A DNA stretch of 39,642 nt from Desulfobacula sp. (GTDB lineage Bacteria > Desulfobacterota > Desulfobacteria > Desulfobacterales > Desulfobacteraceae), in contig JAAUSZ010000013.1 of NCBI GenBank assembly GCA_012031875.1, positions 1 through 39,642 of the forward strand, in the 5' to 3' direction. The notes below the pieces were generated by a model, which did no database searches, was not told the origin of the DNA, and was given only the letters and a program-made list of their open reading frames with translations. Both the position numbers and the translations under genes were made by a program. Of this stretch, positions 1 to 39,642 are shown one piece after another. Every line of letters starts with the position of its first letter. The stretch's first letter is position 1.

Positions 1-1
1 T

Positions 2-393
2 GGGAGAGCCTTTTTTCTTTTGATGCGCAAACGCATTTCATCGGAAATTTCTAATCTTGCATTGACGGGATATCTCTGTTTTCTTGGATTGGTTCTGTTC
101 TTACCCCTGTCCGTGTTCCAGGCGTTTTCCTTTGATTTTCAAGTGTCAGTCCCGGGGCATGGGGGGCCATGCTGTATTTTGGGGCAATCTTTACGGTACT
201 GGCCTATGTGTTCTGGTTTCAGGGGGTTTCCAGGGTCTCGGGGAGTACGGCCGGGGTGTTTACCGCAGTCATGCCGGTGAGTGCGGTGGTCCTGTCCTGT
301 TTTTTTCTTAAGGAGCCCTTTACGCTGCACCATGCCCTGGGCGGAGCCATGATTCTTTCGGCCATTTTCATGATGGCCGGGACTGCAAAATGA
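2..393 (+). CDS. EamA/DMT-family transporter, C-terminal part, frameshifted
   Basis: Only the last part of a drug/metabolite-transporter (EamA) permease is present; the 5' end lies outside the window. The hydrophobic helices match the second EamA repeat, including a stretch reading TVLAYVFWFQGV followed by a helix with FTAVMPVSAVVLSCFFLKEP, the usual penultimate-helix pattern with its Lys-Glu-Pro. The frame breaks near 136-139. The first part reads in one frame and the part from about 140 in another, and adding one T to the four-T run joins them as DFSSVSPGAWGAMLYFG, a good EamA sequence. I therefore regard it as an intact gene with a consensus error. The substrate cannot be told; members export metabolites or amino acids across the inner membrane. 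It converges on the radical SAM gene. Confidence 0.75.
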
Positions 394-449
394 GGCCCTT
401 TTATTTTTCAATGCCGGTTCCGGCCTTAATGCCCCTTGCCGTATCCGTC

Positions 450-1388
450 CTATTTATGCTTTGCCTGATAAAAGACGCCTCTTTCCTGACGCGAGGTTTC
501 AATTTGATCCTCGGCCTCCAGGACATCCAGGTATTTATTGATTTCATGGATGTGCAGCCCCAGCAGGGCGGACAGGTCATCCAGGGTGCAGGGCCTTCGT
601 AAGAGGGTTTCCATGATGGCGGTTTCCGTATCTTCCCGGTAGGCCCGGATATTTTTCCGCTGGGGAAAGGCCGCGATGATCTCGATCCGGTCCATGCCCC
701 AGAATTCACGGATCCGTTCCAGTTCCTTTCTGGTGGCCCCCTTCAGGCCCTCAAGGGTTCCGGGCCGGTCCAGGGTATTGAGCTGGATGGAATCGGGCCG
801 GATCTTCACCAGGGCCTTTTTAAGAGCGGTCAGTTCCTGTTCAGTGTCATTATACCCCGGCAGGATAAAGATTTCGAGCCAGATCCGACCCGTAAACGCG
901 CGCCTGAAATCAACCAATCCTTGAATATAGGGATCAATTTTTAAAGATTCCGGCGGCCGGTTGATTTTTTTAAAACCCTCGTCGGTGGCCGAGTCCAGGG
1001 AGGGGAGCACCAGGTCTGCATCCATAAGGGCGTCTCTGACCGCCTTGTCATAGAACAGGGTTCCGTTTGTCAGAACCGCCGTCGGGATCTGGGGTTTGTT
1101 TTGCTTTATGAATTGAAGGACGTCTTTGATGCAGGTATTGAGGGTGGGCTCGCCGGACCCGGAAAGAGTGATATAGTCCGGGTCGGGGCTGTTCTTGAAA
1201 TAATGGGTGAGTTCTTCTTTCACCCGGTCCAGGGGGACATATTCTTTTCTTTCAAGGGTGAGCCGGGTTGTTTTTCCGACCTCGCAATACACGCAATCCA
1301 AAGAACAGATTTTTTTGGGAGAAAGGTCAACGCCCAGGGACATGCCCAGGCGTCTGGACGGCACAGGGCCGAATAAATACTGATACAT
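450..1388 (-). CDS. Radical SAM protein with C-terminal helical domain
   Basis: A 312-residue radical SAM enzyme. Cys28, Cys32 and Cys35 form the CxxxCxxC motif (CSLDCVYC) that binds the 4Fe-4S cluster cleaving S-adenosylmethionine. It is followed by a GSGEPTL segment that matches the SAM-contacting GGE-type motif. The opening MYQYLFGPVPSRRLG and the overall pattern match the COG0731-like group of uncharacterised Fe-S oxidoreductases. The last 70 or so residues (TLDDLSALLGLHIHEINKYL) look like a small winged-helix-like domain. I chose the ATG at 1388 because similarity begins there; the open frame extends upstream to a less likely start. The small protein at 1418-1756 is 29 bases upstream on the same strand, so they probably share a transcript. 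The substrate is unknown. Confidence 0.88.
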   Translation of the reverse strand: MYQYLFGPVPSRRLGMSLGVDLSPKKICSLDCVYCEVGKTTRLTLERKEYVPLDRVKEELTHYFKNSPDPDYITLSGSGEPTLNTCIKDVLQFIKQNKPQIPTAVLTNGTLFYDKAVRDALMDADLVLPSLDSATDEGFKKINRPPESLKIDPYIQGLVDFRRAFTGRIWLEIFILPGYNDTEQELTALKKALVKIRPDSIQLNTLDRPGTLEGLKGATRKELERIREFWGMDRIEIIAAFPQRKNIRAYREDTETAIMETLLRRPCTLDDLSALLGLHIHEINKYLDVLEAEDQIETSRQERGVFYQAKHK

Positions 1389-1417
1389 GGCAGCTCTCTT
1401 TTTTTTGATGTGCGGCA

Positions 1418-1756
1418 TCAGATCCGCCGGATGGAGTCCACAATAAACGGGGTGCAACGGACGGCAACGCTCTGTTTCTTGACCCAGATCCGGACCATGG
1501 ACACGGATTCCCCGGCCAGGGTGGTGATATTGGGAAGCTCTTCGGCAAAGACGATGTCCTTGGCCCTGAATTCATAATAAAAGGTATTGTCTGAAAACGG
1601 GTCTGCAATCAATATCACCCGGGCCGGGTCATGGGGGTGTTTCCGGGGGGACCCGGAAAAGGGGATATGCTTGGTTTTATCAAGGTCTTGGGATTTCCCG
1701 AAGGTTTGAATTTCAAATTTGTCTTTTAATTCAAGAAAATTTATAATGGTCATCAT
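1418..1756 (-). CDS. Small conserved protein, function unknown
   Basis: A 112-residue soluble protein without signal peptide or membrane helix. The core contains HIPFSGSPRKHPHDPARVIL, then DPFSDNTFYYEF, EELPNI and RIWVKKQSVAVRCTPF. The dense conserved-looking motifs suggest a real family that I recall from sulfate reducers without a proven function. Some annotations may give it a pyrophosphatase-type name, but I see no known Asp-rich pyrophosphatase signature. An AAGGAG-type ribosome site lies just upstream of the ATG pair at 1756/1753; either ATG could be used. It is co-directional with the radical SAM gene and divergent from the ThDP enzyme gene. Confidence 0.72.
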   Translation of the reverse strand: MMTIINFLELKDKFEIQTFGKSQDLDKTKHIPFSGSPRKHPHDPARVILIADPFSDNTFYYEFRAKDIVFAEELPNITTLAGESVSMVRIWVKKQSVAVRCTPFIVDSIRRI

Positions 1757-1890
1757 GGGTCTCCTTTACTGAACATCAGAATTCTTATAAATTTTATTCT
1801 GTATTATAAATCAGAAATAAAGGAAGAACATAGGAAAAATAAATTATTCCTTTGATTTTACCGGCAGGGGAGAAAGGCGGTTTGGGGTTT
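1757..1890. promoter_or_regulatory. AT-rich divergent intergenic region
   Basis: This 134-base gap separates the divergent starts at 1756 and 1891. It is much more AT-rich than its surroundings, with TATAAA-like hexamers around 1785-1810, so it probably carries promoters for both directions. No convincing paired -35/-10 could be fixed. Confidence 0.35.
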
Positions 1891-3531
1891 ATGGCGACTG
1901 TGGCCCAAAAATTTGCAGAGGGCTTGAAAGAAATCGGTATCCGTTATGTTTTCGGAGTGCCGAGCGGCAGCATGATCGACTATGTGGAGGCCATCCGGAA
2001 AACCGATGGAATGGATTTTATTCTTGTCAGCCATGAGGCCGGGGCAGGGTTCATGGCTGCGGTCTGCGGTCGGCTGACCCGCGTTCCGGGGGCCTGCTTC
2101 GCCACCTTCGGCCCCGGCGCCACCAATGTCTCCACCGGAGTGGGCGCGGCCTTGCTGGACCGGAACCCCGTCCTGGTATTTACCGACGAGCTGCCGGAAA
2201 GATTACGGCATCGAACGGCCCAGATGAATATCGATCATGGGGCCCTGTTCAGACCTTTGACCAAAGGCGTTTTTCGGTTGACGCCGGGCAAAGTCGGGGA
2301 AATTCTTTTTGAAGCGGCAGGCCTTGCCGTTAAAAATCAGCCCGGCCCGGTCTATGTGGGGGTTCCCTCGGACATGGCGGACCGGGAAAGCCCGGAGCCG
2401 GACCTGTCTCCGGTTTCGGGAATGGCCCCGGTTTCGCCCCCCAGGGAGTCCGTACCGGCGGCTCCTCCAGCCCTCAGGGCCATGCAGGAGGCGGTTTCAA
2501 AGGCCCAAAAGCCCCTTCTGGTGCTGGGGCTGACCGCGGCCCAATCCGGCCTTAAGCCCCTGATCCAAAAGGTGGCGGAACAATTTCAAATGCCCGTGGT
2601 CCTTACCCCCATGGCCAAGGGGCTGATTTCCGAAGACCACCCGCTTTACGCCGGGGTCCTGAACCATGCCCTGGCCCATATGGTGGGCCGGACCCATCAA
2701 CAGGCCGACCTGATCATCGGCATCGGGTATGACCCGGTGGAGGTCAATTACGAGGATTGGGCGCCTCCTGCGCCCATTGTCCATATCAGCCCGGTCCCCG
2801 CGGACCTGGACAGGGATTCCCATACCTTGGCCGCGGATGTGGCCGGGGATATGGAATCTTCCCTCCAGGCCCTGGCGGTCCTTTCCCCCCGGCCGCTTGA
2901 ATGGGACTATCAGGCGCTTCTCAAGTGGAAACAGGCCATGTTTGCAAGCTTTGCCCCGGCCCCCGGCTCCTTCGGCCCCCTGGCCGTGCTCCGGGGGCTA
3001 AGACAGGCCCTGCCCCCGGACGGGATCCTGACCTGCGATGTGGGGGCCCATCTTCACCTCATCGGCCAGTTCTGGCCCACCCCGGACCCGGACTGCCTTC
3101 TGATGACCAACGGCTGGTCCTCCATGGGATTTGCCATACCGGCCGCCATTGGGGCCAAACTCTGCCGGCCCGATAAAAAAACGGCCTGTGTGGTGGGGGA
3201 CGGCGGATTTCTCATGACGGCCGGGGAACTGGCCACGGCAAAGAGGCTCCATCTTCATATCGTGTTTGTCATTTTATCCGACGGAGAACTCTCCCTGATC
3301 CGGATCAAACAGGAACACAAATCCTATGATGCCGGATATGGGGCCCGCCTGGGTGCAAAGGGCGGCCTGGGGTCTGATTCTTTTCTCGGGATCCCGGTCA
3401 TCCCGGTTTCGGATCAGGGCGGCTATGAAAAAGCCCTGAAAAAGGCCTTTGCCCTTTCCGGGCCGGTCATCATCCATGCGGAGATTGAGGGTTCGGAATA
3501 TGACGGCCTGGTGCTGAAGGGCAACAGATAA
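1891..3531 (+). CDS. Thiamine diphosphate-dependent enzyme, acetolactate synthase-like
   Basis: A 546-residue ThDP enzyme with the three-domain layout of the acetolactate synthase/benzoylformate decarboxylase superfamily: PYR domain (about 1-175), central domain (about 195-330) and PP domain (about 360-535). Glu49 in SHEAGAGFMA matches the Glu that activates the thiazolium cofactor, and FGPGATN is the conserved loop near the active site. GDG at 436-438 starts the ThDP/Mg motif. At its far end the usual Asn-Asn or Asn-Asp is Ser-Asp (LSDGEL). The reaction is likely decarboxylation or carboligation of a 2-oxoacid; the substrate cannot be told. The ATG at 1891 begins the domain; a TTG at 1852 is in frame but adds nothing recognisable. 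It stands alone and ends three bases before the convergent J-domain gene. Confidence 0.85.
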   Translation: MATVAQKFAEGLKEIGIRYVFGVPSGSMIDYVEAIRKTDGMDFILVSHEAGAGFMAAVCGRLTRVPGACFATFGPGATNVSTGVGAALLDRNPVLVFTDELPERLRHRTAQMNIDHGALFRPLTKGVFRLTPGKVGEILFEAAGLAVKNQPGPVYVGVPSDMADRESPEPDLSPVSGMAPVSPPRESVPAAPPALRAMQEAVSKAQKPLLVLGLTAAQSGLKPLIQKVAEQFQMPVVLTPMAKGLISEDHPLYAGVLNHALAHMVGRTHQQADLIIGIGYDPVEVNYEDWAPPAPIVHISPVPADLDRDSHTLAADVAGDMESSLQALAVLSPRPLEWDYQALLKWKQAMFASFAPAPGSFGPLAVLRGLRQALPPDGILTCDVGAHLHLIGQFWPTPDPDCLLMTNGWSSMGFAIPAAIGAKLCRPDKKTACVVGDGGFLMTAGELATAKRLHLHIVFVILSDGELSLIRIKQEHKSYDAGYGARLGAKGGLGSDSFLGIPVIPVSDQGGYEKALKKAFALSGPVIIHAEIEGSEYDGLVLKGNR

Positions 3532-3534
3532 GCC

Positions 3535-4572
3535 TTATCCGACCTTTTCCAGCAGGGTTTCGTAGGCATTGTTCAGTTCCACAAATTTTTCGTGGGAGCC
3601 GCCCGTGTCCGGGTGGACCTGCCGGGCCAGCTTTCTATAGGAACGGGCCAGGCGCTTTCGGGTCATGACCCGGAGGTCTTCACGGGTGATGCCGAAAAGT
3701 TTGCAGGCCTTGTCCAGGGTGACGGAGTTCGCTGGTCTGGGGGTGAAAACCCGGTGCCGGTTCATGAAATCCTTTGCCAGGTCATCCAGGAGGGTGGTGT
3801 CGGCATAGGGGTGGTCAAAAAACATGATCAAATACCGGATCAGATGGCGATCCAGGGTTTTGTCCCGCATATAGACGGTTTTGTTGATCCTGCAGATTTC
3901 CGTGAGAAAATAATTGTCCACCCGGTCCTGGTCCAGGGCCTGGGGCATTCTCTTGGCCAGCATGCCCTGAAAAAACCGCTGGAGATCAAACACGGCATAT
4001 ACATAGGATTTGAGTTCCCGGGCCTTTAAAGAAGAGGATTCCTGCCTGAAGAACTGCTGCTCGATCTCATCCCTGGATTTATGGGCATGGTCTGAAAACA
4101 AGGCGGCCGGCATGTTTTCCACGGGCCCCGGGTCCATGTTTCCGAATCTTAAATAATGGGCTCGCCGTTTGTCGAAATCCGGTACGATTTTCAAGATTTC
4201 CTGTTTTCGGGCTTCCGTGAGTTTTTTCCTTGTATTCCGGAAGGAGCGGTTCATGAAATGTTCCAGGGCCTCCCGGATATCGGGCCGGAGCCAGGGCAGG
4301 AAAATCTCTTCAAGCTCATCGGAATCATAAACCGCGCCCGAGTCGGCCAGGGCCGCTTCCATGGTTTCATCAAAATAAAAGGCATTGCCGCCCGGGTAAA
4401 GGATAACCGAGGAAGGATCAGGCCCGATCTCATAGAGGTCCCTGAAGGTCAACTGCCGGTCGATGACCAAGGATTCCCTCAGGATAAAATGGGGTTTGCC
4501 CTTCTTTTTTTCATAGGCCAGGTACATAACCTCATCATAAGGCAGGATCTTCCGGATGTACAGGCAGGACAT
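3535..4572 (-). CDS. J-domain protein with long uncharacterised N-terminal region
   Basis: A 345-residue protein whose last 65 residues form a J domain: YRKLARQVHPDTGG contains the His-Pro-Asp triad at 320-322, which stimulates DnaK ATPase. The first 280 residues are a charged, largely helical region with no Gly/Phe linker or zinc centre, so this is not DnaJ itself. It is more likely a specialised class III co-chaperone whose N-terminus selects the client. There is no signal peptide or membrane helix, so it should be cytoplasmic. An inverted repeat lies 14-29 bases upstream of the ATG. It is divergent from the DUF6765 gene. The client is unknown. Confidence 0.82.
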   Translation of the reverse strand: MSCLYIRKILPYDEVMYLAYEKKKGKPHFILRESLVIDRQLTFRDLYEIGPDPSSVILYPGGNAFYFDETMEAALADSGAVYDSDELEEIFLPWLRPDIREALEHFMNRSFRNTRKKLTEARKQEILKIVPDFDKRRAHYLRFGNMDPGPVENMPAALFSDHAHKSRDEIEQQFFRQESSSLKARELKSYVYAVFDLQRFFQGMLAKRMPQALDQDRVDNYFLTEICRINKTVYMRDKTLDRHLIRYLIMFFDHPYADTTLLDDLAKDFMNRHRVFTPRPANSVTLDKACKLFGITREDLRVMTRKRLARSYRKLARQVHPDTGGSHEKFVELNNAYETLLEKVG

Positions 4573-4585
4573 AAATATTAAAAAT

Positions 4586-4601
4586 TCAGGGTTTTCCCTG
4601 A
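4586..4601. promoter_or_regulatory. Short inverted repeat upstream of the J-domain gene
   Basis: TCAGGG and CCCTGA form a perfect six-base inverted repeat around a TTTT loop, 14 bases from the J-domain ATG, in the 216-base divergent gap 4573-4788. It could be an operator or a 5'-leader hairpin. The rest of the gap is AT-rich near 4600-4625 and shows nothing else clear. Confidence 0.25.
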
Positions 4602-4788
4602 TTGATTTTTAAAAAAAAGTTTATTAGGATGCAGGTCATCATTTCCCCTGCTGTGCAGATCCCGGCTTTAGAAAAGCGAATTTCCCGATATCCATCCCCA
4701 GGCAATCCTGATTTTGAGATAACAGGGCGAGGCAGAGGCCAGGAAAAGAAGGCCTTTTAAACCATAATACGGAAATAAGGAGAACGCT

Positions 4789-5871
4789 ATGCAGATTGAT
4801 TTTCATCATGCCGTGACCTATGTCGCGGCCAGGGCCGCCGGGTTCGACCATCCCGAGGCTGAAAAGACAGCCTATTGCGCCCAGTATGTGGATGATGCCG
4901 TTAAGACGGGGACCATTGCCTTTCAGAACAAGGCCCTGTATGACCGGATCTGTTCGGCCCACAAAACCCTGGACTACAGGAATATGGAAGAACTTGCCAA
5001 CCACAGGGTCTGGCTTCCCTTTCATTTCCTTCCCGGCAATGCTGGAAAACCAGCGGGTTCGGACCCGGCCCGGCATTTTGTGGAAAGGGTGGTCTGCGTC
5101 AAGGACAGCTTCGTTGCCCGGGACATGATCGCCGCCTGCATCGGGGACCGGCACAAACCCTACGGGCTTCACAGGCTGGGCATCACCCTGCACACCTATG
5201 CCGATACCTGGGCCCACCAGGGGTTTGCCGGGATCATCCATGAGATCAACGATATCCGTGATCTCAAGGACGAATCGGGTGCAGGCCTGAGGCCCCGGGA
5301 TATGCTTTCCCGTTTTTTCGGGAAGCTTTTTGACCAGGTTGCCGGCAAGCTGGTGGGAAATACCCTTCCCCTGGGCCATGGGGCGGCCCTGTGTTTTCCG
5401 GACCTGCCCTATCTCCGGTGGAGCTATCAAGACAGCAGCGGGCAGACGATTCCCCGTGACAATACGGTTGATTTCCTGGCCGCGGCCGACGCCATGTGCC
5501 GGGTCATGAAGCAATACCGGGCCGGAACCCCTGGTGTGCTGCTCACCGGCCTGGATGCCGCGTACAAGGGCCCTATGGAAAACCTGTTCAGAACCGTGAC
5601 GGATAAAGAGGGCGAGGACCGCCATGCCAAATGGCTGGAGGCTATCCGGGAGGGAGTCTTCCCCTTTGGCCCCGTCGAGCTTGACTATGACCCGGACGGG
5701 AGAAAATCCTGGAAAAGTCTTGCCCTGGGCACTTCCAAGGATGCAGCGGAATACCCCTGGGATGAATCCTTTTTGACCAGCGACTGGAAATATTTCCATG
5801 ATGCCCTCCTGGATCATCGATTCACCCTTATCCACGACATTTTGCCGAATTACAACATCTGTGCAGCCTGA
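4789..5871 (+). CDS. DUF6765 family protein
   Basis: A 360-residue protein that I recognise as the DUF6765 family from its start, MQIDFHHAVTYVAARAAGF, and AYCAQYVDD shortly after. The middle has LHTYADTWAHQGF, a His/Asp/His arrangement on a predicted helix. It resembles metal-binding motifs of helical zinc phospholipase C/P1 nuclease-like folds, but this is only a resemblance. No signal peptide is seen. A strong AAGGAG site precedes the ATG. A long open frame on the opposite strand covers most of the gene, but it lacks family character and is a shadow. The next gene follows after 18 bases, so the two are probably co-transcribed. Function is unknown. Confidence 0.85.
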   Translation: MQIDFHHAVTYVAARAAGFDHPEAEKTAYCAQYVDDAVKTGTIAFQNKALYDRICSAHKTLDYRNMEELANHRVWLPFHFLPGNAGKPAGSDPARHFVERVVCVKDSFVARDMIAACIGDRHKPYGLHRLGITLHTYADTWAHQGFAGIIHEINDIRDLKDESGAGLRPRDMLSRFFGKLFDQVAGKLVGNTLPLGHGAALCFPDLPYLRWSYQDSSGQTIPRDNTVDFLAAADAMCRVMKQYRAGTPGVLLTGLDAAYKGPMENLFRTVTDKEGEDRHAKWLEAIREGVFPFGPVELDYDPDGRKSWKSLALGTSKDAAEYPWDESFLTSDWKYFHDALLDHRFTLIHDILPNYNICAA

Positions 5872-5889
5872 CCCTTGAAAGGAGAGAAA

Positions 5890-6300
5890 ATGAATTTTCC
5901 GAAAATCGGTGACCGGGTGGAGACGGAGCAGGCCCTGGAGCTGTGCCGGTATTTTAAACTGGACTACCTGGTCTCACGCATAGAAAGGGAGCCATCCCTG
6001 TATAAAAGCTGGATATTTGACGGCTGTTCCTGCATCCATGATGAATTTCTGGGCCTTTTGACCGGGTGTGACAGCGAGGCCCTGACTTTTAAGTGCTGCC
6101 TCCCCCATGATCTTGGCTATGCCTATGGCGAGCCCGGCAACCGCATGGAAAGAAAACGGGTGGACTTGAAATTCCAGAGTGATCTCATCACCAAGGCCCG
6201 GATGAAGGAGTGGGCCGCCGCAGCCCTGTATGAAGGGGTCCGGGTGGGGGGAGAAGAGGTCTTTGGCCTTTCCTTTTCCTGGGCCTTTGCAAGAAAATAG
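5890..6300 (+). CDS. Small protein with phospholipase A2-like CC-x-x-HD motif
   Basis: A 136-residue protein I cannot place in a named family. Its centre has FDGCSCIHDEF followed about 25 residues later by CCLPHDLGYAYGEPGN. In secreted phospholipases A2 the signature is Cys-Cys-x-x-His-Asp, where His and Asp are catalytic, and prokaryotic PLA2 proteins are also this small. Here Leu-Pro separates the cysteines from the dyad and no signal peptide is visible, so a cytoplasmic PLA2-like fold is only a hypothesis. The ATG at 5890 follows an AAGGAG site with good spacing. It lies 18 bases after the DUF6765 gene and probably shares its transcript. Confidence 0.7.
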   Translation: MNFPKIGDRVETEQALELCRYFKLDYLVSRIEREPSLYKSWIFDGCSCIHDEFLGLLTGCDSEALTFKCCLPHDLGYAYGEPGNRMERKRVDLKFQSDLITKARMKEWAAAALYEGVRVGGEEVFGLSFSWAFARK

Positions 6301-6333
6301 GGCGAATTGAAAATCCATCCCTGTATAAAGCCT

Positions 6334-6354
6334 GGCGGACTGGGCCGGTCCGCC
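6334..6354. terminator. Hairpin between convergent genes
   Basis: GGCGGAC and GTCCGCC form a perfect seven-base stem around a seven-base loop, placed between the ends of two convergent genes and touching the stop of the acyl-CoA synthetase gene. There is no long T tract on either side, so termination is plausible but unproven. Confidence 0.45.
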
Positions 6355-8127
6355 TAATACATGGCGTCAATGAGGTGCTTGTATTTCCCGTTGATGGTTT
6401 TCCGTTTCAGCTTCAGGGTCGGGGTGATTTCCTCTCCTTCAATGGTGAAGGGCTCGGCCAGCAAGGTAAATTTTTTGATGCTCTCGTATTGGGCCAGCTT
6501 TTTTGAATGAAAATCAATGCGTTTGCGGTAGAACCGGATAACCTCCGGATGCCGGATCAGTTCCTCCCGTGAGGCATAAGGGATATTCTTTTTTTGGGCC
6601 CAGGTCTCAAGGGCGTCAAAGGAAGGAACCACAAGGGCGCTGATAAACTGCTTGCGTTCGCCGATGGTAACGATCTGGTCAATGAAAAAATCTTTGCCCA
6701 CCAGGGTTTCAATATGCAGGGGCGCTATGTTTTTTCCGCCCGAGGTGATAATCAGGTCCTTGATCCGGTCCGTGATCCTTAAAAAGCCGTCTTCGTCAAA
6801 CTCCCCCACATCCCCGGTTTTGAACCAGCCGTCCCGGATTTCCTCGGCTGTTTTTCAGGATGGTTATAATAGCCTTTCATGACCTGGCCGCCCCGGACCT
6901 CGATCTCCCCGCTATCCGTGATCCTGACCTCGCAATTGGGCACGGGCTTGCCCACGGTCCCGAAGCGAAAGCAGGAAGGGGTGTTGCAGGTGATCATGGG
7001 AGAGGTTTCCGTCAGGCCGTAGCCCTGGCAGATCAAAAGGCCGCAGGCAAAAAAGAATTCCTCAATGGATTTTTCAAGGGGGGCCCCGCCCGCGGAAAAA
7101 AGTTTTTATCCCCGCCCACAATGGCCCTGACCTTGGAAAGCACCAGTTTGTCATAGAGGCTGTGTTTTAATCTTAAGCCAAGGGGAATGGGCCGGTTTTT
7201 GCGCTGCCGGGTATAAAAGTCTTCCCCGGTTTTGACGGCCTGCCTGAACAGGATTTTTTTAAAGGCGGACGCGGTTTCCTGGCGGTTCATGACGGTGGCG
7301 TATATTTTCTCGTAGAGCCGGGGGACCGACACCATGGCCGTGGGCTTGATTTCCTGAAGGGTTTCAATGACCTTTTTGGGATCTTCCAGGTAGGTGTGGA
7401 CGGCCCCCTTGAAATAGACATAATAGGACCACATTCTTTCGTAGACATGGCTCAGGGGCAGAAAGCAGAGCGAGGTGTCCCGGGGTGAGATGTTGAAATG
7501 GGCGTCCAGGGCCTCGAACTGATGGAAGAGGTTCCCGTGGGTAAGCATGACCCCCTTGGGGTTTCCCGTGGTGCCGGAGGTATAAATAATGGTGGTGGTA
7601 TCGTCCTTTTGGATCAGGGCTGTTCTTTTGCGGATCTCATCCTTGACGGACGCTGGTGTTTCTCGGGCCGTAAAGTCCTTGAAATACACGGCAAAGGCGG
7701 GGTCGACCGGGATAGTATCATCATAGGAAATGACCTTAAGGGGCCCTCCTTCTGAAATGACGGCCTCCACGTTCCGGTACTGGAAGTCATTGCCCGTAAA
7801 GATGAGACGGATGCCTGCATCTTCGATGATAAACCGGGCCTGTTCCCTGGTATTGGTGCTGTAGATGGGGACGGAAACCGCGCCGGCCAGGATACAGGCA
7901 TAATCCGTCACGGCCCATTCATACCGGTTGGCGGAATAGATGCCGATATTGTCCCCCTTTTGCACCCCGGCCAGAACCAGGGCCGCGGCAAGACCATTTA
8001 TTTTTTCTCCAAACCCGGCATAGGTCAGAGCCTTCCAGTCCTGGCCCTCCTTAAACCGAAGGGCGGTTTGCGGTGCGTATTCCCGGACTTTTTCCGTGAT
8101 CACCTGACCCATATGTTCATATTTCAT
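6354..8127 (-). CDS. Long-chain acyl-CoA synthetase (AMP-forming), frameshifted twice
   Basis: This enzyme activates a fatty acid to acyl-CoA through an acyl-adenylate. [18 protein letters not shown] is the AMP-binding P-loop, [10 protein letters not shown] the A5 motif, and SGGKNIAP the C-terminal catalytic-Lys/hinge region. The gene reads in three frames. Adding one A to the six-A run at 7096-7101 restores NFFSAGGAP, and adding one T to the five-T run at 6851-6855 restores [12 protein letters not shown], giving about 591 residues, normal for the family. Both breaks therefore look like homopolymer undercalls. ATG 8127 begins MKYEHMGQV; upstream residues are not family-like. The CoA-transferase gene is 62 bases upstream on the same strand, which suggests a joint role in organic-acid or fatty-acid activation. 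Confidence 0.87.
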
Positions 8128-8189
8128 GCGGACAATTCCTTTACATAAAAATAATAAATCCTGAGAACGCTGTTTACCTCTTATTGAAA

Positions 8190-9911
8190 TCAATGGCAAA
8201 TATTATTTTCATGCCAGCTCAGATGAAAGCCCTCCCCGGTCACAATGGCATCCGGTGTGACCGGAACACGGCCCGAGCCGGGCAGGATGACCTGCATGGG
8301 GCAGGCCTGCAGGATATCTTTTTCAATATCCACCCCGGGCATGACCTCAATGAGCATCATGCCTTGTTCCGTTAACCGGAATACGCCCACATTGGTCACA
8401 TACAGGACGGTTTTGCCTTTTTTCAAGGCCTGCTCTCCGCTCATGGTGATTTCGCCGACCTGGTTGATGAATTTATGGGGGCCGGGTTTGACTATGCAAA
8501 GCCTTTTCTCCCGGATTTCCATTTGGGCGTTGGCCATCCATGATCCCACAAAAATAAGGGTCTGGGCCGCGGCGCAGAAATCCGGGAACCCTCCGGGACC
8601 CACATAGTTCAAGGCGCCTTCCCCGCGCTTGGACACATTGACGTTTCCCCGGCCGTCCACTTCCAGTATCCCTAGGATCGCGCAATCCAGATGTTCATAA
8701 CACAGGTGAAACACCTGGGCCGAGGAGATGATTTCCCTGGGATTGATTCCAGCCCCGAAATAAACGCCTGGTGCGGGAAGCCCGCCGATGACACCGGTTT
8801 CGGACATGAAGGTCACCTCGTCAAACAGGCCGCCGGTATGGATCAGCCGGGCGACTTCCTCGGGAAGCCCCACACCGATGATGATATTGCAGCATTTTTT
8901 TACAAACCGGGTAAAGGCTGTGGCGGCCAGCCGGGCCAGGGCGTCTTCCACCTTTCCCCGGACCGGGGTAATGCCCAGGACCCGGTTGACGAACTGAAGG
9001 TCTTCCATGGCGGCCCGGGGATCGACTTTAGCACCTTCGGTAAACATGGGCCAGAATTTTTTCTGGGGTACGGCAACGGTCTGTTCGTTGTAGGGATGAA
9101 CCGCCAGTGCATCCACCATGTCCGCGCTCAGGAAAATTTCCTCGGGTTGCTTTTCGATGATTTCCGCCACGCTGACCAGCACCTTGCCTCCGTTGGCCTT
9201 GGCTGCCAGGGCCGCTTCACGGCTTTCCGTAAACAGGGCGCAGTTTTTTACATAGATATTGCCTTCCCGGTCCGCGGCCGGGGCAATAAAAAAAGCGGCA
9301 TCGATTTTAGGAAGGCTGTACCGCAGCTTATCCCCGGCAACCTCGGTCATGCTTTTCCCTTTGCCGGGGATCACCACGGTGCCGTTTCCCACCCGGGGAT
9401 CCAGAAAGGTCCCGACGCCGGTGTCGCTTTCGATGGAAAGCCGGCCCCGGCCCTGGGCTTCAATGAGCAGGGTTTCTATGCCCTGGGGAAGGGTGTGCAG
9501 TTCCACATGGCCCTGATCGGCCAGTTTTAAAATGGTTTTGAGGGTCTCATGGTGGCCGGCGATAAACCGGGTGATGAGACCGGGATCTTCACCCAGTTCC
9601 TCCAGGGTGCCTGGGATCCGCCCCCGCCCGCCCTGGGCTCCGACAATGATATGGGTCAGCCCCCGGGGATGCCCGGTTTCCCGGAAATTCTGTTGAATGG
9701 CCCAGAACCAGACCGAAGGCCGGGCATTCCCGGCCATGCCGCAGGAAAAGGTCGTCGCACCGTCAGGGATCAGGCGGACCGCTTCCATGGCCGTCATGAA
9801 CTTAGGGTTGTCCAGCCCTTCAGGCTTATACGCCAGATTCTTTTTTTTCCATGTCAGCCGCCAGCGTAAAATCACTGCCAGCAGCCGGATTTTTGCAGAT
9901 AGATTCATCAT
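8190..9911 (-). CDS. Acyl-CoA:acetate/3-ketoacid CoA-transferase, fused alpha-beta type
   Basis: A 573-residue family I CoA-transferase of the COG4670 type, in which both subunits are joined in one chain. The first half has PDGATTFSCGMAGNARPS, matching the start of the alpha domain. The second half has the beta-domain active-site motif SETGVIGG, with Glu371 as the residue that carries CoA as a thioester. It moves CoA between carboxylic acids and acyl-CoAs without ATP, as in short-chain fatty-acid metabolism. The donor and acceptor are unknown. The start at 9911 has an AAGGAATC ribosome site; an in-frame upstream extension to 9962 is less likely. It is the first gene of a pair with the acyl-CoA synthetase. 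The 272 bases upstream (9912-10183) show nothing I can support. Confidence 0.87.
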   Translation of the reverse strand: MMNLSAKIRLLAVILRWRLTWKKKNLAYKPEGLDNPKFMTAMEAVRLIPDGATTFSCGMAGNARPSVWFWAIQQNFRETGHPRGLTHIIVGAQGGRGRIPGTLEELGEDPGLITRFIAGHHETLKTILKLADQGHVELHTLPQGIETLLIEAQGRGRLSIESDTGVGTFLDPRVGNGTVVIPGKGKSMTEVAGDKLRYSLPKIDAAFFIAPAADREGNIYVKNCALFTESREAALAAKANGGKVLVSVAEIIEKQPEEIFLSADMVDALAVHPYNEQTVAVPQKKFWPMFTEGAKVDPRAAMEDLQFVNRVLGITPVRGKVEDALARLAATAFTRFVKKCCNIIIGVGLPEEVARLIHTGGLFDEVTFMSETGVIGGLPAPGVYFGAGINPREIISSAQVFHLCYEHLDCAILGILEVDGRGNVNVSKRGEGALNYVGPGGFPDFCAAAQTLIFVGSWMANAQMEIREKRLCIVKPGPHKFINQVGEITMSGEQALKKGKTVLYVTNVGVFRLTEQGMMLIEVMPGVDIEKDILQACPMQVILPGSGRVPVTPDAIVTGEGFHLSWHENNICH

Positions 9912-10183
9912 GATTCCTTTCCAATGAATGAAACAACAATGGCCTCCCAGATCTTTATTCACCCATTGAGAGGAGCAAGGAACGTGCCGGATAAAGCAAG
10001 GTTCTTTAAAATATATCTATTTGATTTAATTCGGAATATATCATGCGGGGGATGGTCCCCGGCAGGGAATATCTCCGGCCTGTTAAAAATGCTGACAGAC
10101 TGTAAAGCAGATGAGGGCAGGAAAATAAAATCCCTGATAGATTTATGGAAAAATTATGCCGGAGAAAAAGGCAATCTCTGAAG

Positions 10184-10834
10184 TCAGTCTTTCCTGCCGA
10201 AGAGAAAATTTTTAATGCTCTTGTACTTGGACAGGATGACCACGATGATGATCCCGGCAAAAACATATTGAATGACATGGAACCGATTTTCCATAAAGTC
10301 AAAACAGAAAAACCAGACAATAATGGCGGTCAGGGTTCCTCCGAAGGTGGCGCCAAGGTTTTTAACCAGCGGAATCCGGATCATATACCCGATGACGGAC
10401 CCCACCACCGGTCCGGTCATGAAAAAGGGGGCCATGACAAAAAGGAAGATGCCGATCCAGCCATAGGCCTCGATCTTGTCTTTTTGTTCGAGCGCGTTAC
10501 GGCTTATCTTTTCCATTGCTCTTTGCAGCCACGGGATCCGGACATAATTGGTCACTGTCAGGACAAAAATAGAATAGGTAAAACAGACAATCAATACCTC
10601 AAGGTAAAAATTATACCCAATGGTAACGAGGGAACCGAAATCATGCATGATGCAGATGCCGATGCCGGCCGCACGGCCGCCGAAAGTATGGGCGATAAGA
10701 GTCAAAACCAGGATTTTTGCAGTTTCCATGTCCACGACGGCAAAATATCCGATGACCATGAGGAGTGCCAGGGAAAGAAGGATTCCGGAAAAAAGGATTC
10801 TGCCTTCCGCTGTCTGATATAATTTTTGTTTCAT
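10184..10834 (-). CDS. Small multidrug-export family membrane protein
   Basis: A 216-residue integral membrane protein with about five or six hydrophobic helices and a short positive C-terminus. The motifs IAHTFGGRAAGIGICI, GIFLFVMAPFFMTGPVVGS and the Gly-rich final loops match the small multi-drug export family (COG2426). The name comes from limited data and the substrate is uncertain. It is the last gene of the long minus-strand train that starts with PBP1B, 38 bases after the thioesterase. Confidence 0.8.
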   Translation of the reverse strand: MKQKLYQTAEGRILFSGILLSLALLMVIGYFAVVDMETAKILVLTLIAHTFGGRAAGIGICIMHDFGSLVTIGYNFYLEVLIVCFTYSIFVLTVTNYVRIPWLQRAMEKISRNALEQKDKIEAYGWIGIFLFVMAPFFMTGPVVGSVIGYMIRIPLVKNLGATFGGTLTAIIVWFFCFDFMENRFHVIQYVFAGIIIVVILSKYKSIKNFLFGRKD

Positions 10835-10872
10835 ATGGTTAGTTCATCCCTCACCTTGTTTTCAATAAAATT

Positions 10873-11345
10873 TCAACCGATCAGATAAGTGGCGGTTCCC
10901 GTGGCGATCCGGACCTCGGTGTCATTATACAGATCGATTTTGGCCACCACGATCCTGGAGCCTGCCCGGATCACCCGGCTCAGGCATTTGAAGGCGGCCC
11001 CCTTGCCCGGTCTCAGATAATCCACCCGCATATCAATGGTGGCCGAGGACACCAGCTTTTCTGGATGACGTCAAGGGGTTTGTTCTGATGGTATCTGGCG
11101 CAGGAGAGAAGGGCGGAAAGCCCTCCGGTGAGATCAATGACCGAGGCCGTGACCCCGCCGTGCAGGATACCCGCGACAGGATTGCCCACCAGATCCTTTT
11201 TCATGTTAAAGCTTGTGACGGCATCCCCGGTTTCATAATCCAGAAGATCAATGCCGATGCCCAGGACCTTGTTAAAGGGCAGCATCTCAAGATAATAGGC
11301 CTTGATTTGCTCCAAAACGGGGGTGATTGTTTTTGTTTCTTCCAT
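10873..11345 (-). CDS. PaaI-type hotdog-fold thioesterase, frameshifted
   Basis: A hotdog-fold protein of about 157 residues once repaired. VAGILHGGVTASVIDLTGGL is the PaaI/YbgC signature: the His-Gly-Gly turn and the acid on the long helix take part in acyl-CoA thioester hydrolysis. The frame breaks at the four-T run 11057-11060. One added base gives QKKLVSSATIDMRVDYLRPG and then a normal C-terminal half ending ATYLIG with a stop at 10873-10875. Without repair, the second half of the domain is lost. It lies 18 bases after the methyltransferase in the same train. The substrate is unknown; aromatic or medium-chain acyl-CoAs are usual. Confidence 0.82.
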
Positions 11346-11363
11346 GTCCGTATCCCGGTTTCC

Positions 11364-11981
11364 TTATTTTCGTTTTAATACGCCAAGGGTGTTTGTCATT
11401 TCAAGGGCCAGATAATCATCGGAGGAAAGGGCGGCTTCATAGACCTTGCGGGGCGCCTCCCCTCCCTTCTCAGGATCGAAAAAAATGTCGTGGATCACCA
11501 GAAAGCCGTTGCTTTGAATATGGCAGGCCCAGGTCAGATAGTCTGAATAGGCCGCCTCAAAGGAGTGGCCCCCGTCTATGAATACCATGGAAAGCGGGGT
11601 CTGCCACATCTTTCCCGCGGCCTGGGAGGCCGCCACAATGGGAATGACCGTATCTTCAAGGCCGGCCGTTGCCAGAGTGTTTCTGAAAACGGGGAAGGTG
11701 TTGACGGCTTTGGATTCAGGATCAAACAGGTCCGGGTCAAAATAGGCTTCTCCGGGTTGCTGTTCTTCGGATCCCCGGTGGTGGTCAACGGAATAAAGGA
11801 TGGAATTTTTTTCTTTAGCGGCAGAGCCGATGATATACGCGGATTTTCCGCAATAGCTGCCGATTTCAAGGATGGGGCCTCTTTCCGCGGCCTGAAGAGA
11901 AAGGCTGTAAAGCCGCAGGGCTTCCTCTTCATCCATGAAGCCCTTGATGCTGCGCCAGAAATCCAAATCAATCTTCATCAT
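11364..11981 (-). CDS. Class I SAM-dependent methyltransferase
   Basis: A 205-residue methyltransferase of the Methyltransf_24 type. ILEIGSYCGKSAYIIG is the glycine-rich SAM-binding motif I. The acidic end of strand 2 follows in YSVDHHRG, and MVFIDGGHSFEAAYSDY is the late motif often found in this group beside the active site. It has no signal peptide. Its first codons overlap the end of ftsK by 14 bases, pointing to translational coupling in the same operon. The methyl acceptor cannot be told; relatives act on sugars, small metabolites or catechol-like groups. Confidence 0.82.
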   Translation of the reverse strand: MMKIDLDFWRSIKGFMDEEEALRLYSLSLQAAERGPILEIGSYCGKSAYIIGSAAKEKNSILYSVDHHRGSEEQQPGEAYFDPDLFDPESKAVNTFPVFRNTLATAGLEDTVIPIVAASQAAGKMWQTPLSMVFIDGGHSFEAAYSDYLTWACHIQSNGFLVIHDIFFDPEKGGEAPRKVYEAALSSDDYLALEMTNTLGVLKRK

Positions 11982-14230
11982 AGGATCTTACCAGAATTTC
12001 CCTGGGTTTGGACCCGATCTGGGGTCCCACAATGCCCTCGTGTTCCATGAGTTCGATGAGCCGGGCCGCGCGGTTATACCCGATGCGGAGCCGCCGCTGA
12101 ACATAAGAGATGGAGGCCTGGCGGGTCTGGGTCACCAGGGCCACGGCCTCGTCATATTTATCATCATAATCGGCCTCGTCAAATTCTTTTTCTTCCTCCT
12201 CATCATCCCCGGCCAGGGTGATGTCTTCCAGATAATCCGGTTCTCTCTGGTCTTTCAGAAACCGGGTGATCTTGGCGATCTCCTGCTCGGAAATATAGGC
12301 CCCCTGGATTCTTACCAGCTTCCCGGTCCCCGGCGGGCAGAAGAGCATATCCCCGTTGCCCAGCAGGCTTTCAGGCCCGCCGCCGTCAAAAATGGTCCGG
12401 GCATCCACCTTGGAAGACACCTGGAAGGAAATCCGGGTGGGAAAATTGGCCTTGATGCTGCCCGTCAAGACATCCACCGAAGGCCGCTGGGTGGCCACAA
12501 TCAGGTGGATCCCGGCGGCCCGGGCCATCTGGGCCAGCCGTGTCAGGGCGAATTCCACATCCTTGGACGCCACCATCATGAGATCGGCCAGCTCGTCCAC
12601 GATGACCACAATATAGGGCAGCTTTTCAAACCGGGGCTCCCCATCCGGATCATCAACGGTCCGGGCAGGGATTGAAGCCACCATGCTATTGTACTGGACA
12701 ATATTCCGGAATCCGGTCTGCTCCAGGACCTCATACCGGCGCTCCATTTCCCGAACCGCCCAGAAAAGGGCATTGGTGGCCTTTTTCATATCCGTCACCA
12801 CCGGGGAGATGAGATGGGGAATATCATTGTATACGGACAGTTCTATGCGTTTGGGGTCAATCATGATCATCTTGATATCATCGGGGGTGGCCTTATACAA
12901 CAGGCTGATGATCATGGAATTGAGCCCCACGCTTTTTCCGGTTCCGGTGGCCCCGGCAATGAGGAGATGGGGCATGGAATCCATTTTGGTCACCACGGGT
13001 TTTCCCAGGAGATCCTTTCCCAGCCCCAGGGTTAAAAAGGAAGAGGATCGGGCAAACTCTGCCGAGCCGATCAATTCCCTTAAATTCACGATTTCTCTTT
13101 CATCATTGGGAATTTCGATGCCCACCACGTCCCGGCCCGGGATGGGGGCCACGATCCGGATGCTGATGGCGCTGAGGGCCAGGGCAAGATCGTCGGACAG
13201 CCCCGCGATCTTGCTGATCTTGATGCCCGCGGCCGGTTTATATTCAAAGGTGGTGATGACAGGCCCGGGAAGGATTTCCACCACTTCCCCGAATACGTTG
13301 AAATCATTGAGCTTGCTTTCCAGTATCTTTGCCTTTTCCTTGAGCAGCCCGGTGTCGATATTTTTCTTCACCTTTTTTTTCTCATCCAGAAAGGAGATCA
13401 GGGGCAGCTTGAATTCCACCTTTTCCCGGATGTCCTTGAAAACGGGATCAGGCTTGAAATCCGAATCCTCCTCGTCCAGGGTGATGATTTCCGGTTCAAA
13501 ATATCTTTCCGGCTCAGCCGGTTCCTTTCTTTCCGGAACCCTTTCCGGCAGGGTGATGAGAGGCTCTTCTCCGGCCGGGGTGATATCAATCTGCATTTCC
13601 CGCTGCATTTTCCGCTCCTGCCTTTCCCTGGCCCGGAGACTGTATTTTTCTTGGATGAAATCCGCAGCTTCCCGGAGCCCTTCCTGAATCTCCCGGACCA
13701 TTTCCCCGGTTTTCCGGTGGAAAAAGGCTATGAGGGTGATGAGGGAGACGCCCGTGGTCAGGATAAGGCCCACCAGCATAAACAGCACCAGGATGACTAC
13801 GCACCCGGCCATATTGGCGTATTTCAGCAAAAAGGCGGCCAGGGAGATCCCCATGAGGCCGCCGGAGGAAATGCGGGTACCCAGGGCCGTGTATTCGGTC
13901 CGGATCAGAAAGAGCAGCCCGCCGGTGCAGATCATGAGAAGGAGGCCGCCCAGGACGGTCAGGCCCATGATTTTCCCGGATCTTCCCTTTAAAAACCAGG
14001 CCCCGGTCAGGCCCAGAATCACCGGGAGCCAGTAAGCCCCCAGCCCGAAAAGATAGATAAAGAACCCGGCTGTGTGGGCCCCCAGCAGGCCGAAGGCGTT
14101 ATGAATGGTTTTGGGGACCGAAAAAAAATTGTTTCCCACACAGGGATCCGAGGCGTGGTAGCTCAAAAGGCCGACGGCGGTCAGAATGACCAGGAATAAA
14201 AAAAGAATACCAATGAGTTCTTTTTTTCAT
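11968..14230 (-). CDS. ftsK: DNA translocase FtsK
   Basis: The motor that pumps chromosome ends through the division septum and activates XerCD recombination. The N-terminus has four membrane helices, followed by a short charged linker and the hexameric ATPase. Walker A GATGTGKSVG lies about residues 404-413 and Walker B VVIVDELADLMM about 518-529 of the unbroken 732-residue frame. The last 65 residues form the winged-helix gamma domain that reads KOPS DNA. The unbroken frame starts only at a TTG at 14166, but the same frame continues upstream through KELIGILFLFLVILTAVGLL, clearly the first helix. The ATG at 14228-14230 would fit if the seven-T run at 14221-14227 were one base shorter. The linker is much shorter than in E. 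coli. Confidence 0.92.
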
Positions 14231-15875
14231 ACTCGATAATCACCGGAACGATGAGGGGCTTTCGGTTGATGGCAAAGGCAAAATATTGTTTCAGGGCCTT
14301 CTGGAGTTTTTTCCGGAGCAGTTCAATCCGGTCTTCCCGGCCGGCTTCGATTTCTTCCACAATCTCAAGGATCACGCACTGGGCATCATCCACCAGGTAG
14401 CCGGTGGCGGCGTCAAAGACAAAGCCTTTGGATATGAGTTCCGGGCCGTAAAGGACCACCCCGGTTTCCTCGTCGATGATCATGGTGACCACCACAAGGC
14501 CGCCTTCGGACAATTCCCGCCGCTCCTTGAGCACGCTCCGGCCCACATCCCCGATGCCTTTGCCGTCCACCAGAATCCGGCCCGTATGGACGCTGCCCTC
14601 CAGCCTGCCGCCGGTCTCATCAAAGGCGATGATCTTGCCGTCCTCCACCACCAGGACATTTTCCCTGGGCATGCCCAGGCCTTCGGCAAGCCTTGCATGA
14701 ACCACCAGGTGCCGGTATTCCCCGTGAATAGGGATGAAATACCGGGGCTTGGTCAGGTTCAGCATGAGCTTCAGTTCTTCCTGGTGGGCGTGACCCGAGG
14801 TATGGATCTGGGCGATCTTGGAATAGATCACGTCGGCCCCCCGGCGGTAGAGTTTGTTGATGATGCCGGCAATGGCTTTTTCATTTCCCGGTATATATTT
14901 GGAAGACAGGATGACGCTGTCCCCTTTTTTGATATTGATGTGCTTGTGGATGCCCGAGGCCATCCGGACCAGGGCCGACATGGGCTCTCCCTGGCTGCCC
15001 GTGGTGATGATGACGATCTCGTCATCCCGGTATTTGTCGATGTGTTTCATATCCACCAGGGTATTGGGCGGGCAGTGAACATAGCCCAGTTCCGTGGCCA
15101 CGGCAATGATCTGGTCCATGCTCCGGCCGTTGAAAACCACTTTCCGGTGGTCCCGGACGGCCATGTCGATGATCTGCTGGATCCTGAAGACATTGGAGGC
15201 GAACAGGGCCACCACCACCCGGCCCGGCGCGGCAATGATATATTTTTCAAGGTTCTTGGCCACTTCCTGTTCGCTCATGGTATAGCCCTCGGCCTCCACA
15301 TTGGTGGAATCCGACATCAGGGCCAGGACACCGGCTTCACCCAGTCTGGCAAAGGTTGAGATATCCGTGTTTTTCATGGGGTCGGCGTCATGGCTGATCC
15401 TGAAATCTCCGGTATGGACCACGACCCCTTCCGGGGTTTTGATGGCAAGCCCCACCCCGTCGGCCGTGCTGTGGCTCACCCGGATGAATTCAATTTCAAA
15501 GGGATCGATGGTCAGGGTTTCGCCGGGGTTGACAAGGTTCAGATCAATATATTTGTTCAGGTCAAATTCGATGAGTTTGTTTCTGACGATCCCCAGGGTA
15601 AAGGCCGTGCCGTAGACCGGCAGCCGGATTTCCTTCAGCAGATAGGGCAGGGCCCCGATATGGTCCTCATGGGCATGGGTCAGGATGACGGCCTGGACCT
15701 TGTCCTTGTTTTCCCGGATATAGTCCATGGCCGGGATGACAATATCCACGCCCAGCATATAATCTTCGGGAAACATGAGGCCGGCGTCGATGATGAACAT
15801 GACCTCGTCATATTCAATCACCATCATATTCAGCCCGATTTCGCCAAGGCCTCCCAGGGGAATGATTTTCAGCAT
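14181..15875 (-). CDS. rnj: Ribonuclease J
   Basis: A metallo-beta-lactamase/beta-CASP ribonuclease with endo- and 5'-exonuclease activity in mRNA decay and RNA maturation. HAHEDHIG (near residue 65) and VHTGDFRISHDADP bind the two zinc ions. SSKYIPGNE and TSGHAHQEEL belong to the beta-CASP part, and IHGEYRHL supplies a late His. The C-terminal dimer domain ends near PLIVPVIIE. The open frame then runs on through about 15 extra residues into ftsK. One extra base before 14230 would end it as VIIEV, with a TGA overlapping the FtsK ATG, so I think the true stop is near 14227. It lies 16 bases after the small conserved gene. Confidence 0.93.
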   Translation of the reverse strand: MLKIIPLGGLGEIGLNMMVIEYDEVMFIIDAGLMFPEDYMLGVDIVIPAMDYIRENKDKVQAVILTHAHEDHIGALPYLLKEIRLPVYGTAFTLGIVRNKLIEFDLNKYIDLNLVNPGETLTIDPFEIEFIRVSHSTADGVGLAIKTPEGVVVHTGDFRISHDADPMKNTDISTFARLGEAGVLALMSDSTNVEAEGYTMSEQEVAKNLEKYIIAAPGRVVVALFASNVFRIQQIIDMAVRDHRKVVFNGRSMDQIIAVATELGYVHCPPNTLVDMKHIDKYRDDEIVIITTGSQGEPMSALVRMASGIHKHINIKKGDSVILSSKYIPGNEKAIAGIINKLYRRGADVIYSKIAQIHTSGHAHQEELKLMLNLTKPRYFIPIHGEYRHLVVHARLAEGLGMPRENVLVVEDGKIIAFDETGGRLEGSVHTGRILVDGKGIGDVGRSVLKERRELSEGGLVVVTMIIDEETGVVLYGPELISKGFVFDAATGYLVDDAQCVILEIVEEIEAGREDRIELLRKKLQKALKQYFAFAINRKPLIVPVIIEYEKKNSLVFFFYSWSF

Positions 15876-15891
15876 CGGGATATCCTAAGGT

Positions 15892-16224
15892 CTAAATTCC
15901 AATGCCGAGTTTTTCAAGAATGGCATCGGCCTGGTCCATGAGCCAGTTGCGTTGTTCCTTGGTCGCATAGCCCATACAATCGCATTTGATTTTTTTCTCC
16001 ACCCTGACCAGAAATTCACAGGTCAGGTAGGTTTCTTCCAGCATCAGGGCGAAAACATGGGGGCGGCAGCCTTTATGGTCTTTCTGTAGGGGGGTCAGGA
16101 TGTCCTGATCCAGTTCAAACCAGTAAACCCCGCCCAGGGGGGAGGGCGTCAGGTATTGATCCAGATACGCCTTCAGTTTCCGGTAGTCCTCAAGCCGCAG
16201 CCCGTCTATCACATACTGTTTCAT
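15892..16224 (-). CDS. Small conserved protein, function unknown
   Basis: A 110-residue soluble protein I do not recognise by function. It begins MKQYVIDGLRLEDYRKLKAY, continues with a GGVYWFELDQDILTPLQ segment and CRPHVFALMLEE, and ends in a helical region with two cysteines (KCDCMGYAT). The well-ordered, low-gap composition suggests a conserved family rather than a chance frame. I chose the ATG at 16224; an upstream GTG at 16242 would add six residues and cannot be ruled out. It sits between the TPR lipoprotein and RNase J in one transcription direction, so it may be co-expressed with them. Confidence 0.68.
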   Translation of the reverse strand: MKQYVIDGLRLEDYRKLKAYLDQYLTPSPLGGVYWFELDQDILTPLQKDHKGCRPHVFALMLEETYLTCEFLVRVEKKIKCDCMGYATKEQRNWLMDQADAILEKLGIGI

Positions 16225-16266
16225 AGGGAATTTAATTAGCACAGGTCCATCCGGATATGCAACCCG

Positions 16267-16791
16267 TTATTTTAATTTATTGATCCGCTCTTTCTGGGCC
16301 TGGACCCGGCCCATGCCCTCAGGATCGGCTTTCATATAAATCTCGGCCAAATGGTTGAATTCCCCGGCCTGGGCCGCATTGCCCTTCATGATCCAGGCTT
16401 CGGCAAGATGGTAATAATTTTCCCCGTTCCTGGGGTTCAGATTGACGGCCCTTTCCAGGACCCGGATGGCCTCGTCGGGTTTCCTGTTTTTCAGGTAGGC
16501 CTGGCCCTGCTGAGAAAAGGTCACAGCCGCCAGGGCCATGGGGCTTAGCTGGGCCGCAGGCGGGGCGGCCGGCGTTTCCTTTTTGGAAGGAGGCGGTTTG
16601 GGCGTTGGTGGTTTTTCCACGGATTTAGGGGCCGGTTCCGGGCTTTCCTTTGGGGTCGTGTGACGGCTTACCACGGTCTTTTCAGGTTCGGGAGCCGGTT
16701 TTGGCGCCAGGATCGAACAGCCGGTCAGAAAAACCAAGGCCAGGCCCATGGCGGCCCATTTAAAAAGAAGGCAATATTTTTTTGATTCCAT
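16267..16791 (-). CDS. TPR lipoprotein, candidate PBP1B activator
   Basis: A 174-residue lipoprotein. A positive N-terminus and hydrophobic helix lead to the lipobox LTGC, with the acylated Cys at residue 25. A Pro/Lys/Glu-rich disordered linker follows (about 30-80) and then a helical region with a TPR unit (YLKNRKPDEAIRVLERAVNL) and a second helix pair. Its start overlaps the end of the PBP1B gene by 32 bases, so the two are coupled. In Pseudomonas the activator of PBP1B is LpoP, a TPR-containing outer-membrane lipoprotein encoded beside its synthase. The same build and position suggest this protein is a functional counterpart, which is inference. It would sit in the outer membrane and reach across the periplasm. 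Confidence 0.78.
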   Translation of the reverse strand: MESKKYCLLFKWAAMGLALVFLTGCSILAPKPAPEPEKTVVSRHTTPKESPEPAPKSVEKPPTPKPPPSKKETPAAPPAAQLSPMALAAVTFSQQGQAYLKNRKPDEAIRVLERAVNLNPRNGENYYHLAEAWIMKGNAAQAGEFNHLAEIYMKADPEGMGRVQAQKERINKLK

Positions 16792-19117
16792 TCCAGACCT
16801 TTTCTAATGGTGTTGAACATTCGTGCCTGCTGCAAAGGGTTTCCGGCCGGTTTTCCGAAAGGAAGATCTCTTCCAGAACCCTGGGGCAGCATCCTTCTTT
16901 GGCCAGTTCCCCGCTGTCGGCACAGACACTGAGCCTCTCGATCCCCGAAGGCAGGGGCAGCCATTCCCCGGATACATACTGGGGCAGGGCTTTCATCAGA
17001 TCCGCCCAGATGGGCAGGGCCGCCGTGGCCCCGGTGGCTTTGACGGTATCATTATTATCAAACCCCACCCAGACCAGGGCCGTCAGGTCCGGGGTATATC
17101 CCACAAACCAGGCATCCCGGCCGTCATTGGTGGTCCCGGTCTTCCCTGCCGCGGGCCAGTTCACCCCCAGTTGGTTTAATGATTTGGCCGTGCCGTCCCG
17201 CACCACATCCCGCAGGAGGTCACTCATCATATAGGCCTTGGCCGGGGTGGTCAACCGTTCGATTTCCGCATGGCGGCTCTCTATGGTTTTACCGGCGGTA
17301 TCCGCCACTTCCCGGATGGACAGCGGAAAGGGAAGCACCCCGTCGGCCGGGAACACGCAATAGGCCCGGGCCAGGGACAGGGGGTCCAGTTCCAGGGTGC
17401 CCAGGGCCATGGACGGATAGGGGTCCTTTGGAACGGAAAAATGAAAGGTCCGGGCGATCCCGGCCACCCGGTCCAGACCGATGCCGTAGGCCAGGCTCAC
17501 CGTGGCCAGGTTCTGGGACTGGGCCAGGGCCTTTCTGAAACTGATCACCGGGTCGGCCTGGGCATAATAATTTTTCGGGGTCCAGGGCCGGCCGTTGACC
17601 GTAAAGGTCCGGGGAGAATTATCCAGCATGGACAGGGGGGTGTATTGATCCAGGGCCGCCAGGTAGACAAAGGGCTTGAAGGCGCTGCCCGGCTGGCGCC
17701 GGGCCTGGACGGCCCGGTTGAACTGGCTGAGGCCGTAGTCCCTGCCGCCCACCATGGCCAGGATATACCCGGTTTTCGGCTGCATGACAATGACGGCGCC
17801 CTGAAGGCTTTGGGCCGGGTCCTTTCGTTTCAGGGCCGGGTTGGCGGCTTCCAGGCGTTCAAGGCCCTTTTTCAGGGCCTTTTCCGCGGCGGCCTGGACC
17901 TGGGTGTCAATGGTGGTGAAAATGGACAGCCCTTCGCTGGACAGGGTCTCACGGCTGTAGAGGCTGGTCAGTTGCCCGGTGAGATAATCCATGAAATAGG
18001 GGGCCTGCTGATGGTAGCCGCGATAGGGCGCTGGTTTGACCGGCCGGGCCTTTGCCTCCTCGAGCGACTCTGCCGTCAGCCACCCGTTCTTATGCATGGC
18101 CTCCAGCACCTCATTCCGGCGGGACGTGCAGCGTTCCGGATTCCGGTGGGGCGAGAACTGGTTGGGCGCTTTGATCAGCCCGGCCAGGACCGCAGATTCG
18201 GACACGGACAGGTCTGCGGCGGATTTATCGAAAAAGAACCGGGAGGCCTCGCCGATGCCGTTGATGGAGACCGGCCCCTCCTGGCCGAAATAAATCTCAT
18301 TCAAATACATTTCCAGGATGGTGTCCTTGTCGAATTTATATTCCAGGATGCCTGTGATCAAGGCTTCCCTGAATTTCCGGCTCAGGGTCCGCTCCGGGGT
18401 CAGAAAATAATTTTTGGCCAGTTGCTGGGTGATGGTGGATCCGCCCTGGCTGATTTCCCATTCTTTCAGATTGGTGATCAGGGCCCGCAGAATCCCCCGG
18501 ATTTCAATGCCGGAATGGCCATAGAATCCCCGGTCTTCCGCCGCCATCACCGCATGGAGGAGGTGGGCGGGCAGTTGGCCGATGGAAACCAGTTGCCTCC
18601 GTTCCCGGTCCGGCCCGTAATACAGCATCAGTTCCTCGGGTTCCAGCTCCAGGATGGCCCCCTTGGTATCCATGTCGCTCCGGGTGATGGAGGTCACCCG
18701 GGAGTCTTTGAGGCCCACCCAGACCGAGGCGCTCTGCTGGTCATGAAAGGGCGAGTGAAATTCATGGAGGTAGATTTCCAGGGCGGTCTTTGAAAACCGC
18801 ATTTCCCCCGGTTTGGAGGGGGTGCCGGAAACCGGCCGGTACCCCAGGCGGTCCAGCTTTTCTAGCAAAAGAGGGGGATTCAGGGCCTGGCCGGGGTAAA
18901 GCAGGGTGATGTCGGAATAGATTTTTGAGGGAAGGTCCCAAAGGCGGCCGGCAAACCGCTTATCCATGCCTTCCGTCAGGTCGGCAAGATAAAGGAGGAC
19001 CACCATGGCCGCCCCTCCGAAAAAGAAAAGGCCGAAAATGACCCAGAGGCCTAAAAAACCCCGGGTCTGTTTTTTTTTATGTGGGACAGCTTTTTTCATA
19101 GGGGATGGTTTTAGCAT
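16760..19117 (-). CDS. mrcB: Penicillin-binding protein 1B, bifunctional
   Basis: A 785-residue peptidoglycan synthase. A short cytoplasmic Lys-rich tail and one membrane helix are followed by a UB2H-like region (about 75-150), which places it with PBP1B rather than PBP1A. Next is the glycosyltransferase domain with catalytic Glu in EDRGFYGHSG (about 193) and QGGSTITQQLAKN. The transpeptidase has Ser in PGSAFKPF (about 477), the SQN triad and KTGTTNDGRDAWF (about 657). All key residues are present. The start at 19117 is the first ATG; one at 19099 is also possible, and neither has a good ribosome site. It heads the long minus-strand train and overlaps the TPR lipoprotein gene. Confidence 0.92.
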   Translation of the reverse strand: MLKPSPMKKAVPHKKKQTRGFLGLWVIFGLFFFGGAAMVVLLYLADLTEGMDKRFAGRLWDLPSKIYSDITLLYPGQALNPPLLLEKLDRLGYRPVSGTPSKPGEMRFSKTALEIYLHEFHSPFHDQQSASVWVGLKDSRVTSITRSDMDTKGAILELEPEELMLYYGPDRERRQLVSIGQLPAHLLHAVMAAEDRGFYGHSGIEIRGILRALITNLKEWEISQGGSTITQQLAKNYFLTPERTLSRKFREALITGILEYKFDKDTILEMYLNEIYFGQEGPVSINGIGEASRFFFDKSAADLSVSESAVLAGLIKAPNQFSPHRNPERCTSRRNEVLEAMHKNGWLTAESLEEAKARPVKPAPYRGYHQQAPYFMDYLTGQLTSLYSRETLSSEGLSIFTTIDTQVQAAAEKALKKGLERLEAANPALKRKDPAQSLQGAVIVMQPKTGYILAMVGGRDYGLSQFNRAVQARRQPGSAFKPFVYLAALDQYTPLSMLDNSPRTFTVNGRPWTPKNYYAQADPVISFRKALAQSQNLATVSLAYGIGLDRVAGIARTFHFSVPKDPYPSMALGTLELDPLSLARAYCVFPADGVLPFPLSIREVADTAGKTIESRHAEIERLTTPAKAYMMSDLLRDVVRDGTAKSLNQLGVNWPAAGKTGTTNDGRDAWFVGYTPDLTALVWVGFDNNDTVKATGATAALPIWADLMKALPQYVSGEWLPLPSGIERLSVCADSGELAKEGCCPRVLEEIFLSENRPETLCSRHECSTPLEKVWNGIKKILPSF

Positions 19118-19205
19118 AAATTCATAAAAAGTGACACCCCGGAATCATAAAATCCAGGGGCATCCAGCCGGGGCGCTCTGCCCTGTCCCCGCATGATTTT
19201 TTATA

Positions 19206-19234
19206 TTGACAAGGGAAAGCCTTCGTCCTATTTC
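19206..19234 (+). promoter_or_regulatory. Candidate sigma-70-type promoter before the protease cluster
   Basis: TTGACA at 19206-19211 is followed after 17 bases by TATTTC, a poor -10. It lies in the 212-base divergent gap between mrcB and the first protease gene, about 95 bases upstream of the latter's ATG. The perfect -35 and the spacing are the only support. Confidence 0.3.
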
Positions 19235-19329
19235 TGTCCGGGAACGGCACCGGGCATTTGAAAACCGGCCTTCCGGCATTACCCAAAGCCTGATGAGATT
19301 TAGCCCATGAAGACGCAGAGGAGGCTCCC

Positions 19330-21636
19330 ATGAAATTCCTGTACACTTTGGCAATCCTGATTTTGACATTATCTTTGGCCCATGGTGCCAAGCCGGAAAA
19401 AAAAAGAGCCCGGCGACTATGTTTCCCTGAGAATCTCCGCCCGGGTCATCGGTCACTACTCGGGCCGGTACAGCGAGACCTCGGAAGACCTGTCCAAAAA
19501 CAAGACCTATCTGGATGCCTATACCACATCCTATACCTCGGTCACCCGGTGGAAGGTCAAAGATCCGGATCAGCCCGATGATGTCGCTTCCCTGGAACGG
19601 GTATCCGACAATCCCCAGGTGTCGGGCACAGGACAGGGAATGATGAAGGAAGTGACCCGGCGGACCGTGATCGAGCCCAGTGGCCGGAAAAGAAAAGCCG
19701 TGGATATCATCGACGCAAGCTGGACCTACAGATTCCCCCAGGACAATCACCCGTTACCGGCAAGGGTGGTTCTTCACAAAAAAGCCAAAACCTTCCGGAT
19801 TGAAATGAATGACGTGGGCCCGGAAATGCCGGAACTGACCGGCCATACCACCATCACCATCGACGGCAGGGGGCAGTCCCTGGAGGGCCCCATGGCCGCC
19901 CCCATGGGCATGGCATTAAGCACCGCAGCCCAGAACGCCGCCATCCCCCAGGGTGAATCCGATAAACGCCTCACCGGCGAATTCGACCCGGAAAAACCTT
20001 TTGTCACATCCGGAACGGCCGTGTACAATGCGTCTGAAATACCAAGCTATAAAATGATGATGGACGGCCTTGCCCAATCCCTGGGTCCCGGCGCCGTCGT
20101 CAACGGGGACGGCAAACTCCATGTTTCCTATACCCTGGCCTGGAACTGCGAGCCGACGGATATTGATGCGGTTATCGTCCCCATGGACGGGTATAAATCC
20201 TGGCTGCCCCGGGCCTCCTCATCCCCGGGGGCCCCGGGAAACACCCTCCGGTTTGAGGTGAAACTCAGGGATACAAAAACCGGCAAAGAGCCCATGGACA
20301 AGACCGCCTATTTCCAATGCGACCTCCTGGAGGTTTCCAAAGAGCCCGGTTCCTGCATGAACAGCCCTTCCGGCGAGACGGAGCCGGACCTGAAATTTCT
20401 TTCAACGGACAACCCGGACATGGAAACCGTGGCCCCGGACGGCCGGACCGCCAAAAGCAAGGAAAAGCTGAAAAAATGCAGGCTCAGTATCAGCTCCTTT
20501 GACGGCGGCGCCTATGGGAAATTGAAAATCACTGCCCACCTGAATGACGGCCGGGTCGTCCTGGCCCACCTGGAAGGCAAAGACGGGGATCTCTCCCTCC
20601 CCTATGATGAAGACGGCAACCATATTGCCGATGCCTGGGAAGAGGCTAAGGGCGTCAAAGGCAAAGACCCCGGGTCCGACGATGATGAACAGCCCCTGGG
20701 AGACCGGAACAAAGGGGATGGTCTGACCCTATGGGAGGAATACCGGGGGTTCCTTGGAGACGGCCGACATTTCAGGACCGATCCCAAAACAAAGGATCTT
20801 TTTATCTGTGATACCGTGGGCGGCCGCAGACAAGGGGGATCAACCGGTTTGCGGCCCTGTCCAAGCTGGATGTCCATGATAAACTCACCGAAGCCGAGCT
20901 GGACCCCACTCGGGTCATCAACCGGAACCACGGGGAAGGGCCCCATGTGGTGGATCAGCACGGGCTGCTCCTGGACAGCCATACCGACCCTGAAGGATGG
21001 AGTTTTGCCATGGGAGGGCCGGGCACCCCGAAGATTGTGTCCCGGGTTCTCATTAACAGAGATATGAAGGACACGATCAAACAAACGCTTTGCGGTGGAG
21101 CAACCAAGACTTACCCGTTTTATGAAGTGATTGTCGCCCATGAACTTTTCCACTGCTGCAACGTATGGCACCACGGTCCCTCTCTCGACCAGGTGGTGTA
21201 CTGGAAATCGAAAATCGTGGGCGGAAAAAAGGAACTGCTTGAATACGACAATCCGGCCGATATTGATGCACCTTATAGAGGAAACCGGGTTACAATTCAT
21301 CCCGGTGAGGATGATACCCTGATATATGCTCCGGACTTGGCTCTCTGGGATAAGCCCTTTCCGGTTCTCATGGGCAATTCATGGGGCCCGCACAGCGGGG
21401 ACGAGAATTGTATCATGCGTTACAGCAATTCCGAAACCCGGACCGGTTCAGCCCCGAATATCCGTTACTGCCTGGTATGGGAATGCCAGGAACCCGTGGG
21501 CCAGGGGTTATGCACAAGCCCAACCGGGACCGGAGTGAATGAGGAAGGGAGAAAAACCGGGTCCCGATATGGCAATTGCGCTTCAGGCCAGGGTGATTGT
21601 ACGGATCATATTTGTGTCAATGATTTATATCATTAA
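19330..21636 (+). CDS. Secreted putative zinc metalloprotease (metzincin-like), copy 1, frameshifted
   Basis: About 768 residues when repaired. A signal peptide (MKFLYTLAILILTLSLAHG) precedes a long beta-rich region with no family I recognise. Two Asp-rich calcium-loop-like motifs follow (DEDGNHIADAWEE and DRNKGDGLTLWEEY), then HELFHCCNVWHH, which fits HExxHxxNxxH, a metzincin-like zinc site. CIMRY downstream may hold the Met-turn. The C-terminus has several cysteines and ends ICVNDLYH. The frame breaks twice: at the nine-A run 19397-19405 (one base too many, or two too few) and at the five-G run 20834-20838 (one too few). The intact paralogue at 22658 confirms both joins. A GAGGAGG ribosome site precedes the ATG. 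The target is unknown. Confidence 0.78.
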
Positions 21637-21651
21637 GAGGAGTATATTAAG

Positions 21652-22618
21652 ATGCTGAAAATGAGATGCCTTCAACCTGTATTATCCGCTTTTATGGCCA
21701 TATGGATCATGGCGGCCTTGTTGTCCTGCTCCTGCGGGGACGACAACAAAAAACCGGATCGACATCTGAACCTGGCCCGACATCCCCCGCCCCCGGTTCC
21801 GAGCCCGGGCCCATGGAAGAACCGCCGGCGGAGGAACCGCCAAAGGAGGAACCGGGGCAGCTTGTGATTTCTCCCTCGGCTGACACCGGGGCAGATTTGT
21901 ATACCTCCTGGCCCCTCATCATAGCGCCGCTGTGTGGAGAAAAATACCGGTTTCGGATGACCAGGGCAATCTGCCTGAGGTCTCCCCCCATCACCCTCAG
22001 GGCGAAAAGCGGCCCATGGCGGGAGGCCCTGGTATTGGAGGTGAAAAACGCAGCCGGTGATCGTATGACCTGGCCTTTTCATCCCGTGAACCAACCTGAC
22101 CAAAGCCTTGTGCTTGGAGTGGATGATTCGGCAACCGCCCATTGGTGGCTGGACCCCTCCGAGACCCAGGCCCTGCCCGAGGGCGCCTACAGCGTCACGG
22201 TTTCATTTAAACCGGATGGGATGGACGGGCTCCCGGCGTATATTGTCCTGGACCGGTTTCATTTGACCATCAAAAAAGAACCCAATCCCCTTGATCCGGC
22301 CCTGGAATCGGCAAAGCACTATCAGATGGCCGATTTTTCCTGTTCAAAGGCGATGCCAAGGCCGCAGGCGAGCGGGTGGACAAACTTCTGGCGGCTGAAC
22401 CGGAAAACCTCGGGGGGCTCAGTTTAAAATCAAAACTTCTGGCCGGTGAAGGAAAAAATCTGGAGGCGGTCTATGTATTGGGAGATGCATTAAGCATTTA
22501 TTACCGGAAATACCCCAATGCCGACCCGCCTCTGGGGCTTCTCCATCAGCGCTCCGAAGTATTAAAGGATTTGGCGCCCGAACCCGTAAAAATTGACGGC
22601 AGCAGCCCGTCCAATTAA
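21652..22618 (+). CDS. Lipoprotein with beta domain and TPR-like C-terminus, frameshifted
   Basis: About 322 residues when repaired. The signal ends in a lipobox-like LLSCSC, followed by a low-complexity Pro/Glu linker (PMEEPPAEEPPKEEPG). A beta-rich domain comes next, with YSVTVSFKPDG and similar strands, then helices in TPR-like spacing (KGDAKAAGERVDKLLAAEP, then GKNLEAVYVLGDAL). Two breaks are repaired by one added A in the six-A run 21748-21753 and one added T in the five-T run 22334-22338, both giving continuous sensible sequence. It starts 15 bases after protease copy 1 and ends 39 bases before copy 2, so all three are probably co-transcribed. A scaffold or anchor for the proteases is possible but unproven. 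Confidence 0.7.
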
Positions 22619-22657
22619 GGGAGCGGGCATATCTATATATAGGCCAAGGAGATTCAA

Positions 22658-24886
22658 ATGAGACTGTTTCTGATGTGTATTGCCCTGATTTTTTCAGCGT
22701 CTTCAGCATGTTGCGCTGCGCCGGACGATGATAAGGTCACACTCACCATCAACGCCACCTGCGTGGCCGATTCGACATTGACCGACCCGCATGGATTGAG
22801 CATGAAAGACAACATTACCGCCGTTCTCAGTGAGCGGGCCGTCTATCGCATTGTCTCTGTCGAAGGGGGGGTATTGGAACTGGAGCTTGTCAACCACAGC
22901 AATACCGTCCAAATCTCAGGCGGCGGCACCTATAAAGATCCCACTGAATCCAGATCATGGACCTATATTGCGGGCAAACCTGCTACAGACAATGTCCAAG
23001 GCGGCGTCAGTATCGACACCCTGCACGGGACCGGCAAAATCTATATCAATGATTTTATGGCAGCCATCGGGGCCAAGGCAAGCCCGGAGGATGTGCAGGC
23101 CGGGAGTGCTTATGGGGAGGCCGATATGACCTTTGGCACTGCCACCGGCGAGGGCTTCACATCCCAAACTCTTTTTGAATCCAACGAGAGTTTTCTAAAA
23201 GGGCTTTACTTTACCTTTGACCCGAAATCAAAGCACATTTCAGCCCACGGCCAGGCAAATTACAACCTGATCAGGAAGGGGGAAGACGGCCATTATATCG
23301 GCACGGGCAAGCTCAACGTGAGCTATCAGGTTCAATCCGGTATGCCCCCTGCTGCGCCTTCTGTCGTGCTGATCCCCAAAGGGGATTACAAAAAATGGCT
23401 GCCCGGGGCCAAGGGGCCGGACACTCCGGGAAACACCATCACCTTTGATGTCGAACTCCGAGATCCCGAGGGCGGGAAGGCCAAGAAGAAGACCGCACAG
23501 TTCGAGATTGAGCTGCTCGATACCTCATCTCACCCCGGTTCCGCCATGAACAGCCCCTGGACAGGTGTCGCCCCTGATTTAAAGATCCTCAAAGCCAATA
23601 ATCCGAAGTTGGCAGAGGTCTCACCCGATGGCCAGACAGCCAAAACCGCCAAGGGCCTCAAATCGGCCGGCATCACCATCAGCAGTTTTGACGGGGCGGC
23701 CATGGGCAAGCTCACCGTTCTGGCGCGCATTGATGGTGAAGACACGGTGCTCACCGCTCAACTTGACTCCCATGTTACCGAAGTGAGCATCCCCTACGAC
23801 CTGGACGGTAACACCATTGCCGATGCCTGGGAAGAAGCAAACGGCGTCCTGGGCAAGCCCCTTGACACCGATGAAGACGCTGAACCCCTGGGGGATAGGA
23901 ACAATGGGGACGGGCTGACCACCTGGGAGGAATACCGGGGCTTTCTGGAGGGCGGGCGGCATATCCGGACTAACCCAAAGAAGAAAGACCTCTTCATCTG
24001 TGATCAGATCGGCGGCCGCAGCAAGAGGGCTATCAACCGGTTCGCCGCCTTGACCAAACTGGATGTCCACCATAACCTGGCCGTGGATGAATTGAACTAC
24101 ACCCGCATCATTAACCGGAACCGGAGCAAGGATGATCCCCATGTGGTGGATCAGCACGGGCTTCTGATGGAAAAATTCACCAAAGATAAAGAAAATTATG
24201 ACGGTTGGGCAGTTGAAGCACCAGGGACACCAAGGGCCCCGGGTGAAATAGGGACTCCAAAATCAACTGCCCGGATTATCATAGCCCATAATATTCCTGA
24301 TAAAGTCACAAGAAACATTGGCAAGAGCATCGGCGTCACCAAAACCTATGATTACTATGCCCCGACCGTAGCCCATGAATTGCTTCATGCCTGCAATGTC
24401 AGGCATCATGGGGAGAGAGATATAACGGTTTACTGGAAATCAAAAACCGTTGACGGGAAAAAGGAGCTGTTTGAGTATGATAATGAGGCTGATTGCAACG
24501 ATCCTGATTTTGGACACCGGATCACGGCTTATTACGGTGAAGATGTCACCCTGATTTATGGTGCGGACCTTCCTATGTGGGAAAAGCCCTTTCCTATCTA
24601 CATGGGTCAGAACTGGGGCCAGCACAGCGGCAATGAGGATTGCGTCATGCGGTATGATTGCTCCGAGGCTTATGGAGGCATATTCACTATCATAACTGAT
24701 GACGGTCGGTTTTGCCTTCTTAATACGAGCCGGGAACCCGTGGGCCAGGGGCTGTGCACAAGCTCGGATGGGACAGGAGTGAACGAGAGCGGCAGAAAAC
24801 CAAAATCCCGGTATCACGAAGCATGGGCCATCCAAGGCAAAGGTAATTGTGCGGATCAAATCTGCGTCAACGATTTGTATCATTAG
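22658..24886 (+). CDS. Secreted putative zinc metalloprotease (metzincin-like), copy 2
   Basis: An intact 742-residue paralogue of the gene at 19330. The signal peptide (MRLFLMCIALIFSASSACCA) leads to a beta-rich N-terminal region of about 350 residues with no family I know. Calcium-loop-like motifs begin at Asp381 (DLDGNTIADAWEE) and near 413 (DRNNGDGLTTWEEY), as in thrombospondin-3/EF-hand-like loops of bacterial exoproteins. HELLHACNVRHH puts zinc ligands at His573, His577 and probably His583, with Glu574 as general base. Met664 in CVMRY is a candidate Met-turn, though farther away than usual. Conserved cysteines follow, and the chain ends ICVNDLYH as in copy 1. Export to periplasm or outside is expected. 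Proteolytic activity and substrate are inferred only. Confidence 0.8.
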   Translation: MRLFLMCIALIFSASSACCAAPDDDKVTLTINATCVADSTLTDPHGLSMKDNITAVLSERAVYRIVSVEGGVLELELVNHSNTVQISGGGTYKDPTESRSWTYIAGKPATDNVQGGVSIDTLHGTGKIYINDFMAAIGAKASPEDVQAGSAYGEADMTFGTATGEGFTSQTLFESNESFLKGLYFTFDPKSKHISAHGQANYNLIRKGEDGHYIGTGKLNVSYQVQSGMPPAAPSVVLIPKGDYKKWLPGAKGPDTPGNTITFDVELRDPEGGKAKKKTAQFEIELLDTSSHPGSAMNSPWTGVAPDLKILKANNPKLAEVSPDGQTAKTAKGLKSAGITISSFDGAAMGKLTVLARIDGEDTVLTAQLDSHVTEVSIPYDLDGNTIADAWEEANGVLGKPLDTDEDAEPLGDRNNGDGLTTWEEYRGFLEGGRHIRTNPKKKDLFICDQIGGRSKRAINRFAALTKLDVHHNLAVDELNYTRIINRNRSKDDPHVVDQHGLLMEKFTKDKENYDGWAVEAPGTPRAPGEIGTPKSTARIIIAHNIPDKVTRNIGKSIGVTKTYDYYAPTVAHELLHACNVRHHGERDITVYWKSKTVDGKKELFEYDNEADCNDPDFGHRITAYYGEDVTLIYGADLPMWEKPFPIYMGQNWGQHSGNEDCVMRYDCSEAYGGIFTIITDDGRFCLLNTSREPVGQGLCTSSDGTGVNESGRKPKSRYHEAWAIQGKGNCADQICVNDLYH

Positions 24887-24910
24887 GATGAAAAACCGAA
24901 AAGGAAAAAA

Positions 24911-25593
24911 ATGAAAAATACCATCTTGCGCCTGTTGTTTAATCAGGCACGCTTTTCAGGGCTTATTGTCATGCTGTTGATTTTCAATACAGGGGCGGCT
25001 TCGGGGGCGGATATTCAAACGCCGGAGGGATATACCCGTTCGAATACACTGCCGGCGGCTTTCTTGACTTTGGTGCCGAAAGGATATACCGTTGAATCAC
25101 CGCAAATGGTCAAGTACGGCCCCATGGGTGATGTGACCTTCTTTGCCCAAAAAAGATTACAGGCCGTCATTCAATGTACACCAGCGAATATCACTTTTCT
25201 CTCAATATCAAAGAGGCCCCAAGCCAAATGACCAAAATTCAGGGGCCAATGTATCGGACACAACTGGAACAAAACATTGAAAAGGAAATGAGCGACCGCC
25301 GCAAAGATGACTCGGATCCCATAACCGGCTATGATCAGGCCCGGTTAACCCGGTATGCCTGGGGGGCGGGCATCACTCAACGGATTATTCACAAATATAT
25401 GGGAGCCGGGAAGAGTCCGGATGAGATAGACTATCATTGTGTATATTTCGGCTTAATGGTTGATGACCTGTCCATCAAGCAATTCAAGCTGTCTGTGTCC
25501 GGGGTGGAAACCCTTGCCGAAGCAGATCAATGGGCTGAAAAAGCGGCTGAAAAAATAAGCAGGACCGGGCTTGCAGATTTAAGCGATAAATAA
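24911..25593 (+). CDS. Small secreted protein, function unknown, frameshifted
   Basis: About 227 residues when repaired. A basic N-terminus and a hydrophobic core ending near TGAASGAD make a signal peptide of about 33 residues. The mature part has no domain I recognise; its last third is helical and charged. The frame breaks at the six-A run 25149-25154. One added A links FFAQKK to ITGRHSMYTSEYHFSLNIKE and the rest. An AAGGA ribosome site lies just before the ATG. It follows protease copy 2 by 24 bases, so it is probably the last gene of the same operon, and a strong hairpin terminator lies at its stop. A role with the proteases, such as inhibitor or propeptide-like partner, is speculation. 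Confidence 0.65.
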
Positions 25594-25627
25594 AGGGAGC
25601 CCCCCTGCCGATCGGAAGGCTCCCTTT
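25592..25627. terminator. Bidirectional intrinsic terminator
   Basis: AAAGGGAGCC and GGCTCCCTTT form a perfect ten-base stem around a 16-base loop, between the convergent ends of the secreted-protein gene and the OmpA-family gene. The arms end in A and T runs, so it can act in both directions. It isolates the protease cluster from the genes beyond. Confidence 0.82.
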
Positions 25628-25653
25628 ACAAACAGCGAGGTTCTCGATTCAGG

Positions 25654-26514
25654 CTATTGGGCCACCAGTTCCACCCGGCGGTTTTTGGCCTTGCCTTCAT
25701 CAGTCTTGTTGGATGCCACGGGTGAGGTGGGGCCTGCACCGAACGGCGTCAACCGGGCAGCCGCGATTCCGTGTTTGCCCACCAGGGCGTTCACTACGGA
25801 GGCAGCCCGGTCCTGGGACAATTTGACATTATTCGCAAACTGCCCCACCGTGTCGGTATGGCCCACCACAAAGACCTTGAGGGTTGCATCGGCCTTGAGC
25901 ATTTTGACAATCTCGGCCAGGGCCGGGTCGGACGCTGGTTTCAAATCCGCCTTCCCGGTATCAAAATAAATACCGTAAACCGCCACCCGCCCGGTTTCCT
26001 TGATACTGCCGGACAGGGCCTCGGCATTGGCAACCACATCCTGTTTCATGAGCTGCTTTTCAACCATCTGAACATTATACATCCCGTTGTTGGCCCCGGA
26101 GACCTCGGCCCAGACTTCTTTATCCTCCTTGATGATCCGGATAATGGAATACTGGGTTCCGCCGTCTTCAAATTCATAAACCTGCTCTCCACCGAGGGCT
26201 TTGGCTGCATTGACATAATTGCGGGTGATCTGGAGACCGCTGGGCTGCTTGATGCCCTCATTGGCGTAGTAGGCCACAAAGGTATGAAGGCCTTCAATTG
26301 TTTCTTTTTTATCAGGGGCCGTCTGGAATTCATACCGGTCAAACTCCAATACGTCATACCGTTGGATATGGAAACCGGGCATCCGGGAAAAAATATCCGG
26401 GTCCTTGCTGCCTGGAACGTCATTGGCGTCACTTGCGGCAAGGGCCGGGGTCAGCGGGATCAGACACAAAATCAGGAACAAAACAGATAGAACTGCAGCA
26501 ATACGATGTCGCAT
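25654..26514 (-). CDS. OmpA family protein
   Basis: A 286-residue exported protein. The signal peptide ends near LTPALAASD. The N-terminal 150 residues form a soluble domain without the barrel of true OmpA. The C-terminal OmpA domain has IYFDTGKADLKPAS, VVGHTDTVG and AKNRRVEL, and the Asp and Arg that grip the diaminopimelate of peptidoglycan are kept. It should anchor in the periplasm by holding the cell wall. I chose the ATG at 26514 because AAAGGAG lies ideally before it; an upstream extension to 26541 lacks this. The next minus-strand gene upstream, another exported protein, is 84 bases away. Confidence 0.85.
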   Translation of the reverse strand: MRHRIAAVLSVLFLILCLIPLTPALAASDANDVPGSKDPDIFSRMPGFHIQRYDVLEFDRYEFQTAPDKKETIEGLHTFVAYYANEGIKQPSGLQITRNYVNAAKALGGEQVYEFEDGGTQYSIIRIIKEDKEVWAEVSGANNGMYNVQMVEKQLMKQDVVANAEALSGSIKETGRVAVYGIYFDTGKADLKPASDPALAEIVKMLKADATLKVFVVGHTDTVGQFANNVKLSQDRAASVVNALVGKHGIAAARLTPFGAGPTSPVASNKTDEGKAKNRRVELVAQ

Positions 26515-26598
26515 GGGTTCTCCTTTAAATTGATTTTTCATTATATCTTGATATCTTTGGCGGATCCATGGATATGGGCCGGCCGGGTAAAAACACCC

Positions 26599-27426
26599 TC
26601 ATTGTTTGGGTGAGGCATTATATTTCAACCGGGTCCGGTAAGCCGCCTTTTCGATGTCCTCAAGGCATTTGACCCAGAGATCCCAGGTGTCCCTGATCAT
26701 TTCGTCCATGGCCGCCGCACCCTGCTTTGTCTGTCCGGGAGATGTATTAAACTGCTGAGCCATGGCTGCCATACCGGCAATATCACCCTTGGCCTTCATC
26801 TCCTGCATCTTCTTTTTCATCTCCTGGGCTTGGGCCTTGCCGGCCGCCTGGTCCTCACCGCCAGCCTGGACAGCGGATTTATCCTTGCCGTGGGCCTGGT
26901 TGTAAGCCTTTCGGTAGATGGACTCTCCCTCTGATACGCTCCGGCCCTGATCATCGGATACCTGGCGGAAAAAGGCCAGGTGAAGGGTCTTGTATTTATC
27001 TTCAAGGGCCTGGTATTCCGCTTCGGAGTGTTTGCCCATCAAGACCTGGCCCTTTAATTCCCCCAGGGCGGGGTGCAGATTGGCATCCGGCGTCTTTTCC
27101 TCAAACCGGACCAGGGGGACGGATTTTTCCCGGCCGTCGATTTTTTTGAAAAAACTCATCTGGAACCCCTGGCTGCCGTCAGCCGGGGAATCTTCCAGGC
27201 GGTCTCCGTCCTGTTTATTCGTATCAAAGAATTTTTTCACCGCAGCCACACTGTCTTTGGTCAGAAGAAGGGTGTCATCGGTTTCAACCGCCTTGACGGC
27301 ATTGCCGTATTTGGGCAGGGATCGCGGGGGCGGCAGTTCTTCTCCCCCATCCGCAAAAATAACGGCGTTCCCGTTTGCGAGATAGAGGAATCCTGCCAGA
27401 AAAGCCATTATCAGTCTTTTTTTCAT
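26599..27426 (-). CDS. Exported protein, function unknown
   Basis: A 275-residue protein that I do not recognise. MKKRLIMAFLAGFLYLANGNAVIFAD is a clear signal peptide by its positive start, hydrophobic core and Ala-rich end, with cleavage probably after FAD or just before. The mature part starts with a Pro-rich stretch, continues as a mixed domain, and from about residue 180 is a Lys/Met/Gln-rich helical segment (QEMKKKMQEMKAKGD) that could form a coiled coil. No metal or catalytic motif is evident. It lies upstream of the OmpA-family gene on the same strand. The region 27427-27524 upstream shows only its ribosome site. Confidence 0.68.
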   Translation of the reverse strand: MKKRLIMAFLAGFLYLANGNAVIFADGGEELPPPRSLPKYGNAVKAVETDDTLLLTKDSVAAVKKFFDTNKQDGDRLEDSPADGSQGFQMSFFKKIDGREKSVPLVRFEEKTPDANLHPALGELKGQVLMGKHSEAEYQALEDKYKTLHLAFFRQVSDDQGRSVSEGESIYRKAYNQAHGKDKSAVQAGGEDQAAGKAQAQEMKKKMQEMKAKGDIAGMAAMAQQFNTSPGQTKQGAAAMDEMIRDTWDLWVKCLEDIEKAAYRTRLKYNASPKQ

Positions 27427-27524
27427 GATCAGAAATCTCCTTGGTTGTGATTGCCGGATAATAGGATGGAAAAACCCGCCTTGTCAATCATTGCGCCGGG
27501 GAATATTTTGCGAACCCGCCACGT

Positions 27525-29610
27525 CTATATGGAATTGAGCATGAGGGTAATGGGCCGGTCTTCTTCGGAATTTCCGGTGAACCTCACCGGGCCGGGCCGT
27601 CTGTATTTGTCCGGGTTGGACCCGGCTGCCAGCCAGTCTTCTCTCAGGGCCTTAAATACCCTGAAGGCATTGGAATGGGAATTCACCAGGGTCTTTTCAA
27701 TGACGAGTTCCATCTTTCCGTTCCTTTCCTCAAGATGCATCAGTCTGGCAATGGGAATCCCGATGGGTTCCCAGGCATCAAATTTTTTTTCTAGGTTTTT
27801 GACCGCGGCCATCTGACCGGTGGCTCCGCCCGCGATGAGGTGGAAGGCGATCATCCCCAGATTATAACTGTAATTGCAGTCAAAATGGGTAGGGTCTGAG
27901 CCCCGGCCGTCGTATCCATAAAAATGGGTCTGGGTTCTGAACTTGGGCTCTGATTTTTTATATATCGCAAGAACAGGCGGCGGCAAAGGGTCTTCCGGTG
28001 AGATGAGTTCATTGCCGACCAGGGTTTGTTTCAGGGTTTTAAGGGAAATGACGGATTCTTTGATGAGCAGATGGGAATCCTCCGGATTTTTAAATATGGC
28101 TTTGGCGTATTGATCCGGAATCATACCGGCTTTCTCCATCAGGGAGTTGAAATAGGTTCTTTCGATTCCGATTTTATATTTGCCCTGTTCCTTTAAGGTA
28201 TTTAAATATTCCTTGACCATGTCCATGACGATTTTCTCGGTTTTGACCTGGGAAAACTGAAAATTGCCGTGGGTATCCCTCTCCACCAGGAGCCCTTCCT
28301 GGAAAAAGGAGGGGAGCTGGCTGAAAAGGTCGTCGTCCCTCAAGTTCCAGATGGGGAACCGGCCCTTGTCCGCCATTCCCCGGGCCAGCCGCCTCAGGTA
28401 TTCCAGCTTGTCCGTCAGGGCCGGAAACGAGGAATGAAAATGATGGTCATGGATATAATTATAGTCTGCAATGATCTTATTGAGCTTGATGATGAACACC
28501 TGGATTTCATTGATAAATTCAAGAATGCCTTCGGGAATGATGATGACCCCGTAATTTTTTCCGCACGCGGCCCGCCGGACAATGGTGTCACAGATGAGCC
28601 GGGATAAATGCCGGAGGGTCATGCCGTAGGCCGTATAATCGATCTTTCCGTCTTCCTTGGCCTTGTCGATTCTTTTCTGATCCGTGTAATCGGCCAGCTC
28701 CTCTCCGATGAGGGAAAGATTGGCATGGGTCTGGAAGGCGCACTCCAGCGTCAGATGGCTGGCCACCCGGCCCATGACCTTGCAGATATGCCAGTATTTG
28801 ATATCTGAATCCGCATCCGTGGTCAGGTTGCTGATGTTCTGGGAAAAGGCCCTGGCAGCCGTATGAAATCCAAAGGAGATGGCGCAGAGCATCTCGCCGT
28901 CATCGGTTGTGACCTGGATGTCCCCGTCAATGGTTTTGGGAACGCCGATGACCTTGATTCCGCTGCTTTTAAAATACTGGGCAAGGAACGCGGCATTGGT
29001 GTTTGAATCATCTCCGCCGATGACCACCAGGGCATCCAGCTTCAGTTCCTTGCAGGTCTTCAGGGCTGCGTCCATTTTCTGTTTTGAATCAATCTTGGTT
29101 CTTCCGGTCTTGATCATGGAGAACCCCCCCATGTTCCTGTAAGTGTCCACAAGGCTGCTGGTGATTTCAACATACTTGGCATCCAGAAGCCCGTCCGGCC
29201 CGAAAAGAAATCCATAGAGCCTGGAGTCCGGGTTATATTTTTTCATTTCATCAAATATCCCCGCAATGACATTATGCCCTCCGGGGGCCGGTCCGCCTGA
29301 AAAAAACACGCCGATATGCCGGGGCATGGAAAAAGCGGCCTTTTCCTTTTCCGGCAGGTCTTCACCCGGAACAAGGAGCTGGACATGGTTGCCGGTGATG
29401 TCCGGCAGAACCCTGCCGGCTTCCGTGTTTAGGCCGAACCGGAATTCAGGGGCATCTTTCAGGCGGGTATACCGGGTTGAAAAAAATTTTTATTTTTTTG
29501 GGTGAAAAGGCTCTTCTTTCAATGGTCTCCGTATTCACATCAGAGGCCACCCGGGTGGTTTTGGGGTGATTCAGCAAAAAATCAAGGGGTTTCAGCTTCA
29601 AGGACGACAT
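27525..29610 (-). CDS. pfp: Pyrophosphate-dependent phosphofructokinase, long type, frameshifted
   Basis: The enzyme converts fructose 6-phosphate and PPi reversibly to fructose 1,6-bisphosphate, serving glycolysis or gluconeogenesis without ATP. GGDDSNTNAAF is the PPi-type signature, where the second Asp blocks ATP use. FFSGGPAPGGHN binds the phosphates, and KTIDGDIQ holds the catalytic Asp. Repaired length is about 694 residues, as in long-type PFP. The N-terminal 45 residues (MSSLKLKPLDFLLNHPKTTR) lie in another frame. Shortening the seven-A run at 29480-29486 by one base joins them through FSTRYTRLKDAPEFRFG. ATG 29610 has an AGGAG site. Reading only the main frame would start wrongly at 29327. 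The GGDEF gene ends 22 bases upstream. Confidence 0.88.
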
Positions 29611-29632
29611 ATCCGCTCCTGTCTTCAATCAT

Positions 29633-31044
29633 TCAATTTACAATAACCTGGTTCCTGCCCTTTGCCTTGGCCTGGTAAACCGCAATATCCGCGCGGTCAA
29701 AGACCTCTTTGTGGTGTTTATCTCCTTCCCTTGTCTGGGTAACACCTATACTGACGGTGACCTTGACCTTATCCTTCTTATAGATAAATTCTATTTTTTC
29801 TATGGTCTGCCGTATCTTTTCAGCAACCTCCCTGCCTCCGTCAGCATCGGTTTCCGGCATAATAACCACGAATTCTTCCCCGCCATACCGGGACAACACA
29901 TCCGTCTGCCTCAATAAGGGCAGGGTCCGCTTTATAATTTCCTGAAGGCATTTGTCGCCAATGGCGTGACCGTATTGATCATTGATTAATTTAAACCGAT
30001 CCGCATCCATGACAAGAAGCGAAAAACCTGCGCCGTATCTTAGAAACCGGGCCATCTCATCCTCTATTTTTTTGTCATAGGCCCGCCGGTTGAAGGCCCC
30101 GGTCAACTGATCCAGGATCAGTTTTTTTTCCAGCTCTTCAGAATAACGGGTGGCCTCGTCCAGTTCCTGCTTCAGCTTTGTAAATCCGGATTTAAAGGCC
30201 TGCCTGTTTTTTTCGGCAACCTCCCGTATGGCCTTGTCCTTGGCCTGTTTTTTCTGAAGCGCATTTTCAATGGATGCGAGTCTCTCCGATACTTGAATTT
30301 TCAGCATATCCAGGTTTGACGCCACATCAGAGGTCTGTTTCAGCCGTCTCATTTCAGACTCCAGAACGGATTCAAAACGGTCGCAGCTTTGAGCCATGGA
30401 GTCGGTATGCTGATACCCCGAGGCAAGACTGGATTCTATGTCCAGGATTTTCCCCACCACTTCCTGGACAAAGGTATTGACCTTCCCCCGGTCCTGGTTG
30501 GTATCTGAAATATAGACAAAAATCAGGCTGAATACACTTTCGCGGATTTCACTGATATCTGCGGGGTCTTCTGCCGTTTTAATTCTTGCGGTAATATTAT
30601 CCAGCTTTCCGGAATATTTTTGATCCAGGTTGGAACGAAGATTATTGACGACCTCATGGTAGCTTTGTTTGTATTCATCAATAAAAGACAGGGGCCCCTT
30701 TTTTTAAAGGCGGAAAACAGGCCTTTTTTCTGCTTTACTCCGGGCGGGGCAAACCCTTCTTTGAAAACGGCGGCTTTCAACTGCTCCAGAATATAGGCGA
30801 CCCTGCCCTCGGATTCCCCCTTTTTAAGGGCCTGGCTCAAGTCTTTGCAGGCATTTGAAAACAGGTCATCTCCCACTGCAAAGGAATCAATAATGACGGG
30901 AAAAGATTTTCGATACATCTGGTTCATCTTTTCAAACCGTTCTTCGACATTGTCCAGTTCCTTTAACAGGGCATCTTTCTGGGACTGAAGTTTTTTTACC
31001 TGATCCTGAAGATCGTATATTTTTTCTTCCTGTGGAGAAGTCAT
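29633..31044 (-). CDS. Diguanylate cyclase (GGDEF) with coiled-coil N-terminus, frameshifted
   Basis: About 470 residues when repaired. The first 300 are helical and heptad-rich with no membrane segment (for example LQDQVKKLQSQKDALLKEL), so a cytoplasmic coiled-coil sensor or dimeriser is likely. The last 170 are a GGDEF domain with the active-site motif YGGEEF and an RQTD inhibitory site exactly five residues before it, so it should make cyclic di-GMP and respond to product. The frame breaks at the seven-T run 30699-30705. One added base gives FKKKGPLSFIDEYKQSYHEV and continues to the domain. Read without repair it appears as two proteins. It lies upstream of PPi-phosphofructokinase; any link is unproven. 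Confidence 0.86.
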
Positions 31045-31325
31045 GCGGGTTCCCTTTATTTTTTATTCAAATAAGGATCTATGTCCTGAAATGATTTATC
31101 TCCCATAATCAGAAAGGGTGAATCCGGAAAACTGCCGTCTTGTTTTTATCACATATCTGCTTTCCAATATCAATCTGATTTTCCAGGACCGGGGTTAAAC
31201 ATTCCAGGACTTTTATTGCAATGAACACCAAAGGCGGTATCTTTTGGAGAAAGTCTTTGGCCTTGCCGGGAATCTTTTCTTGACAAACACAATCTCATCA
31301 AGTAGAAAAAATAAAATTTCATTGA

Positions 31326-31400
31326 GCGGGAATAACTCAGTGGTAGAGTGCGACCTTGCCAAGGTCGAAGTCGCGGGTTCAAATCCCGTTTCCCGCTCCA
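31326..31400 (+). tRNA. tRNA-Gly (GCC anticodon)
   Basis: The 75-base sequence folds as a tRNA. The acceptor stem GCGGGAA pairs with TTCCCGC; the D-arm includes ACTCAGTGGTAGAGT; the anticodon loop CTTGCCAAG carries GCC; the T-arm has GGTTCAAATCC; and CCA is encoded at 31398-31400. It reads glycine codons GGC and GGT. The 281 bases upstream (31045-31325) hold no gene I can support; a protein-like frame on the opposite strand is a known tRNA shadow. Confidence 0.96.
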
Positions 31401-31423
31401 GATTTTTTTCCGGCACCCCCTCC

Positions 31424-32379
31424 CTAAAAATCAATGATTTGACCGATCTTTTTTTCCAGCGCCATATTATATATGGCCGAAGCTACGGTTAAGTCAAACA
31501 GGCCCATCCCCACGGATTTAAAAAATACCGTGCTGTTTTCACGGTAGGTGTTTTTTTCAAAGAGGCTGGAGAATTCTTTGATCTTTTCCCTTATTCCCGG
31601 CCGCTTTTTTAAGGGGGTTGCAATATCACCGGATTCCTCAACGGCAAACAGGGTATCCACAAAAACAGCATCGGCCGCCTCAATCACACTGTCGGGAAAT
31701 TCCTGCATATCCGGCCGGTAGGACCCGATGGAAATAAAGGTCTTCCCCCTGACAACCTCAGGTTTCGCCTGAAACAAAGGGGTCTGACTGGTGGTGGCGG
31801 CAATGACCAGCCCGGAGTGTTCCACCAGGTCCTCGGCAGTCCTTGCCGTCACATAGTCCGTCCCCGGAAATTCGGATTTTAATTTTTCCGTCATCTGCCC
31901 GATGGCCCCGGGGTTCACATCATAAAGATAAAGCGTCTCGATCTTCCGGTTAAACATGAGATACCGGGCCTGGCTGAATCCCTGCACGCCTGCACCCAGG
32001 ATGCCTGCGGTGTTGATCTTCTCCGGCGTCAGCCATTTTACCCCCAGGCCGCCGACGGCTCCTGTTCTCTGGGCTGTAATGGCTGCGCCATCCATGATGG
32101 CCAAGGGTTGCCCGGATATATTGTCGGAAAGGACCATCACCCCGTTTACAGCCGGCCGGCCGTGTTTGGCCGCGTCGGGAAAAACCGAGACCAGCTTGGT
32201 TGAAAAATATTTTCCGGAAAGCAGGGCATGAGCAAAAGTGAATTCGGGCCGTCGGACACATGGGTCCTGTCCGGCATATGATAGTCTTTGTCTATCATGG
32301 TCTCATACGCTTTTTCAACCGCGGTCTGAATGATCTTTCGGTCCAGTTTCCGTATTTCGGATGTATTTAAAAATAGCAT
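31424..32379 (-). CDS. Ornithine cyclodeaminase/mu-crystallin family protein, frameshifted
   Basis: About 318 residues when repaired. GILGAGVQGFSQARYLM is the NAD-binding Rossmann motif, FPDAAKHGRPAVNG and GLGVKWLTPE match the family substrate part, and SYRPDMQEFPDSV is the usual loop after it. Members include ornithine cyclodeaminase, alanine dehydrogenase and opine or imine reductases, so the substrate is open. The frame breaks at the three-A run 32218-32220. One added base gives CFSGKYFSTKLVSVFPDAA, uniting the N-terminal 53 residues with the rest. The tRNA-Gly converges on it from the other strand. It is divergent from the Nudix-like gene. Confidence 0.83.
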
Positions 32380-32531
32380 AAGCCTCCTCTGTTTTTAATG
32401 GTTTCCACGTTTCCATACCACAGAAGGGAAATAATCTCAAAAAAAACTGAAGAATTCACCATTCATTTCTTTTATCAGGCGTGATAATAAGGTTCCTAAT
32501 TGTGTTGCCATCCACTGTTCAAAAGGAAAAT

Positions 32532-33143
32532 ATGATGACGGGAAGCGAAACCGTATTATGCATTAAAAGAAATATGCTGCCGGAATCCTGGGTAGAACCC
32601 AGGAGTATTGTCCCCCTGGATCTGGACGTTTTTATTGAAACCTGTTCCATATCCGGGTTTGAATTTTTAAACCGGAAAGATGCGGAAAGGGACCCTGGAT
32701 ACAAACAGGTTATTCCCTATATTGTTCTCCAAACCAGGGACATGAAAAAAACTGCGCTGTATCACCGGCAGGGAAGTGAAACCCGGCTTCATGATCTCTG
32801 GTCCGTCGGCATCGGCGGCCATATTAATCCCATAGACAGGGTCGGGCGGGACACCTCTTTCCGGCAGATCCTCATGGCCGGGATGGAACGGGAATTAAAC
32901 GAGGAACTTGAGAACCGGCCTTTAAACGAACCCCCTGATTTCATGGGAGTCATCAGCGAGGACATCACGGATGTCGGGAAGGTCCACCTCGGGGCGGTGT
33001 TCAGGATACTGACGGAGTACCCGGAAAAATATCTGCCCGGAGCGGAACTGTTTCAGTTTACCTGGACAAAAACAGAATCCCTTTATGCCTTGAATTTGGA
33101 ATTATGGTCCTCGCTGGCCCTTTGCCTTTTATCGGATTGCTGA
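32532..33143 (+). CDS. Nudix-like hydrolase
   Basis: A 203-residue protein with a Nudix-type core: GIGGHINPID is the usual strand and Gly turn, and RELNEE matches the REUxEE part of the Nudix box that binds metal and diphosphate. The Glu expected eight residues before that Arg is Gln here, and the early Gly is not in register, so it is a divergent box and the substrate is open. The ATG at 32532 follows AAAAGGA; an earlier frame start at 32481 has no ribosome site. Its last 61 bases overlap the convergent TrpR-like gene. Confidence 0.75.
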   Translation: MMTGSETVLCIKRNMLPESWVEPRSIVPLDLDVFIETCSISGFEFLNRKDAERDPGYKQVIPYIVLQTRDMKKTALYHRQGSETRLHDLWSVGIGGHINPIDRVGRDTSFRQILMAGMERELNEELENRPLNEPPDFMGVISEDITDVGKVHLGAVFRILTEYPEKYLPGAELFQFTWTKTESLYALNLELWSSLALCLLSDC

Positions 33144-33403
33144 GCATTTAAGAGTTTGCGCACGATTGAATCCTTTTTTTTGAGAATCCTTGACCCCCGT
33201 GTGATCTTGCACAGGCTGATCCCGTATTTGTCTGCAATCTTTCTCTGGGTCAGCCCTTCATAAAGGTCTTTAAGGAGCTTCCATCTCAAGGAGATATCAT
33301 CCAGTTCAGCCGGGGTGAACAGGTCTTCAAAGAAATGCTTTAACTCATCAACATCATCCATATTCATAATGATATTCAATAATTCAGGATCAACCGTTGC
33401 CAT
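33083..33403 (-). CDS. TrpR-like regulator, YerC/YecD type
   Basis: A 106-residue DNA-binding protein of the Trp-repressor superfamily. FTPAELDDISLRWKLLKDL and GLTQRKIADKYGISLCKITR make the helix-turn-helix characteristic of the YerC/YecD branch, whose ligands are mostly unknown. I start at the ATG 33403 because an AGGGGGAAGG site lies just before it; a TTG at 33418 is also open. The C-terminus is charged and overlaps the convergent Nudix-like gene. The AMMECR1 gene is about 20 bases upstream on the same strand, so they probably share a transcript. Confidence 0.84.
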   Translation of the reverse strand: MATVDPELLNIIMNMDDVDELKHFFEDLFTPAELDDISLRWKLLKDLYEGLTQRKIADKYGISLCKITRGSRILKKKDSIVRKLLNAQQSDKRQRASEDHNSKFKA

Positions 33404-33423
33404 GCCTTCCCCCTTCAAAATAT

Positions 33424-34002
33424 CTATTCTTCTTCAAACGCCTGGACCTGATATGTTGAAACAATGAGACCGCCCCTTTCCCATTCATCAGGCAAAAGAC
33501 CTGCTTTCAGGCACAATTGCTGCAAAAAACGGTCAGGATCTTTCACCTGTTTCCAGACCTGGGGCAAAAAGGTGGCGCTGCGGGAATTTTTCCTGATGAT
33601 CACGCCGTCAATATCCGGCCTGATTTTGGCGGCCAGGTCTTTGCCGTCTTTGTATTCAATGGTTTCCGGGCAGGTGAGAATGCTGACCTCAATTTTTACA
33701 TCCTTGAATTCTTCAAGGGAGAGGGGCCTGAACCTTGAATCGTGGAAGGCGGCATGTTTTGCATTATCGATGACCCCTTCATATAAAGGTTTCTCAGGTT
33801 CAATAATGCCGATGCATCCTTTAAGGTTTCCCTTTTGATGCAAGCTTACAAAAACCCCGCGGTATTGTCTTAAAAACTCCTGGGATGGGTCTGGAATTGT
33901 TGAGAGAAGCCCGCCTTCATGTTTGTCGAACTCCTGAAGGATGCTGGTTCTGGCAAGCGCCAGCAAAAACCTGCCCCCTTCTTCGGATATATTCTTTGCC
34001 AT
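33424..34002 (-). CDS. amrA: AMMECR1 family protein (AmmeMemoRadiSam system protein A)
   Basis: A 192-residue protein of the AMMECR1 family. RGVFVSLHQKGNLKGCIGII contains the LKGCIG signature that defines it, followed by a family-typical SRFRPLSLEEF segment. In many bacteria it is encoded with a MEMO protein and a radical SAM protein as the AmmeMemoRadiSam system, whose role is not settled; neither partner lies next to it here. The ATG at 34002 has GGAGG at good distance, while an upstream frame start at 34020 does not. It is divergent from the gene at 34350. Confidence 0.88.
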   Translation of the reverse strand: MAKNISEEGGRFLLALARTSILQEFDKHEGGLLSTIPDPSQEFLRQYRGVFVSLHQKGNLKGCIGIIEPEKPLYEGVIDNAKHAAFHDSRFRPLSLEEFKDVKIEVSILTCPETIEYKDGKDLAAKIRPDIDGVIIRKNSRSATFLPQVWKQVKDPDRFLQQLCLKAGLLPDEWERGGLIVSTYQVQAFEEE

Positions 34003-34349
34003 ATTACAGCCTCCGGCCAAAAAAGGAATTTTATATCACCATACCATTGATGGGAAAAATAAAACAGGCAAGATTGTTCGAATATGGGCATCCCCTTGAT
34101 CAGAAGGGGGATTGATTCATATCTAAGAAGAAATCCAAAGGAATTCAGCAGGATTTAAAGGGATTTCAAATCCTGCAGTTCCGGATCTCTATGAAAATCA
34201 TGTTCTCCGGAACCCGCCGGAGACCTCAGATCAAAAAACGCGGGGAAATCCGGATTGACTCAGATTTGATTGACGTCTATTGTACCTATGCACAGTTATA
34301 AATAAAAATCCGGCCTTCTCAGCGAATTATTAAATGAAGAGAGTATGAT
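34003..34349. other. Divergent intergenic region with two hairpins
   Basis: This 347-base gap holds no gene I can support. Two inverted repeats are visible: ATCCCCTT with AAGGGGGAT around GATCAG at about 34090-34112, and TCTCCGG with CCGGAGA around AACCCG at 34204-34223. The first resembles a terminator or leader hairpin but has no T tract. The region is probably leader and promoter for the genes on both sides. Confidence 0.35.
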
Positions 34350-34652
34350 ATGGCGACACTGGTGGATAAAAAACTGATACATAAACTTATTGAAAAAGGG
34401 GTTGAACCCTGCCTGATTCCAGGATTTATCAGGAGTCTGGTCAACGCGTATCTCATCGACCCGGAGATGTCCCATGGCCAGGCAAACAAAAGACTTAAAT
34501 ATCTGGGCTGGAACGATATTGAAATTGATTACCACACCCTTCAACTGGCCATCAATTCTCTTGAGAATAAAGGCTTAAGCCAACTGGAATATAAGTCCGC
34601 ACCCTGGTATTTAAGCGGATTTAAGCCCCGGAATCCCACTGCCGCGTATTAA
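34350..34652 (+). CDS. Small conserved protein, function unknown
   Basis: A 100-residue soluble protein I do not recognise. It is helical in the first 80 residues (LIHKLIEKGVEPCLIPGFIR, then ANKRLKYLGWNDIEIDYHTL) and ends in a short Pro-rich tail. The regular amphipathic pattern and lack of low complexity suggest a real gene. A GAGAG stretch about 12 bases before the ATG is a weak ribosome site. It stands alone, divergent from amrA and convergent with cmoB. Confidence 0.62.
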   Translation: MATLVDKKLIHKLIEKGVEPCLIPGFIRSLVNAYLIDPEMSHGQANKRLKYLGWNDIEIDYHTLQLAINSLENKGLSQLEYKSAPWYLSGFKPRNPTAAY

Positions 34653-34710
34653 TCAAAGAAAAACCATTTCAGAATTCCGTCCTTTTCAGATTCCGTTGCC
34701 GGGCCATGGA

Positions 34711-35682
34711 TCAACCCGCCTCGGCCAGGAAAATGGCCCGGACCGGAGCAGGATAGCCTTCTACAGTCTTATCCGGGTCATGGGGATCAAGGAAGTCCTT
34801 TAAGGATTCGGTCTGGATCCACCTTGTTTTTCTCTGTTCCCCGGGAGAGGTCCGGGTCAGGTCCACACACCGGATATTTCCGAACCCGGCCCGGCAAAGC
34901 CAGGACTCCATGACCGAAAGATCGGGGATAAAATAGATATTTCTCATTTTTGCATACCGGTCTTCCGGGAAAAGGCAAAGGTTCTGCCGTGTTTCCAGAA
35001 CAAGATTTTCAAGCACCAGCTCCCCGCCCTTGGTCATGGAATCATGGATGGATTTCAGCATATCCACGGGAGACGGCCTGTGATAAAGGACGCCCATGCA
35101 GAAAACCGTGTCAAAACAGGGGCCTGTCTTCGGCCATTCATCATGGGGAATGGGAAGGCAGAATACATTTCCCTGGTTTAAAAATTTTTGTATGACAAGG
35201 TACTGATAATAAAAATAACTCTGGGGTTCAAGGCCCAGCACCATCAAAGGCTCATGGGCCGCTGCCCTGAACATATAATATCCGTTGCTGGACCCGATAT
35301 CCAGAATCCTTCGGCCCCTCAGGTCTTTGATGTGGGGCAGAAGCCTTTCCCATTTCATCCAGGACTGCCATTCCGAATCAATCCTGATTCCAAAGAGGTC
35401 AAAGGGTCCCTTGCGCCAGGGGCGGAGCTGATCCAGGCTTTCATAAAGCCGCTTTGACTCTTCCGGGCCGAGGTCTTCCGGGGCGCCGATGGCCACCACC
35501 CGGTTTTTCAGATCAATGGACGAAGGAAGATGATCCTGAATGTTTTCAAAGACCTGCCTGAATTTTAAAAAATTGCCCCTGGCCTGGCTGAGAAATTCTC
35601 TTTTTTTATGAATCAGGGCTTCCAGCTCGGCATGGCAATGATGGAGTTTGAATTCTTGAATGTGCTGAAGGAGTCTTTCCAT
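34711..35682 (-). CDS. cmoB: tRNA U34 carboxymethyltransferase CmoB
   Basis: A 323-residue enzyme that moves the carboxymethyl group of carboxy-SAM onto 5-hydroxyuridine at tRNA wobble position 34, giving 5-oxyacetyluridine. DIGSSNGYYMFRAAAHEPLM is the cofactor-binding motif, and FDTVFCMGVLYHRPSPVDML and the WLCRAGF region are typical of CmoB. Length is normal. It lies two bases after cmoA, its substrate supplier, so the pair is an operon. The modification widens decoding of NNU and NNC/NNG codons. Confidence 0.93.
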   Translation of the reverse strand: MERLLQHIQEFKLHHCHAELEALIHKKREFLSQARGNFLKFRQVFENIQDHLPSSIDLKNRVVAIGAPEDLGPEESKRLYESLDQLRPWRKGPFDLFGIRIDSEWQSWMKWERLLPHIKDLRGRRILDIGSSNGYYMFRAAAHEPLMVLGLEPQSYFYYQYLVIQKFLNQGNVFCLPIPHDEWPKTGPCFDTVFCMGVLYHRPSPVDMLKSIHDSMTKGGELVLENLVLETRQNLCLFPEDRYAKMRNIYFIPDLSVMESWLCRAGFGNIRCVDLTRTSPGEQRKTRWIQTESLKDFLDPHDPDKTVEGYPAPVRAIFLAEAG

Positions 35683-35684
35683 AC

Positions 35685-36413
35685 CTAGGATTTGACCGCG
35701 ATAAAGGAGGCGAAATTAAACCATTTAAGCCAGATTGCCATGGTTTTAAACCCGGCCCGTTTCAATCTGTTTTGATGGGTTTCAATGGTATCCGGGAGAA
35801 GGACTTTTTCCAAGGCCTCCCTTTTTCGGCTGATCTCAAGCTCAGAATACCCGTTTTCAAGCTTGAATCTTTTATAAAAGCGGATTTCAAGATCCTTCAG
35901 CTCTTCTTCCCGGTGGACCGTTTTTTCCGTCAGCAGGAGGATGCCGCCGGGATTGAGTCCCTGAAAGACAGCGGCCAGGACGGCGTCCCGTTTTTCAGGG
36001 GCGATAAACTGGAGGGTCAGATTAATGAGGACAACCGAGGCGTTTTGGATCCGGATATTTTCAAGAAGTCCGCAGATAAGGCAGACAGACGAGGCCCCCG
36101 GTTTATCCCTGAGCTGCCCGGCATATTTTTCAATCATGGGCAGGGAGCTGTCCACCCCGATGAGGGAAAATTCCCGGCCTTTCATCCGGTCCAGGATCAA
36201 AAGGCCGAGATTGCCGTTGGAGCATCCCAGATCATAGATACGGCTCTGGTCCTGATAATAATCAAACGCAATTTCAGCCTGCCGCTTGATGCTTTCCCCA
36301 TATAGCGGGACAGAGCGGTTCAGCATGTCATCAAACACACGGGCCACTTCCCTGTTGAATTTAAAGGGTTCGGAGCTGTCTTTTTTACCGGCGAATATCC
36401 TGTCTTTTTCCAT
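35685..36413 (-). CDS. cmoA: Carboxy-S-adenosylmethionine synthase CmoA
   Basis: A 242-residue enzyme that makes carboxy-SAM from SAM and prephenate, the cofactor for CmoB. DLGCSNGNLGLLIL is the SAM-binding motif, IGVDSSLPMIEKY carries the acidic strand-2 end, and NLTLQFIAPEKRD is a CmoA-type active-site segment. I start at the ATG 36413 (MEKDRIFAG), which matches the family length; the open frame extends upstream to 36494 without conserved residues. It is followed two bases later by cmoB. Confidence 0.92.
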   Translation of the reverse strand: MEKDRIFAGKKDSSEPFKFNREVARVFDDMLNRSVPLYGESIKRQAEIAFDYYQDQSRIYDLGCSNGNLGLLILDRMKGREFSLIGVDSSLPMIEKYAGQLRDKPGASSVCLICGLLENIRIQNASVVLINLTLQFIAPEKRDAVLAAVFQGLNPGGILLLTEKTVHREEELKDLEIRFYKRFKLENGYSELEISRKREALEKVLLPDTIETHQNRLKRAGFKTMAIWLKWFNFASFIAVKS

Positions 36414-36594
36414 ATGGCGTTCTCTTAAAATTACAAGTTTATTTTCTTTATCCCATTTTGGATGGAAGTGCAAGGCAGGCGGTCCATGCTTCATTATCCC
36501 TTGACTCAGGAGGATTCCTAATGATATCTAAGTTTGAAATCAAGACTCCAATGGATCCGATGAACGCCACATTAACCTTCTGAAGGAGAACACC

Positions 36595-37751
36595 ATGGAA
36601 ATTGTTGGAATCGATGTCGGGTTTGGTTTTACCAAGGCATATAACGGGAAAAATTCCGTTATATTCAATCCATCATCGGTGATGCAACCGATATCCAGTT
36701 TCATTCCGTCATGGGAGATGAATCCTCTACCGCAAATCTGCACATTACCCTTGATGATAAATCCTATTATCTCGGCAGCTATGCCGAACTCCAGTCCAAT
36801 ATCCGGGAGTTTACCCTTGACCAGGAAAAATTGCTGGAAAATTATTTCAAAATTCTTGCCGTGACCGCGGCCGGGCTCTGTACGGATACAACCGCGCCCA
36901 TCCAGGTTGTCACCGGACTTCCGGTGGGATACCTGAAAAGGGACAGCAAAAGATTAAAGGAATTGATTACCGGCGTTCATTATATCACCTTCCATTATCC
37001 TGAAGGAAAGGATGTCATCAAAAAGGTCCACATTGATAAGATCCAGGTCATTCCCCAACCCATTGGTTCGATTTTCAACCTGATTTTTGATGAACAGGGC
37101 AGGATCATCGACAAACAACTGGCCGGCCAGAAGATCGGTGTGGTGGACATTGGTTTTAAAACCACTGATTTCAGTATTTTTGACCACCTTCTGTATATCG
37201 AAAGAGGATCTTCCACCATGGATACCGGGATTTCAAAGTGTTTTTCCGTCATTGCCGGCAAACTGCGCCAGGAAAGCAATATTAATATTGAACTCTTCAG
37301 GATGTATAAATTTATCGAATCCGGAATGATCAAGATCAAAGGGAAGGAATACAATATCTCCAACCTTAAAAAAAGGGTTTACACCCATGCCGCGGCAGCC
37401 ATTGTATCGGATCTGAACCGACTCTGGGAAAATGACTGGGATATCGATTCCATTATCCTTTCCGGCGGCGGCAGTGTGGAACTTGCCGAACACCTGATTT
37501 CCGGGATTGAAGGCAATGTTATCCCCATCCCCAAAAATATTGATGCCCGGTTTAACAATGTCCAGGGATATTGCAAATTCGGGCGGTATAAATGGGGGTA
37601 TGCCAAGCCTTTGTCAGAACAAGGCACTGCAGAAACGGTTAAAAATACAGGGCCTGCCGAAGAGGGGGAACCTCCCCGCCACCCTGATCCGGAGGATAGC
37701 ACAATCGATAAGCCCACCAAAGGGCTTGCCTGGCTCCGCCGCCAAAACTGA
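36595..37751 (+). CDS. ParM/StbA-like actin family protein, frameshifted
   Basis: About 385 residues when repaired. The fold is actin/Hsp70: GIDVGFGFTKAY is the first phosphate loop, VVDIGFKTTDFSIF the second, and IILSGGGSVELAE the adenosine motif. ParM and relatives form ATP-driven filaments that push plasmids apart. The frame breaks between about 36650 and 36675. One extra base near 36669 links VIF to KSIIGDATDIQFHSVMGDE, and the exact position is less sure than in other genes. A strong GAAGGAG site precedes the ATG. The last 50 residues are a Pro-rich tail. No ParR-like gene or repeat centromere is seen nearby. It lies 15 bases before larB. Confidence 0.82.
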
Positions 37752-37766
37752 GGCCGGTGATTCGAC

Positions 37767-38527
37767 ATGAACAGAGAAAATCTCAAACTTATCCTGTCCA
37801 GGATCGCCTCGGGCGATCTCAAGGTGGAAGAGGCGGAACAGCAGCTCCTGCACCTGGATTTTGAAAACATGGAATTTGCCCAGATCGACCATCACCGGTC
37901 CCTTCGGAAAGGATTTCCGGAAGTCATCTTCGGAGAGGGTAAAACCCCGGACCAGATCATTGGGATTCTCCAGAAAATGAGCCTTACCGAAAACATCATC
38001 CTTGTCACCCGGCTTGGGAAAGAAAAAGCAGATATCATCAAGTCCCGGTTTGAACATGCCGAATACTTTGAAGATGCAAGGCTGTTATGGATCAAAAAAC
38101 ATGATCCCGTCATCAGCGGCTTCGGCAAAATTCTTGTGGTGTGCGCAGGCACATCGGACATCCCTGTGGCCCGGGAGGCCCTTCTTACGGCAAAAGCCAT
38201 GGGCAATGAGGCGGAGTCCATTTTTGACGTGGGGGTGGCCGGGATCCATCGCCTTTTTTCCTATCATGAAAAATCATGGGAGCCTCCGTTATTATCGTTG
38301 CGGCAGGGATGGAGGGGGCGCTTCCCAGTGTTGTGGCGGGAATGGTAAAATCTCCCGTCATTGCAGTTCCCACCAGCATCGGCTACGGAACCGCCTTTGG
38401 CGGGATTGCAGCCCTTCTCGGCATGCTGAATTCATGCAGCTCCAATATTGCCGTGGTGAACATCGATAACGGATTCGGCGCCGGTTTCATGGCCTCTTCC
38501 ATTAACCATATCACCGCAGCCCGATAA
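37767..38527 (+). CDS. larB: Nickel-pincer cofactor biosynthesis protein LarB, frameshifted
   Basis: About 253 residues when repaired. LarB carboxylates and hydrolyses nicotinic acid adenine dinucleotide, the first step to the nickel-pincer cofactor of lactate racemase and related enzymes. The C-terminal PurE-like domain is clear: [21 protein letters not shown] and [14 protein letters not shown], ending NIDNGFGAG. The frame breaks at the five-A run 38269-38273. One added A gives [16 protein letters not shown] and continues correctly. It follows the ParM-like gene by 15 bases. larC and larE are not in the window, so whether the pathway is complete cannot be judged. Confidence 0.9.
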
Positions 38528-38532
38528 TCAAC

Positions 38533-38551
38533 CTGAGCCGGAAATGCTCAG
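38533..38551. terminator. Hairpin between convergent genes
   Basis: CTGAGC and GCTCAG form a perfect six-base stem around a seven-base loop just after the larB stop, followed by ATTTCCTTT. It lies between convergent genes and overlaps the end of the response-regulator gene. Confidence 0.5.
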
Positions 38552-39642
38552 ATTTCCTTTCTCAGATTGATGGCTTCCTTATGTTTGGGGTCGATTCGGA
38601 TAATCTGGTTGAGATAATCATCGGCCTGAAGAAATTTCTGATCCGCGAAATATATCTTTGCAAGATTGAGTTTGACGTCCACATGGCCCCTGACATGCCG
38701 GTCCACTTCCAGGAAATACTCAAGGGCTTTTTCCGAATTTTCGATTTCAAGATAGACCAGCCCTGCCTTGTAGACAATATCGTAATTGGACGGGTTTTCC
38801 TTGATGGTCTGCTCAAGCAACCTCAGGGGGAATTCGGTTTCATTATTGGCCATGCAGATCTCAATCACTTTTTCCCGCACCTGGGCGGATTTTTTGGAAA
38901 GCGCGATGATTTTCGAAAAAAGGTCCAGGGCCATTTGCTTTGACCCTTTGACCAGGAGTTTCTCAGCCAGATCCATGGCCTGATCAAAATACCGCGTGCT
39001 CAAACTCATGAGCTCAAGATAATACCGGCCGGCTTTTTCAAGCTGATTTTGACTGATATAATGCTCGGCCAGCCGGGCCCGGGTCATGGCGTCCTGTTTG
39101 TTGACCGATGCCGCTTTTAAAAGGCATTTTTCCGCAATATCGGGTTTGTCGATGCTGAAATGCAGCAAGCCGAGCTGACGCAGGAGTCTCGATGCAGACG
39201 GTTTGTGAACCAGTGCGATCCGTATCTGTTCTATGGCCTCATCAAAATTCCCATTTTCCTCAAGGTCTCTTGCCTTGATGCGGTGTATGGTTGCAGGATC
39301 AGGGTTATTGGCTTTTTCAACAACGGTTTTTATCTTATTATCCAGGGAGGAAAGGGTGAGGGGCTTTAAAAGATATCCGTCAATTTCCGTTTCCGCCACT
39401 TCGGAAACAATATCCCGCTCGGCTTCAGCCGTTACCATGATCACGGGCAGGTCCCTGAGCACCTTATCGTTCCGGATCATCTCAAGCATTTCAATCCCGT
39501 TCATCACCGGCATATTCCAATCGATGATGGCAATATCGCATTTTGCACTGTTAAGGATTTCAAGGCCTTCTTTTCCGTTTCGGCAAACCTTAAGGTCTTT
39601 CCGATTTCAATGCTGCAGCATTTTCCGCATGGTGAGCCGCAT
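38548..39642 (-). CDS. Response regulator with TPR repeats, partial and disrupted at the window edge
   Basis: A CheY-like receiver joined to TPR repeats. DIAIIDWNMPVMNG holds the phosphoacceptor Asp, VIMVTAEAE the conserved Thr/Ser, and GYLLKPL the Lys. From about 39270 downward, repeated 34-residue helix pairs (such as SEKALEYFLEVDRHVRGHVD) form several TPRs with no DNA-binding domain, suggesting output by protein contact. The gene continues beyond the window. In the visible part an in-frame TGA at 39607-39609 interrupts the frame near MRLTMRKMLQH, although receiver-like sequence resumes. Paired indels or a real interruption are both possible. Its sensor kinase is not in view. Confidence 0.8.

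Follow-up and report, generated by a model that had tools for sequence, protein, structure and literature searches.

For the metzincin clan, the motif HExxHxxG/NxxH/D is printed in a 2025 paper (PMC12237041), and Asn at the Gly place is reported there and in PMC3890501 for lower pappalysins (M43). The latter excerpt also places M6 peptidases under MA(M), and the pattern HExxHxxGxxHCx4CxMx17CxxC is given for archaemetzincins (M54) in the excerpt of PMC3427221. For the Mtz-Tim pair of Listeria, cleavage of the lipoprotein by the protease with release of a short form is described in the excerpted part of PMC8235301.

On a contig of Desulfobacula sp. (JAAUSZ010000013.1; the whole stretch analysed, 39,642 nt, is referred to as the window), two paralogous genes, A and B, are best explained as tandem copies from an undescribed and patchily distributed family of exported metzincin-type zinc endopeptidases, an explanation which as a whole we consider likely (Table 1). 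The source bacterium is related to sulfate reducers.

Layout of the tandem copies

Copy B is intact with 742 aa, whereas A is frame-broken at two places in the assembly, and the preliminary description of two paralogues of about 750 residues applies in full to B only. Within the window, A is not contained in one uninterrupted frame of about 750 codons; its pieces run from 19330 to 19410 in frame 1 and from 19397 to 20839 in frame 2, followed by the catalytic part up to 21636, again in frame 1. The A copy of the related Desulfobacula locus L005 is found in one frame of 765 aa, and the A frame of L004 comprises 671 aa without roughly the first 100 residues. A and the middle gene are broken twice each and the gene following B once, all in homopolymer-bearing stretches, and the two parts of A show dN/dS values of 0.17 and 0.22 versus L005. 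For A, sequencing or assembly error is thus favoured over decay, albeit not proved.

The signal peptide proposed earlier is recognizable in B by eye, and the B proteins of L004 and L005 as well as L006 have a similar signal-like N-terminus (A1 alignment); the chain would be exported by Sec. Residues 22-380 gave no Pfam match and reached a pLDDT of at most 66 in ten-residue blocks of an AlphaFold2 model. Calcium-loop-like motifs are indeed present in residues 381-429 of B (DLDGNTIADAWEE...GDGLTTWEEYRGF), and the complete loop/YRG module (residues 381-446) is conserved in distant relatives, with Pfam TSP3_bac matching only below threshold, in L038 and L065. The beta-rich N-terminal region and this acidic, putatively calcium-binding module would precede the catalytic part. 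The C-terminal ICVNDLYH was likewise recovered in B, copy A having the same features, and C..QICVND is also found in L010/L041 (A3 alignment).

Table 1. Coordinates of the features within the window; residue numbers refer to copy B.
Feature	Position	Strand	Basis or remark
Copy A (paralogous to B), split into three pieces in two frames	19330..21636	+	tblastn of L005 A protein
Copy A zinc motif HELFHCCNVWH (predicted)	21139..21171	+	sequence
Copy A candidate Met-turn CIMRY	21409..21423	+	82 residues past third His
Partner gene between A and B, pieces over three frames	21652..22618	+	one-frame copies in L004, L005, L006
Copy B, intact predicted exported metzincin-like protease, 742 aa	22658..24886	+	ORF
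Signal-peptide-like start, residues 1-21	22658..22720	+	by eye: hydrophobic run, then ACCAA
N-terminal region, residues 22-380	22721..23797	+	mostly strand, low-confidence model
Acidic TSP3/EF-hand-like loops and GDGL..(E/A)(E/K)YRG...R..P..K..F signature	23798..23995	+	residues 381-446
Predicted zinc motif HELLHACNVRH, residues 573-583	24374..24406	+	aligned to metzincin active sites by family profiles
Stretch of about 78 residues from third His to CVMRY	24407..24640	+	shorter in distant relatives
CVMRY, candidate Met-turn, residues 662-666	24641..24655	+	Met664, Tyr666 in M-x-Y spacing
C-terminal ICVNDLYH	24860..24883	+	ICVND(L/W)YH ends six of six A1 proteins
Small protein, no Pfam family, two frames	24911..25593	+	versus L005 10245-10928
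OmpA-family protein	25654..26541	-	Pfam OmpA; blastp
Protein of no Pfam family	26599..27426	-	blastp; has homologues immediately upstream of the distant L036/L037 proteases

Zinc motif, candidate Met-turn and relatives

The motif HExxHxxNxxH, already pointed out in the preliminary description, is seen in B at residues 573-583 and in the broken copy A. Residues H573, E574, H577, N580 and H583 of B fit the clan consensus (excerpt of PMC12237041), and the zinc motif is kept in all six A1 proteins, B of the window being one of them. Given B's own composition, chance alone would produce HExxHxxNxxH about 5e-5 times in B, or 1.6e-4 times when either Gly or Asn is allowed. The Asn had been regarded as a departure from metzincins, a view not maintained in the face of G/N in the published consensus and Asn in lower pappalysins (excerpts of PMC12237041 and PMC3890501); it is unusual but with precedent. 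In the open-access papers searched, the literal term HEXXHXXNXXH, which cannot catch the spelling HExxHxxG/NxxH/D, did not occur, and the shorter HEXXHXXN was absent among the matches listed.

As stated before, CxMRY is located about 80 residues beyond the third His, with Met664 of B 81 residues past His583 and the corresponding Met of A at 82. This candidate C-x-M-R-Y is conserved 79 to 83 residues beyond the third ligand and is aligned by profile to the Met-turn of myroilysin, the CVMRY column matching SIMHY (hmmsearch, A5 profile). Its Met and Tyr are invariant in all eight A3 rows, among them L010 and L011, under which the proteins of L041 and L040 are entered. That the Met is farther away than usual holds for the distance itself, but an insertion partly missing in relatives provides an explanation, because the distance from the last ligand to their Met varies between 8 and 83 residues.

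Identity to B amounts to 81% (L004), 70% (L005) and 64% (L006) in the B-type relatives, and distant relatives found by profile belong to other families of the phylum. Common to the latter is the order of acidic loops, YRG module, HExxH-type core and Met. Canonical HExxHxxGxxH is present in relatives (HEVSHGVGVRH in L034, HEIGHSVGMTH in L065), and L039 and L040 bear HELGHKMNI(H/R)H. Of 15 readable cores, 13 retain the Glu, among them those of both copies in the window, and two have lost it, L041 (HHLGH) and L042 (HALGH). Left out of this set are L035/L026 (G618), where the match lies in an open frame of 163 aa and no core was found, L038 (frame reaching the contig end) and L012/L066 (fragment); the remaining loci, which stem from the same places, duplicate proteins of the set. 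In a tree with long branches that meet, the Asn rows form one group with a support of 63/61, so that a single origin of the Asn is not settled. Neither viral contigs (pattern search and tblastn) nor plasmids and phages (tblastn of the catalytic part) contained a relative.

Profile searches and alternative readings

With the window proteins, no Pfam or NCBIfam family was found above cut-off, and neither B alone nor a profile of six close sequences retrieved a metzincin from the PDB. When using the family profiles A4 and A5, in which the window proteins are combined with distant relatives, 29 of 29 matches (best myroilysin, E 0.0049; others snake-venom and matrix metalloproteinases) and nine of ten matches (best E 0.011), respectively, are entries that we take from their PDB molecule names to belong to the metzincins, and they represent many entries from few families at marginal E-values. 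The A5 alignment to myroilysin extends through the Met-turn, and the L065 core gave metzincins in 48 of 49 PDB matches. The putative metzincin assignment is derived from the profiles of distant relatives, not from the window proteins alone, and the sequence relation to solved metzincins is weak and seen for family profiles only. Of the previously suggested undescribed family of metzincin-like exoproteases in tandem, the metzincin likeness (by relatives' profiles), the probable export, the tandem duplication and the lack of a Pfam or NCBIfam family above cut-off are retained, but copy A is frame-broken.

A and B might instead be divergent members of a named metzincin family, that is, M6 (immune-inhibitor-A type), M43 pappalysin, M54 or M57. 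With scores of 23.5 and 22.1, the cores of L039 and L040 lie above the Pfam M6 cut-off of 22, and lower pappalysins are reported with Asn at the Gly place (excerpts of PMC12237041 and PMC3890501). The L065 core touches M10, M54 and M57 just under and M43 below the cut-offs, and shows by eye the third-His-to-C-x-M spacing of the archaemetzincin pattern (excerpt of PMC3427221). Speaking against the metzincin reading as such, other members exceed no Pfam cut-off except for TSP_3 and MopE repeats in L065; DUF2268 is touched by one A1 member (E 0.21), the A4 consensus touches DUF3659 only (E 0.18) and the A5 consensus M10 (E 0.1) plus two unrelated families. Probabilities from hhalign ranged from 0.4 to 16.7%, with sets too shallow to decide: four of the nine attempted loci for the M43 type, three of these being archaemetzincin-like, and three for M6. 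However, at an E limit of 10, none of M6, M43, M54 or M57 is listed for the six A1 members (HMMER filters dropping most matches above about 0.1), PF05572 (M43) being absent from them and from the window's own genome, where neither M6 nor M43 is matched at E 0.001. Moreover, B is without the archaemetzincin Cys4 pattern, and the members lean to differing families, as expected for a separate branch. Placement in a named family is accordingly unlikely, and the metzincin family is probably undescribed.

A zincin fold kept in a catalytically dead protein with a binding or assembly role in the envelope would be compatible with the Glu lost in L041 and L042 and with partners that look TPR-like (sub-threshold), as do assembly factors; considering the 13 cores keeping the Glu, both window copies among them, and a dN/dS of 0.29 for B versus L005 B, we judge it quite improbable. 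Alternatively, Met664 might be no Met-turn at all; the protein would then belong to a different zincin subclan, or its HExxH would be there by coincidence. The long gap of 81 residues would fit, as would the failure of MAFFT (A4) to align Met664 with the Met of L034, L036 and L037, where the spacing is short, and L039 and L040 showing sub-threshold matches to Peptidase_M48, which is not a metzincin (cores E 0.02 to 0.27, whole L039 0.038). In addition, structure prediction failed, which also weighs against the preferred reading, with AlphaFold2 mean pLDDT values of 35.9 (catalytic part with A2) and 40.0 (B with A1); in the B model, blocks of ten residues covering the motif reach 24 and 33, far below their surroundings, a helix is drawn at 568-577 at a pLDDT of about 24 to 33, and only residues 591-620, in the insertion after the motif, form blocks above 70. 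In contrast, the A4 and A5 PDB matches contain no other zincin subclan, and the invariance of both Met and Tyr within CVMRY as well as the low chance expectation of the motif also argue for a metzincin, making this alternative very improbable.

Under the preferred reading of A and B as copies of an undescribed exported metzincin, one catalytic zinc would be held by H573, H577 and H583, E574 would act as general base, and Asn580 would make a sharp turn where Gly is usual. After the insertion of about 78 residues, Met664 would form the Met-turn under the zinc, and Tyr666 (M-x-Y) may serve as Tyr switch, as in astacins. The latter have a Glu directly after the third His, whereas B has a His at this position. 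If true, an unannotated branch would be added to a large protease clan, with natural variation in three traits usually held fixed: the motif Gly, the Met-turn spacing and the catalytic Glu (the last in two relatives).

Partner gene and comparison with known systems

Adjoining the protease gene here and in close relatives is a gene encoding a lipoprotein-like partner (lipobox by eye) with an Ig-like part (by eye) and a TPR-like part, all Pfam TPR matches being sub-threshold. One-frame copies are present in L004, L005 and L006, and possible homologues beside L039 and L040. BsuPI as model of the Ig-like part was rejected, PF12690 being found in one of 148 genomes and not in the window's own. The partner profile has matches in 82 of 331 genomes; among the matches listed, those along the protein are from G016, G708 and the window's own contig only, all protease-bearing, and the others are confined to positions 174-307 in the TPR-like part. 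Homologues of the downstream OmpA-family protein are encoded near the protease in L004, L005, L006 and L036 (63% between L005 and L036), and the protein encoded at its far side matches its L036 and L037 homologues at E 2e-13 and 2e-14 in a two-protein set. The gene pair leads to a concrete, testable guess at the protease's target: the enzyme may act outside the cell or within its envelope, where the adjoining lipoprotein-like protein might be its target or its companion.

Among described enzymes, myroilysin (PDB 5zjk, 5czw, 5gwd; MEROPS MA(M)) is the best PDB profile match, yet at an E of just 0.005 to 0.016, and shares with B the HExxH helix (predicted in B), the metzincin third-His spacing and the downstream M-x-Y. 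Unlike myroilysin, B has Asn for Gly, a long insertion before the Met and an acidic-loop module upstream. Peptidase M6 (PF05547) is reached at its curated cut-off by the L039 and L040 cores alone, not by the window proteins, and the relatives' M6-type proteins read HEAGHLICRFPDLYD, with no YRG module recognizable by eye. Lower pappalysins share the Asn with B (excerpts of PMC12237041 and PMC3890501), whereas B deviates from the archaemetzincin pattern by the His after the third His and the Met at +81, L065 having only the C-x-M spacing in common with it by eye (excerpt of PMC3427221). In the Listeria Mtz-Tim system (excerpt of PMC8235301), a secreted metzincin gene likewise adjoins a lipoprotein gene, the likeness here being one of gene adjacency only; the partner is TPR-like and Ig-like (by eye), unlike Tim, gave no Pfam indication of a TIMP domain, and is from other hosts. 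By analogy, we tentatively raise the possibility, itself rather doubtful, of a new metzincin family, most members bearing HExxHxx(N/G)xxHH(G/T) and having 7 to 82 residues between third ligand and Met, that would act as a two-component envelope system in which the Ig-like/TPR-like lipoprotein is substrate or inhibitor of the metzincin, comparable to Mtz-Tim but with other building blocks.

Integrity of the tandem genes

The source genome is incomplete (completeness 87%, contamination 6%), and the window, an entire contig of 39,642 bases, encodes copy B in a single frame, copy A split into pieces in two frames, and likewise broken versions of the partner gene and of the gene 3' of B. The same genes are present in metagenome-assembled genomes of a Desulfobacteraceae bacterium (locus L004), a Desulfobacula sp. 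(L005, on the same contig as G016, a genome assigned to the window's genus) and a Desulfobulbaceae bacterium (L006). Unbroken matches to L005 were obtained for B, the upstream penicillin-binding protein, the OmpA-family gene and the gene without Pfam family. Compared to L005, dN/dS values are 0.17 and 0.22 for two parts of copy A, 0.29 for B, 0.15 for the penicillin-binding protein and 0.10 for OmpA, while the two parts of the partner gene show 0.98 and 0.16, the former arguing either against constraint in this part or for poor alignment. For the breaks in copy A, sequencing error is the likelier reading.

Features in the window and at related loci
Location	Coordinates	Strand	Feature
Window	19330-21636		Copy A
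Window	21652-22618		Partner gene, lipoprotein-like
Window	22658-24886		Copy B
Window	19330-25593		Reading frames interrupted at five points across three genes (~6 kb); stretches with homopolymer runs; adjoining genes whole
Window	25654-26541	-	OmpA-family gene
Window	26599-27426	-	Gene without Pfam family
Window	36711-37751	+	346-aa actin-like protein; Pfam ALP_N and archaeal MreB-like C-terminal domain
L041	3260-5407		Glu-less family member (HHLGH)
L042	1975-3327		Glu-less family member (HALGH)
L042	3487-6888	-	1133-aa protein directly upstream of degenerate family member; transglutaminase-like by eye
L065	4616-8275	-	1219-aa protein; TSP3 repeats, MopE copper-binding motif and canonical metzincin-type core

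Zinc signature and position of the methionine

The HExxHxxNxxH signature of the preliminary description is borne out, as the motif is invariant in six of six close proteins (alignment A1, B included) at a chance expectation of about 5e-5 per protein of such composition. Identical throughout are H573, E574, L575, H577, C579, N580, V581, H583, H584 and G585 as well as C662, M664, R665 and Y666; invariant cysteines are found at 448, 579, 662, 700, 731 and 736. Copies A and B represent a real, metzincin-like and probably undescribed family.

Asparagine, a residue that tolerates a left-handed backbone, would fit the turn of the motif. The supposed break with metzincins at this residue does not hold, as several bacterial pappalysin homologues with asparagine, one of them with a crystal structure, are already reported in PMC3890501; hence, Asn in the motif is not new. 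Among 15 cores compared (A and B of the window, L004 and L005; L006; the distant L034, L036, L037, L039, L040, L041, L042 and L065; three further places without readable core left out), nine have Asn and six Gly. The catalytic Glu is kept in 13 and replaced by His in L041 and Ala in L042, which would make these two possible pseudoenzymes. The third His shows metzincin spacing in 12 of 15, being shifted downstream by one residue in L036 and L037 and by two in L042.

The unusually far methionine was confirmed for the seven window-type copies, with 79-83 residues from the third His, but looks like the result of an insertion, as the distance in relatives is 54 (L041), 33 or 34 (L039, L040), 19 (L036, L037; 20 from the usual ligand place), 16 (L042, by eye), 13 (L034) and 8 (L065, by eye), the short-spaced Met being equated with the window-type candidate Met-turn by eye. 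In the MAFFT alignment A4, the Met of L034, L036 and L037 falls outside the Met664 column. In snapalysins, Met follows about ten residues past the third ligand, according to PMC3890501. By eye, 11 of the 15 cores show M-x-Y, the exceptions being L041, L034, L065 and L042. L065 is joined to the family via an acidic-loop and YRG module (profile 11-81), not the core, and the same applies to the L042 matches and to the search matches of L036 and L037 themselves.

Family resemblance and distribution

Searching PDB with B alone or with the close-sequence profile yielded no metzincin and one match each (1yhu and 8wrf, respectively). With distant members included, metzincins account for 9 of 10 matches of profile A5 (tenth 2luy; best myroilysin, E 0.011) and all 29 of profile A4 (best myroilysin, E 0.0049), these being numerous entries from few families. 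Of single cores, L065 gave 48 metzincins among 49 matches, L034 two of two (E 0.57) and L039 none of three. The Pfam cut-off for M6 is exceeded by the cores of L039 and L040 (whole L039 protein 21.1 against 22), both of which also have sub-cut-off matches to M48, Reprolysin_5, Reprolysin_3 and DUF6055; the L034 core touches Reprolysin_5 and Reprolysin_4, and L065 reaches M10 (23.5 versus 24), M54, M57, DUF4953 and others below cut-off. The A5 consensus string matches M10 at E 0.1; neither the A4 string nor the window proteins gave a relevant Pfam match. Short archaemetzincin-like proteins (HELGH..GLIHCF..(R/K)CVM, C..C) were found in bacterial genomes by the M43 model (L051, L054, L055).

Distribution is patchy. 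Profile or protein searches matched 2 of 58 relatives, 5 of 395 and 6 of 390 genomes within the phylum, and 8 of 389 within the class (window genome counted in each). In three sets that do not include the window genome, the order of G352 gave 1 matching genome of 17, that of G363 gave 2 of 46 and the class of G117 gave 1 of 2.

Gene neighbourhood and proposed role

The order A-partner-B is kept in L004 and L005, and in L006 one protease is followed by the partner gene. In a 15-protein set, the genes 3' of the protease in L039 and L040 match the L006 partner (blastp E 2.9e-4 and 0.003), for L039 confined to the TPR-like end, and the L005 and L004 partners at E 0.37 to 0.84 or not at all; by sequence, they may be partner homologues, and all five partner-type proteins were aligned (A6). 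L042 has a TPR-bearing gene downstream of the family member, with no blastp match to the partner-type proteins, and no partner-type gene was seen in the stretch read at L034, L036, L037 and L041. Close to the protease, the window, L004, L005, L006 and L036 each encode an OmpA-family protein, and homologues of the adjacent protein without Pfam family lie immediately upstream of the protease in L036 and L037; because OmpA-family proteins are common, a link of this neighbourhood to the protease is suggestive only.

Copy B would leave the cell by Sec, the six invariant cysteines would form disulfides and the acidic loops would bind calcium, with the three His holding zinc, Glu574 acting as catalytic base and Met664 sitting beneath the metal. 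As substrate, a protein of the envelope or the extracellular space is the best guess, perhaps the partner protein itself, by analogy with the Mtz-Tim pair of Listeria described in PMC8235301.
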